Position numbers and translations under genes: made by a program
The notes under the pieces: model-generated
Database searches by the model: none
What the model saw: the letters and a program-made list of their open reading frames with translations, nothing else
Told to the model about the DNA's origin: nothing
Assembly: GCF_000016605.1 (NCBI RefSeq)
Contig: NC_009440.1
Location: 372,001-436,000 of the forward strand
DNA length: 64,000 nucleotides
From: Metallosphaera sedula DSM 5348
Lineage (GTDB): Archaea; Thermoproteota; Thermoprotei_A; Sulfolobales; Sulfolobaceae
Direction of reading: 5' to 3'
Shown: piece by piece, positions 1-64,000 of the stretch
How the letters are laid out: each line of letters starts with the position of its first letter
Numbering within the stretch: the first letter of the stretch is position 1

Positions 1-894
1 ATGGAGTCGGCCGATAAGAGGAAGTGGGCCACTAGTTTCTCAATGCTCTCGATGCTCTCCTCCATAGGAAATCTGATAGGCCTTCTCTTGTCCACATTTC
101 TAGTTTTAGTTATCAGGATCACGGTAATGTATGCTGTTCTGGCCTTGTTCTCGGCTTCAGCCTTTGTGTTGGCACTTCTCTTCACTCCAAAATCCATGAT
201 GCTGGAAAGGACCTCAATGCTCCACAGTATAGAGTCGTTCGCGGTTAGACTCAAGATGCTACCCCTAATTTTCCTTCACAGGCCCAGGCTAACCCTTTTC
301 AAGATGTTCAGCCTAAGCAGGCTTACGAAGAAGCCCATTAACTACGTTCCGCTTCTCTACATTGCAATAACAATCTTCTACATCTCAAGCGGGTTGTTCA
401 ATACCCTTTATCCTGCAAGCCTTTACAACGAGGGAATAAACAAGAGCCTTGTCTTGGGCATAATCACCGTGGGAATGCTGTTCCAGATACTGACCTTTCA
501 TTTTGTTGGCCATTACCTTGAGGACAGGGATGAAAGGGAGGCGTCCTTTAGGTCCCTGCTCTTGAGGGGGACAGGATATATCGTGATGGGTGTATCTCTC
601 GTGACCCCTGTTACTGCAGTGGTATTGGGTTTCCTATTTTACCCGCTATCTGCCGGCGTTGCGTTCTCCTTGTTTTATGCAGCTTCCAACACACTTATCT
701 TTAAGGTGGTTGGTGGACGAAGACAGGGAACCACGCTCGGGGTTTACAGTACATTAGTTGGCATAGCCCTCTTCTCAGGTTCCTTGATCTCAGGCTTTCT
801 CTCAAAGGCTATTGGATACACTGGAGATTTTATTGTGGCTGGGATCCTGCTCTACCTGTCCGGGAGCATCTTCAAGTACTTGGAGGAAGGATAA
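1..894 (+). CDS. MFS transporter, C-terminal part (5' end outside window)
   Basis: This is the C-terminal two-thirds of a major facilitator superfamily permease. About eight hydrophobic segments are visible: two near residues 15-62, a basic loop around 63-115 that would be the central cytoplasmic loop, then six more to the end. A complete MFS protein has twelve segments and about 400 residues, so the Met at base 1 is probably internal and the gene starts left of the window. The last third has the Gly-rich pattern [18 protein letters not shown] typical of TM10-11. The substrate cannot be told. The next gene follows after 45 bases on the same strand. Confidence 0.8.
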
Positions 895-939
895 GGATAT
901 AGGGACAAAACATTTAACACATGAGGATAGGAGAAGGTA

Positions 940-1416
940 ATGCAGATCTTGCTTATTGTTGGCTTAATCTTGCTGGTCTTAGGAGCTGTATTAGTGTTTG
1001 GCCTTTATCCTTACCTGGATTCGCAAGCGTCTCAACAGATACTTGAGGGGCTAAACTCAAATATGACGTCTAGGACGCTGACTCCTAACCAAAGCATATC
1101 TCTCCCCTATAACGCTAACGGAAGGGCAATCTACATATTCTTTTATAACTCCACTCCATCTCCCCTAGAGGTTAAGGGAGTTCCAGAAAACGACTCCTCC
1201 GTGACCAGCTCAGGCATTTACTACGTTATACCCAACGGCAGTGGTAACCTTATCCTCGTGAATAATTGGAGCCAAAATGCCTCCTTGAAATTCTCCTCTA
1301 CCTACTATCTTGTTAAGGGAGGTGCCTTGCTGGGAATATTAATACTTTCCGGGATTCCCATGCTCATCATTGGTGCATTCGTAACAATATTTGCGCTAGT
1401 AAGAAGAAAAAGATAG
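940..1416 (+). CDS. Hypothetical membrane protein with external domain
   Basis: No family recognised. The 158-residue product has one hydrophobic segment at residues 1-25 and a second at about 125-152, ending in a basic RRKR tail that should be cytoplasmic. The middle is a roughly 95-residue polar domain with at least six N-x-S/T sequons, as expected for a surface-exposed, N-glycosylated Sulfolobales protein. The ATG is preceded by GGAGAAGG, a usable ribosome site, so it may be cotranscribed with the MFS gene upstream. It converges on the TusA-like gene, only 8 bases away. Confidence 0.7.
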   Translation: MQILLIVGLILLVLGAVLVFGLYPYLDSQASQQILEGLNSNMTSRTLTPNQSISLPYNANGRAIYIFFYNSTPSPLEVKGVPENDSSVTSSGIYYVIPNGSGNLILVNNWSQNASLKFSSTYYLVKGGALLGILILSGIPMLIIGAFVTIFALVRRKR

Positions 1417-1424
1417 AGACCCCC

Positions 1425-2069
1425 TTAGGATGTGAGCACCCTAGGAAGAGTTTCCTTAGCCTTTTCTAAATGTTTCCTTATGGATTTCTTAGCTTGACCA
1501 CTAAGAGGACCCTTATACCATTCTGTTATATCTAAGGTGACCTCATTTCCAACTCTATTGGAGACGAATCTCCAACCAAAACTAATCCTGGTCATGGGTA
1601 GTTTCTGATACGCGGTATAGTAAACTATGTCCCCCTTAGGTAAGGGGTTCAAGGTAACGTACAAGGGGGTCTCCCAGCTAATAAACCATTTCATGTGAAG
1701 AATGTAACTTCCAGGGGCCACATTATCTACTGCCTTAATCTGAGGGACGAAGGACATTAAAATGGTTGGATCTGACAACTTGTCCCTCAACCTCACATCC
1801 CCTAGAGTTATTCGTTCAGTATCACTTACGCCTTCAATCTCATCTATTTTCGCCGAACCCCTCTCCTTGTAAATAATGAACTTCACATATTCGCCTTCCT
1901 TCACTGTTTCGTATCTAAGACCAAGCGACTTACATAGTGATGGTAAGGTAACATCAATTGCAGGTTCATGATCCGTTAAAACAACTAGTTTACCTGAGGG
2001 GATCTTTTGGAGCTCCTTAGCAGCCCTCATCTCAGGGATCGGACACTCCTCCCCTCTCACATCCAACAC
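1425..2069 (-). CDS. TusA-family sulfur carrier fused to START/SRPBCC-like domain
   Basis: Residues 1-70 form a TusA/SirA-like sulfur-carrier domain: the motif CPIPEMRA contains the CPxP box whose first Cys carries persulfide in the family. Residues 75-214 look like a START/SRPBCC-type domain of the Sulfolobales kind (DUF3211-like, from memory). The fusion is unusual because TusA normally stands alone at about 80 residues. The GTG at 2069 is the first conventional start, but GAGGTGAT at 2102-2109 lies six bases before an in-frame ATA at 2094-2096, giving nine more residues (IASTSSQEF) that suit a TusA N terminus. A molybdopterin oxidoreductase lies 256 bases upstream in the same direction. 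TusA proteins feed molybdenum-enzyme sulfuration elsewhere, so a link is possible but inferred. Confidence 0.75.
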
Positions 2070-2325
2070 GAACTCCTGCGAACTGGTTGACGCTATGTAA
2101 AATCACCTCTTAGTCTTCTATATTATAGTAAAAGATCTTCTAGTTATTAAACTTATGTATTCTAAAAAGTCTTATATCGTTAAAAGGTATTACATAGAAT
2201 TATTATAATTTACTTTTAATAAGGAAACTAGATTTTTGAACGTCAAAAGACGTAAAAGGGTTTTATCAAGAAAATTGGCTGTAGCTTAGAACAAGTTACA
2301 AGGTCCCAAGTTTTCAATCCTCCCT

Positions 2326-4077
2326 CTAGCGTCGAGGATTTTCAGAGTCCTCCAGAATTACTCTCACTTCTCCGTTGAGCCTAGGCCCACCGAACTTATT
2401 CCTCACAGGTCTTAGGATAGAATTCACTGTCCTCTCCCCACTAAGTAACGAGGACTTATACACGAAGAGGACGTTTTCCGGCAAGTCAGCCCTTACCAAC
2501 TTAACCCTTATCCTCCCACCTTCACCCTCTAGAAAGCCTTCTCCCTCATACTTTCCTGAGTATATCACTGCCTCCCTTTTCCCGTAAATTTCTGTGAATT
2601 GGGAATTGGTGTAATTGGGATGGGCAGAGAACACCAGAACTTCTCCCCTTGGCAGTCCTAACTCCTCAGGAGATGGAAACGGATCTACGCTTGCTTTCTC
2701 GGGCGTAATGAAGGGTTTGATCTTAACCATTCCCTTCCTTCTCAACTCCTCAACTGTGGTTCCGGTTTTCCTGATCGCCACGTTTACAGCATCCCATGGA
2801 TCCTCATTGAGTAGGGGATGATCTAGTCCCAGTTCCCGAGACAGCGCCTTCATGAGCTCCACTTCCGTCACCCCCCTCTTAGGCCTCACTGGCGTATTGT
2901 AAATGAGGTAGGGGTGCCAATAGCTATACACCACGTCCTCCTTTTCCAGGAAAGTGGAACCTGGTATGACCACATTGGCGATTTTCGCGGTCTCTGACCA
3001 GAAGGGGTCATGGACCACAAGGAGAAGTTTTCCGCTCTCCACAGCCTCCCTTATCCTGTCCCCACCGGGTAGGGTAACCACGGGGTTAGAGTTCCAGACA
3101 AATAGGACCTTGAATTTGTCCAGGTTATAACTAACCTCCCCCATACCCATAGTTTTAGGTTGAAAGACGTGAGTACCGCGAAGATACTGGAAATCAATAC
3201 CCCATCCTCCCGAGTTCGAGTAGTAGAAGCCCCTCTTCACGCCGAGAACTGCCGGTATCAGTGAAATTAGTCCCGCAGAGTGACCCCCGTTCCACGATCT
3301 CCCAATGGCGAAACCTATCACTGTGAGCGGGCGGTAATACGCGTAAAGGTCCGCCAGCTCCCTCACTTCATCCTCGCTCAAGTTCACGGCGGAGAGGAGT
3401 TCATCCATATCAAATTTTTCCACCCTCTTTCTTAGAAGCTCCAGGTCCACGAGATCAGGTTTAGCGTAACCCTGTTCGAGGAATATCTTCATGAGAGCAA
3501 TTGCCAAGTAAGCGTCACTACCAGGTCTTATTACGTAGGCCTTTTCGCTCCTCTTTGCAGTCTCACTCATTCTGACGTCAATCGTGATCTTGTATTTGTC
3601 CTTGAAAATCCTCCAGCCATGAATGAAGCTGAAGACCGCCTCTGAACCCCAAAAGGCAGCTGCGGAAAATTTCTCCATGTCCTCTGGAAGAGCCCCCATA
3701 CTGGTTCCGTAATGAGCCTTGATCCCCTCATGACCTTCCAGGCTACAGATGGAGTAATCCGTGCTGACAGCTCCTATCACGTTCCATAACCTCGCTGGGT
3801 AATACCAGGTCAGAAGACCCTGATTACCGTCGTATTCCACGTGCAGGATCTCGTCGGGTCTAACCCCCCTTAGAGCTCTTGAGATTAGGGAGACTGCTTG
3901 CTCTAGACCAACCTGCTTTCCATCCACGTAGGCCGAGTCCACCCTATTTATCTCGTTTCTTTTGAGGTCCATCCTTCCCCTGGAGCAGGTGAAACCAAAG
4001 GTGGGTTCACCCTTCACTGGTTGATAATTCTCGTCAAAGACACACGTATCGTAACAGTCCCTGGTACACGCTATCAT
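2326..4077 (-). CDS. Molybdopterin (bis-MGD) oxidoreductase, short form
   Basis: This belongs to the DMSO-reductase/formate-dehydrogenase superfamily. The N terminus has Cys4, Cys8, Cys12 and Cys31, the CxxxCxxxC...C pattern that binds a [4Fe-4S] cluster in front of the molybdenum site. A Cys near residue 110 (SICSLEGHEG) sits roughly where the metal ligand is expected, but I cannot assign it. Later segments match the family: VIGFAIGRSWNGG, VLFVWNSNPVVTLPG, and a C-terminal barrel domain after residue 480. At 583 residues it is shorter than most members (650-1000). There is no Tat-type signal, so it is probably cytoplasmic. The substrate is unknown. It is transcribed divergently from the MhpD-like gene through a 50-base spacer with a shared TATA box. 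Confidence 0.85.
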   Translation of the reverse strand: MIACTRDCYDTCVFDENYQPVKGEPTFGFTCSRGRMDLKRNEINRVDSAYVDGKQVGLEQAVSLISRALRGVRPDEILHVEYDGNQGLLTWYYPARLWNVIGAVSTDYSICSLEGHEGIKAHYGTSMGALPEDMEKFSAAAFWGSEAVFSFIHGWRIFKDKYKITIDVRMSETAKRSEKAYVIRPGSDAYLAIALMKIFLEQGYAKPDLVDLELLRKRVEKFDMDELLSAVNLSEDEVRELADLYAYYRPLTVIGFAIGRSWNGGHSAGLISLIPAVLGVKRGFYYSNSGGWGIDFQYLRGTHVFQPKTMGMGEVSYNLDKFKVLFVWNSNPVVTLPGGDRIREAVESGKLLLVVHDPFWSETAKIANVVIPGSTFLEKEDVVYSYWHPYLIYNTPVRPKRGVTEVELMKALSRELGLDHPLLNEDPWDAVNVAIRKTGTTVEELRRKGMVKIKPFITPEKASVDPFPSPEELGLPRGEVLVFSAHPNYTNSQFTEIYGKREAVIYSGKYEGEGFLEGEGGRIRVKLVRADLPENVLFVYKSSLLSGERTVNSILRPVRNKFGGPRLNGEVRVILEDSENPRR

Positions 4078-4098
4078 GAGTACGAATCCACATTATAG

Positions 4099-4107
4099 CT
4101 TTTAAAC
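4099..4107. promoter_or_regulatory. Shared palindromic TATA box of a divergent promoter
   Basis: CTTTTAAAC contains the perfect palindrome TTTAAA at 4101-4106. Its centre is about 25 bases from the plus-strand ATG at 4128 and about 26 from the minus-strand ATG ending at 4077. Both genes could be leaderless and read from this one element; no other TATA-like box fits either gene in the 50-base spacer. Confidence 0.6.
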
Positions 4108-4127
4108 GTCATTTATGATCTTTACCC

Positions 4128-4721
4128 ATGGATAAGGCAGAAATTCTCATGGAAGCGTACACGTCGCGGAAGGAGATAGAACCCTTCGACTTGTCCGAGG
4201 ATGAGGCCAAGATTGTGGGAGAGAGATTTGCTCAGATGCTTGTGGAGATGGAGGGCCTCGGGGGCTACAAGATAACCAAGTCAGGTTTGTGGGGGGTCCT
4301 CACAAAGAGAATGATCTCGAAGAGCGAGCTAGAGCTATGGTTCAAGACCCACAAACTCGAGGTGGAAATTATTGCCCTTGTGGAGAACGGGAGAGTCCTA
4401 AGAACCTACCTGGGACTTGAGGTCCCTGCAACTAGGTTTACCACGTGGGATCTTCCCAAGCACTACATGATTGCAGATGATGCCTTCGCGGGGAGGCTTT
4501 TCGTGGGGAAAGAGATAGAGCCCCCCTATGGACACTTCAAACTTTTCATTAACGGGGAACTTGTGGGTGAGGGAGCCCCCACTTACAACCCGCAGAACGT
4601 GGTCAAGCCAGACCAGACAGGGTATGTCTCCTGTGGAGCCTTTATTGGACCAGTGAAGATCTCGAAGGGAGACCTCATCAGAGTAGAAGGTAAGAAGACT
4701 ATCCAGGTCAGGGCAACCTAA
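4128..4721 (+). CDS. MhpD/fumarylacetoacetase-family hydratase-like protein
   Basis: The order of segments matches the 2-keto-4-pentenoate hydratase / 4-oxalocrotonate decarboxylase branch of the FAH superfamily: an N-terminal helix with an aspartate-rich [10 protein letters not shown] stretch, the glycine-lysine motif [13 protein letters not shown] that parallels GYKvGLTs in MhpD, then a beta-rich C-terminal half. Family members use a divalent metal and act in meta-cleavage of aromatics. At 197 residues it is shorter than the usual 260, and I cannot place all metal ligands, so activity is uncertain. It is probably leaderless, with the TATA box 25 bases upstream. Confidence 0.55.
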
Positions 4722-4742
4722 TTCGCGAATCTAAGTCGCGAA
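4722..4742. repeat. Inverted repeat TTCGCGA-N7-TCGCGAA before PAP2 gene
   Basis: Two perfect 7-base arms, each containing the palindrome TCGCGA, are separated by 7 bases. The repeat begins right after the stop codon of the MhpD-like gene and ends just before a TATA-like CTTTATAG at 4746-4753, 25 bases ahead of the PAP2 start. The position next to the promoter suggests an operator; a transcript hairpin ending the upstream gene is the alternative. Confidence 0.5.
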
Positions 4743-4776
4743 AAACTTTATAGATTTCTAACCATCCTGGGAGAGG

Positions 4777-5388
4777 ATGAAGTACTACTGGCTCCTGCTG
4801 TTGGCCTTTCTAGTCATAGGCATAGCTGTGAAGGTAGTGTCTGAGCCTAACATGCCTCTGAACGTGTATCTTTTCAAGTTAATCAATTATCACCAGGTGG
4901 GTGCTCTTAACCCGGTCATGGTGTTCCTGTCAAAGTACGGGAGAGAATATGTGTGGATTCCGTTAACTGCAATCCTTCTGGTCTTCAAAAAGACAAGGAG
5001 AATTGCAATTACCCTCGCTGCGTCATTCATCTTAGCTATAATTGTGGGAGAGATTAGCAAGTACGCCTTTGCCCAGGGAAGGCCATTCCTCTACGTCCAT
5101 CCGGATTACCTCCTAGTTCCGCCGCCTACTGACTACAGTTTCCCATCGGGGCATGCCTTAATCGTGAGCGATGGAGCACTTGTCCTGGCCAGGATGGCTC
5201 CCAGATGGCTTTGGATCATCATGATGATAGAGGCACTTTTGGTGTCCTACTCAAGGGTCTACGTTGGCGTTCACTGGCCATATGACGTCGTAGCAGGTTG
5301 GCTCTTGGGAGGATGGACCTCCCTTCTAACGGTGGACCTAGAAAGAAGAGGAACTCTGGCCTTTGTTGAGAAGTTCCTTAAGGCATGA
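4777..5388 (+). CDS. PAP2-family membrane phosphatase
   Basis: All three signature motifs of the type 2 phosphatidic acid phosphatase superfamily are present: KYAFAQGRP (KxxxxxxRP) around residue 94, PSGH around 128, and [12 protein letters not shown] (SRxxxxxHxxxD) around 170. Six hydrophobic segments place it in the membrane with the active site facing outward. Known members dephosphorylate lipid phosphates or polyprenyl pyrophosphates. The ATG follows GGGAGAGG directly, and a TATA-like box lies about 25 bases upstream. A phosphate-type MFS symporter follows 55 bases later, which suggests release and uptake of phosphate as a pair, though this is inference. Confidence 0.88.
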
Positions 5389-5413
5389 TTATTTCAAGGA
5401 GTAGATACTAAAG

Positions 5414-5423
5414 CTTTTTTAAC
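5414..5423 (+). promoter_or_regulatory. TATA box for the MFS symporter gene
   Basis: CTTTTTTAAC is centred about 25 bases before the ATG at 5444, with no ribosome site between, as expected for a leaderless transcript. Confidence 0.5.
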
Positions 5424-5443
5424 TTTGGTATTTACCAATTGTT

Positions 5444-6802
5444 ATGGCATCGCTGACGTGGAGAAACGTAATAGTCTCAGGGATGGGAGTTCTCACTGAC
5501 GGGTATAATCTTTACTCGATCTCCCTCACTTCGTTCTTCATTCCCTCTTCTTTCACATTCTCCAGTGCAGAGCTTGGATTACTCGTAGCAGGGTCATATT
5601 ACGGTGCTGCGATCGCTGCTCTTCTGTTTGGTCTCTTAGCTGACAGGATAGGAAGAAAGAGGATTTACGGCTTCGATGTCCTGATCATGGCCATAGGGGC
5701 AGGACTGCAGGCTTTCTCACAGTCCTATCTGGAGCTCTTTTTAGCTAGGTTAATTCTTGGAGTGGGCATAGGGGCAGATTACGTCCTTTCACCTGTCATA
5801 GTAGCTGAGAATGCGGAGGGAAGGAACAGGGGAAAGGCAATGGTAGTGACCTTTGCCGTTATGTGGGGTCTCGGTGCAGTTATTGCTGCGTTCGTGGAAC
5901 AGATGGGCTTACTCGCCCACCTTCCTGCAACCTTACTCTGGAGAGTAGTTCTGGGAATGGGTGCTATTCCAGCGATTTCAGTCTTCTTTCTGAGGAGGAA
6001 GATATACGAGACAATGTTGTTCGTGTCCAGGGTCAACCCAGAGCACCAGGATGTGTCTAAGATAGAGCAGGAATTGGGGAAACCCCTGCCCAAGGCTAAG
6101 GACACAACCCCATTCTTGAGGAGGCTTTCCTCTTCTGCACTGTTAATCGTGGCAGCCTCTGTCCTCTGGCTACTTTACGACATGTACTCCTCGACATTTG
6201 CCATTTTCGGCCCCATCACTATAGCCTCAAATCTGGGACTCTCTCCCATAGAGTTCACGTATGTCGCGCAGTTCTTTGCGGGAATTCCGGGACAGTTAAT
6301 ATGCATCTATCTTGTGGACAAAATAGGGAGAAAGCCCTTAATCGTGATAGGCTACGCTGGAGTGGCCCTATGGCTTTTCGCCTATTCCCTTCTACTGGAG
6401 GATCCCAGAATCTTTGGACTTCCGGAGGCTCAACTCTCCGTATCCAAGTTAGTGGGAGAGGCCGCAATTCTCGGTTTCTCGTTTTACATGCTAAACTACC
6501 TCTTCTCGGCCATAGGTCCGGCATCAATCATAGGCTCGGCGATGGTGACGCCTGAGCTAGTTCCCACTAAGGTTAGGGCAACTAGCCAGGCCATAAGCGT
6601 CAGCGTCGACAGATTGGCTACTGCCCTTAACATAACTGCCTTCCCGTTACTTCTCTCGCATTATGGACTAGGAGCTATGGTTGGATTTTATGCAGGAATA
6701 GCACTAATTTCCACCATAATAACACTCTTCGTCATTCCCGAAACAAAGGGACAGGAATTAGAGAAAGTTGTTAAGGAGAGAAACGTGGGAGAGGGATTAT
6801 AA
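5444..6802 (+). CDS. MFS symporter of the phosphate/metabolite:H+ type
   Basis: This is a full-length 12-segment major facilitator protein of 452 residues. It has the MFS loop 2-3 motif DRIGRKR near residue 67 and its repeat DKIGRKP in the second half, plus an [12 protein letters not shown] segment in TM4. The opening [16 protein letters not shown] is close to the start of phosphate:H+ symporters (GMGFFTDAYDLF type), and the C terminus ends in [11 protein letters not shown], common to the sugar/phosphate branches. With a PAP2 phosphatase directly upstream, phosphate is the best guess for the substrate. The small gene after it starts 5 bases downstream and may be in the same operon. Confidence 0.8.
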
Positions 6803-6807
6803 GGAAA

Positions 6808-7122
6808 ATGCGTGGGAAATCCATTTTTATGGAACCGTTCTACTTTAAGAGTTATGATAGAGTAATAGGTGTAGCGAGGGACCTACCAGAGCTCGAGAAG
6901 GAACTGGCTAGGCTCTCAAGAGAGGATCCGGCCTGTGTGGAATACCATCTAAAGGAGGGGCACATTGTTGCTTGGCTAAATTATATTGGGGAAAGGGGAT
7001 TGGCTGAAATCCTAAGGGGAGTCTCTAGCCCCAGGGAGGCCCTCTCCAGGATCTCAGAGTTCAGGGCTATACCAAGAAGGGAGAGAAATAGAAGGCAAAA
7101 AACTAGAAAGGCTAGCATCTAA
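6808..7122 (+). CDS. Small protein, DUF5752-like
   Basis: A 104-residue soluble protein. Residues 8-80 (pattern PFYFKSYDRVIGVARDL, then YHLKEGHIVAWLNYIG and a C-terminal helix) resemble the DUF5752 domain, whose function I do not know; the match is from memory and weak. The last 20 residues are strongly basic (RRERNRRQKTRK), which could bind nucleic acid. The ATG at 6808 lies five bases after the MFS stop and an AAGGAAA sequence; an internal ATG at 6829 is an alternative start. The 3' end overlaps the convergent wrbA gene by 11 bases. Confidence 0.6.
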   Translation: MRGKSIFMEPFYFKSYDRVIGVARDLPELEKELARLSREDPACVEYHLKEGHIVAWLNYIGERGLAEILRGVSSPREALSRISEFRAIPRRERNRRQKTRKASI

Positions 7123-7705
7123 GCTTTCTTGCAACTTCGGTAATCCTTTTACCCATGAACCTAGCTATGGCCTTTTCGTTATCATCCAAGTTTTTCATGC
7201 TTCCGAGATGGCTGGGACCATAGGGAGAGCCTCCAGTGGTTGTTGTGGATATCTCCTTTATTGCATAGCCCAATGGGACTATAACCATTCCCTGATGATA
7301 GGCATAGGCACTCATGGTTAGGATAGTGCTCTCGTGACCTCCATGAATGGTAGCGGCCTCTGTGAAGAACCCCACGGGCTTTCCATAAAGGGCACCTTTT
7401 AACCAGAGGTCCCTGGTCTGGTCTAAGAAAAACTTCAGCTGACCAGTGATGTTGCCGTACCTGGTGGGGGATCCCATAACTATTCCATCAGCCCATTCCA
7501 GATCCTGCATTGTGGCTTCGGGGATCTTCTCTACCCTAGATAGATCCACATTGAACTTGGCAACAACTTCCTTTGGGAAAAGCTCTGGTACCCTCACTAC
7601 CTTAACCTCAGCTCCCTCTGCCTTAGCTCCCTCAGCTATTTCCATGGCTAGGTCAACTATACTACCGTAGCCATAGAATAGTACAAGTATTTTGGGACAA
7701 GCCAT
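7112..7705 (-). CDS. wrbA: WrbA-type NAD(P)H:quinone oxidoreductase
   Basis: This is a flavodoxin-fold FMN enzyme that reduces quinones by two electrons. Diagnostic segments are the phosphate-binding start ILVLFYGYGS, GSPTRYGNITGQLKFFLDQT in the middle, the FTEAATIHGGHESTIL loop, and GGSPYGPSHLGS near the end, all typical of WrbA. I chose the second Met (MACPKI, at 7705), because GAGG lies 8 bases before it and the family begins there; a start six codons earlier at 7723 is possible. Likely role: detoxifying quinones or protecting against redox stress in the cytoplasm. Confidence 0.88.
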   Translation of the reverse strand: MACPKILVLFYGYGSIVDLAMEIAEGAKAEGAEVKVVRVPELFPKEVVAKFNVDLSRVEKIPEATMQDLEWADGIVMGSPTRYGNITGQLKFFLDQTRDLWLKGALYGKPVGFFTEAATIHGGHESTILTMSAYAYHQGMVIVPLGYAIKEISTTTTGGSPYGPSHLGSMKNLDDNEKAIARFMGKRITEVARKLRC

Positions 7706-7875
7706 AGGAAGGTCCTCATTCATGCAATCTTAAAAGATTTACTAAAAGTTAAACTTTAAAATATTAAACTCCATATTTTTCCTTTCAATTTCATTATGAT
7801 GCCTCAATAAGTATCATTAAGGAAAAAGTTTGGCAAAAATATTTATTCATGGGTAACATTGATACCTAGATAACC

Positions 7876-8520
7876 ATGTTAAAGGTAATAGCTGCACCTG
7901 GACCAGTTTCCTATCCCATGATAGCCTCTACAATGAAAAACAAGGATATCATTATTGATTTCGGAAAGGATGGTAGCGCTGACGTGATACTGGACTCCAC
8001 AGTCTCCCTCGTGAGGAGAGGATTGAGGACAGACTACGTAACGATAAAGGGACTCATGGTAGTGTCGCCGGACGTGGGGAAGAGAATTGGAGTCTGGAGG
8101 AAGGGAAGTGCTGCAGATGTATTAACGAGGGCCCTCCTAGACAAGAAGGGAATAAGGGGAGAAGTAGTATACGCCGATGAGATGCCCAGGCTAGTAGAGA
8201 TGCTGAACAAGAAGGAAGTAGACTCCATAGTGATTGCCTCGCCCTTCGCTAAGGGAAAGACCTTCGAGGAGTTACTTGGAATACCTGGAAGCTGTGGAGC
8301 TAGCGTCAACGCCAACCACGAGGAGTTCATCTCAGCCTACTCTGAGGGTATCGAGCTCATGAAGCAGGACCCACAGGGGGTAGCGGAGTACGTGGCCAAG
8401 AAGTTACCCATACAGGCAAATCTACAGATGATAGTTAACCTACCCAAGACCACCGTCCTGACCGTGGAGAGGCTAAAGGACAATTCGCAGTTCGAGAACT
8501 TAGTCAAGAAGTATCTGTAA
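7876..8520 (+). CDS. DUF3834-like (periplasmic-binding-fold) protein
   Basis: The 214-residue sequence fits a Sulfolobales-restricted family I recall as DUF3834, distantly related to solute-binding proteins. Seen here: an N-terminal beta strand with APGPVSYPM, alternating strands and helices, and a conserved-looking GIPGSCGASVNANHEEF segment around residue 135. There is no signal peptide or lipobox, so if it binds a ligand it does so in the cytoplasm. A strong TATA-like AAAAATATTTA at 7836-7845 lies about 36 bases before the ATG, giving a short leader. Function unknown. Confidence 0.65.
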   Translation: MLKVIAAPGPVSYPMIASTMKNKDIIIDFGKDGSADVILDSTVSLVRRGLRTDYVTIKGLMVVSPDVGKRIGVWRKGSAADVLTRALLDKKGIRGEVVYADEMPRLVEMLNKKEVDSIVIASPFAKGKTFEELLGIPGSCGASVNANHEEFISAYSEGIELMKQDPQGVAEYVAKKLPIQANLQMIVNLPKTTVLTVERLKDNSQFENLVKKYL

Positions 8521-8606
8521 AGAAGTTCATCTCTTTTTTGGAATATCCACTAGATATTTTCTATAAAAAGAATTAGTTTTTTAAATGTAAACCAGTTAAG
8601 TTGTTC

Positions 8607-9161
8607 ATGGACCTAAAACAGATTCTAACTCCAAGTAATTCGATCCTGGTTGTATGGGACGTACAGAACGGATTGGTGAAGGGGATTTTCAACAGAGATC
8701 AGTTTGTAAGTGGTCTGGAAAGGACAATAGGAGCTGCTAGGAAAGCAAGGATACCTATCGTGTATACCAAGATAACGCCCTATCCAAGTGGATTCGAACC
8801 CTACGCATCAAGGGTCTCATCAAGACAGTTCAGATTCACAAGTGAGGACCTGGAACTTTACGTCAAGCCTGCTGAAGGTGAGATAGTCCTTCCGAAGAAC
8901 ACATGGAGTATCTTTGTGGGAACTAATTTCGAGCTCCTGCTTAGGAACTCTGGAAGAAATGCCATAATCTTCACAGGGATTGCCACGGAAATAGGAGTAG
9001 AGACCAGCGCTAGACATGCCTTTGCCTTGGGTTTCATGCCCGTTATTGTGAGTGATGCGGTTTCCTCATTCAATAGGGAAGGGCATGAAAGGTCCCTAAC
9101 AAACATGAAGGACTTCTTCCCAATGATTACATCGCAGGAGTTAGAAAAAATACTACAGTAA
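8607..9161 (+). CDS. Isochorismatase-fold hydrolase without catalytic Cys
   Basis: The fold and motif order are those of the isochorismatase/nicotinamidase family: Asp18 in ILVVWDVQNG, Lys97 in VLPKNTWS, and the third motif TGIATEIGVETSARHA. In cysteine hydrolases such as nicotinamidase the third motif carries Cys where Gly130 stands here, so amidase chemistry through a thioester is not expected. Isochorismatase itself lacks the Cys, so a hydrolase of that kind remains possible. The ATG at 8607 is preferred to a TTG two codons earlier. It lies alone between promoters; substrate unknown. Confidence 0.75.
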   Translation: MDLKQILTPSNSILVVWDVQNGLVKGIFNRDQFVSGLERTIGAARKARIPIVYTKITPYPSGFEPYASRVSSRQFRFTSEDLELYVKPAEGEIVLPKNTWSIFVGTNFELLLRNSGRNAIIFTGIATEIGVETSARHAFALGFMPVIVSDAVSSFNREGHERSLTNMKDFFPMITSQELEKILQ

Positions 9162-9284
9162 AACAGGAGTGAACTTCCTTTCAAGCTAGTAATTTTAGTA
9201 AGAAATTCAGAATTTTTGTTTACCCATACAGTCTAAGGAGTGCGGTTCTCCTCGCTTTCCTGTTTTCATAAAAGTCTAGAACAT

Positions 9285-9293
9285 GTTTAAATC
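9285..9293 (+). promoter_or_regulatory. TATA box of the PEP-synthase-like gene
   Basis: GTTTAAATC is centred 27 bases before the ATG at 9316. It lies inside what would be the coding start of a longer reading frame from 9283, which is why the later ATG is chosen. Confidence 0.55.
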
Positions 9294-9315
9294 TTTGTAC
9301 TTCCTATCCACGTAT

Positions 9316-10248
9316 ATGTATGTATTTACGATCGACCAATCATCATCCAACATGGTCCGTTCCGTTGGCAGGAAAGCTGCTTACCTAGGCGAACTTACGA
9401 GGATGGGGATTAGGGTACCATGGGGATTCGTGATCACTAGGTCCGCTTTCCGTAGGTTCATGGAGATAAACAGGGACAAGATCAGCGACGCGCTTAAGGG
9501 CGTTAACCTTGAGGATCCAAGAGACTTGGAGAGAAGATATGAGACGATCAAAGAGATCATGACTCAAACCGAGATACCCTTGGACATTTCCCTTGAGATA
9601 GAACACTTCTCCAGGGAGATCTCCACAGATTTGGTGGCCGTAAGGCCTACAATAACTTCGAGCATGTCAGGGCCAAGCTTTGCTGGGGAAACGGAAACTT
9701 TCCTTTACGTGAATAAGGTGGACCTTCCCTTTTACGTGAAGCAAGCGTGGGCAAGTTACTTTAATCCCAGGTCGTTGGCGTACAGGATTGCCCAGGGAAT
9801 GCCGTTGGAGATTGCTGTCCTCGTACAGGAGATGGTAAACCCAGAGTCGGCCGGAACAGCTTTCACAATTCATCCAGTAACTGGAAATCCAAACTGGGTA
9901 GTGATCGAATCCTCTTGGGGATTGGGACAGGCAGTGACCAGGGGATTGGTCACGCCAGATCGTTTCGTGTTACCTAAAAGGGATAGAATAATAGTCGAGA
10001 AAAGCATAGGGCATAAACACGTAATGCTGAAATTTGACCCCAGGTTTGGGGGGATAAGGGAGATTCCCCTGGGAGGAAAGGCCATGGAACCTAGCCTGAG
10101 CGATGAGAAGGCCATAGAGCTGGCCAATCTATCCCTGAGGATAGAGGAGTTCTTCGGGAGACATGTTAACCTGGAGTGGGCACTTCAGGATAACAAGCTG
10201 TATATCCTTGAGGTGAGGGGAGTCAAGACCATGTGGGAGGAGATCTAG
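9316..10248 (+). CDS. Stand-alone PEP synthase/PPDK nucleotide-binding domain
   Basis: The 310 residues correspond to only the N-terminal ATP-grasp part of phosphoenolpyruvate synthase or pyruvate phosphate dikinase. Seen in order: VGRKAAYLGEL and VPWGFVITRSAF, the SFAGETETFL loop, LVQEMVNPESAGTAFTIHP, ESSWGLGQAVTRGLVTPD, and the terminal NLEWALQDNKLYILEVRG. The swivelling phosphohistidine domain and the PEP/pyruvate barrel (another 450-500 residues) are absent, and the gene stops cleanly at 10248 with an unrelated gene after it. It cannot be a complete PEP synthase. It could phosphorylate a separate carrier domain or work like the split ATP-grasp partners known in rifampin phosphotransferase relatives; that is inference. 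Confidence 0.8.
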   Translation: MYVFTIDQSSSNMVRSVGRKAAYLGELTRMGIRVPWGFVITRSAFRRFMEINRDKISDALKGVNLEDPRDLERRYETIKEIMTQTEIPLDISLEIEHFSREISTDLVAVRPTITSSMSGPSFAGETETFLYVNKVDLPFYVKQAWASYFNPRSLAYRIAQGMPLEIAVLVQEMVNPESAGTAFTIHPVTGNPNWVVIESSWGLGQAVTRGLVTPDRFVLPKRDRIIVEKSIGHKHVMLKFDPRFGGIREIPLGGKAMEPSLSDEKAIELANLSLRIEEFFGRHVNLEWALQDNKLYILEVRGVKTMWEEI

Positions 10249-10290
10249 GGGCTTGAGTAACTTAACGGTCTCTCACCACTTCCCCCTAGG

Positions 10291-11907
10291 CTATCTTGTT
10301 CTCTCTACCACAACCTGCACCACAGAGAGTCCTCCTTTCTTCATGTAGTTCCACCCCTCAGTCAAAGCGATTTTTGCCTCCTCTGGAGTTTCGGCTAGTT
10401 TGAAGTAACCACCGAAGGCCCTCACAGTTTCGCCTATGTTATATCTCTTGAAATCTGCACCTGGGAACATCCTCTTTGCCTTTGCAAGTCCCTCAGGAAA
10501 AACCTCCTCCACAGCTTCAGCAGAGGCTAACCACCCAGAGTTATCGTAAATGACTACCATTGCAGGTAGGCCGTACGTTGAAGCTACGTAGTAGAAAGCT
10601 TCGGGAACTCCAAAAATGAAGGAGCCATCTCCTGTGGTAATAATGACGTCCCTGTCTGTGGCCATTTTAATACCTAGACCAGCTCCGAGCGCCCATCCTA
10701 GGTAGCCCTCCGAAAGGTCGCCATAATAATCCCCGAACTCGAAATTACCATATCTGGGGTTGAATGGGTATTCGTTGACCACGACAGCCCTGAAGCTTGA
10801 GACGTAGCTAGAGAGTAGCCTTGGGTGAACTCTCGACGAATTCTCAAGGCTCGAGATTTCCCTCCTCTTGGCCTCCCTCTGCCTCTTTACTCTCTCCCTA
10901 ATTTCCTCACCCCACTTGTCTTTTCCGCGTATATGGATCTCCTTCAGGGCGTGAGGAGTTGATTGGATGCATACGTCACACGGAAAGCCATAATAGGGTA
11001 TGTAGGTATAGGCTGGTTCTACGTCAATCTTTATCACTGGAGCTTTTACCTTGACTCTCTTGGGTATCCAGGGAACTTCAGACTCCACGATTATGATAAG
11101 GTCTGGCTCATCCAAGTTCAGCTTGTCCAGGGCCATGTCCCCAGCTGAGGGATAATTCACCACCTCTCCCACATAGTTTAGGACAGGTGCCCCTAGCCTA
11201 TCCGCGAACTCCCTCAAGGAATCATACCATTCCCTCCTTCTGCCTCCCCTCCATGTAATGATGGCCGGCCTCTCGGACTCCTCTATTAATTTATCTGCTT
11301 TGGCTATTGCCTCCCTAGACGGACCTGGCTCGTAGGGTGACATGTTCACCTTCACCGGTTTAGCCTGGCTTACGCTAACCTCTCTTGGCAAGGTTAGATA
11401 AACTGGCCCCTTAGGCTCACTTTGAGCTATTTGAAGTGCCCTCCTAACCGCCACTGAGGTCTGGCCTGGATCCCTTATCTCAAAGTCCCACTTCAGGTAT
11501 TGCCTCCCAAACTCGCCCTGATCCCGTGCCTCCTGTGTCCAATGTATTCTAAGGTTTCTGCTGGCTGTACTTCCTTCCTCAGTATAAGGAGATCTCCCCG
11601 CTAAGACCAGAAGTGGGATCCTACTGGTGAAGGCGTTACTCACTATTCCTAGAGCGTTCAGGGTTCCAGGCACTGTGTGAACAGCTACTACTCCCATCTT
11701 ACCTCCCAAGGAGTAACCTAGAGCCATTGCAGAGGCTGTAATCTCGTGTGGAACCACGATAAAGTCGGGTAAGTTAGGATCCCTAACCTTTTCCTCTATG
11801 AATGACGCATAATCTGTACCCGACACCATGAAGATCTTGTCAATGCCCTCCTCCTTGAGAAGAGCTAGGATAAGTCCTGCGCTGGACTTAGCTGTTGTCT
11901 GTTCCAT
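10291..11907 (-). CDS. Thiamine pyrophosphate enzyme, acetolactate-synthase-like
   Basis: All three TPP-enzyme domains are present. The N-terminal PYR domain has the catalytic-type Glu55 in VVPHEITASAMALGY; the central domain spans about 190-330; the C-terminal PP domain has GDGSFIFGVPEAFYYV, where GDG...N binds the Mg-diphosphate (the Asn is in VVIYDN). At 538 residues it is the normal size for acetolactate synthase large subunits, benzoylformate decarboxylase and oxalyl-CoA decarboxylase relatives. No regulatory subunit gene lies next to it, so biosynthetic acetolactate synthase is less likely than a catabolic 2-oxo acid enzyme. The substrate is not readable from sequence. Confidence 0.82.
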   Translation of the reverse strand: MEQTTAKSSAGLILALLKEEGIDKIFMVSGTDYASFIEEKVRDPNLPDFIVVPHEITASAMALGYSLGGKMGVVAVHTVPGTLNALGIVSNAFTSRIPLLVLAGRSPYTEEGSTASRNLRIHWTQEARDQGEFGRQYLKWDFEIRDPGQTSVAVRRALQIAQSEPKGPVYLTLPREVSVSQAKPVKVNMSPYEPGPSREAIAKADKLIEESERPAIITWRGGRRREWYDSLREFADRLGAPVLNYVGEVVNYPSAGDMALDKLNLDEPDLIIIVESEVPWIPKRVKVKAPVIKIDVEPAYTYIPYYGFPCDVCIQSTPHALKEIHIRGKDKWGEEIRERVKRQREAKRREISSLENSSRVHPRLLSSYVSSFRAVVVNEYPFNPRYGNFEFGDYYGDLSEGYLGWALGAGLGIKMATDRDVIITTGDGSFIFGVPEAFYYVASTYGLPAMVVIYDNSGWLASAEAVEEVFPEGLAKAKRMFPGADFKRYNIGETVRAFGGYFKLAETPEEAKIALTEGWNYMKKGGLSVVQVVVERTR

Positions 11908-12092
11908 GGCTTATTTATAATGATCAAATAGTTAAGTTCTACCGTGAACGTTCAGCGATACTGGATTAAGCAGACGTGAAATTGCTAGTTACGTCTAGAA
12001 AGCGAATCCCAAGACTTTTCTGACGAAATTTGTCTGGTAATACCCTAACCCTTTAAGGACCAACTAACAGTGAATCAGACATACTGATTAAC

Positions 12093-12103
12093 TTTATTTA
12101 AAA
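12093..12103 (+). promoter_or_regulatory. TATA box for the 227-residue membrane protein
   Basis: TTTATTTAAAA is centred about 25 bases before the ATG at 12122; no ribosome site is visible, so a leaderless transcript is likely. Confidence 0.5.
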
Positions 12104-12121
12104 ACTAATAGAGAATGTGCT

Positions 12122-12805
12122 ATGAGAGAATTCCTGAAATCGGGATTACGTGGCTGGTTCAGGGGTTATGGTGGATGGCCAACCTATAATTACAGACCCC
12201 TTTACCTACAAGCGTTCGACTTTTTTGTAAAAAATCTTGGTATGATAATACCTGCAATTATCGCCCTAATAATTTCTCTAATAGTAGGGTTCGTAGTGGG
12301 TGCCATAGGAGCTGCCCTAGCTTTGACTGGTCTTTCCATAGGGATAGTAGACGCAATAGGCTTTGTAATAGGATTTATCTCGGGCATAATCATCTCCTTC
12401 CTCATATTGATTGAGGCCTATGAGGCTGGAAGCGTCGTCAATGGAAACTTACCAGACATAGGACTAGCCTGGCAGAGTACACAGAACACACGGGAGAAGT
12501 TCCTGCCTACTGCGTTATTAACTGGGTTGATCTTTGGGGTTCTGTCTGCGTTGAGAATTCCTGGTTCATTCCTCATAGAAGGTCTATTCCTAGTGCTAGT
12601 TTACGTGGTGAGCTCGGGAATAGTATCAGGCGTAAGGCCTGGCCTTGAGCAATCCCTCAATTGGTATTCCTCGACTTTCTCGAAAGACGGAGTCTCCTCT
12701 CTTATTCTACTCCTTGGAGCGATCCTCTCACTAGTCCCTATTCTCAATCTATTTGTAATACCCTACACAGAGCTGTTGGCAACGTTAATGGTAAGGAAAT
12801 ACTGA
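12122..12805 (+). CDS. Polytopic membrane protein of unknown function
   Basis: No family is assigned. The first 30 residues are polar and aromatic (RGYGGWPTYNYRPLY). Hydrophobic segments follow at roughly 38-70, 75-105, 133-150, 152-170 and 190-222, giving five to six membrane passes. The overall look, with Gly-rich helices GFVVGAIGAALALTGLSIG and a loop beginning EAYEAGSVVNG, resembles archaeal DUF4013-like membrane proteins, but I would not press this. The last codons lie 15 bases from the convergent SDR gene. It is a single gene with its own promoter. Confidence 0.65.
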   Translation: MREFLKSGLRGWFRGYGGWPTYNYRPLYLQAFDFFVKNLGMIIPAIIALIISLIVGFVVGAIGAALALTGLSIGIVDAIGFVIGFISGIIISFLILIEAYEAGSVVNGNLPDIGLAWQSTQNTREKFLPTALLTGLIFGVLSALRIPGSFLIEGLFLVLVYVVSSGIVSGVRPGLEQSLNWYSSTFSKDGVSSLILLLGAILSLVPILNLFVIPYTELLATLMVRKY

Positions 12806-12820
12806 CTAGGCCTTGCATAA

Positions 12821-13762
12821 TCAAGTGGGGATTAGTTTATCCTTTTCTTCAAGATACTTTAAGAACCTTGCGTTGGATCTAACCTCTTCCTCGTCAAATT
12901 TCATGTCCCCTACAACCTCTTTGAATGCTGAGCAGTCGTATGTGGTACCAGAGTATCTTAGCAGGTTTCTAATATCCTTGGGTAAAACAGCCTTGGCCAG
13001 CCATGTGGGAATGGGTAGCCTTATACCTTTACCCACCTCTTCACTCATGAGTTCAAAGAACCTAGAGACTGCTACGCTTCCGCACTCACTGGCGTAAAGG
13101 TAAACCCTCTTGGGAGAAACTTTTCCAAGCGTGTGAACTGCTCTACCAAGAGTCCATGCATTTACAGTGGCCATCCTTAAACCCAGCTCAGGAACAACTC
13201 TAGCCTTGACCAGCTTATACATGGTAACGAATTGAACGTGAGCTGCATATCTTCCGTACACCAGGGTGGGCCTTAATATGGCAAGATTGCCGTCTTTCTC
13301 TAGTGCTAACCTCATGATCTCTTTCTCACCTTCACACTTGGACTTCTCAAAGGGCGTTGACGCCTTAGAATCCTTGCAGTGCTCTGCCTCCTCCTTCACG
13401 TTTACCCCAGTCTCTCCTGTGGAGGTCGCCCCGCTCAAGTGGATGAATGTTTTATTCTGATCAAAGGCATCCCTCGCTAACCTGCTGGGAATCTCTACGT
13501 TGGCCAATCTCAGTTTATCCTCACCACCCGAAATTTCTCCTATGAAGTTGGCGACGATGTCATGTCGAGAAATCAACTTTGTCACCTCCTCTGAGAGTGG
13601 ATCAACATTTACCACCTTGACCTTCCCCTTGAGCAGAGAGATGTACTCTTCCTTTACGGGATTCAAGGACTTGTACGTCACCGTAACGTCCTCGCCCACT
13701 TCACTCAGATACAACGCTACGTGGGTCGAGATGAAACCTAAGCCCGTTAAAAGATACTTCAT
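12821..13762 (-). CDS. NAD(P)-binding SDR, NDUFA9-like/atypical epimerase
   Basis: An extended short-chain dehydrogenase. The N terminus MKYLLTGLGFISTHVALYL is a Rossmann start with the GxxGxxG pattern altered to GLGFIS. Later come FIHLSGATSTG (strand 5) and FEKSKCEGEKEIMRL, where the catalytic Tyr of YxxxK is replaced by Phe but Lys is kept, then LRPTLVYG. Loss of the Tyr and the KCEGE sequence are typical of the atypical NDUFA9-like group, which often binds nucleotide without full catalysis. A TATA-like AAATTTAAAA at 13781-13790 (read on the minus strand) is about 24 bases from the start. Confidence 0.78.
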   Translation of the reverse strand: MKYLLTGLGFISTHVALYLSEVGEDVTVTYKSLNPVKEEYISLLKGKVKVVNVDPLSEEVTKLISRHDIVANFIGEISGGEDKLRLANVEIPSRLARDAFDQNKTFIHLSGATSTGETGVNVKEEAEHCKDSKASTPFEKSKCEGEKEIMRLALEKDGNLAILRPTLVYGRYAAHVQFVTMYKLVKARVVPELGLRMATVNAWTLGRAVHTLGKVSPKRVYLYASECGSVAVSRFFELMSEEVGKGIRLPIPTWLAKAVLPKDIRNLLRYSGTTYDCSAFKEVVGDMKFDEEEVRSNARFLKYLEEKDKLIPT

Positions 13763-13915
13763 GAGGAATCAAGGGATCTAAAATTTAAAATGATTTAGTA
13801 GGTGTTAGATAATCTTTGGACTAGGCAGTTACCCAAATTTTAACAATATACTCTAAGGTTATCTCAGTTCATAAAAGGATATACTTTTATACAGTTGTCT
13901 TAACTGAAAAACAAG

Positions 13916-14782
13916 ATGGGATATCCATATTATGGTCAACCTTACGGTCCAGCTCCAGGTTACCCTGGGGGCCCCTATGGCCCCTACGGTCCAAATCAGG
14001 GATCCAACTTCACTGCGATCATGGCGTGCGAGCAGTCTACCGGTCTTGGCGGAAAACAGCAGATAATTCCGACCCAGTACCCGATTAATCTTCAGTACGT
14101 GGTACAGGAGGTAGTAATGTTTCTCATGGGGCAGGGCTTTCAAACTTTTCCGATGATAGGTTATAACTTAGCTATAATCCAGGCACAACATAAGTCCCTG
14201 CTTGGATACCTGACCGATAGCAACAAGGCCTACACGATCAGGTTGTGTCAAGGACAGGGAATGGTAATAGTCGAGACTGGGATGGCTAACTTAATGCAGG
14301 ACCTAATAACTGCAGGTGCAACAGCTTTCATAGCCGACGACGTGTTACATAGCGGTCTTCTAACCGTGGCCGGCGGTGGACTAGATGTGTATGAAATGTA
14401 TAAACAGTACTCTCAGGAGGAACAGCTATTTAACATGATAACAATGTTGGTCATGCAGGCTCCGCCGGCCTATCAAGGTCAACCAGGCTATCCATCGCCT
14501 TACTCTCCCCAGGGACAGCCTCCAATGAGTAGACCGCCACAACCTCCCACACAACCCACTTCGAGTACAGGTCAAATAGCTCAGCCTCCCTCTAGTATCA
14601 ACCAAACATCTCAACCCCAAACGTCACAGAAGTGCTGGAGTTGTGGAGAACCTGTCCCTTCCTCGGCTAAGTATTGTCCCAACTGTGGAGCCTCTCTTCA
14701 ACAGGTTAAATGTCCCCAGTGCGGATCTCCAAACCCTCCCAGTGCCAAGTTCTGTTCCTCATGCGGAACCAAGCTCAAGTAA
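13916..14782 (+). CDS. Protein with Gly/Pro/Tyr-rich head and twin zinc ribbons
   Basis: The first 30 residues are a low-complexity Pro-Gly-Tyr stretch (GYPYYGQPYGPAPG). A globular domain of about 150 residues follows with no family I recognise; it contains the hydrophobic segment TAGATAFIADDVLHSGLLTVAGGG. Then comes a Pro/Gln/Ser linker at 180-235 and two zinc ribbons at the C terminus, CWSCGEPVPSSAKYCPNC and CPQCGSPNPPSAKFCSSC, each with two CxxC knuckles. Such twin ribbons usually mediate protein or nucleic acid binding. A TATA-like ACTTTTATAC at 13882-13891 lies about 29 bases upstream. Function unknown. Confidence 0.75.
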   Translation: MGYPYYGQPYGPAPGYPGGPYGPYGPNQGSNFTAIMACEQSTGLGGKQQIIPTQYPINLQYVVQEVVMFLMGQGFQTFPMIGYNLAIIQAQHKSLLGYLTDSNKAYTIRLCQGQGMVIVETGMANLMQDLITAGATAFIADDVLHSGLLTVAGGGLDVYEMYKQYSQEEQLFNMITMLVMQAPPAYQGQPGYPSPYSPQGQPPMSRPPQPPTQPTSSTGQIAQPPSSINQTSQPQTSQKCWSCGEPVPSSAKYCPNCGASLQQVKCPQCGSPNPPSAKFCSSCGTKLK

Positions 14783-14821
14783 GGTAAGAGAAGATTATTA
14801 ACGTCATGTCCAATTCTTGTT

Positions 14822-16165
14822 ATGCAAAGCCTAAAGGACATGGGTCTTGAAACGTCGACGGAAACCAGGGAGGATTTCGTCAATTTCAAGATTAACCCAA
14901 GCGTTGTGGTATATCCAAGAAATGAGAAGGAGGTCGTGAAGGTTGTTCGTTACGCCTACGAGAATCGAATACCAATTGTTCCATGGGGAGCAGGGACTAG
15001 TCTAACTGGCGCAGTGTCTTGTGAAGGATGTATTCTTCTGGACATGAAGCACATGTCCAATATCCTGGAGATAAATGACGTAGACTGGTACGTGAGGACT
15101 CAGCCAGGAGTAAACCTCGAATTTCTCAACAAGAAGTTAATGGAGAAGGGATTCTTTCTCCCGCCCGATCCTGCCTCATTCTTCCTATGTTCCGTGGGAG
15201 GAGCGGTTGCCAATTCCTCAGGAGGGATGAGGGGAGTAAAGTATGGTACTTTCAGGGACTGGGTCCTGTCACTGAGGGTAGTTCTACCCACTGGAGAGGT
15301 AGTACAGGTAGGTGAACCCTTCAGGAAGAATAGGGCAGGTTACGATCTTGTTCACCTCTTCACAGGGAGTGAGGGGACCCTTGGTGTGATAACAGAGATC
15401 TGGTTCAGGATCATTCCCCTTCCCAAGGAAAAGATGATCCCCATCGTGTCTTTCATGCCCGACCTCGATTCAACTGCGGGTGTGATTCAGGAAATGAGAA
15501 AGTCTGGGATCCTCCCAGAGATAGCTGAATACATTGACAGTGAGGTTATCATGGCACTAAACACCCAGCTAAATGCTGAGTTGAGGGAGTCCAAGGGAGG
15601 CCTATTGATGCTTAGGGTGGAGGAGCACGACCTTGAGAAGATAAAGGAGATTCTAGGAAAGTGGCACGGGGACGTGTCAATCCTTAACGACGAGGAATGG
15701 GAGAGACTGTACTCCTTGAGGGCACAATCCGCCATCGCACTCAAGGCTATGGCAAAGGAGATGTACGTGGAAGATATAGTGGTTCCAGTCTCTAGGCTGA
15801 TGGAGGCTGTTAAGAGACTCAAGGAGCTGGAGAGAAAGTATCAGGTAAAGATGCCAGTGATAGCCCACATAGGCGACGGTAATTTGCATCCCAATATACT
15901 CCTAAAGGACAAGGAAATTGCAGATGAACTCTTTCACGAGGTTGGAATGATAGCCGTGGAGCTAGGTGGATCAGTTTCGGGCGAGCATGGGATTGGGGTC
16001 CAGAAGGCAAAGTTGATGGGTATTCAGGTTAAGAGGCACGGGGGAATGAAGGTACTTGAGATAATGAAAGGGATCAAGGATCTTGTGGATCCTCGGGGAA
16101 TAATGAATCCAGGGAAATACGTGGAACTCGCCTATAACATAATGAAGCAGGAGCGAAATGAATAG
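14822..16165 (+). CDS. FAD-linked oxidase, D-lactate/glycolate dehydrogenase (GlcD) type
   Basis: Residues 30-205 form the FAD-binding PCMH domain: [14 protein letters not shown], then [12 protein letters not shown] for the pyrophosphate, and the [17 protein letters not shown] loop. The C-terminal FAD-oxidase domain has [13 protein letters not shown] and [11 protein letters not shown], the His-rich metal and substrate site of GlcD and D-lactate dehydrogenases. At 447 residues it is full length. The protein would oxidise a 2-hydroxyacid and pass electrons to quinone. It overlaps the following MFS gene by 8 bases, so the pair probably takes up and oxidises a hydroxyacid. A TATA-like GATTATTAAC about 25 bases upstream suggests a leaderless start. 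Confidence 0.88.
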
Positions 16166-17291
16166 GGACGAACTATTCCTAATCCTATCCACTTCCTCCC
16201 TTGGGGTTCTGTGGGGTGCTAACTCCCTAGCCACCTCACTTTACCTGAGGAGTCTAGGTTACGATCCGCTGTTCATAGGTACTATCCTAGGTGTCGGGAT
16301 AATCACAGGGTCTGGAGTGTCTGTCCTGGTATCAATATTGGCTGACGCGTATGGGAGAAAGAGGTTTATCTTGATGAACAGGATTCTCTCTATTCTAGGA
16401 ATTTTTGCATTTGGGATTCTGAGGATCCCCTTTGGTTACCTCATCGTAAATCAGTTCGGAGGAAGCCTAACCACTTCCTTTCTTGCCGACAAGAGTAAGA
16501 ACTTGGATAGGTCCCTCAGTCTTCAGACTTCAATATCTCAGATATTCGTGGTTTTGGGAAATATCTTGGGAGGATTACTCCAGTTCAGGGTCCTATACGC
16601 TCTCGAGATAGTTACGTTGTTGATATCCTTGGTTCTAGTATTATCAGTAAGGGAAAACTACGAGAAAAGGGAAGTGTCGTTCGGACTAAAATCTGCAGGG
16701 GTGGTTGGTAAATTTGCCGTGGACTCTCTCATTGGTTTAGGTGCAGGTGCCCTCCTGCCCCTGATATCACTCTGGTTCTCCCTTGCTTTCAAGGTGTCGA
16801 GGCTTCTATTAACGCCCGTGTTTATAGCCTCTCAGGTGTCGCTGTCACTTGGAACCTTGGTCGCCCCTAAGCTTGGAGAGAAATTTGGAAAGATAAAGGC
16901 TATAGTTTATACTCACGTAATCGCCATTATTCTCCTCTTTCTTATTCCCTTTTCACCTACCTTCCTCATAGCCTCAGCACTCTACGTCATGAGGAACGTG
17001 TCCATGAACATGACCTCGCCCCTATTTTCAAGTCTAGTTCTACAACTGGTTCCTAGGGAGGAGAGGGGAAGAGCACAGACCTTGATTCAGCTTATGGACT
17101 CTATACCTCGCTCGTTAGGACCAACCCTAGGAGGATATTTTCTTTCCTTAGGGGTTTTGTGGGTACCCTTCGTGTTCACAGGTACTCTCTACAGCGTTTC
17201 CACAGGCCTGTTCTACTACATGTTTAGGGAATCTAACCTACCACCCAGAGTTAATCCCTCTAATTCTCCTGACAAGGTAAACAATGGCTGA
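16158..17291 (+). CDS. MFS transporter coupled to the GlcD-type oxidase
   Basis: A 377-residue major facilitator protein with twelve predicted segments. The loop 2-3 motif is ADAYGRKRF near residue 70, and the second half has LGEKFGKIKAIVY in the matching place. The start codon lies inside the end of the upstream oxidase gene (8-base overlap), which means translational coupling and a shared role. If the oxidase acts on lactate or glycolate, this would be the uptake system, but the substrate is inferred only from position. Confidence 0.82.
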   Translation: MNRDELFLILSTSSLGVLWGANSLATSLYLRSLGYDPLFIGTILGVGIITGSGVSVLVSILADAYGRKRFILMNRILSILGIFAFGILRIPFGYLIVNQFGGSLTTSFLADKSKNLDRSLSLQTSISQIFVVLGNILGGLLQFRVLYALEIVTLLISLVLVLSVRENYEKREVSFGLKSAGVVGKFAVDSLIGLGAGALLPLISLWFSLAFKVSRLLLTPVFIASQVSLSLGTLVAPKLGEKFGKIKAIVYTHVIAIILLFLIPFSPTFLIASALYVMRNVSMNMTSPLFSSLVLQLVPREERGRAQTLIQLMDSIPRSLGPTLGGYFLSLGVLWVPFVFTGTLYSVSTGLFYYMFRESNLPPRVNPSNSPDKVNNG

Positions 17292-17465
17292 GATGAGCAA
17301 CAAGAAGAGTGCAACAGGTATAAGGGCCAAATTTGTCAAAACGAAGGAGCCGGACTCTACCTCAAACAAAAAGGGAATAACCAAAAACATAAGCTGATGG
17401 AGAGATAGAAGCCTCATGGAAAGGAGAAGAAGAGACACGAGTACCTTAGAGGTCGCTCTGTTCAT
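17238..17465 (-). CDS. Possible small two-segment membrane protein
   Basis: The reading frame encodes about 75 residues from the Met at 17465 (a longer start at 17483 is possible) with two hydrophobic segments, LLLLSMRLLSLHQLMFLVIPFLF and IPVALFLLLISAIVYLV, ending in a basic tail RRIRGINSG. It overlaps the 3' end of the MFS gene by 54 bases in antisense. No family is recognised. It could be a real small membrane protein or chance; the hydrophobic-then-basic layout favours real slightly. Confidence 0.4.
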   Translation of the reverse strand: MNRATSKVLVSLLLLSMRLLSLHQLMFLVIPFLFEVESGSFVLTNLALIPVALFLLLISAIVYLVRRIRGINSGW

Positions 17466-17516
17466 TTTGAGTAGTAATGACACAAGCTAGTTGCTAAAAG
17501 GATGTAATTAAACCTT

Positions 17517-17540
17517 GTCATAATTCTCGTCATAATTCTC
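17517..17540. repeat. Tandem 12-base repeat GTCATAATTCTC
   Basis: Two perfect adjacent copies lie in the 161-base spacer between the small minus-strand gene and the MDR dehydrogenase, about 57 bases upstream of the dehydrogenase TATA box. It may be a regulator binding site; nothing else supports this. Confidence 0.35.
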
Positions 17541-17596
17541 TCGCCTTACATTGGGTAGTTCTCGTTGATGGAAAATCTCCAGATGATGAGGTATGA

Positions 17597-17606
17597 CTTT
17601 TTTAAG
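17597..17606 (+). promoter_or_regulatory. TATA box for the MDR dehydrogenase
   Basis: CTTTTTTAAG is centred 25 bases before the GTG at 17627, supporting that GTG as the first codon of a leaderless message. Confidence 0.5.
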
Positions 17607-17626
17607 TTAGGCCTTGTACTAAACCC

Positions 17627-18610
17627 GTGAGGGCCCTAGTCTTCGAGAAGAGAGGAATAGACTTCCTAGAGGTAAGAGATTTCCCTTCCTCACCTGTCAG
17701 AGATGACGAGGTAAGGCTGAGGGTGAAACTAGCATCGATAAATCCCGTTGATCTCATGGCCATAGAGTCTCTCCCCGTCTCCCCTCTACCCCACATACCA
17801 GGCTCCGAGTTCTACGGAGTTGTTGAGGAGGTTGGGGAAAAGGTGACTCACGTCTCCGTGGGAGACAGGGTCGCAGTTTACACGAGGCTATTTGACGGTA
17901 CCTGTTCCTCCTGTATGAGGGGAGACCAGACTTACTGTGTTAACGGTAAAAGAGTTGGTGTGGAAAGTCAAGGAGGTTACGCTGAGGAGATAGTGATACC
18001 AGGAAGGAACGTTATGAAGTCGGATCTGTCCGAGGAGGTGCTCTCGAGCCTTCCAATAGCCGTTCTCACACCCTATCATGCCCTTAGAACTGTGGGAGTT
18101 GGGGTGGATGACACTGTCGTGGTTTTGGGCGCTTCAGGAAATACGGGGATTTTTGCGGTTCAGCTGGCAAAGAGGATGGGAGCGAGGGTTATTGCGGTGA
18201 CGTCAAGGGAGTGGGTTAAAGAGTACGCGGACGAAGTAGTGGATTATCCAACCGCCGAGGAGGAGGTGAAGAGGCTCACTGACGGTGGAATGGCCTCAGT
18301 GGTGGTGAACTCCCTGGGAGAGAAGTACTGGGACTTGGGGCTAAAACTTGTGGGAAATCATGGAAAGATAGTCACATATGGAGGACTCACCGGCGGGAAG
18401 GTGTCCCTTGACGTAAACAAACTTTACGCCAAGCATGCGTCAATAGTGGGCACGAACAGGGGAAACATGGCAGAGCTCCTGGAATTACTGAAACTGGCAA
18501 AGGACCTCAAGGTGAAGGTACATAGGTATTACACTCTTGATGAAGCGAGGGAAGCCTTCAGAGAGTTTAAGCACGGAAACAGGGACGGGAGGATCTTCAT
18601 AAGGATTTAG
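17627..18610 (+). CDS. Medium-chain alcohol dehydrogenase / quinone-reductase-like
   Basis: A 327-residue MDR-superfamily enzyme. The N-terminal GroES-like domain has HIPGSEFYGVVEEVGEKV, in place of the usual GHE zinc motif; a Cys-rich loop CSSCMRGDQTYC could hold the structural zinc. The Rossmann domain starts with VVVLGASGNTGIFAVQLAK, a GxSGxxG nucleotide site typical of quinone-oxidoreductase-like members. Since the catalytic zinc motif is altered (GSE for GHE), the enzyme may be a zinc-poor NAD(P)H oxidoreductase. The start is GTG. It stands alone between a two-gene MFS unit and a convergent photolyase. Confidence 0.82.
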   Translation: MRALVFEKRGIDFLEVRDFPSSPVRDDEVRLRVKLASINPVDLMAIESLPVSPLPHIPGSEFYGVVEEVGEKVTHVSVGDRVAVYTRLFDGTCSSCMRGDQTYCVNGKRVGVESQGGYAEEIVIPGRNVMKSDLSEEVLSSLPIAVLTPYHALRTVGVGVDDTVVVLGASGNTGIFAVQLAKRMGARVIAVTSREWVKEYADEVVDYPTAEEEVKRLTDGGMASVVVNSLGEKYWDLGLKLVGNHGKIVTYGGLTGGKVSLDVNKLYAKHASIVGTNRGNMAELLELLKLAKDLKVKVHRYYTLDEAREAFREFKHGNRDGRIFIRI

Positions 18611-18680
18611 CTGGTGAGGAGTCCTGAGTCTGGATAGATCTTCCATGACTCCTACTTCGCCTTAGTCTCCTATGATCTCC

Positions 18681-19988
18681 CTAAAAGAGACCCCTCTTAC
18701 TGCATAACGCCACCGAGTCTTCGTACATCTTCCTAGCTTTCTTGACTTCCTCACTATAATCCACTATGGGGGAGGGATAGCCTGAAACCTTGAACCTATA
18801 AATCTCGTGAATCTTCTCGGCTGGAAGATCCTTCAGTTCTGGTACCCACGTCTTTATGTACACCGCATCTGGGTCAAACTTCCTCTGTTGCAACCAAGGG
18901 TTGAATACCCTAAACATGTAATCCGCACCAGTTGAGGCCACCCATTGCCAATTTCCGTTATTTACTGATGGGTCGTAGTCAACTAGTTTTGTAGCGAAGT
19001 ATCTCTCCCCTATCCTCCAATCCACATGCAATACCTTCACGAGAAATGAGGCCGTTATCATCCTGGTTCTGTTATGCATGAATCCAGTCTCGTTAAGTTC
19101 CCTCATCCCCGCGTCAACTATGGGATAACCCGTCTTACCCTGCTTCCATGCCTCAAGATGAGCCTCATTCCACTTCCAGGGTATACAGTCGTACTCCCTC
19201 TTGTACGAATGACCGAACACGTGGGGATTATAGTAGGCCAGAAGCGTGTAGAAGTCCCTCCAGTACAGTTGCCTCCTTATCTCCTCGTTGACCGCCCAGT
19301 ACACCTCCCTCGGTGAGACAACCCCAAACTTGATATATGGCGAGAGCTTCGTAGTACCTTCAACTCCTGGGAAGTTACGCATGGAGTAGTTCAGGTTTCT
19401 GGCCCTTTCCAGCCTCTTGAGCCCCTCCTGTCTCCCGCCTGGGATACCCCTCTCGACCTCCAGCTTCAGGACCTCCGTCCCAGGGAGATCGAGAGTGAGG
19501 TAATTCCTCATGTCGTTCTTCATGGGTTTCCTCACCTCGAGCTTCCTCGCATCGTTATAAAAGTGCGTGAAAACTGTGTAGGGTTTTCCCTTTCTTACGA
19601 AGAAGTCCTTTGGTGTCAGGAGAAGGTCTTCGCATGACTTAACCCTTCCACGCATTGTCTCCCTTATTGCGTTATCCCTGTTCAGGCTGAAAGGAGTGTA
19701 ATCTTCGTTGAAGTATATTGCCTCAACCTTGAGCTCTGGCAACACCTTCTCAGGATATCCCTGCAGAATGTGGAGCCTTGAACTACGATGCTTCAACTGC
19801 ATGTCAAGATCCAGGAGGGAATCAACCATGAAGCCCAAGGCGAAGGCGGACTTGTATGGATTATCGCCCAGTTGCCTGGGATCCAACACGAATACTGGAA
19901 CCACTTCATCGCATTCCTGAAGCGCTCTCAGAAGGCAAGTGTTGTCATCTAGCCTAAGGTCTCTCCTGAACACAAAGGCACAGGGCAT
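18681..19988 (-). CDS. phr: Deoxyribodipyrimidine photolyase (CPD photolyase, class I)
   Basis: Repairs cyclobutane pyrimidine dimers using blue light and FADH-. The N-terminal alpha/beta antenna domain starts with FVFRRDLRLDDNTCLLRAL. The C-terminal FAD domain carries the family signature: WRDFYTLLAYYNP, GYPIVDAGMREL, TGFMHNRTRMITASFL, DWRIGERYFATKLVDYD and NNGNWQWVASTGAD, which includes the Trp residues for electron transfer and dimer binding. Length (435) is normal. Sulfolobales carry this gene as their main light-repair system. It stands alone, convergent with the dehydrogenase. Confidence 0.95.
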   Translation of the reverse strand: MPCAFVFRRDLRLDDNTCLLRALQECDEVVPVFVLDPRQLGDNPYKSAFALGFMVDSLLDLDMQLKHRSSRLHILQGYPEKVLPELKVEAIYFNEDYTPFSLNRDNAIRETMRGRVKSCEDLLLTPKDFFVRKGKPYTVFTHFYNDARKLEVRKPMKNDMRNYLTLDLPGTEVLKLEVERGIPGGRQEGLKRLERARNLNYSMRNFPGVEGTTKLSPYIKFGVVSPREVYWAVNEEIRRQLYWRDFYTLLAYYNPHVFGHSYKREYDCIPWKWNEAHLEAWKQGKTGYPIVDAGMRELNETGFMHNRTRMITASFLVKVLHVDWRIGERYFATKLVDYDPSVNNGNWQWVASTGADYMFRVFNPWLQQRKFDPDAVYIKTWVPELKDLPAEKIHEIYRFKVSGYPSPIVDYSEEVKKARKMYEDSVALCSKRGLF

Positions 19989-20063
19989 ACGACTAGATCT
20001 AGAGTTTGTTTAAAAGCTAGCGTTAGCGTATCTAACTCATTGTGGTCGATCAATGGGTAAAAG

Positions 20064-20239
20064 TTGCGCAACGTTAAGGTTCGCCCAGAGGAAAAGTTCC
20101 TGCAGAGAGCTTTTAGACAGTTCAGTTGTCGCCTAGATATGGGGAGCCCGGAAGTCTTTATTTCTGGACATGTTAAGCGTGCTCCGCTAGACACGGCCGA
20201 AACAGGAAATATTTACTGGCAATCCCACTTTTTAACATG
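20064..20239 (+). other. Short open frame between photolyase and peptidase, perhaps a gene remnant
   Basis: A frame opening after a stop at about 20060 reads protein-like sequence (KVRPEEKFLQRAFRQF, then MGSPEVFISGHVKRAPLDTA) and ends with a TGA that overlaps the ATG of the peptidase. It lacks a good start: a TTG at 20064 or an internal ATG are the only options, and no ribosome site precedes either. The peptidase promoter lies inside it. It may be a remnant or chance. Confidence 0.2.
20207..20215 (+). promoter_or_regulatory. TATA box for the S9 peptidase
   Basis: AAATATTTA is a perfect palindrome centred 26 bases before the ATG at 20237, fitting a leaderless transcript. Confidence 0.55.
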
Positions 20240-21847
20240 AATCTATCTTACCTTAACTACACGCCCGTTCAAGACTTCGATGTTAAGGATGGGCGAGTCG
20301 CATACGTGATCCTGAAGGACTCTCCTAAGGTTGAAATTCTCGGAGTGGGAGAGGTGCAGATAGAGGAGCCAGAGACCGTTCACTGGGTGGGATCTAGGCT
20401 GGCTGTGGTCGCCGATCAGGGTGGGGCAGAGGTTAGGTCCATTTACCTGGTGGATGAAGCTCCACATCCCTTACTTTCCGACGGATTTGACAACATGGAA
20501 CCTGTCTTCCTCAAGGAGGACAAATTCTACTTCCTTTCCAATAGGGATAGGGAAACGATTCGCCTCTACCTATATGACGGAGGACAGATCACGAAGGTAA
20601 GCAAGGGTAACCTTCCAGTATCTGACGTTTGTGTCTCCCCTGGGGGAAGATGGGTAGCCTACTCCTCAGGAATCTACGATAATGACCTTTACCTTCTTGA
20701 TAGCAAGACAGGGGAAGAGGTAGTCGTGTCATATCCTAACTCAGAGCAGTATCCAAGTTCGTCTCAATGCTTCACAGGGGATTCGCTTCTCTTTCTTAGC
20801 AATCACAACGGCTTCCTTGATGTCGGGAAACTCTCGTTAAGGGATCACACAGTTTCTTGGTTAGTCACGAGCAAGGAGGACAAGTTCGAGGCTCTGATGT
20901 GGAGGGACAGGTTGGTGTACACTGTGGACGTGCGAGGTCATATTCTGCTCATGGTGGACGGAAAGCCCCTAACTGACCAGGGGGTAGTGACTGACGTGAA
21001 GGTCGATAGAGACCTCTTCTTCCTTCACTCGTCATACGACAGAGCATACGATCTTTACAGGCATTCCACCGTGACTGAAAGGTTAACGGACTCAATGAGG
21101 GAGGTTAAGGGAGAATTCGTGAAACCCACTCTCGTAAAGTACGTCTCCCTAGGAGAGGAGATTGATGGGCTCCTTTACCAAAGGGGAGGGGAGAAACGTG
21201 GAGTAGTCTACATCCACGGAGGTCCAGATTACGAGTGCCTAAGTAACTACTCAGCTGAGATTCAGATGTTGGTGGACCAAGGATTCAAGGTCATATGCCC
21301 GAATTATAGGGGCTCGACCGGTAGGGGAAGGAGGTTCAATCACCTCAATGACAGGGACCTTGGTGGAGGCGACCTAGTGGATGTGGTGGAGTCAGCTAGC
21401 CTCTTGAAGGTTCCCAAGGTTGCGGTGACAGGGGCGAGTTATGGAGGATACCTAACCATGATGGCAGTAACCAAGTACCCTGAGAAATGGTGTGCTGCAG
21501 CTGCTGTGGTTCCATTCGTTAACTGGTTCACGGAAAAGAAGATGGAAAGAGAGGTACTCAGGCAGTACGACGAGGTAAAGATAGGTAATGACGAGGAACT
21601 ACTCAGGGATAGGTCCCCCGTGTATTTCCTGGACAGGGTTAGGGCACCACTCCTCCTTCTAGCTGGGGAAAACGATCCCAGATGTCCTGCTGAGGAGACG
21701 CTACAGGTAGTGGAGAAGATGAAGGAGATGGGAAGAACCGTGGAGTACAAGATCTACGAGAACGAGGGTCATGGATTCGTTAAGAGGGAAAACCTGGTGG
21801 ATTCCATAATAAGGGTAGTGGAATTTCTAGATAAAAATTGTAAATAG
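20237..21847 (+). CDS. S9-family serine peptidase (acylaminoacyl-peptidase-like)
   Basis: The N-terminal 290 residues are beta-rich with repeating strands, matching the propeller of the prolyl oligopeptidase family. The C-terminal alpha/beta-hydrolase domain has the catalytic Ser near residue 401 in GASYGGYL, Asp near 479 in AGENDPRCP and His near 512 in ENEGHGF. The oxyanion HGG motif (VVYIHGGPDYE) is also present. At 536 residues the propeller is a little shorter than in classic acylaminoacyl-peptidases (580-620). No signal peptide, so it acts inside the cell on short peptides. The oligopeptide-type ABC importer next door fits this, though they are not cotranscribed. Confidence 0.88.
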   Translation: MNLSYLNYTPVQDFDVKDGRVAYVILKDSPKVEILGVGEVQIEEPETVHWVGSRLAVVADQGGAEVRSIYLVDEAPHPLLSDGFDNMEPVFLKEDKFYFLSNRDRETIRLYLYDGGQITKVSKGNLPVSDVCVSPGGRWVAYSSGIYDNDLYLLDSKTGEEVVVSYPNSEQYPSSSQCFTGDSLLFLSNHNGFLDVGKLSLRDHTVSWLVTSKEDKFEALMWRDRLVYTVDVRGHILLMVDGKPLTDQGVVTDVKVDRDLFFLHSSYDRAYDLYRHSTVTERLTDSMREVKGEFVKPTLVKYVSLGEEIDGLLYQRGGEKRGVVYIHGGPDYECLSNYSAEIQMLVDQGFKVICPNYRGSTGRGRRFNHLNDRDLGGGDLVDVVESASLLKVPKVAVTGASYGGYLTMMAVTKYPEKWCAAAAVVPFVNWFTEKKMEREVLRQYDEVKIGNDEELLRDRSPVYFLDRVRAPLLLLAGENDPRCPAEETLQVVEKMKEMGRTVEYKIYENEGHGFVKRENLVDSIIRVVEFLDKNCK

Positions 21848-21872
21848 AAAAAAAGAAGTTCACTTTAAGGGT

Positions 21873-24170
21873 TTACCTTCTCCTGACCACTGCCACAACA
21901 ACAGCTACTATAACAATGACCACTATCACTCCGGCAACAATTGCTATAGTTGACGTAGAGGATGTCGTGGTAGTAGTGGTAGGCGGAGTCGTTGTCGTCG
22001 TCGTTACATGTGATGCACTAACGTTGAGTGAACCGTATCTGAATAGCTCCCTTGCTCCGTTATCCCATGTTACCTTGCTCACGATCTCGTAAATTCCCGG
22101 TTTAAGACCGGTCGTGTTAATCGTCCCCACATAGTTTCCAGGTGAGACCATCTTCATCTGAACAGGGGCAGTCGCGTTACTATAGCCCTCACCGGACACA
22201 TTGAGGTACATTAGCCACATGTAGGCAGTTCCATTGACGGGGTTAGCTACAAGGGAAGAGGTGGCGTTGTCCCAGGTGTAGTACTGGAAGTTCGCTGTGA
22301 AGTTCACGGGGGTTCCAGCGGTCACATTCTGCAGGAAGATGAGCGGATTAATCCTGAAGTAGTATGGGTTATAGGTCACTGTCACTGTCTTTGCCTCGCT
22401 GTTGAAGGACGAGAACATGTAGGGCCCTGAGGATATCTCTGGGGCTAGCGTCGAGTGGTATAGTGTTACTACGTTGACTGGACCTATGGTGTGAGCTGGC
22501 ATTATGGGGTACTCAGTGAGGACTAGATACTCGTTAACGTATGAGGAAGAGTTGAGATAGAAGACTATCTGGTAGGGGTTAGTGACATTGGTCCACACTA
22601 GTGACGGAATTGTGCCAAAGAGGTCAGTGTTAATGAAGCCCTCGCTTGCCAGGTAGGTGTAGTTCAGCGTCACCCCGTCAAAGGTGTTAGTTCCCATCAT
22701 TCCGGGAAGGTCGTAATACCATACTGTGAAGTTAACGTCGTAGGCCGTGAGTGGAACTCCGTCTATCCACGTGTCGTTATGGACTAGGTTGACCGTAATT
22801 ACCTGACCGTTTACTATCTTTTCACCATTAGGAAGAGTTAAGTTAACTGGTTTCTGGACCGTCCAGGACGAGGCGACCCACGGGAGGACCTGAGTTGGGT
22901 TATTAAGTGGGGATATGCCCAGAGAGTCATACATGTCATCTAGGGTATTGAAGGCGTAAAGTGATGTACTGGCGTATATGTTTATATGTCTAGGCAGGTC
23001 ACTAGATATGGAGGAGAAGATAAAGGTTCCATTGAGGGCCTGATTCGTGGGGTGAACATCCATTATGTTTATTGCATAATTGGGAGTTCCGCTTGACAAG
23101 TAGATGTAGTTGGCCCATCCTGGCAAGTACACTGCCTGGATGCCGTTACTCCAGGTGTAGACCACGTAGGGAAGCTGCTGCTGAAGGAGGTATTCAGCTT
23201 GCATGGTGTAGTTTATCTCCTGCGACAGGGTAGGGGCATTTAGCGCGTTTTGTAGGACCTGATCCACGGTAGAGTTCGAGAATCCTCCAACATTACCCGG
23301 TGACGTGTAAATCCCGTTCATCCAGGAGTTGGGGAACGGACCTAGGTTGATCCATCCGAAGGTGGTCAAATTGAAGTCGTTGTAGGGTGGAGTAGTGGCC
23401 TGTGTAATCAGTGTACCGAAGGTCTCTGACACGGGAGTTATTGATAGGTTAATTGCGGCCGCGGAATCGGCTAGTAGTTCAGCGAACCTCTTAAGAGTGT
23501 TCGGTGGGTAGGTGTAGTAGAACGTTAACTTAAGGGGTTGATTGTTATAATACCATTGCCCGTTTTTGTGGGTTATCCCTGGTACCATCTCTAGATACAT
23601 CACGGCCCTGGTGAGGTTGTAGGACTCATACTGCTGGTAATAAGACTCTACCTGTGGGTTAAACCATTGTTTATACACAGCTAAACTCGGGTTAACGAAG
23701 TAGGGCTCATCAACGCCTAGTATACCGTTATCCAAGACGTACGACGTTACGTTCTCTGGGTTTATCAGGGAGCTTATGGCATACCTGAAGTAAATGTTTG
23801 ATGTCAGGTTATTTCCGAAGGCGAACACGATCTGTCCAAAGCTTTCCTGAGGAGCAATGGCCAAAAACGCAGTCTGATTATAGGGCGCTGTCTTCAACTC
23901 ATTGATCTCTGAGACGTGGGTAAGCGTGATGAAGTCGACCTTACCGTCTAGGAGAGCATTAAACTCGTCGGTGTGGGTTGTATAGGCATAAGTATATTCT
24001 ATTGTTCCGACCCACGGTTCATTATAGATGGCCTGTGAGGGTGTAAGTATAGGCGTATCGAAGTTAGCGATGGCGAAGCTTGAAACCTCCATTGGTATGG
24101 CCATAATCATTGAAAATACTAGGATTAGGCTTGCAAGAATAAACAATCGGCTCATACTCATATCACTCAT
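21873..24170 (-). CDS. ABC importer substrate-binding protein (family 5), apparently circularly permuted
   Basis: This is the extracellular binding protein of the ABC system encoded from 25.9 kb. It has an N-terminal signal anchor (residues 8-27), dozens of N-x-S/T sequons, a Thr-rich stalk near residue 725 and a C-terminal transmembrane anchor with a VVRRR tail. Domain order is odd: segments normally in the second half of SBP_bac_5 proteins (DGKVDFITL, YFRYAISSL, the alpha/beta region to LLQQQLPYVVYTW) come first, and those normally at the start (FNTLDDMYDSL, PWVASSWTV, DTWIDGVPLTAYDVNF, GPYMFSSF, NPYYF) come after residue 390. A small Ig-like domain follows at about 620-720. The TATA box TTTAAA at 24194-24199 is 26 bases from the ATG. 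Likely ligands: peptides or oligosaccharides. Confidence 0.85.
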   Translation of the reverse strand: MSDMSMSRLFILASLILVFSMIMAIPMEVSSFAIANFDTPILTPSQAIYNEPWVGTIEYTYAYTTHTDEFNALLDGKVDFITLTHVSEINELKTAPYNQTAFLAIAPQESFGQIVFAFGNNLTSNIYFRYAISSLINPENVTSYVLDNGILGVDEPYFVNPSLAVYKQWFNPQVESYYQQYESYNLTRAVMYLEMVPGITHKNGQWYYNNQPLKLTFYYTYPPNTLKRFAELLADSAAAINLSITPVSETFGTLITQATTPPYNDFNLTTFGWINLGPFPNSWMNGIYTSPGNVGGFSNSTVDQVLQNALNAPTLSQEINYTMQAEYLLQQQLPYVVYTWSNGIQAVYLPGWANYIYLSSGTPNYAINIMDVHPTNQALNGTFIFSSISSDLPRHINIYASTSLYAFNTLDDMYDSLGISPLNNPTQVLPWVASSWTVQKPVNLTLPNGEKIVNGQVITVNLVHNDTWIDGVPLTAYDVNFTVWYYDLPGMMGTNTFDGVTLNYTYLASEGFINTDLFGTIPSLVWTNVTNPYQIVFYLNSSSYVNEYLVLTEYPIMPAHTIGPVNVVTLYHSTLAPEISSGPYMFSSFNSEAKTVTVTYNPYYFRINPLIFLQNVTAGTPVNFTANFQYYTWDNATSSLVANPVNGTAYMWLMYLNVSGEGYSNATAPVQMKMVSPGNYVGTINTTGLKPGIYEIVSKVTWDNGARELFRYGSLNVSASHVTTTTTTPPTTTTTTSSTSTIAIVAGVIVVIVIVAVVVAVVRRR

Positions 24171-24367
24171 TTAAAGTGAATATGCTCAATCAATTTAAAC
24201 TTTTTCATAGTGGTCGAATAGCTTAGTGAAGTTCTTTTAATAGAATTAAAAGATTCTGTTGCTGTTCTAAGGATATCTACGTAGATTATTATTTTAAATG
24301 AATTATCAATTCGAGTTAAACTTGGCCTTAATATTCAGGATATGTTCTCTTCATTTTATTTGAATTG

Positions 24368-25528
24368 TCATGCTTTAACCAAAATAATTATCCCTTCCCT
24401 TCCCTGAGATGACGAAATATAACCTCCACCCAAAAGATAACCAGGAATTCCTATTACTGAATTAATGCTAGTGTTTAGCTTGGAGAAGACTGGTGATAGT
24501 GTGTATAGAGACGAACCTGATAGTATTATCCCCTCCTCTGAGGCTGTACCGGTGAAATTGTTTATTACAGGAATTCTTAGGGAAACTATGTATCTCCCAT
24601 CCCCGTAACCCACAGAGTTAACGAGACCCACCTCATACTTTAATGGTATGAAATTAGCCCGTGACCCATTTAGGAGACCGAGCATGGTGAGAGTTACGTG
24701 AGTGTTATTAAGGGAGTAATTGAAACCTCCAAATAACCATCCTGAGGGGGTTGACGCGGACGTTATCACGGCACCTAATCCCTGCTTACTATCCGTGAAA
24801 TTGCTTCCATTGAACAGCGTGACGGTGTAATTAAACAAATGAGATCCGCCTATGAAGGAGAAGGATCCATTTGAGGATATTGTAAAAATTCCACTACCCA
24901 CGCTAAGTGGTTTGTAGAGTGAGGAAGGATATAGAGCAGTTAGATCTGAAACGTTGTTTGAGAACTTGAGAAGGAAAGGTACCTGAAAGGTACTACTTCC
25001 CTCGATTACTAGAGCTGAGCCGCCGATCAACCAGAAGTTTTTCTGCCAACTGATTGAATATATCTGGCCAGGGATATAGAAACTAGGTATTTCACCTGTC
25101 AAGTTATAGACTTTATCCCCATTAATGAGTATCAAGGTTGGCTCCAGTATTGATGTGTTCTCCTGTGGAACGTAACGAGCTCCACCAATTAGGAGCGCAG
25201 ATCCATTGTAGCCTATTGCATAGATAGAGCCATTATCAAAATAATGGCTAATGTTGAACAGTTCATAAGAGTGATTTTGAACGTAAAATAGGCCGGCAAC
25301 TCCTTCTACATAATTGTGCGCAGAGGAAGAACCCACAAAGGCAATAACGTTGGGAGAGATCTCCACGATCTGATTAACCTCACTTACACCACTTATGATC
25401 TCAACTGAGAATGAGGTGGCTCTTATCTGTAAAAGTATAATGCCCGCTACTATGACAAGTATGGCTAATACAACTAATATAACATTTACAGATTTTTTCT
25501 TCTCCTTTTTCATCTTTTCATGCTTCAT
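24368..25528 (-). CDS. Secreted, membrane-anchored beta-propeller-like protein
   Basis: A basic N terminus (KHEKMKKEKKK) and one hydrophobic segment at residues 14-32 anchor the protein with its body outside. The rest is beta-rich and repeats the pattern small-x-hydrophobic-x-GG or GS roughly every 45-55 residues (ALLIGGARY, WLIGGSALV, SFIGGSHLF, WLFGGFNY, YLLGGGYI), as in kelch-like propellers. It carries many N-glycosylation sequons. No catalytic motif is visible. It sits between the binding protein and the permease genes of an ABC importer, so a role in ligand capture is possible but unproven. Confidence 0.65.
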   Translation of the reverse strand: MKHEKMKKEKKKSVNVILVVLAILVIVAGIILLQIRATSFSVEIISGVSEVNQIVEISPNVIAFVGSSSAHNYVEGVAGLFYVQNHSYELFNISHYFDNGSIYAIGYNGSALLIGGARYVPQENTSILEPTLILINGDKVYNLTGEIPSFYIPGQIYSISWQKNFWLIGGSALVIEGSSTFQVPFLLKFSNNVSDLTALYPSSLYKPLSVGSGIFTISSNGSFSFIGGSHLFNYTVTLFNGSNFTDSKQGLGAVITSASTPSGWLFGGFNYSLNNTHVTLTMLGLLNGSRANFIPLKYEVGLVNSVGYGDGRYIVSLRIPVINNFTGTASEEGIILSGSSLYTLSPVFSKLNTSINSVIGIPGYLLGGGYISSSQGREGIIILVKA

Positions 25529-25860
25529 TTAGCTTACTTCACTAAAAGGACGCCGAGTTATTTAGATTTTATCCACATTTCCAAGTCCGTGTAATTCTGA
25601 TAGAAATCTGCACAAAATCCAGTATTAAATTGATCCCTTTCTTGTATTATTCCATTAAAAATCTCGAATTATAAGAAATTTGAAATCTGAATTTATATCG
25701 TTTATTGCATGAGAGCATTTTTGCATGTATTAAAGATAATGTGCCTCCTAATTTGAATTGTTTAAAAAAGATCGTCTGGGGGATTAACATTTCAGACAAT
25801 AATTTGAACGGAATAACATAAAGTTTTTTAATAAAGAAGGGACATATTTTTACTTGGTTA
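25529..25860. other. AT-rich intergenic region between divergent ABC-system units
   Basis: About 330 bases with no credible reading frame. It must hold the promoters of the minus-strand propeller protein and of the plus-strand permease operon. On the plus strand AGTTTTTTAATAAAG at about 25822-25836 and CATATTTTTAC at 25846-25856 are TATA-like. I see no inverted repeat of note. Confidence 0.5.
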
Positions 25861-26868
25861 ATGATGTCTCTTCTTAGATATCTAGCGAAGAGAATAGCTG
25901 AAAGGATAGCGTTGCTGTTTGGAATAATAGTCTTTAATTTTCTAATTTTTCAGGTATTACCCACCCTCTATGGCATAAATCCGGCTGAGCTTTACGTCCC
26001 CTTAACCTATAAGGGCCTACCAAGGAGCGAACTTGTTAAGGCACTGGATAACCAGTTTGGTCTGAATCTTCCTTTAGATGAGAGATTCTTTGTTTATATG
26101 AAATCACTACTAACCTTCCACCTAGGCATCTCCATGAGCTATCAACAACCCGTGATTTCGTTGATCGAGGCCAGATTCCCTGTAACGGCTCTCTTGGTTA
26201 TCCCTAGCCTGATTCTAAGCACGATCTTGGCATTGGTTCTGGGACTTTACTCCATATCAAGGCAGGGAAAAGTAGGAGACGTGGCTGTAAGCTTTACGTC
26301 AATAATGACCTACTTCATACCTGCCTTTTGGCTAGGGGAAATAGTTCTCTACTTCTTTGGGTTCTATTTCAGGATATTCCCGACGAATCTGGCTGAGGCC
26401 ATTACAACCTCAAATGGTCATTCCCTGGTGGGAATCGCGTACTGGGCCAATCTTTTAAAGTTCCTAACCTTGCCTATTCTTTTCATTACAGTGATTAGTT
26501 ACGGAGTTAGGAATATATTATTTAGGAATAATGGCGTTGAACTCATGGGTAGCAACTTCGTTAATTACTTGAGGGCAAGAGGAATAGACGAGAGGAAAAT
26601 CCTATACAAGCACGTAACAAGGAATGCAGTAATTCCCGTAGTTACAAGGGTTGGAATAGACATAGCCTTCCTGTTTGCTGGAGTTGTGTTCATAGAGGAC
26701 ATCTTTAACATACCGGGTCTGGGAAGACTTTTGGTGAGAGGTGCAGAGAACCTTGACGTACCTTTGCTCGGGGGAGACTTCTACATAATTAGCTTATTTG
26801 CAGTCATAATATTGCTCGCTCTCGATCTAATATATCCGCTCATTGACCCCAGGGTGAAGTATGAATGA
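25861..26868 (+). CDS. ABC importer permease, DppB/OppB type
   Basis: A 335-residue inner-membrane permease of the peptide/nickel (binding-protein-dependent) class. It has six segments; the first is FGIIVFNFLIFQVLP, followed by the long external loop usual in DppB. The cytoplasmic EAA loop that docks onto the ATPase is LRARGIDERKILYKHVTRNA, and the end FIEDIFNIPGLGRLLVRGAENLD is characteristic. Two adjacent ATG codons (25861, 25864) are possible starts. Its last four bases overlap the next permease (ATGA), so it is the first gene of a tight four-gene operon. Confidence 0.92.
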   Translation: MMSLLRYLAKRIAERIALLFGIIVFNFLIFQVLPTLYGINPAELYVPLTYKGLPRSELVKALDNQFGLNLPLDERFFVYMKSLLTFHLGISMSYQQPVISLIEARFPVTALLVIPSLILSTILALVLGLYSISRQGKVGDVAVSFTSIMTYFIPAFWLGEIVLYFFGFYFRIFPTNLAEAITTSNGHSLVGIAYWANLLKFLTLPILFITVISYGVRNILFRNNGVELMGSNFVNYLRARGIDERKILYKHVTRNAVIPVVTRVGIDIAFLFAGVVFIEDIFNIPGLGRLLVRGAENLDVPLLGGDFYIISLFAVIILLALDLIYPLIDPRVKYE

Positions 26869-28277
26869 ACAAGGTATTGAGAGACCTGCTAAGCAGGAAA
26901 ACTTTCATTTTCTCGGTAGTCGTAATCCTTTTCTTTGCTGCTATTGCCCTTTTAGCTCCAGTTCTAACGTCATACAACAATCCTTATCTAGTTTCACAAC
27001 AGTTCGTTGCGGCCCCCTACGCTGTTCCTTCGTGGGCCACAATCTTCCCTCAATATCATGGTCTTCCCCCTGACGTTAGAATGACGTTGTCTCCCTCTGA
27101 GACCTCAGGACTTACCCCCATTAACTCGTCCATGGTTAAGGTGGAGGTTCCTGCAGGGGGTCAGGTTAATCTGACTTACGCCATTAGATGGAATTGGAGT
27201 TCTCCATACAACGTACTTCTGTCCTTTACCCTAGTTACGCCATCTACAAGCGACTTTAACGTAAATCTTTACATGAACAATATCAACTTCATGGAACTGT
27301 CACCTTTACCGATACCTCCTGCAGTTAGCGTTACTCCCGGGAAGGCCAATTACGTTACCTTCTCTTCAGAAACTATAAACCCAAGCAATTCTCCGTACGT
27401 AAGCTCCCTTCCCTTCCAAGATCAGCCCTTAGCATCACTTGAGTTCCCCAAGGCTGTACTGCCTAAACCTGGGATATATTACCTGATTATATCATTCCAG
27501 AATACAGGAAATTCACCTGAGACTTTCCTTGTTTCCAACCCACATTACTCCTCTCTTGGTTACGCTTATGGTAGGTTGGGAACAGATGATAATGGCGCGA
27601 GCGTGTTCTCGGAGTTCGTGTATGGAGCGAGGTTCGATCTCTATTTAGCCCTTGTAGCCTCAGCCCTTATTATAGGAATAGGACTCATAATTGGGCTGAT
27701 AGCGGGCTACGTGGGCGGTTTCACGGATCTGGCCCTGAATGCTCTTACAGACTTCTTTCTGTTAATACCGGGTTTACCTCTCTTGATTGTTTTGATCTCT
27801 ATCTTCGATCTCACTGGGGTCATAGTTAACGTGAACAAGGCCGTCCTTATACTACTCATCATCTCGTTGTTATCATGGCCTGGGACTGCTAAGATAATTA
27901 GGGGACAGACACTAAGCCTCAGGAACAGAACCTTCGTGGAAGCTTCTAGGGCTCTGGGCGAGGGAAGGTTTAGGATCCTGTTCAGACATATAGTTCCCAA
28001 CCTGATGGGAATTCTATTTGCTCAACTGGCATATGACGTTCCAGGCGTTATCCTGGCTGAGTCGGGTCTCGACTTCCTGGGCCTGGGAATTACAGAGTTC
28101 CCGACCTGGGGAAACATGCTTGGATTTGCCACCAATGATTTGTCCTTTGCCAATGGGTTTGCATGGTGGTGGGTGCTTCCACCTGGAATTGGGATAATAT
28201 TGTTAAGTACAGCGTTCTACTATTTCGGGACAGCAATGCTTGACGTCCTTAGTCCCTACAAGCTTAGGGGTGAATGA
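26865..28277 (+). CDS. ABC importer permease, DppC/OppC type, with large external insertion
   Basis: The second permease of the importer. The N-terminal segment FIFSVVVILFFAAIALLAPVL and the C-terminal five segments with the EAA loop ASRALGEGRFRILFRHIVPN are standard for DppC, as is GTDDNGASVFSEFVYGARFDLYLAL before TM2. Between about residues 75 and 230 it has a beta-rich insertion of some 150 residues that normal DppC proteins (280-300 residues) lack. This part has many sequons (NSS, NLT, NWS) and must lie outside the membrane, where it could help dock the binding protein. Overlaps its upstream neighbour by 4 bases. Confidence 0.9.
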   Translation: MNKVLRDLLSRKTFIFSVVVILFFAAIALLAPVLTSYNNPYLVSQQFVAAPYAVPSWATIFPQYHGLPPDVRMTLSPSETSGLTPINSSMVKVEVPAGGQVNLTYAIRWNWSSPYNVLLSFTLVTPSTSDFNVNLYMNNINFMELSPLPIPPAVSVTPGKANYVTFSSETINPSNSPYVSSLPFQDQPLASLEFPKAVLPKPGIYYLIISFQNTGNSPETFLVSNPHYSSLGYAYGRLGTDDNGASVFSEFVYGARFDLYLALVASALIIGIGLIIGLIAGYVGGFTDLALNALTDFFLLIPGLPLLIVLISIFDLTGVIVNVNKAVLILLIISLLSWPGTAKIIRGQTLSLRNRTFVEASRALGEGRFRILFRHIVPNLMGILFAQLAYDVPGVILAESGLDFLGLGITEFPTWGNMLGFATNDLSFANGFAWWWVLPPGIGIILLSTAFYYFGTAMLDVLSPYKLRGE

Positions 28278-28278
28278 A

Positions 28279-29265
28279 ATGATCTTCGAGGAATCAACTG
28301 ATACTCTCCTTGAAGTTAACTCTCTGAAGACATACTACGCCACAAAGACCGGTTACGTTAAGGCCGTTGATGATGTGTCACTTTTTCTCGATAGATCCAA
28401 GGTCCTTGGCGTCGCAGGAGAATCCGGATGCGGAAAATCAACCCTGGTCACCACCATATTCAGGGTAATGCCTAGAAACGCTAGGGTGGTGTCTGGCGAG
28501 ATCAAGTTCAAAGGACAGGACCTGTTAAAGATGGACTTGAAGACCTTCAGGAAGGAGATAGTCTGGAAGGATATGGCCTACATACCACAGGCCTCTATGG
28601 ACGTATTGGACCCAGTGTATAAGGTTAAGGACCAGATGCTTGAGACCATCCTGGCACACGAGGACGTGTCAAGAGCAGAGGCGATGGAGAGGATATACAG
28701 GACACTTGAAAGCGTTGGTGTTCCACAGGAGAAGGCTGACATGTTTCCACATGAGCTCTCCGGGGGACAGAGGCAGAGGGTGGTTATAGCCATGGCCCTC
28801 CTCCTTAATCCCTCCATGATAGTGTCAGACGAGGCCACCACGGCCTTGGACGTGATCACTCAGGCTAAGATCCTGGAGCTCATGAAGTCTCTCCAGGAAT
28901 CCAGGAAGTTCAGCATGATGTTTGTAACCCACGATCTGTCCCTTTTAGCTAACGTGAGCGACAGTATCGCGATAATGTATGCGGGGAAGCTCGTGGAGTT
29001 TGGGGATGTGGAGAAGGTGTTTAGCAATCCACTCCACCCCTACACGCAACTTCTCATAAAGGCTATCCCAGATCTCAGGGTTAGAAAGCAGAAGAAACTG
29101 GTGGCCATACCAGGTTTCCCACCAGACCTGGAGAATCCGCCGAAGGGTTGCAGGTTTGCCCCTAGGTGTCCCCTAGCCATGCCAGTGTGTAGTGAGAGGG
29201 AGCCTGAGTTCGCTAGGGTTGAGGGATTCCATTACGTGGCCTGCCACGCGGTGAATAGGAAATGA
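28279..29265 (+). CDS. ABC importer ATPase, DppD/OppD type
   Basis: A cytoplasmic ATP-binding subunit of the peptide-type importer. The Walker A box is GESGCGKST, the Q-loop AYIPQASMD, the signature LSGGQRQRV, Walker B MIVSDEATTALD and the switch His in FVTHD. After the ATPase core comes the C-terminal oligopeptide-type extension with a Cys-rich stretch (GCRFAPRCPLAMPVCSE) that holds a [4Fe-4S] cluster in some homologues. I set the start at the ATG at 28279, five bases after GGGGTGA, rather than a frame-open start 39 bases earlier inside the permease gene. Confidence 0.92.
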   Translation: MIFEESTDTLLEVNSLKTYYATKTGYVKAVDDVSLFLDRSKVLGVAGESGCGKSTLVTTIFRVMPRNARVVSGEIKFKGQDLLKMDLKTFRKEIVWKDMAYIPQASMDVLDPVYKVKDQMLETILAHEDVSRAEAMERIYRTLESVGVPQEKADMFPHELSGGQRQRVVIAMALLLNPSMIVSDEATTALDVITQAKILELMKSLQESRKFSMMFVTHDLSLLANVSDSIAIMYAGKLVEFGDVEKVFSNPLHPYTQLLIKAIPDLRVRKQKKLVAIPGFPPDLENPPKGCRFAPRCPLAMPVCSEREPEFARVEGFHYVACHAVNRK

Positions 29266-30203
29266 TAGAGGGAAAAAGCTTAAGGGTGTACTTCAAGTCC
29301 AGGGATGTCCTAGTTAAGGCCCTTGATGGGGTAAACGTTAGCGTGAAGGATAAGGAGATTGTGGGCATAGTTGGTGAGTCTGGAAGCGGTAAAACTACCC
29401 TGGGAAGGACGATCCTTAACCTACAGAGACCGGACTCAGGAGAAGTACTCTGGAATGGAAAGAACGTGTTCAAGTTAAAGGGTAAAGAGGAGAAGGAGTT
29501 CAGAAGACAAAATCAAATCATCTACCAAAACCCGTATGAGGCGGTGGACATTAGACTGAAGGTTTACGACATAGTCGCGGAGGGTCTTAGGGTTCACAAC
29601 ATTCCCAAGAATAGAGAGGAGGAGAGGAAGATAGTCTTGGATACCTTGAGAGACGTTGGCCTTACGCCTGAGGAGGAATATGCGAAATCGCTTCCCAATC
29701 AGCTCTCTGGTGGACAGTTACAAAGGGTAGCTATAGCCAGGGCTCTGGTCCTTAACCCTTCCTTCATGGTCGCAGACGAACCGGTGTCCATGCTAGATAT
29801 GTCCATAAGGGCCGGAGTTCTGGACATTTTTAAGCGTCTCAGAGATGAGAGGGGGATAAGTATAATGATGATTACCCACGACATCTCAACCCTGGGATAC
29901 GTAGCGGACAGGATATACGTAATGTATCAGGGGAAGGTTATAGAACATGGTTCCACGGATGCCGTTCTAGATAAACCCCTTCATCCCTACACTCAGGGCT
30001 TAATCTCAGCCGTTCCAATTCCCGACCCATCAGGTAGGGCAAGTCTGTTCTCCGTGAAGGTGAAGGAGGAAACTGAGCCCTATAACGGGAAAGGATGCAA
30101 ATACTATCCGAAATGTCCCTTTGCCATGGCCTCCTGCAGGGAAAAAGAACCAGAATTATCGGGTGTATCCAGTGACCACTACGTCGCATGCTTCCTATAC
30201 TGA
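29262..30203 (+). CDS. ABC importer ATPase, DppF/OppF type
   Basis: The second ATP-binding subunit, overlapping the first by 4 bases. The Walker A box is GESGSGKTT, signature LSGGQLQRV, Walker B FMVADEPVSMLD and switch ITHD. The C-terminal extension again has a Cys cluster, GCKYYPKCPFAMASC, as in the partner. With the two permeases and the binding protein this completes a five-part importer energised by a heterodimeric ATPase. Confidence 0.92.
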   Translation: MIEGKSLRVYFKSRDVLVKALDGVNVSVKDKEIVGIVGESGSGKTTLGRTILNLQRPDSGEVLWNGKNVFKLKGKEEKEFRRQNQIIYQNPYEAVDIRLKVYDIVAEGLRVHNIPKNREEERKIVLDTLRDVGLTPEEEYAKSLPNQLSGGQLQRVAIARALVLNPSFMVADEPVSMLDMSIRAGVLDIFKRLRDERGISIMMITHDISTLGYVADRIYVMYQGKVIEHGSTDAVLDKPLHPYTQGLISAVPIPDPSGRASLFSVKVKEETEPYNGKGCKYYPKCPFAMASCREKEPELSGVSSDHYVACFLY

Positions 30204-30681
30204 GGAGAGATCCCTGGTTACGAGAAAGGAACTCATTTTCTCCACGATCTTCGTGATAGCAGGGGGATTCGTTGGGATCCTTACGAGTCCCGAGCTTTTC
30301 CTAGTGATACTGCCCCTGTCCGTCTCAGTTCTCCTCTTCAAGGAATGGAAGCTCTTTAGGGGAATGCGAGAACTTCAGAGGACTGGGGTTCTGAGGTTTG
30401 AGCCCAGATTTAAAACCAACAGGAAAGAGGCCAATAGAAGCTTAGTTGTGGTTCTCCTGCTTATAGCTACGCCTATGGTCCTCTCGTTCTTCCTTCCTCC
30501 ACTTCCTTGGCTAGCTATAACCATGGCTATCGTAATGTCTTGGCCTGCCTCCAACCTTTTAGAGGGTATGACCCAGTTAACTATAGAGAAAAGGACAGGG
30601 AAGAAGCTAAGAAAATTCTACACCTGGACATCGTTCAGGGACGACGTAGTGATGAAGGATTATGGCTGGTCACTGAAATGA
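30172..30681 (+). CDS. Small membrane protein at the end of the ABC operon
   Basis: No family is recognised. The clear part has two pairs of hydrophobic segments (IFSTIFVIAGGFVGILT / LFLVILPLSVSVLLF and LVVVLLLIATPMVLSFF / LAITMAIVMSW) separated by a basic loop, and a basic C-terminal tail. The start is uncertain: the frame is open back to 30121 inside the ATPase gene; in-frame GTG codons occur at 30163 and 30172, and a CTG at 30214 follows GAGGAGAG. The overlap with the ATPase suggests it is read from the same message. Confidence 0.55.
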   Translation: MTTTSHASYTEERSLVTRKELIFSTIFVIAGGFVGILTSPELFLVILPLSVSVLLFKEWKLFRGMRELQRTGVLRFEPRFKTNRKEANRSLVVVLLLIATPMVLSFFLPPLPWLAITMAIVMSWPASNLLEGMTQLTIEKRTGKKLRKFYTWTSFRDDVVMKDYGWSLK

Positions 30682-30834
30682 ACCTAAACTACTAGAGAAT
30701 TGCTCCACTTATTGTGCATTCTAGACGTATAAATCTGTATGCAGCAACAAACTTGAGCGTTTTTTCCACATTAATGAATGTTCCCCTTTACTATGTTGAT
30801 GAGTGTTTAAAATGAGCTCTGAGTAGATTGAGGT

Positions 30835-31614
30835 ATGAAAAGGTGCCCCAGATGCGGTTACGAGAATAGCGACTCAGCCACTATGTGTGAGCGATGCAGA
30901 TATCCACTAACGCTCTCGTCAGAGAGCTTCTCCACGAAGTGCCCCAGATGCGGTTACGAGAATCCTCCCGGAGCGTCCATATGTGAGCGATGCAGATATC
31001 CCCTTAAGATTGTTCCCTTTCAAGTGGAGGAAACTAGAAGGGAGGAGAGATCCAGGGAAGAATCCATGACTAGACTAAGAGATGGCGCACTCTACCTAAT
31101 GATTGGAATCCTTTTCCTCCTACTCTCTTTACCACCCATAAACACCTTGGTTCAAAGTATTTTCGGATTAGTCTCGGTGGTTTTTCTAGGTATGGGAACC
31201 GGAAGCTACTCGGTAGCTTTCAGGCTATTCGACGAAAGGTTAAGGAATTCATCACTACTCTCTTTCCTCCTCTTACCAGGCTTCCTTCTCCTTGTATCTG
31301 GAATAGGTGTGGTGGAGCTCAACATTACGAAACTTAATCTAACTGATTTATCAAAAAATCCTCTAGCGGTAATCCTAATTGACCTAGGGTTTATCCTCTT
31401 CCTAATTGGCGGATTGGGAATTACCATCGGAGTTTACAAAATAGCTAACGCCATGACAAGGCCAGGACTCAAGGTAGGAGCGCTACTCTCCCTCATAGGT
31501 TTGATATCATTTCTTCTTCTTCCAGAGCTTGGGTTTCTCCTCATGGGAGGCCAATTTCTAATTTATCTGGAGTCAAGGAGTTTAATTCACGGGAATAGGA
31601 GAAGCTCTGGATAA
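30835..31614 (+). CDS. Membrane protein with two near-identical zinc ribbons
   Basis: The N terminus carries two zinc ribbons 32 residues apart, each CPRCGYEN...CERCRYPL, giving eight Cys ligands for two metals. From residue 82 there are six to seven hydrophobic segments in pairs, with polar turns containing NITKLNLTDLSKN. The ribbons should face the cytoplasm. Archaeal proteins with this layout are common but have no known function. GAGGT lies directly before the ATG, and TGTTTAAAA at about 30804-30812 may be the TATA box. Confidence 0.72.
   Translation: MKRCPRCGYENSDSATMCERCRYPLTLSSESFSTKCPRCGYENPPGASICERCRYPLKIVPFQVEETRREERSREESMTRLRDGALYLMIGILFLLLSLPPINTLVQSIFGLVSVVFLGMGTGSYSVAFRLFDERLRNSSLLSFLLLPGFLLLVSGIGVVELNITKLNLTDLSKNPLAVILIDLGFILFLIGGLGITIGVYKIANAMTRPGLKVGALLSLIGLISFLLLPELGFLLMGGQFLIYLESRSLIHGNRRSSG
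30843..31001. repeat. Direct repeat of 96-base unit encoding the zinc ribbons
   Basis: Bases 30843-30867 and 30939-30963 are identical over 25 bases, and 30886-30905 and 30982-31001 over 20 bases, both with a 96-base period. The bases between have diverged. Identity at silent positions points to recent duplication or gene conversion. Confidence 0.7.
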
Positions 31615-31615
31615 C

Positions 31616-32374
31616 TCACTCGAATCTTACCGCAAGCATGCTAACTCCTCCCCAAGGGACGTCGTATCCAAGTATCTCAGCCTTTCTCGGCTTCACGAAA
31701 CCTAGCACGGTGTATAGGGGATTGAGTAGTCCCTCGGGCTGTGCCTCCACCCACATTTTCGTCTTTGGCAACTCCATTATCTCGTCGAACTTTCCTTCCT
31801 TTAGCAGGCCCATTAAAACCTGGTCGAATCTTGATTGTTTAGGTTTAATCCCCAGATATAAGCCATCAAGCCGGTGTGTAGGTGATCCGGTTCCCAAGAT
31901 TAGGACTCTCCTCCCTGAGGATGCTTGAGCTATTACCTCTCCCAACTTATAGTGTTCCTGAGGTGTTCCGTCTGTGATTGAGATACTCACAACCCTCAGG
32001 CCGGGAAACATGTAGCTCAGGGGTATCCACGCTCCGTGATCCAGTCCCCAGGACGAATCTTCCTCAACCTCAAGTCCAGCTTTCTTTCCCGCACTGACTA
32101 TTTGCCTTGCTAACTCCACGTCATTATCTGCTGAGTAACAGAACTTGTAAAGTTCGTCTGGAAATCCGTAATAATCCTGGATACATTCAAGCTTCTCCTG
32201 AACCTCAACCAGATGTTTTCCACTCCACGATATAAAGTGAGGGCTAATCACGACCACCGTCTCGGGGTTCACCTCACTCCTAATCTTCTCCCCCACTTCC
32301 CTCATCAACTTCTTCCAAGGTATGTCCTCCACTAGAATGGTTGGAGATCCATGGGATACGAAAAGGCCTATCAT
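31616..32374 (-). CDS. LigB-type extradiol ring-cleavage dioxygenase (DODA family)
   Basis: A class III extradiol dioxygenase. Candidate Fe(II) or Zn ligands are His8 in FVSHGSPT and the His in VVISPHFISW; further active-site histidines are in WGLDHGAWIPLSYM and GTGSPTHRLDG, the four motifs that define the DODA/LigB group. At 252 residues it is a single-domain member, which in other organisms opens catechol-type rings. No partner for a meta-cleavage pathway is adjacent, but an MhpD-like protein is encoded at 4.1 kb. The 3' end meets the zinc-ribbon gene after only one base. Confidence 0.85.
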   Translation of the reverse strand: MIGLFVSHGSPTILVEDIPWKKLMREVGEKIRSEVNPETVVVISPHFISWSGKHLVEVQEKLECIQDYYGFPDELYKFCYSADNDVELARQIVSAGKKAGLEVEEDSSWGLDHGAWIPLSYMFPGLRVVSISITDGTPQEHYKLGEVIAQASSGRRVLILGTGSPTHRLDGLYLGIKPKQSRFDQVLMGLLKEGKFDEIMELPKTKMWVEAQPEGLLNPLYTVLGFVKPRKAEILGYDVPWGGVSMLAVRFE

Positions 32375-32476
32375 GGGATCACTTTATTAGGTAAACTAGA
32401 TTTCTTTACTTATAATTCTTTCTGCCAATTCTTGGTAAGAAGATGTTAAATAGCGATAAAACTAATTAATTTTACC

Positions 32477-32806
32477 ATGAAAGTAGTTTTCCTCGTAATG
32501 TCAGGAGACGAAAAATTAGGGCTAGCTCTAAGGATGGCGTACAATTCAATCAAGAACAAGAGGTATGACGATCTGAAGTTACTCTTTTTCGGACCAAGTC
32601 AGAAGGCACTCACAACCTTGCAGGGAGACCTAAGAAACATGTTTGAGGAGATGCTAAAGAACGGAAGTGTTGATTCCGCCTGTGTGGGCGTAGCGGAGAA
32701 CATGGGAATAAAGGACACTCTTATGCAGATGGGAGTGAGGCTAACGCCCATGGGTGAGACTCTTTCCAAGTACGTGAATCAAGGCTACGAAGTCATCACA
32801 TTCTAA
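32477..32806 (+). CDS. DsrE-like small protein
   Basis: The 109 residues have the DsrE/F-fold layout: strand MKVVFLVMSG, helix, strand LKLLFFGPS, a helix, then SVDSACVGVAENMGI where Cys (near residue 70) sits in the place of the persulfide-carrying Cys of DsrE-type proteins, and a C-terminal strand YEVITF. Such proteins move sulfane sulfur between carriers, often together with TusA, which is encoded at 1.4-2.1 kb. The last codons overlap the convergent Nramp-like gene by 4 bases. Confidence 0.7.
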   Translation: MKVVFLVMSGDEKLGLALRMAYNSIKNKRYDDLKLLFFGPSQKALTTLQGDLRNMFEEMLKNGSVDSACVGVAENMGIKDTLMQMGVRLTPMGETLSKYVNQGYEVITF

Positions 32807-34002
32807 AATATCGCAAGGAACCCAAACACGAGAACAAACGCGAGGCTGGCCCAATAGAGGAGAGATTGCAGTCTCGTGTTTTTTAGATCTCCCATAACCT
32901 TCTCATCCGAGGATATTAGGCCCTGAATTACCCCAGGACCCACTAGGGCAAGAACAAGAAATACGAGAAGGTTCAACACCGCATTTGCGAGCTCCTGGGT
33001 TGGAACTAGGGATATGGCCAGTGCAGCTGGAACGCTTTCCAGTATATAGACAATGAAGGTCTTCTCTCTTCCTACGCCTAGAGCTTCCACAACCCCCCAA
33101 GCACTTCCTAAGGATATTACCACTAAGGCCAGGAAGGCTGCTGCAACTAGTCCTACCCCAAAGAAGATGGGCGAGAGCGGACCAGCAAAGGAGCTCAGGG
33201 CTTTGGAGATGGACTGGGGAGAGAGAAAGTTCGTGCTGGGGTCTGCCCCAGCCATGCTCATTTCCACCAGAACCATGAGGAGCTCTGTGGCCAATGCCCC
33301 CACCGCAGTTTCCATTCTTATCCTGTTAATAGCAACTCGCTTGGGCACAAATCTTCTAGTGGAGTACTTGATGGCCGTGGCCGAGGCTTGGAAAAATAGC
33401 ATGAAGGGCATTACCACGGCCCCCACGTTAGCTGCCAAGAGGAACACGAAGCTTGGTGAAAGGGAGAAATAGAACAGGGGGTAAGGTTTTATTCCGCTCT
33501 CCACCAGGACGAGGGCAAAACCCACAAAGAGAATAGGAGATATGAAGAGGAGTACCCTCTCTGCCTGCTCGTACTTTCTCCCCAGCATCAGGAGCAAGTG
33601 AGCAGTGAAAATTATGGGAACCGATACGATGACGGGTATCCCAAAGACTGCAAGACCAACCGCAGCTCCTGCATATTCCACGGCATACGTGAGAACGTCA
33701 GTGAGTGCCATGGGTAATGCCATTGCCAGGGAAACCTTCCTGGAGTATCTCTCCCTGATTATCTCCCCCAGCCCCTTTCCTGTGGCTATCCCGATCCTCC
33801 CAGAAACCTCCTGAATGAAGTAGAGCGGGATGGTGAGTAGGAGTAGAAACCAGACCAGAGAGTACTTCAGCACTGCACCAGTCTCTGCGGCCCCAATAGT
33901 GCTAGACGCATCCATGTCCGCCATCATAACGAGCCAGGCGGGTCCGAACAACACTAGCAGATTTGTCAATTTACGAGTCGGCGTATTCCATTTACGATTC
34001 AT
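32803..34002 (-). CDS. Nramp-family divalent metal transporter, atypical metal site
   Basis: Eleven hydrophobic segments in 399 residues match the SLC11/Nramp family: GPAWLVMMADMDASST in TM1, then LVWFLLLLTIPLYFIQEVSGRIGIATGKGLGEII, and TM6 VGAVVMPFMLFFQASATAI. The canonical TM1 motif DPGN is DASS here, so the metal-binding Asn is Ser34 while Asp31 is kept. In TM6 the Ala and Met metal ligands are kept but the usual His after Pro is Phe. Selectivity may therefore differ from Mn/Fe. It has its own promoter region and no metal regulator beside it. Confidence 0.82.
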   Translation of the reverse strand: MNRKWNTPTRKLTNLLVLFGPAWLVMMADMDASSTIGAAETGAVLKYSLVWFLLLLTIPLYFIQEVSGRIGIATGKGLGEIIRERYSRKVSLAMALPMALTDVLTYAVEYAGAAVGLAVFGIPVIVSVPIIFTAHLLLMLGRKYEQAERVLLFISPILFVGFALVLVESGIKPYPLFYFSLSPSFVFLLAANVGAVVMPFMLFFQASATAIKYSTRRFVPKRVAINRIRMETAVGALATELLMVLVEMSMAGADPSTNFLSPQSISKALSSFAGPLSPIFFGVGLVAAAFLALVVISLGSAWGVVEALGVGREKTFIVYILESVPAALAISLVPTQELANAVLNLLVFLVLALVGPGVIQGLISSDEKVMGDLKNTRLQSLLYWASLAFVLVFGFLAIF

Positions 34003-34064
34003 CGTAAAGAATAGTAACTTTGTTGAATAAAAACTTTAGCCCTAAAGACTTAGGTAGAAGGGAA

Positions 34065-34862
34065 TCACGACCTGGATAGGTAGAGGTAGTCCTCCTCTCT
34101 CAGGTCCCATTCTAGAACCTTAGCGAGCTCATCCACATGGGCCTTAGTGGATGCCTTTGGAATGGGTATAGCTCTTCTGGCAACGTAGTTCAGACCCACT
34201 TGAATGGGGGTAACCCCGTACCTTTTCGCAACCTCCTCTAGCTTAGGCTCCCTAGAGATCTCTCCCCTACCCAAGGGGGAATAGGCTATAACCTTAATGT
34301 TGTTTTTCTCCAGGAAAGGAATAAGTTGGTTCTCTGGATCCCTATGTATGTAGCTGTACTCTATTTCGTTCGCCTCAATCTGATACTTGGCTGTTACCTC
34401 CATAGCTTCCTGTACAAGGGCAACGTCAAAGTTGCTGACTCCGATACACCTCACAACCCCCTCATCAACCAGCTTCTCCATGGCCCTTATGGTCTCCCTG
34501 AGCGGGACGCTCGGAGATGGCCAATGAATCAGGTAAACATCGATGGATTTTAGGCCAAGCCTTCTAAGACTTGCCTTTGCAGATTTTATCACATCATCGT
34601 GGGAGAGGTGATTATTCCAGACCTTGGTCACAATGGTGAAATCCTCCTGATCGTAATTCCTCAGCGCCTGACCTACAAGTTCCTCGGTATGTCCTCCACC
34701 ATACATTTCGGCCGTATCAAATAGGTTGATTCCCTTTTCGTACACGTAACGAATTAACTCGATCCATTGAGGGTCACGGGTCCTGTCGGCGGACCAGTAA
34801 CCTCCTCCAATTTTCCACGTGCCAAATCCTATCTTTGATACTTTCTTATCACACAGATTCAT
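34065..34862 (-). CDS. Aldo/keto reductase
   Basis: A 265-residue NADP(H)-type TIM-barrel oxidoreductase. The catalytic tetrad is intact: Asp49 and Tyr54 in INLFDTAEMYGGG, Lys80 in TIVTKVW and His113 in VYLIHWPSP. The GVSNFD strand and IPIPKAS cofactor motif are also present. It belongs to the group of prokaryotic aldo/keto reductases that reduce small aldehydes and ketones; substrate unknown. The ATG is set by MNLCDKKVSKIGFGTW, the usual start of strand 1. Confidence 0.9.
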   Translation of the reverse strand: MNLCDKKVSKIGFGTWKIGGGYWSADRTRDPQWIELIRYVYEKGINLFDTAEMYGGGHTEELVGQALRNYDQEDFTIVTKVWNNHLSHDDVIKSAKASLRRLGLKSIDVYLIHWPSPSVPLRETIRAMEKLVDEGVVRCIGVSNFDVALVQEAMEVTAKYQIEANEIEYSYIHRDPENQLIPFLEKNNIKVIAYSPLGRGEISREPKLEEVAKRYGVTPIQVGLNYVARRAIPIPKASTKAHVDELAKVLEWDLREEDYLYLSRS

Positions 34863-34909
34863 GACATGTTTCTCTCACGCCTAATTAATAAGAATGAGCC
34901 GTGGATGGC

Positions 34910-35659
34910 CTACATTATCAACATGAAATCAGGAATTGGTTTGAATACGTGATTTGCCAACTCCTGAATTTGGGGAGGAACTAGAGATAGGGTCACGCTC
35001 GAGGCATTAAATAGGGATTCTATAAAGGGAACAATAGTAACAATTCCCTTGAACAGGTAAGCATAAGTTTCAGCTAACTCAAAGAAGGATGGAATAGGCG
35101 GGACCATGTTAATGAGTGTTCCTAGGATCTCACCCCTTTCATTCTTCATCGCGTTAAGGGTGCTATCAACATCAAATTTATTCATATCAGTTACGAAGAT
35201 TTTCCGAATGTGAATCGGTTCCTTAACAATTTCTCTAATTTTATCAAAAAGAATATTGCTTCCCTCAGTTATCTGAGTTGATGAATCTGCAATTACTATT
35301 CCGAATCTCTCCTGAATTGCAGAGACCATGACATGTTCAAACATCTCTCTCTTCTTTGCATCACTGTAAATGGCGTACAAGCCATCGTTTAACTTACTAC
35401 CGTTGCCCAGCATCTTGATAACCCTAATTGTTTGACCTTCCAATTCGATATCCGTCCATAGGTCTCCCGTGTTACTTGATAGGATAGATGGAAGTAATCC
35501 CTCCCCCCTAACCTCCATGAGATACGAACTCCATCCAAGTGGATCAAGATCTAAGAGGATAACGTCAGTTCCCTTCTTTGCCATAGATAGTGCGAGAAGG
35601 GCAGAAATCGTAGACCTACCAGCACCACCCTTGACACCTGTAACTTCAATTATAAGCAT
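34910..35659 (-). CDS. Orphan ParA/MinD-family ATPase
   Basis: The N terminus has the deviant Walker A box KGGAGRST with the signature Lys, followed by VILLDLDPLGWSSYL (Walker A' region) and a FGIVIADSST strand in place of Walker B. No ParB or partner gene is nearby. At 249 residues it is a normal single-domain member. Such proteins position plasmids, protein arrays or enzymes; the role here is unknown. It is read on its own toward the aldo/keto reductase. Confidence 0.8.
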   Translation of the reverse strand: MLIIEVTGVKGGAGRSTISALLALSMAKKGTDVILLDLDPLGWSSYLMEVRGEGLLPSILSSNTGDLWTDIELEGQTIRVIKMLGNGSKLNDGLYAIYSDAKKREMFEHVMVSAIQERFGIVIADSSTQITEGSNILFDKIREIVKEPIHIRKIFVTDMNKFDVDSTLNAMKNERGEILGTLINMVPPIPSFFELAETYAYLFKGIVTIVPFIESLFNASSVTLSLVPPQIQELANHVFKPIPDFMLIM

Positions 35660-36022
35660 TATTATCTTCTAGGAGGAACCTAATTTAAATGTTTGTAAGA
35701 AATTTTCCATGAATCTTCTATGAAGACTATAGATATCATATAGAAAATAAACCGTATTAAACAACATTCTTCCAATTACAATTTTCTCATGGCATTTTTA
35801 AATATGCTCTAATCAATAATAGATTTAAACCTGTAACTAAAGAAAGCTAGTATCTGGTCTTGATGGGAGGAATTCCTCTAATTATGTTTCCAATACTGTC
35901 ATCATTAGTTTAATAGCGTGATATTGGAATTTGATTAATATTGCGAGATGGTACTTTGTTTTGAATCGTGATCATACCCCTAAATTGCTAGTCCCTTAGT
36001 TAGTAAACTGCCTATTGACAAA
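35660..36022. other. AT-rich spacer between ParA-like and DUF4382-like genes
   Basis: About 360 bases without a credible reading frame on either strand. It contains the divergent promoters of its two neighbours and several A/T runs. No hairpin, tRNA or repeat of note is visible. Confidence 0.5.
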
Positions 36023-36030
36023 CTTTTAAT
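36023..36030 (+). promoter_or_regulatory. TATA box for the DUF4382-like gene
   Basis: CTTTTAAT is centred 26 bases before the ATG at 36053, which decides that start over a GTG seven codons earlier. Confidence 0.5.
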
Positions 36031-36052
36031 CGTGATATCTAAAAGAAGTAAT

Positions 36053-36529
36053 ATGAAGCTGTGGTTAGTAGGTGTTGCGGTAGTAGTCTTAATCGTAGTG
36101 GGATACTTCGGTTATCAATTTTTAACCACAGGTCCCGTAACGGTGTACGCAGAGGATGCACCTAGCGTTTCAGTGACCTTGACAATCACATCGATTATGT
36201 TGCATGAAGTTAATGGTTCTTGGATTACAGTTTCCAATAAGACCATAGTCTATCAACTAGGGTCTAACCTAACTCAACTCGTATCAGGCAGAATACCCGC
36301 AGGGAAATATAACGAAATATTCCTCTATATAAAGAACGCATCCACATCAGTTCTAGGGGTAAGTGTAACCATACCTAGCAACGTTTTGAAGATCCATTTC
36401 ATTGCAGATAAGGACCTAATAGTATCTCCTACCCAAAACGCCGAAGTTATAATAAGCTTCCCCCATATGTCCATATCCAGCGGATCACTTATAATTTCCC
36501 CATCAATTACTGCTGAAGCTATAAACTAG
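36053..36529 (+). CDS. Secreted/anchored protein, DUF4382-like
   Basis: A 158-residue protein with one N-terminal membrane segment (LWLVGVAVVVLIVVGYFGYQFL) and an external beta-sandwich domain. Its pattern fits DUF4382: VTVYAEDAPSVSVTLTITSIMLHEV...W near the start, YQLGSNLTQLVSGRIPAGKYNEIFLYI in the middle, and a strand LKIHFIADKDLIV. This family is found on archaeal and bacterial surfaces and has no known activity. Several sequons are present. It stands as a single gene. Confidence 0.7.
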   Translation: MKLWLVGVAVVVLIVVGYFGYQFLTTGPVTVYAEDAPSVSVTLTITSIMLHEVNGSWITVSNKTIVYQLGSNLTQLVSGRIPAGKYNEIFLYIKNASTSVLGVSVTIPSNVLKIHFIADKDLIVSPTQNAEVIISFPHMSISSGSLIISPSITAEAIN

Positions 36530-36680
36530 ACTCACCCGTTCTCCTCGATGGGCCGTCTCTCACGCCAACTAGATTTTTGGATTTAAGCTCCTTTGATCAT
36601 TTACTCCTGTTACATGGTTTACCGAAAATCCACTTTCCTAAGCTTTAATAAAAACCGTTTCAAATCTATAATGAGTAAAA

Positions 36681-37601
36681 ATGGCTAAGGTAGGTTTCAT
36701 AGGAGCGGGAAAAATTGGACAAACCATAGCTTACTCGGCCCTGGTGAGCGGGGCTGTGGACGAGGCTGTAATTTATGATATCATTCCTGAACTCCCAGAC
36801 AAATTTGAGCATGAGCTTAGGCACGCCTTCGCGACCAAGGGAATAAAGGCGAATGTTCTAGGGACCAATTCCCTAGATGACGTATCTGGAATGGACATCG
36901 TTGTTATCTCGGCTGGTAAACCTAGGAAACCAGGTATGAGCAGGAGAGATCTATTCGTGGATAATGCTAAGATAATGATAGACCTAGCTCAGAAACTTCC
37001 CTCTAAGAATCCTGGAGCGATATACCTAATGGTAGCAAACCCAGTTGACATGATGGCATCGGTGTTCATGAAATACTCCAAGCAGTTCACCATAAGCGCC
37101 GGAGATCAAGTAGAGACCATGAGAATGAGATCCTTCATTGCAAAGAAGCTTAAGATACCCGTGACCTCCGTGGATGGATTCGTGGGAGGTGAACATGGGG
37201 AGGATGCCGTGGTCCTGTGGAGCACCGTGAAGATTAAGGGAAAACCCGTGGATGAGTTCAACATTAACAAGGACGAGGTAAGCGATTACGTCAAGAAGAT
37301 TCCTGGCGAGATAATCAGGGTAATAGGTGGTACCACCTGGGGTCCTGGGACCATCATAGCTGACATCATCAAGTCCATTGCGTTCAGCGAGAATAGGGTT
37401 ATGAGTATTGCAACTCCGAAGGAGTACGAGAAGGAGATAATACATGTGAGCGCTCCCACTGTTGTAGGGTCTAGTATAGGTCCGTCCCTAGAGTCCCTTC
37501 TAGATGAGAAGGATAGATGGCATCTAAACTCCGCAATGAAGGATTTCTACGAGGCATACAAGGAAAATCTAAAGCAGCTGGAACAGGCAACCAAGGCTTA
37601 A
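36681..37601 (+). CDS. mdh: Malate dehydrogenase
   Basis: NAD(P)-dependent interconversion of malate and oxaloacetate in the citric acid cycle. Seen: Rossmann start [15 protein letters not shown], the substrate-side loop [13 protein letters not shown] where Arg after the proline-lysine region marks malate rather than lactate enzymes, NPVD, and the catalytic His in [10 protein letters not shown]. Length (306) is normal. The message may start at 36671, where ATGAGTAAAA would give an out-of-frame 5-codon peptide ending over the mdh start; the real start ATGGCT follows ten bases on. Confidence 0.93.
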
Positions 37602-37739
37602 GGCTCATTTATTTTCCAATTTTTCAATGACTTAGTATTTTCACAATCTTCCCTAAAAACCCTTGGTGTTTAACTCGGATGAGCTTTGATTTACACTACT
37701 TTAATATCTACGGACTCTACTATATGCTAGGTTCAAAAA

Positions 37740-38108
37740 TTGAAAGTGAAAGACCTAGAGCCCAGAAGAAGGGCAGACGTAACTGTAAAGGTAGTTAGTC
37801 TTGGAGAAAAAAGAAATGTAATTGGAAAGGACGGTTCTTCTCATCAGGTGATGGACGTTCTTGTTGGGGATGAGACAGGTTCCATCCTCATGAGTGTATG
37901 GGATTCAAATATTCAGAAGGTATCCCAGGGAAAGGTATTTGCAATCGAGGACGGTTTCGTCTCAGTACATAGGGGATCCATGAGACTATCCCTTGGTAGG
38001 ACTGGGAAGATGGTGGAGACTCAGGGTACCTTTGAGGTAAACACCCAAAACAACGTATCCAACAGAGTTGTTGAAGAGGAACCAAGAAGAAGGTACGGAA
38101 GGTACTAA
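37740..38108 (+). CDS. OB-fold single-stranded DNA-binding (SSB/RPA-like) protein
   Basis: The 122 residues match the crenarchaeal SSB/RPA OB fold: VKDLEPRRRADVTVKVVSLGEKRNV, then VMDVLVGDETGSILMSVWDSN, which is the hallmark GDETG-W strand, and FAIEDGFVSVHRGSMRLSLG. The flexible tail is short (EEEPRRRYGRY) compared with the Gly/Arg-rich tail of the main Sulfolobus SSB, so this may be a paralogue. The start is a TTG at 37740 or the GTG two codons later. It binds ssDNA or RNA in the cytoplasm by inference. Confidence 0.8.
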   Translation: MKVKDLEPRRRADVTVKVVSLGEKRNVIGKDGSSHQVMDVLVGDETGSILMSVWDSNIQKVSQGKVFAIEDGFVSVHRGSMRLSLGRTGKMVETQGTFEVNTQNNVSNRVVEEEPRRRYGRY

Positions 38109-38145
38109 AAATTATTTTTATTTTTACTCATTATTTTGCTTTATT

Positions 38146-39330
38146 CTAGTTAAGATTTGAGACCTTCAAGGTTTCTGGACCTACTGCTAGACCAATCCCA
38201 GCTATTATCGCCCCTAGACCAAGAACAATCACTGCCGAATGTGATACTGAGGTCACCGTGGAAAGCTGAGAAATAAACAGTTGAGTAAAACCAGCAACTA
38301 TGAAGGCTCCGTTGTAAGAGAAGCCCACTCCCGTGGCCCTACTAAACGTCTTAAACCTCTCAGCCAGGTAGCTGGGAGATATGGCTGAAGCAAGGTTCAT
38401 TCCAAAGCCGAAAAGCACCATGGACAATAATGTGGGAGACCCTGCAAGGTAGAACCATGAAGCCGTGAGTAACCCCACAACTACCCCCACAATGCCCATG
38501 ACTTTCCTTCCCACGAAGTCAGAGAGGAGGCCAGAGAGTACCATTGCAGGTATGCCAACAACGTTCATGATCAACGCCAGGAAACCGTACACCTGCGGAG
38601 ATAGGTGAAGAACCTGTCCCAGATACACGGGTATGAACTGTGGTCCGGCGTATATCATTACCCAGAAACCTATCATAACCAGGATAGTTTGCCACAACGG
38701 AGATAGACCCTTAATTGGATATTCCTTTTGTGCTTCCACGTATATCTTGGGTTCGGTAACCTTGGCGCGTATCAGGAGGGCCAAAACTGCAGGGATTACA
38801 CCTATGAAGAAGATATACCTCCAACCTGTGACGAAGAAACCAGGCGTCTTTGCTAGGGATGTGAAAAGTAAGTCTACGATCACGAAACCTAGTAGAGTAC
38901 CTGACTGCATGACGCCAGAAAGAAGCCCCCTCCACCTTGATACGCTCTCCATGGCTAGGGTGAATGAGCTCGACACGTCACCGCCAATGAAAATCCCCTG
39001 AATTACCCTCAGCAGGGAAACTGTGACAGGGGCCAGTATGCCAATCTGAGCGTAGGGTGGTACCAATCCCGTGAGACCTATGGAGAGGGAATAACCTAGG
39101 ACCGTGATAATGAGGGCCTTCTTTCTCCCCTGAAGGTCAGCGAAAAACCCGAAAAGGAAACCGCCTAGGGGTCTCGTGACCACTGTAAAAATAATGGGTA
39201 AAACTGCACCAAGCAAACCCAGTGTGGGGTAAAATACCTTCTCTAGGATGGTTGCCGTTATCACCACTGCCCCGAGATCGTAAGAGTCCATCACCCACGA
39301 GAGATATGCGCCTATGAAATTAGATCTCAT
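38146..39330 (-). CDS. MFS transporter (metabolite:H+ symporter type)
   Basis: A full-length 394-residue twelve-segment permease. TM1 begins with a short polar lead and ...[13 protein letters not shown]; the loop motif is [14 protein letters not shown] and its second-half repeat [15 protein letters not shown]4 has [13 protein letters not shown]. The C-terminal VGPETLKV is shared with the MFS protein at 44.4-45.7 kb, pointing to paralogues. These features fit the metabolite:H+ symporter branch (shikimate, dicarboxylates). It is transcribed convergently with the SSB-like gene. Confidence 0.82.
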
Positions 39331-39400
39331 GAACCCCGAAATAGAAATTATAATTTAAAAACTTGATTGCGAAAAAGCTAGATAAAAAGGAAAATAAAAA

Positions 39401-40876
39401 TTATTTCCGTTTTAGGAAAATCACTGCCACCGCTATAATAACGACAACAACTACAACTATTCCGACAATTAGTAAGGTATTAGACGAGCCTGAGGATGGT
39501 TTAGGTGAAGGAGTCGTTGTGTTAGTGGTGGTTGACGTAGATGTGTTAGTGGTTGTTGTCTTCGTCGTATTTGTCGTTGACGTAGATGTGTTAGTGGTTG
39601 TTGTCTTCGTCGTGGTAGGCTGTTGAACAACTGTGAACTGTGAGGATGAGTTGTAGACTGGAACTTCTCCCTTGGGGGTCAAAGAGTATGTGCTTACCTT
39701 GATGGAAAGGGGTTGCGTCGAGTTGAGGTTAAAGAGCAGGGTAAAATTCTCAGCCTGCCCTGGCTTTAAGGTATAGTTCAAGGCCTTGTTAAGGACGGTC
39801 GTCGAACCCTGAGATGCTATGACGAGAACATAACCCTGACCTGAAGTGTTCCCTTCATTCTTTACAGTGACTATCAAGTCATACGTAATGTTGGTTTGTA
39901 ACTGGGTAACTTCCTGACCGTTATAGGAAACTAATAGCGTTGCCACTGGCTTAAACACCAAGGGGAGGAAAGTGATTTGTACCGTTACCGAGCTGTTTTT
40001 CACCGTAACTTCACCTGTAACATCCTTGCTTAGATAACCTGTGACGTTCTGCACCGAATAGGTGTAGGTTCCGGCTGGAACCTGGAAGGTTATCATGTTA
40101 GAGGTTGATGATTTAGTTGTGCCGTTGAGGGTAACGGACCATTGTGTCCCTGCGGGTAGGCCTGTCTGCACAAAGCTCACGTTGTATACGTTCACTGGCG
40201 ATACTCCCACGTAAAGTGGATACGTCTCACTTACTGAGATGTTGGGATTGGCCTTGACGTTAACAAGGAACGTATATATACCTGCAGTGGATGGGGTCCA
40301 GATAAAGCTTAGTGTTTCCGAGGCCCCAGGAGCTATGCTAGCTATGGGAACGTCAGACGTAACGACTTTTCCGTTGTAGAGGACTGTCTCATTCACCTCT
40401 GTGAGCGCATTAACGTTACCCTGATTCTGAACCTCCACACCAACAACATATGATGTGCCAGGCTGTAGCTCCGTGACTGAGGCTCCGGTACTTTGCTGTA
40501 AAACCACTAACTTAACAATCACTAGCTTAACGAATGGCAGAGCGAACGTCACGTTTATACTAAGCGAGGAATTCACGAACACTTGTCCATTAGAAGGTGT
40601 TGGAATATAGTTGCCCACGTTTGGAATTGAGAAGGATGAGTAACTTGCTCCCTGAACTTGAAACACTATCTCATTGCTCGTGGAGTTCTTTGTCTGTCCG
40701 TTAAAGGTAACGGACCACATGGTTCCGCTGGGCAACCCATGCTCCATAAAGGTGACGTTGTAAGTTTGAGTGGTAGAGGCTCCAGTGCCAATAGAGCCGG
40801 CAATTAATCCTATGAAAGATCCGAGTAGTAAAATTAACAATGTTGAGCCTAAGATTTGTCTCATGATCCCAAACAT
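39401..40876 (-). CDS. Surface protein with repeated beta domains, Thr-rich stalk and C-terminal anchor
   Basis: An N-terminal signal segment is followed by two copies of a roughly 75-residue beta domain (near 38-112 and 225-305) with the shared pattern GLPxGTxWSVTxNGxTKxST...FQV. Each is followed by a CARDB-like domain (GTSYVVGVEVQNQGN and NITYDLIVTVKNEGN). A Thr/Asn/Ser stalk of about 40 residues and a C-terminal hydrophobic anchor with a KRK tail close the 491-residue chain. Heavily N-glycosylatable. This looks like a cell-surface adhesin or S-layer-associated protein; no catalytic motif is seen. Confidence 0.78.
   Translation of the reverse strand: MFGIMRQILGSTLLILLLGSFIGLIAGSIGTGASTTQTYNVTFMEHGLPSGTMWSVTFNGQTKNSTSNEIVFQVQGASYSSFSIPNVGNYIPTPSNGQVFVNSSLSINVTFALPFVKLVIVKLVVLQQSTGASVTELQPGTSYVVGVEVQNQGNVNALTEVNETVLYNGKVVTSDVPIASIAPGASETLSFIWTPSTAGIYTFLVNVKANPNISVSETYPLYVGVSPVNVYNVSFVQTGLPAGTQWSVTLNGTTKSSTSNMITFQVPAGTYTYSVQNVTGYLSKDVTGEVTVKNSSVTVQITFLPLVFKPVATLLVSYNGQEVTQLQTNITYDLIVTVKNEGNTSGQGYVLVIASQGSTTVLNKALNYTLKPGQAENFTLLFNLNSTQPLSIKVSTYSLTPKGEVPVYNSSSQFTVVQQPTTTKTTTTNTSTSTTNTTKTTTTNTSTSTTTNTTTPSPKPSSGSSNTLLIVGIVVVVVVIIAVAVIFLKRK
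39531..39613. repeat. 45-base tandem repeat in the Thr-rich stalk
   Basis: A 38-base block at 39531-39568 recurs exactly at 39576-39613, a 45-base period that keeps frame (15 codons, TTKTTTTNTSTSTTN). Copy number may vary between strains. Confidence 0.75.
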
Positions 40877-41079
40877 TTTTTGAGCACCAATATTAAAACT
40901 TTATCAGAACAGACCAATTGTTACTATACCAAAGAAGACTAAGTGAGAAACCTGAACAAGACAATGATGTCCAATCACCCGATGTCACGACATGGCGAAT
41001 GGGTCATACGAGATAGAGAACGTACAAGGCTAACATAGGACTTTGTACTGTAACTAGACCCCTGAATTTTAACACTACG

Positions 41080-41325
41080 TCAAGAAAATCCCTTTTCCTT
41101 TAATAACTCATTTACGACCCTAAGAAGAATAATTATATCATATTTTGCTGACCCCTCGGTTAAACAAGGACATAGAATATCCTGTGAGTCGGGGTCATTG
41201 TGTTGATAGGAGTGAAGGAGAAGGGCTAAGTTAGTATAGACATCAATTTTATCGCCAATTACTTGACCCACCTGGTTCAGGAGAGTTGCAGGCATTATGG
41301 CAATGATCCAGTCAACTCCTTTCAA
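41080..41325 (-). CDS. Possible small protein of unknown function
   Basis: The 81-residue frame begins with TTG at 41325, 24 bases after an in-frame stop, and has no family I recognise. It reads like a protein, with two amphipathic helices (WIIAIMPATLLNQVGQVI and YDIIILLRVVNELLKEKG) and a CPC motif in the middle. There is no clear ribosome site or TATA box. It lies in an otherwise empty 680-base region between two surface-protein genes (40877-41557), in which I see no other gene or repeat. Confidence 0.35.
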   Translation of the reverse strand: MKGVDWIIAIMPATLLNQVGQVIGDKIDVYTNLALLLHSYQHNDPDSQDILCPCLTEGSAKYDIIILLRVVNELLKEKGFS

Positions 41326-41557
41326 CCTTCTTACTGCCTTTTGTTTTTACCTTTCCTGGAAATAGATTGGCTAATTTATCTTTATTCTCGACTAAAAAGG
41401 CTGAGACTAGCGCTTTCTAAGCTTGAAATGGTTTACCGGCAGACATCTCTTACTGTTCATCTATGCCTGGCTCCGTTATAGAGATTTTACTTTTCTAAGC
41501 CTTGAGAAATAAAATCAAAAATATAGAATAAAATTAAAAATTTTTAACTTAGCTATG

Positions 41558-41890
41558 TTAACCCCAGCTATATCCTCCTGAGGAACCAGAGGAACTCGAA
41601 CTACCTGACGAAGATGAACCGCTTGAGGAACTACCTGATGAACTACTGTTAGAGGAACTACCTGATGAAGATGAACCGCTAGATGATCCCGTTGACGAAG
41701 TTCCAGATGAACCGCTCGAAGATGTCATTGTAGTGCTGCTTGATGATTGAGTCTTAGCGTGGGAGGACATGTGGGTCAGGGCCATTCCCATGAACGCTCC
41801 GCCCATAACTAGAACTATTACTGTTATTGCTATGACGGCTATTTGAGAAACGCCTAGAGCCTTCATTACTTTAACAGGGTTATTCAACAT
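41558..41890 (-). CDS. Ser/Gly-rich surface protein
   Basis: One N-terminal hydrophobic segment (SQIAVIAITVIVLVMGGAFMGMAL) is followed by about 70 residues that are almost only Ser, Gly and Thr, ending in SSGGYSWG. The low-complexity tail would lie outside the cell and could be heavily O-glycosylated. The codon series repeats: a 25-base block near 41601 recurs 57 bases on. The N terminus lacks a standard archaeal type IV pilin cleavage motif. I chose the second ATG (41890); another lies six codons upstream. Confidence 0.55.
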   Translation of the reverse strand: MLNNPVKVMKALGVSQIAVIAITVIVLVMGGAFMGMALTHMSSHAKTQSSSSTTMTSSSGSSGTSSTGSSSGSSSSGSSSNSSSSGSSSSGSSSSGSSSSSGSSGGYSWG

Positions 41891-41970
41891 TATAATACTT
41901 TTACCCAAATCTTGTCAGGTTTAGAAACTCACGTTGTATACGATTTAGTTTTTACAATTTGGGAAAAGGC

Positions 41971-41980
41971 ATATTTATAC
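41971..41980 (+). promoter_or_regulatory. TATA box upstream of the half-MFS gene
   Basis: ATATTTATAC is centred 25 bases before the ATG at 42001, which opens a 13-codon frame and not the MFS frame. Confidence 0.5.
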
Positions 41981-42043
41981 TCCACGTCAAACCCAGTTTA
42001 ATGAGTAACACTTCAACAGTAAACGGTGTATTAAGATATTAAG

Positions 42044-42703
42044 GTGAGAAAAGTTGATCCATTCGCGGTTTTCAAGAATCCCGTGTACAGAGTTAGAGTA
42101 ATAGCGGTGATGCTATCGATCTTCTTCTTCTACTTCGGGGAGTATCCCTATCTCACCGAGTATCCCCTATGGACATCCTCTTTCCTTCACTACTCCGGAG
42201 CCTTGGGTAACGAGATAACGTTCCTGTTTGGACTTGCTGGGATTGCGACTTTCCTAGGGTCAATAGGTCTTAGGTTTGTGGTGGAAAGGGTGAGAAGGGC
42301 CGTTCTGGTCACCTTCTCCTATTTCGTAGGCATGTTACTAGGGGTCCTAATTGCCGTGGTTGGGGCAATAGCTAGGGATATTCCCTTAACCTTCCTAGGA
42401 CTTGTGCTCGCCAATTTCATAGGCGTTGGATGGTCAAACCAGCTCAACTACTTAAATGGGACAGAAAACGTCCCGACTTACGCCAGGGCAACGTCATTCG
42501 CCTTTTCCGACGGATTCGCCCATCTCGGTGCTGCAATATCAACGGCGATTATATTCGACTTCATACCAGTTCTAGGCAACGTTCAGACTTGGGTTCTGTT
42601 CCAGGTTCCGATGGTAATCATGGGGTTAATACTGATTAAGGTTCTGCCCAACACCATTGGACGGAGCCTAGAGAGCGTCAATGAGGCCGAGGCAGGAACC
42701 TAA
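42044..42703 (+). pseudogene. C-terminal half of an MFS transporter (likely remnant)
   Basis: The 219 residues hold only six hydrophobic segments and match TM7-TM12 of an MFS protein: the central loop DPFAVFKNPVYRVR, TM7 IAVMLSIFFFYFGEYPYL, a VVERVRRAVLVTF loop in the place of the second-half MFS motif, and TM10-12. The N-terminal half is missing. The promoter fits a start at 42001, where ATG opens MSNTSTVNGVLRY and stops at 42042; the MFS frame then starts with GTG at 42044. A deletion that removed TM1-6 and left the old start is the simplest reading. The remaining frame is intact, so a working half-transporter is not excluded. Confidence 0.6.
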
Positions 42704-42843
42704 ATTTTCTTAAATATTATTTAGTTTTTTCCCTTGAAAACCTTCTAGTTTTTATCTCAATTGGTTGTTTTCACGAGAAATAGCTAAAAATAATTCCTTT
42801 TAATGAAAAAAGCTTATATTATGATTTTATTATTAGAGCACGT

Positions 42844-44379
42844 ATGCCTCTTAAAAAAGAACTCAGCTATCTGGATCTAATTATCCTCGGAATAGCCGGG
42901 GCTGTAGGAACTGGTGCACTTTTCAGTACTGCAGGAATGACTGCAGACGCAGGTCCTTCAGCAGTTATTTCGTGGATACTAGGGGGAGTATTCTACCTTT
43001 TTATCGGACTTACTTATAGCGAAATTTCAATGAACCTGCCTGAGGCTGGTGGTCCATCCAGGTATAGTCTGTATTCACATGGGAAACTTACCAATCTGAT
43101 TAATGCAATGGCGGATCTAGTGTGGTACCTTTTCATTCCACCCATAGAGGCCCTGGCCGTGGTTGAGGGACTTACTTTCTTTTTCCCTTCCTTGCTTACC
43201 CCTGCCGGGACTCCAACCCTCCTCGGAGGGCTTGTTGGAGTTATCCTCCTTATCCTCTTCATTCCGTTCAACTATTTCGGCGTCAAGGCTTTTGGAAGGT
43301 CAACCACATCCTTCGGAACGGTTAAACTAGTATTGTACGTAGCCCTCGCGCTAGGCGTTATGGGAGTGTTTTTCTCTGCCAAGAACTTCGTGAGTTACGG
43401 CGGTCTAGCGCCATTTGGACTAGCGGGAATGTTCACGGCAATACCTCTCGCCATGTTTGCCTTCGGAGGAATAAGAGTAATACCAGATTATGCAGAGGAG
43501 GCCAGGGATAGGAGAAGGCTCTCGTCTGCCATAATTCTAACCGTGATTGGACAAACCTTGATCTACGTATTATTTGCTATCGCATTCGTTGGGGGAATAA
43601 ACTGGAGTAAAGTTGCCCTATCTCCAGGAAACTGGACAGGGGTAACCTCAGCCCTTCCAGGAAACCCATTCGTGGACCTATCGCAGAGCAATTCAGCTCT
43701 TCTGATACTGGCTCTCATCGTGGCACTGATTGGGCCATTCGTGACAGGTTACATCTACCTTGGGGCTGGGACAAGGGTTCTGTTTGCCATGGGGAGGACA
43801 GGAATAGTCACTAAACTTATGAAGCAGTTACACAGCACCTACTCAATCCCCGTTTGGGCTCTCCTCGTGTTCGGGATCGTGGGCGCAGTGATAACTTTCC
43901 TGACATCCCCAATACCCACAATATACAGCCTGATTAGCGATGCCGTTGTTGCTGGTTATCTAGGATTTGCAGTGAACCCAGTGGCTATGATGGCCATGAG
44001 GAAGAAATACGAGTATAAACTCAAGGGGGGACCAGTGATAGCAGCTCTAGCCTTCGTGTTCTCATCTCTCATTGCCTTCTGGAGTGGCTGGCCATCGGTG
44101 CCTTACTCGGTTATCATAATAGCCATAGCTGTTGGGATATTCGGTGCTGTATACAGGGCTTTTGAAAACGTCTTCAACTCTCTATGGTACATTGCCTATA
44201 TAGCTTTCATTACCCTCATGACCTACATAGGAAGTGATGGAGCACTCTCCCTGATCAACTTCTACCTAGCATCTGCACTTGTCGCCGTAATCTCGGTTGC
44301 AGTGTTTTTCCCATGGGGTATAATATCAGCGAAGAGAGACATAAAAATCCCAACAGAACAAGAAATAGAAAATCAATAA
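42844..44379 (+). CDS. APC-superfamily amino acid permease
   Basis: A 511-residue protein with twelve to fourteen hydrophobic segments. TM1 has the broken-helix motif IILGIAGAVGTGALF that binds the substrate carboxyl and amino groups in APC transporters, followed by GPSAVISWILGGVFYLFIGLTYSEISMNLPEAGGPSRY, the family signature through TM2. TM6 has FGGIRVIPDYAEEARDRRR. It would import amino acids or amines with protons. The next gene is an MFS permease on the other strand, 3 bases away. Confidence 0.9.
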   Translation: MPLKKELSYLDLIILGIAGAVGTGALFSTAGMTADAGPSAVISWILGGVFYLFIGLTYSEISMNLPEAGGPSRYSLYSHGKLTNLINAMADLVWYLFIPPIEALAVVEGLTFFFPSLLTPAGTPTLLGGLVGVILLILFIPFNYFGVKAFGRSTTSFGTVKLVLYVALALGVMGVFFSAKNFVSYGGLAPFGLAGMFTAIPLAMFAFGGIRVIPDYAEEARDRRRLSSAIILTVIGQTLIYVLFAIAFVGGINWSKVALSPGNWTGVTSALPGNPFVDLSQSNSALLILALIVALIGPFVTGYIYLGAGTRVLFAMGRTGIVTKLMKQLHSTYSIPVWALLVFGIVGAVITFLTSPIPTIYSLISDAVVAGYLGFAVNPVAMMAMRKKYEYKLKGGPVIAALAFVFSSLIAFWSGWPSVPYSVIIIAIAVGIFGAVYRAFENVFNSLWYIAYIAFITLMTYIGSDGALSLINFYLASALVAVISVAVFFPWGIISAKRDIKIPTEQEIENQ

Positions 44380-44382
44380 TTT

Positions 44383-45720
44383 TTATACCTTTTGGGGTTC
44401 TTCGGTTAGTCTCGTTCCCAGGGTTTCTGGACCCAGGTATTGTCCTATCCCCACAAATATTGCACCTAGGATTAGCAAAGCTGCTGTAGAGAACCAAACG
44501 TTCTCTGGAGTGTCAATTCCCTTGAATAGGTATTCGTGCATAAGTTCCACGTATATGCTAAACCAACCTCCCACAAATATTCCAGATGAATACCCAAAAC
44601 CTACACCTGAAGCTCTCATTGAGGCCTTGAATCTCTCAGAGAGATAGATGGGTATTACTCCCCAGGGAGCCTGAGTTATTATTCCTATCAACACGGAAGC
44701 TAAGGATGCTCCGACCACATTACCTGACTTCGCGGAGGTAAAGAGAAGATAGTATACAGGGACAGAGAGAATTAAGGTAATGAAGACCCAAATCAGTGTC
44801 AATCTTCTCCTCCCTAGGTACTGGGAAAGGGCCCCAAACGTCACTGCACCTGCAAAGGCTGCATAAGTACCGTAGGAGTAGATGCTCTCAGCCTCTTGAA
44901 GGGAGAACACCGAGGGAGCGTGTTCAAGAATCGCTGGCACGAAGGCAAATAGGGAATAGGCGTAAAAGAACATACCAGTCATATACACCATAACCTGAAA
45001 GAAGTCCCTCCTGTAGGGCTTTCTAAACAGATCTGTGAGCGGACTTTTCCTGACCATGTTCCTGTTCTTCACGTCCTGAAACACCGGAGTCTCCTTCATT
45101 GATAGCCTCACAGCTAGGGCGATGACCGCGGGTGCTAGAGCAGTAAGGAAAACATATCTCCATGCGAAGTCCTCCACTCCCTTTAACCCGTATATTCCCA
45201 CGAAGGCTCCCTCAACTACAGCTGCCAGGGCAGCTCCAAAGGAAAAACCTCCCTGTACAAATCCGCTTATCAAACCTCTCCACTTGAAAGGGGTCCACTC
45301 CATGGCAAAGGGATGGCCCGCGGAGTACTCGCCGCCAGCGAAAATCCCAACCAGTACCCTGAGGAGAACAAAAAGAACGAAGGAGAGTATTCCCACCTCC
45401 GAGTATGTGGGAAGGGCAGCAGTGAGTGCACTTACCAAGCCTAGGCCAAGGACTGTGATGATTAGGTCAGCTCTCCTCCCAATCTTATCGCCAAGGTTTC
45501 CAAATATGGCTGAGCCAAGAGGTCTAAAGATGATTGTTAAGGAGTAACTCAGAATTATGTTAAAGGTAGCAAGCAGGGGGGACTCGGGAGGTAGAAGAAC
45601 CTTGGCTAAGATGGGAGCTATACTCAAAATCATTGTTAGATCGTAGGAGTCGAGAAGGAATCCCACAAACTGGGATGAGACCGCCTTTACAGAATCAACT
45701 CCAAATCTTTCAGGTTCCAT
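44383..45720 (-). CDS. MFS transporter (metabolite:H+ symporter type)
   Basis: A twelve-segment permease of about 445 residues. TM1 contains [15 protein letters not shown]; the loop motif is [16 protein letters not shown]4 [17 protein letters not shown]; the end is [10 protein letters not shown], nearly the same as in the MFS gene at 38.1 kb. The branch includes carriers of dicarboxylates and aromatic acids. The ATG at 45720 (MEPERF) is preferred over one seven codons earlier. It converges with the APC permease gene. Confidence 0.82.
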
Positions 45721-45904
45721 GGCATCTGTCCATAATATCATAGGTTAATAGAATTTTCTTTCAATTCAAGTCGAATATAATGAAGTTTATTTTCATTTTA
45801 TCAGGAAAAATGACACCTGATTAATGTTTTATTGTAATGCTGAATAAGTAGGAGTTAAAGGATGTATAAGCAAAAGATATTATCTAAACATTCAATTGTT
45901 ACTC

Positions 45905-47251
45905 ATGACTGTTGCAGGAAGAATAGAAAGGCTTCCCTGGACCTCATTCCACACCAGGTTGCTGGTGTTGTTAAGTCTAGGGGAGTTCTTTGAGCTATAC
46001 GACCTATTCGTGGGGGGTTTCGTGGTTGCCCCTATCTCTGCATTTTATAAGGTATCCACGGCGGTGGCAATATACTACAACATTGCCGTGTTCTTCCTAG
46101 GCGCATTTCTGGGAGCTATAATCTTCACATATGTGGGAGATGCACTCGGCAGAAGAACATCGCTAATCCTGAACATGGTCATTGCAGGTATTGGTCTATT
46201 GCTAACCCCGTTTTCACCCAGCATACAGGTGCTGGGTACCTTAAGGTTCATTACAGGCCTAGGAGTAGGTCCGGAGGCCCTCATTGTCCTAGACGTTTTA
46301 ATCACGGAGTTCTTTCCTTCGAGGATTCGGGGGAGAGCCCTTGCCATAGCGTATACCGCGTCCTGGACAGCTCCCATAGTGGTGGCGATTCTAGCATATC
46401 TCCTTATTCCCCATGTATACCTTATTCCTGGATGGAAATGGTTATTCATTATAGGAGGCCTGGGGATATTCACCATAATACCCTTCAGGTTCCTTATTCC
46501 AGAGTCCCCAAGATGGCTAGAGTCCAAGGGAAGAGTTGACGAGGCCGACAAGATAGTCAGTAACATGGAGAGTATAGCAATGAGGGAGAAGGGGTCATTG
46601 GAGGAGCCTTTACAGGTTCAGGTAATCACGTCCCAAAGGGTGAGAATAAGTGAACTTTTCAGCAACGAGTATAGGAAAAGGACGGTAATGTTATGGATCT
46701 TCGAGTTCCTTCAGGCCGGGGTCTACTACGGTTTCGCCTCACTGGCTCCATCTGTTCTCGCCAGCAAGGGTTTCACACTAGTTCATACGTTAGAGTACTC
46801 CATGTTGATATACACGTCCTATTTCCTTAGTTCTCTTGCCTCAGTCTTCATCATTGATAGTCAAAGATTTGACCGGAAATGGCAAGTGAGTATAGTGATG
46901 CTACTCATGGGGATAACAGGGTTGGCCTTTGGGTTCGCTATCACGCCAGTGGAAGTGGTGGCAACTGGGTTCCTGTTTGGGTTCCTTTCAAACATATTCT
47001 CCAATGCATTCCATCAATACGGAGCTGAACTTTACCCCACTAGAATGAGGGCCTTCGCTGACGGAGTACAATACTCCCTTAGTAGGCTGGGTAACTATGT
47101 GTGGCTCAGCGTGTTGCCTCTGGTTCTGGCCAAGTATGGCGCCGTCGGCATGTACACAGTGGTGTTTGTGATGGCTTTGATAGTTGCTCTAGATGTTGGA
47201 GTCCTAGGTCCAAGAGCATCCAGGATTGAATTGGAAGAATTGTCCCACTAA
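45905..47251 (+). CDS. MFS transporter (sugar/organic acid type)
   Basis: Full-length, 448 residues from the ATG at 45905 (a TTG lies three codons earlier). Motifs: TM1 SLGEFFELYDLFVGGFV, loop YVGDALGRRTSLIL, TM4 RFITGLGVGPEALIV, the first-half end FLIPESPRWLESKGRVDEADKI, which is the SP-family PESPRW motif. The second half has the amphipathic helix QYGAELYPTRMRA of the same family. Substrates are typically sugars, carboxylates or aromatic acids. The MDR dehydrogenase and formamidase-like genes follow in the same direction. Confidence 0.85.
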   Translation: MTVAGRIERLPWTSFHTRLLVLLSLGEFFELYDLFVGGFVVAPISAFYKVSTAVAIYYNIAVFFLGAFLGAIIFTYVGDALGRRTSLILNMVIAGIGLLLTPFSPSIQVLGTLRFITGLGVGPEALIVLDVLITEFFPSRIRGRALAIAYTASWTAPIVVAILAYLLIPHVYLIPGWKWLFIIGGLGIFTIIPFRFLIPESPRWLESKGRVDEADKIVSNMESIAMREKGSLEEPLQVQVITSQRVRISELFSNEYRKRTVMLWIFEFLQAGVYYGFASLAPSVLASKGFTLVHTLEYSMLIYTSYFLSSLASVFIIDSQRFDRKWQVSIVMLLMGITGLAFGFAITPVEVVATGFLFGFLSNIFSNAFHQYGAELYPTRMRAFADGVQYSLSRLGNYVWLSVLPLVLAKYGAVGMYTVVFVMALIVALDVGVLGPRASRIELEELSH

Positions 47252-47378
47252 TCTTTTTTATTTCATGAACTGATAAATCAGTTGTTAGTTGAAAGGTTTT
47301 ATATTCACGTCTCAGCTTGATTACGCCCTCGATAAGACCTACCAACTTTTATGTTAACTGTGACATCTCATTTCAGAC

Positions 47379-48278
47379 ATGAGGGCCTTAGTTTTAAGGA
47401 AAGGGAAATTATCCATGGAGGAGATGGAAACAAAGGGAGAATTCAAGGTAAGATCTGTGGGAGTGTGCGGTACGGACGTTGCAATGGTTAAGGGAAGCTA
47501 TCCTCCTAGGAAAGATCCACTAGTGCTGGGCCATGAATTTGCGGTGGAGAGGGATGGGGCTCTCTACACCTCGGAGATCAACTTAGTTGATTGGACTTGT
47601 AAATACTGCAGAAGGGGGATGTATACCCATTGCGAGAATAGGAAGGCCTTGGGAATTGATGTGGATGGGGCCATGAGGGAATACATGGATCTGCCTGGAT
47701 ATCTACTCCACGAGGACAGGGTGGGTCTTAGACCTGAGGAACTTTCCTTGACGGAACCTGCTGCTGCCGTTCTGAGAATGGTGGAACTTATTCATCCTTC
47801 ACCTTCCGACAGGGTTCTTGTCCTGGGGGACGGTCCCGTGGGCATAATATCTGCAGCGGTCCTTGAGCACTACGGTTTCGACGTGGAATTGAACGGACAT
47901 AACCCGGAGAGGATGAGAGTTGCTGAGAATCTCGGGATTCCTACGACTAGATCTTCAACCAAGTACGATGTGGTTGTTGAGGCCACGGGTAGCAAGGCCC
48001 TTGGGGAAGCAATGAGATATGTGAGACACATGGGAAAGATAGCCCTTAAGTCAACCCACGGTCTAGAAGTTTCCTTGGACGTAACCCACGCCGTAGTCAA
48101 TGAGGTACAGTTAATAGGGAGCAGATGTGGTCCTTTCTATCTCTGGGATAAGGCAATGCACCTTATCAAGGAGCTCGATTTAAGGAGAATAGTTACCACA
48201 TATCCATTCTCGGAATACGAAAGGGCCTTTCAAGACGTTCTAAACCGTAAAGTGGTTAAGGCGGTTCTCATGATCTAG
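47379..48278 (+). CDS. Zinc-dependent medium-chain dehydrogenase, short
   Basis: A 299-residue alcohol/polyol dehydrogenase of the MDR type. The catalytic zinc Cys is in VGVCGTDVAMVKG and the His-Glu pair in LVLGHEFAVE. A structural-zinc-like loop reads CKYCRRGMYTHCENRK. The Rossmann motif is VLVLGDGPVGIISAAVL. It is about 40 residues shorter than most relatives, mainly between the zinc loop and the nucleotide domain. A TATA-like ACTTTTATG at about 47346-47354 lies near the right distance for a leaderless start. Substrate unknown. Confidence 0.85.
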   Translation: MRALVLRKGKLSMEEMETKGEFKVRSVGVCGTDVAMVKGSYPPRKDPLVLGHEFAVERDGALYTSEINLVDWTCKYCRRGMYTHCENRKALGIDVDGAMREYMDLPGYLLHEDRVGLRPEELSLTEPAAAVLRMVELIHPSPSDRVLVLGDGPVGIISAAVLEHYGFDVELNGHNPERMRVAENLGIPTTRSSTKYDVVVEATGSKALGEAMRYVRHMGKIALKSTHGLEVSLDVTHAVVNEVQLIGSRCGPFYLWDKAMHLIKELDLRRIVTTYPFSEYERAFQDVLNRKVVKAVLMI

Positions 48279-48318
48279 GGCCTAAATCCTTAATTTCCTA
48301 ACCTGTGTATGTAATAAC

Positions 48319-49287
48319 ATGTACACAATTCATTCAAGTAAAATTCACAATAAGTGGGACAACTCCTTGTCTCCTGTCCTAACCATCAAGTCTGGAGACG
48401 TGATAACGGTCGAGTCCAGAGAGGCATCAGATGGTCAGGTGACTCCTTCATCTTCCCCTTCCGACCTACTGAAGCTAGATTTCTCAAGGATTCACCCGCT
48501 TACAGGACCTGTTGAGATTGAGGGAGCAGAACCGGGGGACGCACTTGAGATAGAGTTCCTGGATTTTGCGACGAAGGGATGGGGATGGACAGGGGTTCTG
48601 CCAGGCTTCGGATTCCTGGCCAATGAACCCTACACCACCCCGATTGACCTAGCAGGTCCAGCCCTGAAAATATGGAAGGTGGAAAGGGAGGCAATTGCTA
48701 AGTTCGGTGACATAGAGGTAAGGGTTCCATCAAGACCCTTCCCCGGGGTTATAGGTACTGCCCTTCCTACACCTGGTAAATTCAGCACAATACCTCCAAG
48801 GGAGAACGGTGGAAACATGGACATTAAACACCTGACCAAGGGTACGAAGCTTTATCTCCCCGTGTTTGTGAGTGGGGGTCTCCTATCCCTTGGGGACACA
48901 CACGTGGCACAAGGAGACGGAGAGGTATGCGGGACTGCAATAGAGGCTCCTATGGACGTGACAATTAAGGTCACCTTGCACAAGAACGCTGGGATTACTC
49001 AACCCCTCTTTGAGACCCCTGCAGTCAAGGAAGGCGACTTCAAGGAATACCTGGCATACCCTGGAATAGATCCCAACTTATGGGAAGCGGCTAAGAAGGC
49101 AATTAAGGGGATCATTGGCATTCTCTCCTCTCACATGACCCCTGTAGAGGCTTACATGCTCGCTAGCGCCGTTGTAGACCTTAAGGTAAGCCAAGTGGTC
49201 GACGTTCCGAACTGGATAGTGACGGCATACCTGCCTAAGGACATATTCCCTGAGGAGATAAGGCCTAAATTGAGGTTAATCAGATAG
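48319..49287 (+). CDS. Acetamidase/formamidase family protein
   Basis: A 322-residue protein with the family beta-rich layout. Landmarks: the start HSSKIHNKWDNSLSPVLTIKSGD, GPVEIEGAEPGDALEIEFLDF, the loop RENGGNMDIKHLTKGTKLYLPVFVSGGLLSLGDTHVAQGDGEVCGTAIE, in which the Asp and His residues are zinc ligands in the family and GDGE...CG is the active-site signature. It would release ammonia from short amides. It follows the dehydrogenase by 41 bases, so the two may share a transcript. Confidence 0.88.
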   Translation: MYTIHSSKIHNKWDNSLSPVLTIKSGDVITVESREASDGQVTPSSSPSDLLKLDFSRIHPLTGPVEIEGAEPGDALEIEFLDFATKGWGWTGVLPGFGFLANEPYTTPIDLAGPALKIWKVEREAIAKFGDIEVRVPSRPFPGVIGTALPTPGKFSTIPPRENGGNMDIKHLTKGTKLYLPVFVSGGLLSLGDTHVAQGDGEVCGTAIEAPMDVTIKVTLHKNAGITQPLFETPAVKEGDFKEYLAYPGIDPNLWEAAKKAIKGIIGILSSHMTPVEAYMLASAVVDLKVSQVVDVPNWIVTAYLPKDIFPEEIRPKLRLIR

Positions 49288-49309
49288 CCCTAGTATAGAT
49301 CACATTGCC

Positions 49310-49636
49310 TCATGTGGTATTGAGGGGGGTAAGATCATTTTTGGCCCTCTTATTCTCTTCAACAAACATATAGACTGCAGTTCTCAGTAGGGCACTTCTC
49401 TTTACACGCTTCTCCTCAACGAATCTCGATATTTTTTGATACAGTTCATCTGGGACCTTAACTGTAATGATCACAAGCCTGTCTCCCTCAAGTTCAGCGG
49501 AAACTGGAAGGTTTTGATCAATTACTCTCTCCACATATTTTCTTATCTGGGAGGACAGCGTGGTCTTCTGCCCCCTAAGAATTTTCCGAGCCTCCTCGGC
49601 TTTGTTTCTTTCTAGTTTGAAGGATATTACTTTCAT
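49310..49636 (-). CDS. Tandem ribbon-helix-helix transcription regulator
   Basis: The 108 residues contain two ribbon-helix-helix units: VISFKLERNKAEEARKILR...LSSQIRKYVERVI and LVIITVKVPDELYQKISRF...RSALLRTAVYMFVEEN. Each has a short beta strand, two helices and a basic-polar turn. Standard RHH proteins have one unit and dimerise, so this single chain could form the DNA-binding pseudo-dimer alone. The tail is LTPLNTT. Its targets may include the flanking MFS and formamidase genes, by position only. Confidence 0.72.
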   Translation of the reverse strand: MKVISFKLERNKAEEARKILRGQKTTLSSQIRKYVERVIDQNLPVSAELEGDRLVIITVKVPDELYQKISRFVEEKRVKRSALLRTAVYMFVEENKRAKNDLTPLNTT

Positions 49637-49850
49637 TTAGATAATATACCGTCCACGGGATAATAAATTTTAGTTAAATTTTGCGGGTGAATGTTTAACT
49701 TTTTAGAAAAGAGAGATTCCTCGAGATTTTGAGAAGCAGGACGGGGACAGGAGATTGCCTTGTCTGAGTCGTGAACGTGCTTAGAGATAATTGACATTAT
49801 GGTGCCCTGAGTCCTTTTTAGATATGTGCAATTTTTGCATTTTTCGTTGA

Positions 49851-49860
49851 TTATTTAAGT
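49851..49860 (+). promoter_or_regulatory. TATA box for the MFS gene at 49.9 kb
   Basis: TTATTTAAGT is centred 25 bases before the ATG at 49881, supporting that start over the TTG at 49863. Confidence 0.5.
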
Positions 49861-49880
49861 TATTGATCCTATCACGCCCG

Positions 49881-50960
49881 ATGAAAAGGACACTCCTGGC
49901 ACTGGCAATGGGTGGTTACACAGACGGATTTGATCTCCTGATTATTGCAGGAGTACTGGGAGAAGTACTTAAGGTCTTTAAACCTACACGGCTCGAGACT
50001 GGACTCTTAGTTTCAACTTCTTTTCTAGGATCAATTGTAGGGGCAATTATCCTTGGGTTAGTGTGTGACATCATGGGTAGGAGAAAGAGCTACCTCATCT
50101 CGTTAATCCTTTTCATTATAGGGGCTCTAATTAGTGCCACTGCACAGGATTACGGCTCACTTGTTCTTGGAAGGTTGTTGGTAGGTCTAGGAATTGGAGG
50201 TGAAATTCCGTCCTCAACCACCCTTCTAACGGAGATTTCGAAAAAATGGGTAGGTCTTATCTTCGCCTCTTGGGCCATAGGAGCACTCAGTGCGACAATA
50301 ATACCCTTTTTCGTATATCCCTGGAGGATTGCGTTGTTGCTAGGAGCGGTTCCACCGCTTATTGCCGTGGCCCTCCACAGGTGGATTAGGGAAAGCGAAG
50401 TTTGGCTCAATTCGTCCAGGATTAATAACGCCTCGAAGTTTACAGTTAATAAAGCCTCAAGTATAGCAACCTTGGTCACCGGGTTAAGTCAACTAGTCCT
50501 CACCATGGTCTTAGCATCGTTTGCTGTTTATGTACCTGGATACTCCATGGGAACTCAGTTAATCAATTGGACACTTTTCGCGATAGGTTCAGTCCTGACT
50601 ATCTCGGCACTCAGGAGAAAGCACATTCTTTTCCTTTCCTACTTACTAATAGGGGTGTTCCTTGTTACATATTCCGTCACCGGCTTGTTCAGTGCAATTG
50701 CCTTAGTCTGGTTCTTCTCGTGTTTAGCCTTCGGATTCTCGTTCTTGTACGTGGGAGAACTTAGAAGCGCCACCGATAGAGGAACCTTCAATGGATTCCT
50801 CTTTTTTATGGGAAGGTTAGGAGGAGCCATAGGTACGTTCTCTTATCCACTTCTGAGATACGAGTTGAAAGAGGTGCTCCTAATGATTTCCCTTTCCCTT
50901 ATGGTCCTAAGTCTTATCATACCATTTTTAGAAGAAACTAGGATAGAAAAGGTAGAGTGA
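49881..50960 (+). CDS. MFS transporter, compact
   Basis: A 359-residue major facilitator protein, shorter than average because loops are tight. It has TM1 LAMGGYTDGFDLLIIAGVL, the loop CDIMGRRKSYL, TM4 RLLVGLGIGGEIPSSTTLL and an IRESEVWLNSS end to the first half. The second-half motif is less clear (LRRKHILFL). It ends 15 bases from the convergent ferredoxin-CBS gene, which begins the fox-like region. The RHH regulator gene lies divergently upstream. Confidence 0.82.
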   Translation: MKRTLLALAMGGYTDGFDLLIIAGVLGEVLKVFKPTRLETGLLVSTSFLGSIVGAIILGLVCDIMGRRKSYLISLILFIIGALISATAQDYGSLVLGRLLVGLGIGGEIPSSTTLLTEISKKWVGLIFASWAIGALSATIIPFFVYPWRIALLLGAVPPLIAVALHRWIRESEVWLNSSRINNASKFTVNKASSIATLVTGLSQLVLTMVLASFAVYVPGYSMGTQLINWTLFAIGSVLTISALRRKHILFLSYLLIGVFLVTYSVTGLFSAIALVWFFSCLAFGFSFLYVGELRSATDRGTFNGFLFFMGRLGGAIGTFSYPLLRYELKEVLLMISLSLMVLSLIIPFLEETRIEKVE

Positions 50961-50975
50961 AAAAGTCTATGAAGG

Positions 50976-51956
50976 TCATGTCACTTTGATCCACACTGCG
51001 TGCTTGGCTATCTCCTTTACGCTGAGCATCTTCAGTTCTGCCCCCTGGAACACTGGCAGATGCCTTAGGTTATGCTCCATCATTATTGCTATTGCCTTAG
51101 AAATCTGCTCCTCTGAGGATACAGGATTTATCCATCTAGGATCTATCAAATCATCTAGACTTTTACCCTTAGCCATGGCCTTGGTTAGATCCCTTATTGA
51201 GATCAAACCTACCTTCTCACCCTCTCTCACTACGGTAGCCTTAAGTTTCCTCTCCTTAAGGATAGAGTATAGCTCCCTGTTAGTTACCTTCCCTACGACA
51301 GGAACCTGAATCGCGTATTTCTCAATTTTCTCCCTAGGATTTATGGGAAGAATACTCTCGTCAAGTATTGGAGAGGTCACGGAAGAAGCCCTCAACACAT
51401 CCCTGAGGGATATCATGCCTGATAATTTCCCTCTCTCTATGACAGGCAAATGACTAATACACTTCTCAAGCATGATCCTGAGGGCTTCCTCAACCGTAGC
51501 CTTTCCCTCAATGGTTATTGCGTCCTTGGAGAAGTTGATTAGTGGCTCCTCCTCTCTGCCACCTATCCAAGCCTCCAGTACGTCGGTCTCAGTAACGATC
51601 TTGGTTCCGTTCATCAGCAGGAGAGATCCCACACCTTCCTTAGTCATCTCCTCGGCTCCCCTTCTCACGCTCCACCTTGGATCACCCAACACCAGTCTCT
51701 TCGTGGCATATCTCCTTACCCTGGAAAGGGTGATCTTTGCCCTCAAGGGGACCTGTGACTCGTCGCTTACCACAACTATGCAGTCGTATGGACATGCCCT
51801 TTCGCAGGCCATGCAACCGGTACAATCCTCGGGCCTAACAACCTCCGCAAATCTAGTCACCTCGTTGATCTCTATGCACTGAGCCAGGGCACAGGCCCTC
51901 TGGCACATGTAGCATCCTACGCATCTATCCACGTCTATCAGAACTATGGGATCCAT
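50976..51956 (-). CDS. Ferredoxin-CBS fusion protein (2[4Fe-4S], four CBS motifs)
   Basis: Residues 1-65 form a bacterial-type ferredoxin: CVGCYMCQRAC (Cys 12, 15, 18, 22) and CTGCMACERACP, enough for two [4Fe-4S] clusters. The remaining 250 residues hold four CBS motifs in two pairs; two clear ones are ISHLPVIERGKLSGMISLRDVLR and LRHLPVFQGAELKML. CBS pairs bind adenine nucleotides and gate partner proteins. The gene lies 9 bases after the polyferredoxin gene in the same direction, so they form one unit. I recall an iron-sulfur protein of this kind among the fox genes of iron-oxidising Sulfolobales. Electron transfer adjusted by ATP/AMP is inference. Confidence 0.85.
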   Translation of the reverse strand: MDPIVLIDVDRCVGCYMCQRACALAQCIEINEVTRFAEVVRPEDCTGCMACERACPYDCIVVVSDESQVPLRAKITLSRVRRYATKRLVLGDPRWSVRRGAEEMTKEGVGSLLLMNGTKIVTETDVLEAWIGGREEEPLINFSKDAITIEGKATVEEALRIMLEKCISHLPVIERGKLSGMISLRDVLRASSVTSPILDESILPINPREKIEKYAIQVPVVGKVTNRELYSILKERKLKATVVREGEKVGLISIRDLTKAMAKGKSLDDLIDPRWINPVSSEEQISKAIAIMMEHNLRHLPVFQGAELKMLSVKEIAKHAVWIKVT

Positions 51957-51965
51957 GTTATCACC

Positions 51966-53825
51966 TCAGAACGGCGGAGTAGCCTGAAGTGGGTTGTAGA
52001 GTAGGTTTCCGAGATACTGGTTGTAGAAGGGCGCTGTGGGAGAGGCAGGGGAAGACATCCAGTAGGTCACTAGCATGAAGGTTAGCCCAAACCCCAGAAC
52101 TACGGCATAGTATGTCCACTTGCCCACTCCGTCAGTCTCAGCCAGCATGTTTGAAGCCCTCAATCCTAGGTAGATGCCGAAGGCCATTACAGCTTCCATC
52201 ACAAGGAGAACCCACCAGGCAGCCGTGGCGTTGAGCGGATCGTGACCCAGGGAGTGAAGCAGGCTTCCCCAGAAGGTTGAGTAGATCTCACTGTTGTGCA
52301 TACCGGCCCCAGTGGGGTCAAGGATCTCGTTGAGGATCAACGGAGATCCGCCTAGAAACTTGGGTAGGTTTCTCACCAGTAACGATGCAGCGAAGATGGG
52401 TATCAGCGCATAAGATATAGACGTGAATCCCCACTTCAGGGGTACTCCCCTCCTTTCCTCAAACTTGGCTGCAGCCAGGACCACAAGGATAGGTATCATG
52501 TTGATGGCAAAGTAATCCAGGGGGTTTGGATAGCCATGAGTCGAATAGCCAAACTTGGACAGTCCAGGAACTAGTAGCTGAGCGAAATTAACCCATCCTG
52601 TCACTTTGCTCAGCCAGGTATCCACCATGGAGTAGAAGGGCAGTGCATTAAGGAACTGAAAGAGGACAACCCCAGTTAGGAGAGTCACTGAGAGGGCTAT
52701 ATCAAACCTCTTCTTGCCTCCGGCGAGATCGCTCAACCATGGGAACCTCTTAACCTGCCAGTCAATGTTGTCGTGGGGGCATGCCTTGTAGCAGTCCGAG
52801 GCTAGCCCGCACATGGGTGAGTTCTCCTTACTTCCTGGGGAGGCGAACCAAGGACAACCGTGGAACTTATCGTTCCCCTTCATGCAATCCTTAGTGGTAC
52901 AGGACTTACATACCTCAGGATTCTTCGCCCTGAAGGTTCCAAGTGGAGAGATTGTCGTGGTTATGGCCAAAGGGGCACTTAGGGGACAAATTGTCCTGCA
53001 GAAGGTCCTGTCCTGGAAGAGCAGGCTAATGAAGAGCTCCAGGGCACCAATGTATATCAACACCACTGAGGTCAGTTCCGGAATTCCAGGACCTCCAATT
53101 CCGTAAAACTCCTCCATCCAGGTTAGGACCGAGAAGCCCACAGCAGAATAGAAGATGGTGCTGTACTTTATGGGCCACCTGAGGTTTAGCCCCAGCTTCT
53201 TGCTCATCTTTTTCCAGGGATGCAATCTGTGGACCCACTCTGCCTGACCGCTAAAGGGGCAGGTCTGGCACCACGCTCTGCCGTTAGCTAGCCAGGTCAA
53301 CAACCAGAGTAAGGGAAACCAGAACAACCAGCTAATGTCTGAGGCAAAATTCACCAAGGATATCCCTGCAGGACCAAGCTTCTGATACCCCACTAAACCC
53401 ACAACCATGACTACGTAGAATATTATGAAACTTGGAAGAATGATTGCGAAGTGTGCCCAGCTCTTCTTAAACAGCTTAGAAACCAACCTGGACACTGGGT
53501 TATTCCCCTCTAATAGGGAAGGGCGATGTTCACAGATCTCCTTTCCCACTCTGTCAGCTTTCTTCACTATCTCTCTAGGAGGAGAAGCAAAGACCCAGGT
53601 ATTGGAATGGGACTTCACAGTTAGATCCAGCACAAGATTAACGGCCAGGATTGTGAGAGCCGTAGTGAAAAGTAATATACCGGTCTCTATCATCAAAACC
53701 TGCTTAAGTAATACCGCAATTCCAGTAAATGCTCCTGTTCCCACGGTTGAGAGTGCCACATAAAAATTGAATCTCCTTTCATAATTTCTAACCTTTCCAG
53801 TAACCTTGTACTCTAACTTCTCCAT
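51966..53825 (-). CDS. Polyferredoxin-type membrane iron-sulfur protein (NapH/CcoG-like), fox-locus candidate
   Basis: About 619 residues from the Met at 53825 (GGTGAG directly upstream; an ORF start 7 codons earlier exists). It has about ten membrane segments, with Cys motifs between them: [39 protein letters not shown], and [15 protein letters not shown]. The CxxxCP pairs match NapH/CcoG-like membrane electron-transfer proteins, here with more Cys than usual. The final 250 residues are membrane-spanning with no obvious cofactor ligands. A protein of this kind is, from memory, one of the signature genes (possibly foxG) of the Sulfolobales iron-oxidation cluster. Probably moves electrons between a membrane partner and the cytoplasmic ferredoxin encoded next. 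Confidence 0.8.
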
Positions 53826-54298
53826 GGTCTCACCACATTTATACATAATTTAACATGACTAACCATTTTTGTGTACAACCTCTCTTTCTCTAGATAAGGC
53901 ATCATTTATAAAGATTTCTAAGATTTGTTAACTTACATGAAGTTTGATAATAAATTATTTAAACTTTATAGTGTCTTTGCTATAATAATGTAATTATAAT
54001 TATGAATAACTCATGAACAGAAGTTAGTTTTTTAAGTAATAGATAAGGAAATCAATGTACTCTTTTCATTAAATACCGTAGAATAGAGTTAGATGTTAAC
54101 CTTAATGCCTGATTTTAGATTCATATTTTAATGGATTAACTCCGGATCCAGTCTCATCCTCTGCCTCTTTCAATCCAATTGTCTAACCAGACGGGCTTCC
54201 AATTCATCGTGAAGTCTTCTTCAAAATTGGAGCTTCAAATGCGTTGGATTTTCTTATGAAAGTTTTTATCCCAAGGGGTATTACATTATTTGATAGTG
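53826..54298. other. Intergenic region between divergent fox-like units
   Basis: About 470 AT-rich bases holding the promoters of the polyferredoxin and Cdc48 genes. The TATA-like AGTTTTTATC at 54261-54270 suits a Cdc48 transcript beginning near 54291. A 17-codon minus-strand frame (54154-54207, MNWKPVWLDNWIERGRG) is Trp-rich but too short to call. No tRNA or repeat is seen. Confidence 0.5.
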
Positions 54299-56401
54299 AT
54301 GACTAACGAGTTCTTCGCCAAGGTCTTCAACGGGACTAGAAAGGTAAAGAATAGGAATACCTGTCTCCTAGATCCGGAGCTTATGAGGTCTAAGGGCGTC
54401 TCCTATGGCGAGACCGTAATTCTCGTAACCAATAGGATTTACCCTCTCCTTGTGCAAGAGGATAGGGAGAGTACAGGGGGTATATCAGTCCATGAGGAAG
54501 TAATGAGATATCTCGGGATCAGGAACGGAGAGAAAGTGGTTGTTAGGAAAATTGACCCAGTTGCCCTAAACTCCCTTGTTTTAGCCCCCTCATCACAAAA
54601 GACCTTTGACACCAAGAGGCTCAACCTAGAACTGAGAAGCATTCCCGTGTCGAGGGGCATGCCCCTAAGTACTAAGCAAGGAGAGTTTGCCGTGGTTTCC
54701 TTTGAACCTAGGGCCGAGGTTGGCATGATAGTCGGGGAGACAGAAATTGAAATAACTGGCGAAATAATCAAGCAAACCCAAAAGAACATACCGCTAGTAT
54801 CATTGGAGGACGTAGGAGGTCTAACTGATCAAATTATGTCGCTCAAGGAAATCATAGATATAGCATTGGTAAAGCCCGAGGTTCCGAGACTCTTTGGCTT
54901 CCGCCCTCCCAAGGGGGTACTCCTATATGGTCCACCGGGTACAGGAAAGACCTTGATAGCTAAGGCCCTAGCTAACTCCGTTATGGCAAACTTCTTCTTC
55001 ATCAGTGGACCTGAAATAGGCTCCAAGTACTACGGAGAAAGTGAGAAAAGACTGAGGGAGATATTCGAACAGGCAGAGAAATCCGCCCCATCAATGATAT
55101 TCATAGACGAAATTGATGCCATTGCCCCCAATAGGGATGTAACTAACGGCGAGGCTGACAAGAGAATTGTGGCCCAATTGCTTACCCTCATGGACGGAGT
55201 GTCCTCAAGTGGGGGACTGCTGGTTTTGGGGGCAACAAACAGGCCAAACGCCATTGATCCTGCCCTCAGGAGACCTGGAAGGTTCGACAGGGAGATAGAG
55301 ATACCTGTCCCCGATAAGAGGGCACGATTGGACATCATAAAGATACATACCAGAAGGATTCCGCTTGCTGAGGATGTGGACCTAGAGGCCATTGCTTCCA
55401 TGACCAACGGGTTTGTTGGGGCAGACCTTGAGGCCCTAGTTAGGGAAGCTACAATGAGTGCCCTACGCAGGACCCAGAATCCAGAGGAGGTTAAGGTAAC
55501 AATGGCAGACTTTCAAAACGCCATGAAGATTGTGGAGCCGTCAGCCTTGAGGGAGTTTAGGGTAGAAATTCCAAACGTAACGTGGGAGGACATCATAGGA
55601 CTGGACCAGGTGAAACAGGAGTTGAAGGAGGTCGTGGAGTGGCCTCTCAAGTATTCCAAGTTGTACGAGGAAATGAGAGCAGAAGTGCCATCTGGCGTAA
55701 TGCTTTACGGTCCCCCAGGAACAGGTAAGACCATGTTGGCAAAGGCAGTGGCACACGAGAGTGGGGCTAACTTCATAGCGGTGAGCGGACCTGAACTCAT
55801 GAACATGTGGGTTGGTGAGACCGAGAGAGCCATAAGGGAGGTGTTTAAGAGGGCAAGACAGGCATCACCAACAGTCGTGTTCTTTGACGAGATTGATGCA
55901 ATTGCCACTGTTAGGGGATCAGACCCCAACAAGGTGACGGACAGGGCACTGAGCCAAATGCTCACAGAGATGGACGGAGTTTCCTCTAGGAAGGAGAGAG
56001 TGATATTTATGGCAGCAACGAATAGGCCAGACATAGTGGATCCCGCACTAATCAGGCCTGGAAGACTTGAGAAGTTAGTTTACGTCCCTCCACCCGATTT
56101 CGAGACTAGGAAAATAATGTTCCAGAGGCTGGTCACTAAACATCCCTTTGACGAATCCATTGATTTCTCCTACTTGGCTAAGATGAGTGAGAGTTTTACC
56201 CCAGCCGATATCAAGGGAGTTGTTAACAGGGCAGTCCTTTTGGCCATCAGGAGGTCAGTGAAGGAAGGGAAAACCTCAAAGATAACCTTCGAGGACCTTG
56301 TGGAGTCCCTGAAATCGGTGAAGCCCACGGTGACTCAAGCCATGGTAAACTACTATAATTCATTCATGGAAAGGGTGAAGTTAACTGGCACATACGCTTG
56401 A
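54299..56401 (+). CDS. cdc48: Cdc48/VCP-type AAA+ ATPase with two ATPase domains
   Basis: The N domain (about residues 1-160) has the beta-barrel pattern of Cdc48 ([15 protein letters not shown]...). Two AAA+ modules follow, each with Walker A GPPGTGKT (near 213 and 485) and Walker B FIDEIDAI / FFDEIDAI, plus the arginine-finger stretch [13 protein letters not shown] and [12 protein letters not shown]. It ends at residue 700 without the C-terminal HbYX motif used to dock on proteasomes. Starts at TTG 54290, GTG 54296 or ATG 54299 are possible. It unfolds or extracts proteins. It is embedded among fox-like genes, and its two small membrane neighbours suggest membrane-protein handling; this is inference. 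Confidence 0.9.
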
Positions 56402-56441
56402 AATATTTTCCATTGTGGGACTCTGGGTTTACTCCGTTGGA

Positions 56442-56678
56442 ATGTCAGGGATATTTACGCTGATAGTCCTGGGTATTGGATGGCAGGATTTCGTGAGTTG
56501 GCTAGATCTCTTCTATTTATCAAGTATTGAGATAAAACTTATATTCATGATAATTCTATATCTCGGTATTCTTGGTTTCTTGGAGGGGACAGTGGTGTAT
56601 CCTCCAGCTTACATCATAATGGTGGAAATGGTTCCATTCCTCGTGGTTTTATTCTCACGTAAGATATTCAGAAGGTGA
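56442..56678 (+). CDS. Small three-segment membrane protein
   Basis: From the ATG at 56442 (a GTG at 56415 would add nine residues) the 78-residue product is almost wholly hydrophobic: IFTLIVLGIGW, IKLIFMIILYLGILGFLEG, and YIIMVEMVPFLVVLF, with a basic SRKIFRR end. No family is recognised. It begins 40 bases after the Cdc48 stop and overlaps the next small gene by 4 bases, so it is probably in the Cdc48 operon. Confidence 0.6.
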   Translation: MSGIFTLIVLGIGWQDFVSWLDLFYLSSIEIKLIFMIILYLGILGFLEGTVVYPPAYIIMVEMVPFLVVLFSRKIFRR

Positions 56679-56878
56679 AGAAGATGCCGACGGAGGGGAT
56701 GAGATCACTAGTAAACTTGGTTCAGATAGGACTTCTCTTCGCAATAGTACTTTTCCTTGATATAATATTCGTTAAGAGCTCTGTTTTGTTCATGGGAATC
56801 TTGGCGTTGGACCTTGTGGTTTGCGCTGTTCTACTGTTCTTCGTAATAAAGGATATTCAGAAGTACTTTGACTACTAG
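56675..56878 (+). CDS. Small two-segment membrane protein
   Basis: A 67-residue product starting with GTG inside the previous stop (GTGA overlap), or with the ATG at 56684. Two hydrophobic segments, LVQIGLLFAIVLFLDIIFV and LFMGILALDLVVCAVLLFFVI, are followed by a charged tail KDIQKYFDY. Unknown function; last gene of the Cdc48 unit. Confidence 0.55.
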   Translation: MKKMPTEGMRSLVNLVQIGLLFAIVLFLDIIFVKSSVLFMGILALDLVVCAVLLFFVIKDIQKYFDY

Positions 56879-56981
56879 TTCCTTGAACTTGTGAGCGGGA
56901 CCGGTTAGGGCAAAGAAGCTGTGGCCTACCTTTGGCAAGTTAGATTTAGAAAGTCAAAATCTCGTCCATATAATTTTTCAA

Positions 56982-57758
56982 TCAGCTAGACCTCGGAATT
57001 CTTTCAACCCTGAAGGAGGTGGCATAGTACTCAAGCATGCCTGCGAGTATACCTAAGTCAAACAACCAAGGAGTGATTATGCTAAGGAGAGACCCCAAGG
57101 CCAACACCACGTAAATATATCTCCAATATCCCTTGAACGTTATTCCTACCACCGAAAATCCTAGGGAGGCAATAAGGGAGAAGTATCTCCAGATCAGCAA
57201 GTTTTGAAAGATTACAGGCGGAAAAGTGGAGATACCTATTAGCGGGAAGAGGCTCAGGTTGTTTCTCCCCCTACTAAGCAAGATAAGATAAAGCGAGAGC
57301 ATCTCGGCCATCATGGGGTAAAAGAACCAGTAGCTATTCAAGGAGTTGTCAACGGCCGAAACCAGGGAGGAGAAACTCTTCACCCCAAATTGCGCCAGAC
57401 CAAAGGTGAGCCCCATGAGCGCCTCATTGACTACCACAAGCCCTGAAAGGGAGTAGTAATGATACCACTTGAACTCAATCCTCTCAGTAAGCCTCTCAGC
57501 GACTGCAAAGAAATATCCCAGGAGGAGTATCATGGACGCCATGTTTACCCCGACAGCTATTCCAAGATTCGTCTCTGTGGGATTGAAGAGATAAATGGAT
57601 GCGCCTACCAACATGAATGCCATCATGAAAAAGGCGAAATAAAGGAAGAAGGTCCCTATCTTGGTTGTCACCTTGAAAACGTAGTAAAGAAGTGCCACTA
57701 TTATCGCTACCATGAGGGAGGCAATCCCTATCAAAAGAACCAGACTAACATTTCCCAT
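56982..57758 (-). CDS. Seven- to eight-segment membrane protein of the fox-like cluster
   Basis: No family is recognised. The 258 residues have segments throughout (LIGIASLMVAIIVALLYYVF at the start), short charged loops such as AERLTERIEFKWYHYY and RGRNNLS, and a basic tail RVERIPRSS. Two His in the WYHYY loop are the only obvious candidate ligands, so I do not assign a heme. It is the last gene of the minus-strand run, 37 bases after the 623-residue protein, and probably part of that operon. Confidence 0.65.
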   Translation of the reverse strand: MGNVSLVLLIGIASLMVAIIVALLYYVFKVTTKIGTFFLYFAFFMMAFMLVGASIYLFNPTETNLGIAVGVNMASMILLLGYFFAVAERLTERIEFKWYHYYSLSGLVVVNEALMGLTFGLAQFGVKSFSSLVSAVDNSLNSYWFFYPMMAEMLSLYLILLSRGRNNLSLFPLIGISTFPPVIFQNLLIWRYFSLIASLGFSVVGITFKGYWRYIYVVLALGSLLSIITPWLFDLGILAGMLEYYATSFRVERIPRSS

Positions 57759-57795
57759 AAATAAAGATTACCTAAAGGGTAAAAAAGTATAGGAC

Positions 57796-59667
57796 TTAAG
57801 ACTGCCTTATCTTAGTGACATCTACCCTACAGGTGGTCGTGCTCTTAATAACGTAAACTAGTAGCCCCACCAATATTCCCACAGAGGCCAGGGTAAAACC
57901 CAGATCGCCATAGAAGGTCATGAGCGCACTTGAGGCCGTCACTACCGAGGTGACCGCATATCCCACAGCGGAGAGTCCACATGAGGGACATGCGGTGAGG
58001 ACGCTGAAGGCTGTCAGCGAACCTAGGTTTCTCCTCCTAGTCTGAAACACCAGTGCCCATATCGCACCTGACAAAACAGAGGAAGCTATGAGGGCCAGGA
58101 CTGAGGCCGGATAAAGGTAGAATCCTATGATCCCAGGTACGTAAATTGTGACCGCTGGGGCATACATGGGCTCCCCATACGTTAGAAGTAGTACGGGAGG
58201 GTAGGGATAACCTGTAGGCGCTATTATCATCATTTTGGTGACAAGCATCTCCACTATCGCGTAGGCTACGCTGGCTATCACAAAGTACTTCCTGTTGATC
58301 TTAGGTATGGTATACCTCGACTTGATCATCAGGTAACCTCCGTAACCCATGAGAACTAGGCCCGCGATCATTAATCCTGTTGCTGAAAGGGTCATGGTCT
58401 CCAGGAAGACTAGATCGTAGCCGTTGTAATCAAGGAAGTAGGCCGAGTGTGTCATGAAGAAGACGATCTGAGAGAAGACTGCAACCCCTCCTAGGGCTAT
58501 CCAGGTTAATCCATCGGTTCTAGACCTCTGAGGTATTCTCAATTGGGAAGGAGTTAGGGAGTACTGACTCATTTTATCCCTGATGTACTGGAGATACTGT
58601 ATCCCTGCCAACCAGGCTATGGGGGTTCCAAATATCCACGCAGTTATCCAAAGGAGAATGGCCTGTCCCCCCGTGATGTTGTAAAAGGGGATGGGGGATC
58701 CTAAAATGAGAGAGATAGGACCAGGCATGATAAGTGACCAACCAATAACGTGCAGTAGACCCAGTCTCACCCATGGCTTAAGGGATGTATATCCAAGTGA
58801 TCCCAGCAAACCGGCCAGCAACGAAACCGCGGAAAAGGACCATATGGGCATAAGGGGAAAGAGAAGAAATTGTATACTAACCAGGACCACTGAAGCCAGG
58901 AACAATGTTTTCCGTACACCCTGGGACAAGTTAATCCTTTCAGTCAGCTTCCTTGAAAGGATGTACCCCCATATCCCACCCGCCAAGAGTCCATCGATAA
59001 TTCTAACAAGGAAGAAAGTCTCTGAGCTCGGTATCAAGAACATAGCTCCAGTGAACACAAGGGCTGGCACAACTCCGTGATTCCACTTCATCCAGGCAAA
59101 GGGATTGGATCCGGTAATTTCAGAGGCAATCACCAACGAGGAAATCGTTAGTATCACGCCGGCAACTATGGTTAGAAGTTCACCTAAGGTGTCCATGAAT
59201 GCAATCGAGACTAGAAAGGGAATATTGGAGACCGTAGCCCCGATCAACGCAGTGAAGAGCTCACAGGAGCAGGAAAGCGAGGTCGCAAGGAGACCTAGGG
59301 ATACAGCAAGCTTATGCGTAGTCCTAGTCCTCATGAGCGAGAAGAGAGCCACGTAAAGCGTGACGTTCAGTGCAACAAGGAAGGAGAGAATGAAGGATAT
59401 TCCCAAGGATAGAGGTGTCATGGCCCAATCAAAGTACCTTGTAGTAATTGCGAGGAACGGACCCCATAGGGGATAGGGCATCTGTGAGGGAGGAACAGGT
59501 GTTGAAGTGGTGACTATTACGTTAACTCCTTGGGGAAGAAGTACATTACTCACGAGAAGGATCCTATCCACGTACTGATAGAAGAGAAAATAAAGGACAA
59601 AAGTAGTGAAAAAAACAATTTTGTTCCTTCTTACGTTAAAAATATCGGTTAACTTTATTGACTCCAA
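57796..59667 (-). CDS. Large membrane protein with duplicated Cys-pair motif, fox-like cluster
   Basis: A 623-residue protein with about fourteen hydrophobic segments. Two regions about 430 residues apart look duplicated: RTRTTHKLAVSLGLLATS-L-SCSCELFTALIG (Cys133, Cys135) and QTRRRNLGSLTAFSVLTA-CPSCGLSAVGYA (Cys560, Cys563). In both, a basic loop leads into a helix whose end carries closely spaced Cys, suggesting a metal or redox site built from both halves. Start is TTG at 59667 after GAGGGGG. The upstream 50-residue gene ends 9 bases before it. Unknown function; its setting suggests iron-oxidation electron transport. Confidence 0.7.
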   Translation of the reverse strand: MESIKLTDIFNVRRNKIVFFTTFVLYFLFYQYVDRILLVSNVLLPQGVNVIVTTSTPVPPSQMPYPLWGPFLAITTRYFDWAMTPLSLGISFILSFLVALNVTLYVALFSLMRTRTTHKLAVSLGLLATSLSCSCELFTALIGATVSNIPFLVSIAFMDTLGELLTIVAGVILTISSLVIASEITGSNPFAWMKWNHGVVPALVFTGAMFLIPSSETFFLVRIIDGLLAGGIWGYILSRKLTERINLSQGVRKTLFLASVVLVSIQFLLFPLMPIWSFSAVSLLAGLLGSLGYTSLKPWVRLGLLHVIGWSLIMPGPISLILGSPIPFYNITGGQAILLWITAWIFGTPIAWLAGIQYLQYIRDKMSQYSLTPSQLRIPQRSRTDGLTWIALGGVAVFSQIVFFMTHSAYFLDYNGYDLVFLETMTLSATGLMIAGLVLMGYGGYLMIKSRYTIPKINRKYFVIASVAYAIVEMLVTKMMIIAPTGYPYPPVLLLTYGEPMYAPAVTIYVPGIIGFYLYPASVLALIASSVLSGAIWALVFQTRRRNLGSLTAFSVLTACPSCGLSAVGYAVTSVVTASSALMTFYGDLGFTLASVGILVGLLVYVIKSTTTCRVDVTKIRQS

Positions 59668-59676
59668 AGGACCCCC

Positions 59677-59829
59677 TCATGACGACTCTTGCTTAGCTAT
59701 CTGGTCTAGGTCAACCTGGGGATCCTTATCAGCCTTCCATAGTATTATGTAGTACCAAATTGGAAACACTACTGACATTAGGAAATAGTTAACCTGGTAG
59801 AGGTTTAGCTGAGTCTCTAAAAGCGCCAT
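59677..59829 (-). CDS. 50-residue single-segment membrane protein
   Basis: ATG at 59829 to TGA at 59677. The product has one hydrophobic segment, NYFLMSVVFPIWYYIILW, then a charged tail KADKDPQVDLDQIAKQ. The size and layout resemble accessory subunits of terminal oxidase or cytochrome complexes. GGCTTTTATAT at about 59858-59868 (minus strand) is a well-placed TATA box with a short leader. It lies 9 bases upstream of the 623-residue membrane protein and should be the first gene of that operon. Confidence 0.65.
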   Translation of the reverse strand: MALLETQLNLYQVNYFLMSVVFPIWYYIILWKADKDPQVDLDQIAKQESS

Positions 59830-59928
59830 TATTTATCAAGATAGAATACTTAGAAATGATATAAAAGCCTTTCTAGGATGTTTGATATTAAAGCTTCTAA
59901 AATATTCTGGAACTAAACAAAAACTTGT

Positions 59929-60543
59929 TCAGAATATATCCAGGTCTTTGAGTATCTTCACCATGTAATATGTTGACGGTACAAAGGCCATGGCAAATAG
60001 GAAATAGGACGTTTCCACTAGTTGTGAGACTGAATACGGCTTATACACGTCTATGGCATAGTATGAACCCATCTCGAGGAAGATCTCCGCCATGGTAGCC
60101 ATCATGCTAAAGACCGCGAAAATTGTAATACTCTTCCACACCCTGGTCATAGCATCCCAACCTATACCTGATATAAGTCCAGCGACCGTAAAGGAGATCA
60201 ACTGAAGAGCTCTAGCACTAGGGTTTATCACGCTGGCCTCAAATGGACCTGGGATATACCAAAAAGTCAGAAGCGCGCCCCCGATTAACCAGGAGAGAAT
60301 TAGTCCCCTTGTTTTGTAGTTAAAGTCAAGGAAGGAAGAGAAAGTCCTGCCTCCCTTGGCGTACATGAATCTCGCTAGCCATATCCCTATGAGCCCTGCA
60401 CCCCAAACTAGCATCATATCAAAGGAGAACTTCGCAACTTCCTGAGACGCAGAAATCTGCAACGAGAAAGGATTTACGCTGGCCACCGCAAGGGCCAATC
60501 CTAGAAAAAGATATGAGTCGCTTGCCCTAGGCGTCACGTTCAC
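59929..60543 (-). CDS. Membrane protein, DUF1404-like, fox-like cluster
   Basis: The 204 residues have six or so hydrophobic segments. The pattern GGALLTFWYIPGPFEASVINPSARALQLISFTVAGLISG fits a family of Sulfolobales membrane proteins I recall as DUF1404, but without certainty. The GTG start follows three bases after the stop of the 68-residue gene, with GGGGGTG overlapping it, so the two are translated together. Function unknown; often found near respiratory genes. Confidence 0.6.
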   Translation of the reverse strand: MNVTPRASDSYLFLGLALAVASVNPFSLQISASQEVAKFSFDMMLVWGAGLIGIWLARFMYAKGGRTFSSFLDFNYKTRGLILSWLIGGALLTFWYIPGPFEASVINPSARALQLISFTVAGLISGIGWDAMTRVWKSITIFAVFSMMATMAEIFLEMGSYYAIDVYKPYSVSQLVETSYFLFAMAFVPSTYYMVKILKDLDIF

Positions 60544-60546
60544 CCC

Positions 60547-60753
60547 CTAGTTCCATAGTCCTAGAATCACGCCTCCAGCGACCAATACTGCACCAGAAAG
60601 CGGAACTATGGCTACAAATGCATCATTGGCATACTGGCTGTATGGTAAAGTTTGGACTAGGAACAAATCTGATATCCAGGCAGCTACACCTATAGCTGCT
60701 ATAACAGAGCCTAATACCCTTCTAGCAAATTTAACTCCAGCCATACTTATCAT
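60547..60753 (-). CDS. Small two-segment membrane protein
   Basis: 68 residues with segments [21 protein letters not shown] and [19 protein letters not shown]. The external loop [13 protein letters not shown] lies between them. The ATG at 60753 is 25 bases after the TATA box, giving a leaderless start; a second ATG is three codons on. It heads the two-gene unit with the 204-residue protein. No family recognised. Confidence 0.6.
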
Positions 60754-60773
60754 GTTTTACTTTATTATTCTAC

Positions 60774-60783
60774 TTTATAAATG
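60774..60783 (-). promoter_or_regulatory. TATA box for the 68-residue/204-residue gene pair
   Basis: Read on the minus strand, CATTTATAAA is centred 25 bases before the ATG at 60753. Confidence 0.5.
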
Positions 60784-61149
60784 TTTATGACTAGAGGATT
60801 CGACTTCGCGATTTTTCAGAGAATTGTTACAAGTTAGTTGAGGAACAACCAGAGAATAGTCCAGATTGGGGATAGTTTGCGTTGCATGGTATTAGTTAAG
60901 GAATTAATTGAATATCAAATCAAACTGACGTAATGTGATAAAGTGAAAACTAAATCATATATATGGACTTTGTTGCTCCAGCCCTTGTATTTCCCTTAAC
61001 CTTCATGAATCTAGTATTTTCTAGTATTTTAGGAATGCGCTATACAAGTTCATATCTGTTTATTATCTCTCCGCAGGAATCGTTTGAATTACGATGTAAC
61101 CGAAATTGTCTAAAAGGGGAAGGAATTTGGATTGAAACAAAGAGTCACA
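60784..61149. other. Intergenic region after the CbsB-like gene
   Basis: About 365 bases. A plus-strand frame enters from here into the CbsB-like gene in antisense but has no start signal and is taken as chance. No RNA gene or repeat is visible. Confidence 0.5.
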
Positions 61150-62118
61150 TTACCCTTCGGTCCTTTGAGGAACCTTGCGTCCATGTAAAAGAGCCAGTAT
61201 GGAGATCGCAGCTACAGGTATCAGAAGGTAAACAGTCGTATCCACCGTATCAAATACTAGAGCCCCAAAGAACAACGCTAGAGAGGCTAAGGAGACGGCA
61301 GGATCTTTCTTATAAAGGAGAAAGGCTGAACCTAGCCCCAGTATCGCTACAGCGAATATTATGGGAGGCATCCAATCCCTTACTCCTAGGATGCCTAGGA
61401 CGTAGGGAAATACAACTCCTATCATAATTCCGAGCCCAGGAATCGCGTTCATATACACCAGTGCACCCACTACGATAGCCAAAACCGCTATAGGTGCCAA
61501 ATATTTCTTCGAAATACCTCGCTTGATTGCATATGCTATGAATATGGAGCCAGAAACAATAACAGTATAGGCCATGATCTCACCCGCAAATGACGTAATT
61601 GCGCCGTAAGCAGAACTATTACTTAACTCAATGAGCCAGTTCCCCACTAATACAAGGTAAGCTACCAGATCTGGTATGAAAGCAAACAACAGGATCCACT
61701 CCTTAAGATATACTGTCACCACAATAACAGTAGAAATGAGCACGAAAACGTAGACCAGAGAGTACAAAACTGGCGGATTGAACGAAGTATTGTCATAACC
61801 TAAATAAAGATGAACTGCATCTAAAAGCAAGGAGAGATAGAGGCTTGCCCAAATTAGGGCCTTTCCCTTCGTATCAATTCTCGAGTAATAACCCGCCATA
61901 CCAATAAGTATTGGCTGGATGATGAGGACCAAGCCAAAGGCTATCTCCCCTATTACGAACATGACTGAAAATACCCTTTCCACGATTGGCGTATTTACCG
62001 CCATACCAATGGGAATGACCCCAGCTAGAAACTCCCTATTAAACATTAGCTCGAACATAAGGGCTAAAACGTAAATAAAGGAAAAAAGAGTTAAATTAAC
62101 TCCTGTTTCGCGGTTCAT
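61150..62118 (-). CDS. foxD: CbsB-like membrane subunit (cytochrome b558/566 partner)
   Basis: A 322-residue, highly hydrophobic protein with about ten segments and hardly any polar loops, as in CbsB of the Sulfolobus b558/566 complex. It overlaps the 3' end of the CbsA-like gene by 23 bases, the same order and coupling as cbsA-cbsB. In the iron-oxidising cluster this pair has been called foxC-foxD, from memory; the name is given on that basis. It probably anchors the heme protein and may pass electrons to quinone or an oxidase. I see no sure heme ligands. Confidence 0.65.
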
Positions 62119-63742
62119 TTCCTATCTGCCTTAATAGTTTGATTATTGTATTTAGCCTTATCACTTGGGTTGGAAGAGTCCTGTAATTCATCAGGAAGAA
62201 GGCAATGGCCGGAGCTGCAAAGGCGTTACCCAACAATATAAGTGGTAGGAATCCTGTGGAACTGGAGTTAGCTGGCTGGATGTAGAGGTTCCACCAGAAG
62301 GATATGGACTTGAAGTCCACAGACTCTCCTGAACCACCCTGGAAGACAGCGAACGCCACGTGATAGGTCTGCCCTGGTTGTAGCTGAATCTGATAGTGGG
62401 ACTCACCCTGTCCTCCAGATACTCCCACAGTGGAGAAGGTCCTGGCAAACTCCGCGATCATGTAGGGGCCTGTTGGGGTGTTAACGAACTGGAAACCTGT
62501 AGCTACTACTGAGGGATCCCATAACTGCGACCCATTGACCATACCATTCATGGCCTCGAAGGGATTGACGTGGGGGTTGTCAAGCGAGGGGAAAGAAACC
62601 TGATAGGCGCCACCTATGTAGTAGATCGATGAACCGTTCACGAAGGCATCAGCTATTAGTCCTTGATTTGGCAGATATCCTAGGTTAAGCGGGTCCTTGT
62701 ACTGAGGATAGTGGGTGTAAGGTGGTGGGGAGGTTCTGCTGAATAAGGTGGGACCTGGATAACCAGCGTCCTGTGTATTGTTTGCCCTCGGGTTGCTGTT
62801 CAAAATCCAAAGCTCAGCTTGACCGGCAGATAGGGCTCCAGAGGTTCCTGGCATCATGTGAGGTGTGTAAGCTACCTGTGTCCAGGAATTGGGAACTCCA
62901 CCTAGTAACCACAGAATGGCTAACCTCTCCGGATACATGTATGTACTGTTGTAGAATAGGGATACATACCCAGCAGTGTCCTCTGGATAAAACAGGTTAT
63001 AGGTATCCTGTGCCCATGTGGTCCCGTTAAGTCCCATGGCAAGGAACTGGCTCAATGACGTCACTGGAGTCCCATTGTAGTTCAGGTTGATGGAGGTTAC
63101 GTTTATTGGATTTCCGTTGTTGAGAGGATTGCCTTGAGGATCTATGGCACCTACTATCTGGCCATAAAGCTTTCCACTTTGGTTATACACATATATCGTT
63201 ATTGGATTTGTGAGTGCTTGACCTGGTGGATAACCTAGTTGCTCCGATGTGGGAAGAGTATAGACCGAAGCCACACCCTGGTTACTCGAGCTGTAGGACA
63301 CATTCACAACCCACCAGCCCTTTGGAATGGGATGCGCGAATGGTTCCCATATTTGACCTGTAGGTGTCGTTTCAGGGCAAGCTAACCAAGACTCCTGTCC
63401 AACCACTGGAGCCTTCATTAAGATGAAGATGTAGGGTACTCCCTGCACATATGTCCAGGCAGCCTTAACATACACGATCGTCGTATGCCCTGATATTCCA
63501 TCAGGAACTGGAACTGTTGGCTCCAATGGAACCGAGCTGAAGGGTATTTGCTGCCAGAACGACTCTGATCCAGGGTTTCCTTCATTTATCTGGGCATTGG
63601 GTATATAGTACGCTGTTACAGTGTTGGCAGCGTTAGACGCAGCATTCAATAGAACATCTGCACCATAAGCTACACCAACTAAAACCAACATAAAAACGAA
63701 ACCTAATATGAGAAGAGTTTTTACATTGTTTCCATTTGCCAT
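62096..63742 (-). CDS. foxC: CbsA-like mono-heme cytochrome b558/566 subunit
   Basis: The 548-residue protein has an N-terminal membrane signal ([19 protein letters not shown]), a long external domain with more than ten N-x-S/T sequons, and a C-terminal anchor ([21 protein letters not shown]). The body resembles the heme-binding subunit of ethylbenzene-dehydrogenase-type enzymes, the family of Sulfolobus Cbs[36 protein letters not shown] and [28 protein letters not shown]. CbsA is an extremely glycosylated cytochrome on the outer face of the membrane. In iron oxidisers its homologue (foxC, from memory) is proposed to take electrons from Fe(II). GGTGAGAG lies just before the ATG. Confidence 0.78.
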
Positions 63743-63779
63743 TACACTCTCACCTCATAAACCATTAACTGTGAAAATA

Positions 63780-64000
63780 TCATTTCCTTGATCTCCTCCT
63801 TAATTCCGCGTGAGATAGTAGGGAACCTATCCCAAATAGAAAGATGGCAAGACCGAAGAAGTTTATGAAGTAGTTGGCTGTAGTCCCACTCGTGAGGTTC
63901 ATTCCATTAACGTCGAAGTATTCCACAGGGTAGGTGACAGTCGTAGTTCCTGCTACCAGCACTATGAGTCCAATTATTGCTAGGATGATTCCAAGGTATA
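63780..64000 (-). CDS. Small membrane protein, 5' end outside window
   Basis: The frame is open to the right edge; the GTG at 63962 is only one possible start, and sequence upstream of it (LGIILAIIGLIVLVAG) completes a hydrophobic segment, so the gene probably begins beyond 64000. A second segment FINFFGLAIFLFGIGSLLSH and a basic tail RRRSRK follow. It lies 37 bases upstream of the CbsA-like gene and is probably in the same operon. Confidence 0.6.
   Translation of the reverse strand, partial: YLGIILAIIGLIVLVAGTTTVTYPVEYFDVNGMNLTSGTTANYFINFFGLAIFLFGIGSLLSHAELRRRSRK

Follow-up and report, generated by a model that had tools for sequence, protein, structure and literature searches.

The 765-amino acid protein encoded on the reverse strand at positions 24170 to 21873 of the window (the whole 64,000-nucleotide stretch of Metallosphaera sedula DNA that was analysed) is very probably the surface receptor of a DppBCDF importer, with a substrate-binding protein (SBP) core of family 5 that is circularly permuted. 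A Pfam search matched positions 152-365 of the SBP_bac_5 profile PF00496 to residues 58-292 of the protein (whole-protein E 4.5e-25), and a profile search of the genome placed positions 2-156 later in the same open reading frame, at residues ~428-631 (genome 394278-394889). With a score of 89 bits against a curated cut-off of 32.4, the protein belongs to the family, and each of the two parts passes the cut-off alone (51.5 and 47 bits). The ordinary N-to-C order of the profile is not the one found, since positions 152-365 come before positions 2-156, and because of this swap the protein was filed as a permuted variant of SBP_bac_5. The same arrangement was obtained with a hidden Markov model (HMM) built from 38 ordinary archaeal SBPs: residues 62-358 correspond to positions 254-531 (E 2e-23) and are followed by residues 392-609, which correspond to positions 62-245 (E 7e-14). 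Searched with this ordinary-order HMM, ordinary proteins gave a single unbroken diagonal, and swapped pairs were found in dozens of relatives of the 765-aa protein. The reverse search, in which a profile of the permuted family was run on the ordinary protein L089, aligned residues 119-212 with profile positions 447-527 and residues 256-529 with positions 60-341; swapped segments were also recovered on a second ordinary protein, L034. The original prediction, that the protein is a circular permutation of a family 5 SBP and that comparison with ordinary SBPs would give two swapped diagonals, was thus borne out by Pfam, by the ordinary-order HMM and by profile searches in both directions.

The protein begins with a signal peptide or hydrophobic segment (residues 1-30, 24081..24170, reverse strand, as are all parts of this gene), identified from the sequence and conserved in 22 aligned orthologues. 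The first part of the core, at residues 48-376 (23043..24029), is the ancestral C-terminal portion of the SBP_bac_5 fold, as delimited by PF00496, the ordinary-order HMM and superposition on DppA. The ancestral N-terminal part is now second, at residues 385-612 (22335..23018), delimited by PF00496 and the HMM, and its last residues are NPYYF. Between the two lies a new junction that connects the ancestral C terminus to the ancestral N terminus (residues 365-392, 22995..23078) and is conserved and collinear across the proteins that share this arrangement, hereafter type A. The breakpoint of type A falls at positions ~245-250 of the ordinary-order HMM, and in the 765-aa protein it lies where it had been proposed, after NPYYF and ahead of the strand that normally comes next. 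In the 765-aa protein each of the two parts occurs once, without overlap. The break is seamless, since across 40 type A proteins the segment ends meet within a median of 1.5 positions of the profile (from -26 to +23), and therefore little was duplicated or lost. Downstream of the core we found the three additions that had been anticipated, an Ig-like beta domain (residues 613-718, 22017..22334), a Thr-rich stalk (residues 722-745, 21936..22007) and a C-terminal transmembrane anchor (residues 746-764, 21879..21935) followed by RRR. The stalk and the anchor were read from the sequence; the Ig-like stretch, for which no Pfam match was found, was assigned from a run of beta strands, with pLDDT mostly 60-90, in a first AlphaFold2 model. 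Of the type A proteins, 69 of 75 scored positive for a C-terminal transmembrane segment, compared with 14 of 56 ordinary ones.

To the extent that structure prediction can tell, the swapped parts form one compact SBP fold with relocated termini, as had been envisaged. The first AlphaFold2 model, built on 22 close sequences, was otherwise poor (pLDDT 44.6) and served solely to assign the Ig-like strands. A second model, of residues 28-625, was predicted as one confident domain (pLDDT 88.5, pTM 0.88) from an alignment of 77 rows, comprising 37 whole type A proteins and halves of ordinary SBPs; the ordinary-protein rows help the fold of each half, and the arrangement of the halves is informed only by the type A rows. 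With VIA-align, residues 21-348 of this model (48-375 of the protein) superposed on DppA 205-507 (Z 24.9, rmsd 3.3), and comparable superpositions were obtained on AppA, NikZ and OppA; on DppA, OppA and AppA, the first ~330 residues lie on the last ~300 (Z ~25). The top Foldseek match was AppA (1xoc, E 2e-17). Both programs are sequential and match the first part only, and the second part was assigned by sequence profile alone. In the predicted model the two-lobed cluster C fold is retained with moved termini. When the type A profile was compared with the PDB, all 60 solved relatives listed had the ordinary order, and none had the permuted arrangement; in the matches listed, profile positions 44-350 correspond to chain residues ~190-510 and positions 355-576 to residues ~5-247.

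The gene stands beside an Opp/Dpp-type transporter neighbourhood, with dppB, dppC, dppD and dppF on the forward strand at 25861-30203. A 386-aa protein with one N-terminal transmembrane segment and no family match is encoded on the reverse strand at 24368..25528; in most of the Sulfolobaceae loci read (L075, L076, L077, L081, L035 and L037) its gene is conserved at this place, separating the SBP gene from dppB, and it is missing from L036 and from the surroundings of a more distant type (L078-L080). The DppB-type permease (25861..26868) carries PF00528 and PF19300, and the DppC-type permease of 470 aa (26865..28277) has OppC_N at residues 4-39 and PF00528 at 273-463. The DppD-type (28240..29265) and DppF-type (29262..30203) ATPases were recognized by sequence and are conserved neighbours in most other loci. 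Among loci with enough flank, the permuted genes adjoin dppB and dppC, mostly together with dppD and dppF, and usually no second SBP for the Dpp set stands beside them; in L078 and L080 the Dpp set is 3-6 kb away from the permuted gene.

The DppC of this set is unusually built. Paralogue alignment showed that only the part of the 470-aa protein from residue ~229 onwards is matched by the two DppC paralogues of the same genome (296 and 308 aa), which delimits an additional insert spanning roughly residues 40-235 (window ~26982-27569, forward strand). This insert of ~170-200 aa, between the first transmembrane segment and the permease core, is probably extracellular, and it accompanies nearly all type A SBPs. 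DppC measures 452-619 aa beside 46 of 47 type A proteins, the sole exception being L234 (337 aa), and 265-344 aa beside all 27 ordinary SBPs. Analysis of the DppC-length correlation by independent contrasts yielded only two supported pairs, so that significance cannot be claimed, and shared ancestry accounts for much of the DppC and anchor correlations. These data do no more than suggest a joint change of segment order, tether and permease.

Near full-length orthologues with the same segment order were found in 23 of 31 Sulfolobaceae genomes, and close relatives include that of Metallosphaera javensis (95% identity). Purifying selection is strong in all segments (dN/dS did not exceed 0.14 wherever an estimate of dS was possible). 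The type A breakpoint recurs in many Thermoproteota families outside the Sulfolobaceae, with alignments that are collinear across the junction. A PF00496 survey indicated that roughly 30 of 61 Thermoproteota genomes hold a permuted protein, some of these being inferred where only the ancestral C-terminal half at the protein start was detected. No relative of the 765-aa protein was found on plasmids. Permutation is a phylum-wide class in the Thermoproteota, with several breakpoints, of which the 765-aa protein is one member. A genome of another Sulfolobaceae genus, G155, has only a 297-aa remnant of the protein (G155:C1:2267037-2267822), near which lies a different, long type A SBP of 897 aa with a 452-aa DppC (L236:14679-17369). 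A 661-aa paralogue (G136:C1:2502744-2504438) matches only residues 225-748 of the permuted family, its first part being divergent or lost. At L233:6151-10990, a pair of adjoining SBP genes, type A-like and divergent, with products of 820 and 759 aa, lies beside Dpp ATPase genes.

Besides type A, three further classes were distinguished by sequence order along the ordinary-order HMM. Type B (L073, L074, L221 and L222) runs from positions ~380-529 to ~45-386, with its breakpoint at ~380; type C (L140, L146 and L147) runs from ~303-538 to ~45-308, with its breakpoint at ~303; and type D (L120/L231 and L237) runs from ~457-535 to ~51-460, with its breakpoint at ~457. Like type A, these are permuted family 5 proteins of Thermoproteota encoded beside Dpp permeases, but their breakpoints differ. 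DppC is 287-308 aa long in loci of types B and C. A type A-like group with an N-terminal anchor (L129-L131, named An), which was separated from type A after the first tree had been seen, clusters in trees with type D, apart from the main type A; DppC reaches 357-435 aa in An and D loci. Approximately unbiased (AU) tests on 34 re-linearised sequences (LG+G4) rejected a single clade of all permuted proteins (p 1.9e-15) as well as one clade of all type A proteins including An (L129 and L131; p 4.6e-57), but did not reject a single clade for the groups of the main type A (p 0.69). Four breakpoints imply at least four rearrangements, a number given only as a lower bound, as the deep branches of the tree are weak. 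Since the D (L237, L231) and An (L129-L131) breakpoints occur within one well supported clade, permuted SBPs may themselves be re-permuted.

The closest to a before-and-after pair is provided by genome G377, which holds two type A proteins (L062 and L063) together with a relative in the ordinary order, L219. The latter contains the type A segments in ordinary order, joined at residue 234 with neither gap nor overlap, and its residues 549-673 form the same C-terminal anchor module as in type A (E 5e-28); in the tree, L219 does not branch directly beside type A as its sister. The type B protein L221 also carries this module. An anchor module common to type A, to the ordinary L219 and to type B means that the core was permuted while the ends were left unchanged.

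The origin of the permuted gene would most likely be intragenic: the core would have been duplicated and the outer halves lost, with the signal peptide and anchor left in place. Among the loci examined, none carried a gene with two complete cores, as the intermediate of this route would be expected to have. A 2064-aa open reading frame at L238:3926-10117, considered as such a tandem-core intermediate, turned out to be a different fusion, in which an ordinary SBP_bac_5 core is joined to a thioredoxin-like segment and further domains with a C-terminal transmembrane segment. The permutation shifts the tether away from the ancestral terminus and places it at the loop that follows NPYYF, which we take, from what is known of DppA and OppA, to belong to lobe I. 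As for function and docking geometry, we infer that the 765-aa protein would be exported through its signal peptide and held by its C-terminal anchor, that a peptide or oligosaccharide ligand would be enclosed between its two lobes, and that the ligand would be handed to the DppBC permease while the receptor remains C-terminally tethered. The permutation may, as first proposed, set how the receptor faces the permease; the one observation that bears on this is the co-occurrence with an enlarged DppC.

Had two SBP genes, truncated or decayed, become fused, with halves that are non-functional or act as independent domains, a C-terminal half could likewise have come to stand before an N-terminal half, and the G155 remnant shows that decay occurs. 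Such a fusion is nevertheless highly improbable: order, junction and breakpoint are kept in the 23 Sulfolobaceae genomes and in many other families, all segments are under purifying selection, the halves are complementary almost without overlap or gap, and they are predicted to form one confident joint fold. The version with decayed genes, on which the permutation would have fallen, is refuted by the conservation and the purifying selection. Very unlikely, too, is the reading that the SBP core serves in a surface sensor or an adhesin and not in an importer receptor. The long Ig-like and stalk extension and the neighbouring 386-aa protein without assigned function would suit that role, but a complete DppBCDF set adjoins the gene, usually with no other SBP candidate for it, and both lobes of the fold appear to be retained in the model.

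Given a permuted receptor, we would put even odds on the permutation being real but neutral, inherited with the operon and irrelevant to docking or tethering. The AU test allows a single origin for the main type A, so that the correlations with DppC and anchor may reflect co-inheritance; independent supported pairs number only two, and a short DppC accompanies both the type A protein L234 and types B and C. Neutrality has to be set against the four or more breakpoints and the rejected single origin, which make permutation recurrent in the family, and against the D/An clade, which stands apart from the main type A and yet also has an enlarged DppC. A selective explanation, in which Thermoproteota family 5 SBPs were permuted repeatedly, at no fewer than four sites, by selection relocating the tether, with the DppC of type A and D/An gaining an extracellular docking domain, is a tentative and less probable proposal.

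DppA, OppA, AppA and NikA (SBP_bac_5, cluster C) are homologous to the 765-aa protein across the whole core and share with it the predicted fold of the first part and the DppBCDF neighbours; the protein differs from them in its swapped parts, its C-terminal Ig-like domain, stalk and transmembrane anchor, and in the insert of its partner DppC. The only natural permutation of a solute-, substrate- or periplasmic binding protein that we found in the open literature (subscription papers were outside the scope) is TpMglB-2 (Tp0684) of Treponema pallidum, designated 'Type Ic / Cluster Bc', for which the authors proposed tethering as the cause of the permutation (PMC4990184). Like the 765-aa protein, it is an ABC binding protein that is naturally permuted, tethered to the membrane and still two-lobed in its fold, but it is a bacterial, sugar-binding protein of cluster B with a lipoprotein anchor and a single breakpoint, and in it the first three strands of the N-lobe have moved to the end (PMC4990184), whereas the type A breakpoint lies elsewhere. 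The 765-aa protein does not fall into cluster Bc, given its family 5 profile, its cluster C structural matches and its other breakpoint. For family 5, no report of natural permutation was found in the open literature. Natural permutation, previously known from one cluster B sugar-binding lineage, is now seen phylum-wide and at several sites in the OppA/DppA family. Ordinary-order kin with the same anchor in one genome amount to a natural experiment in which folding, membrane tethering and the docking of receptor and permease can be compared. Permuted receptors are broken up or wrongly scored by collinear alignment and profile tools, so that the annotation of archaeal peptide uptake may be in error. 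Peptide binding has been published for OppASs (SSO1273) of the related Sulfolobus solfataricus, a transmembrane oligopeptide-binding protein according to the citation of Gogliettino 2010 in PMC4124505, and this protein is possibly of the permuted kind.
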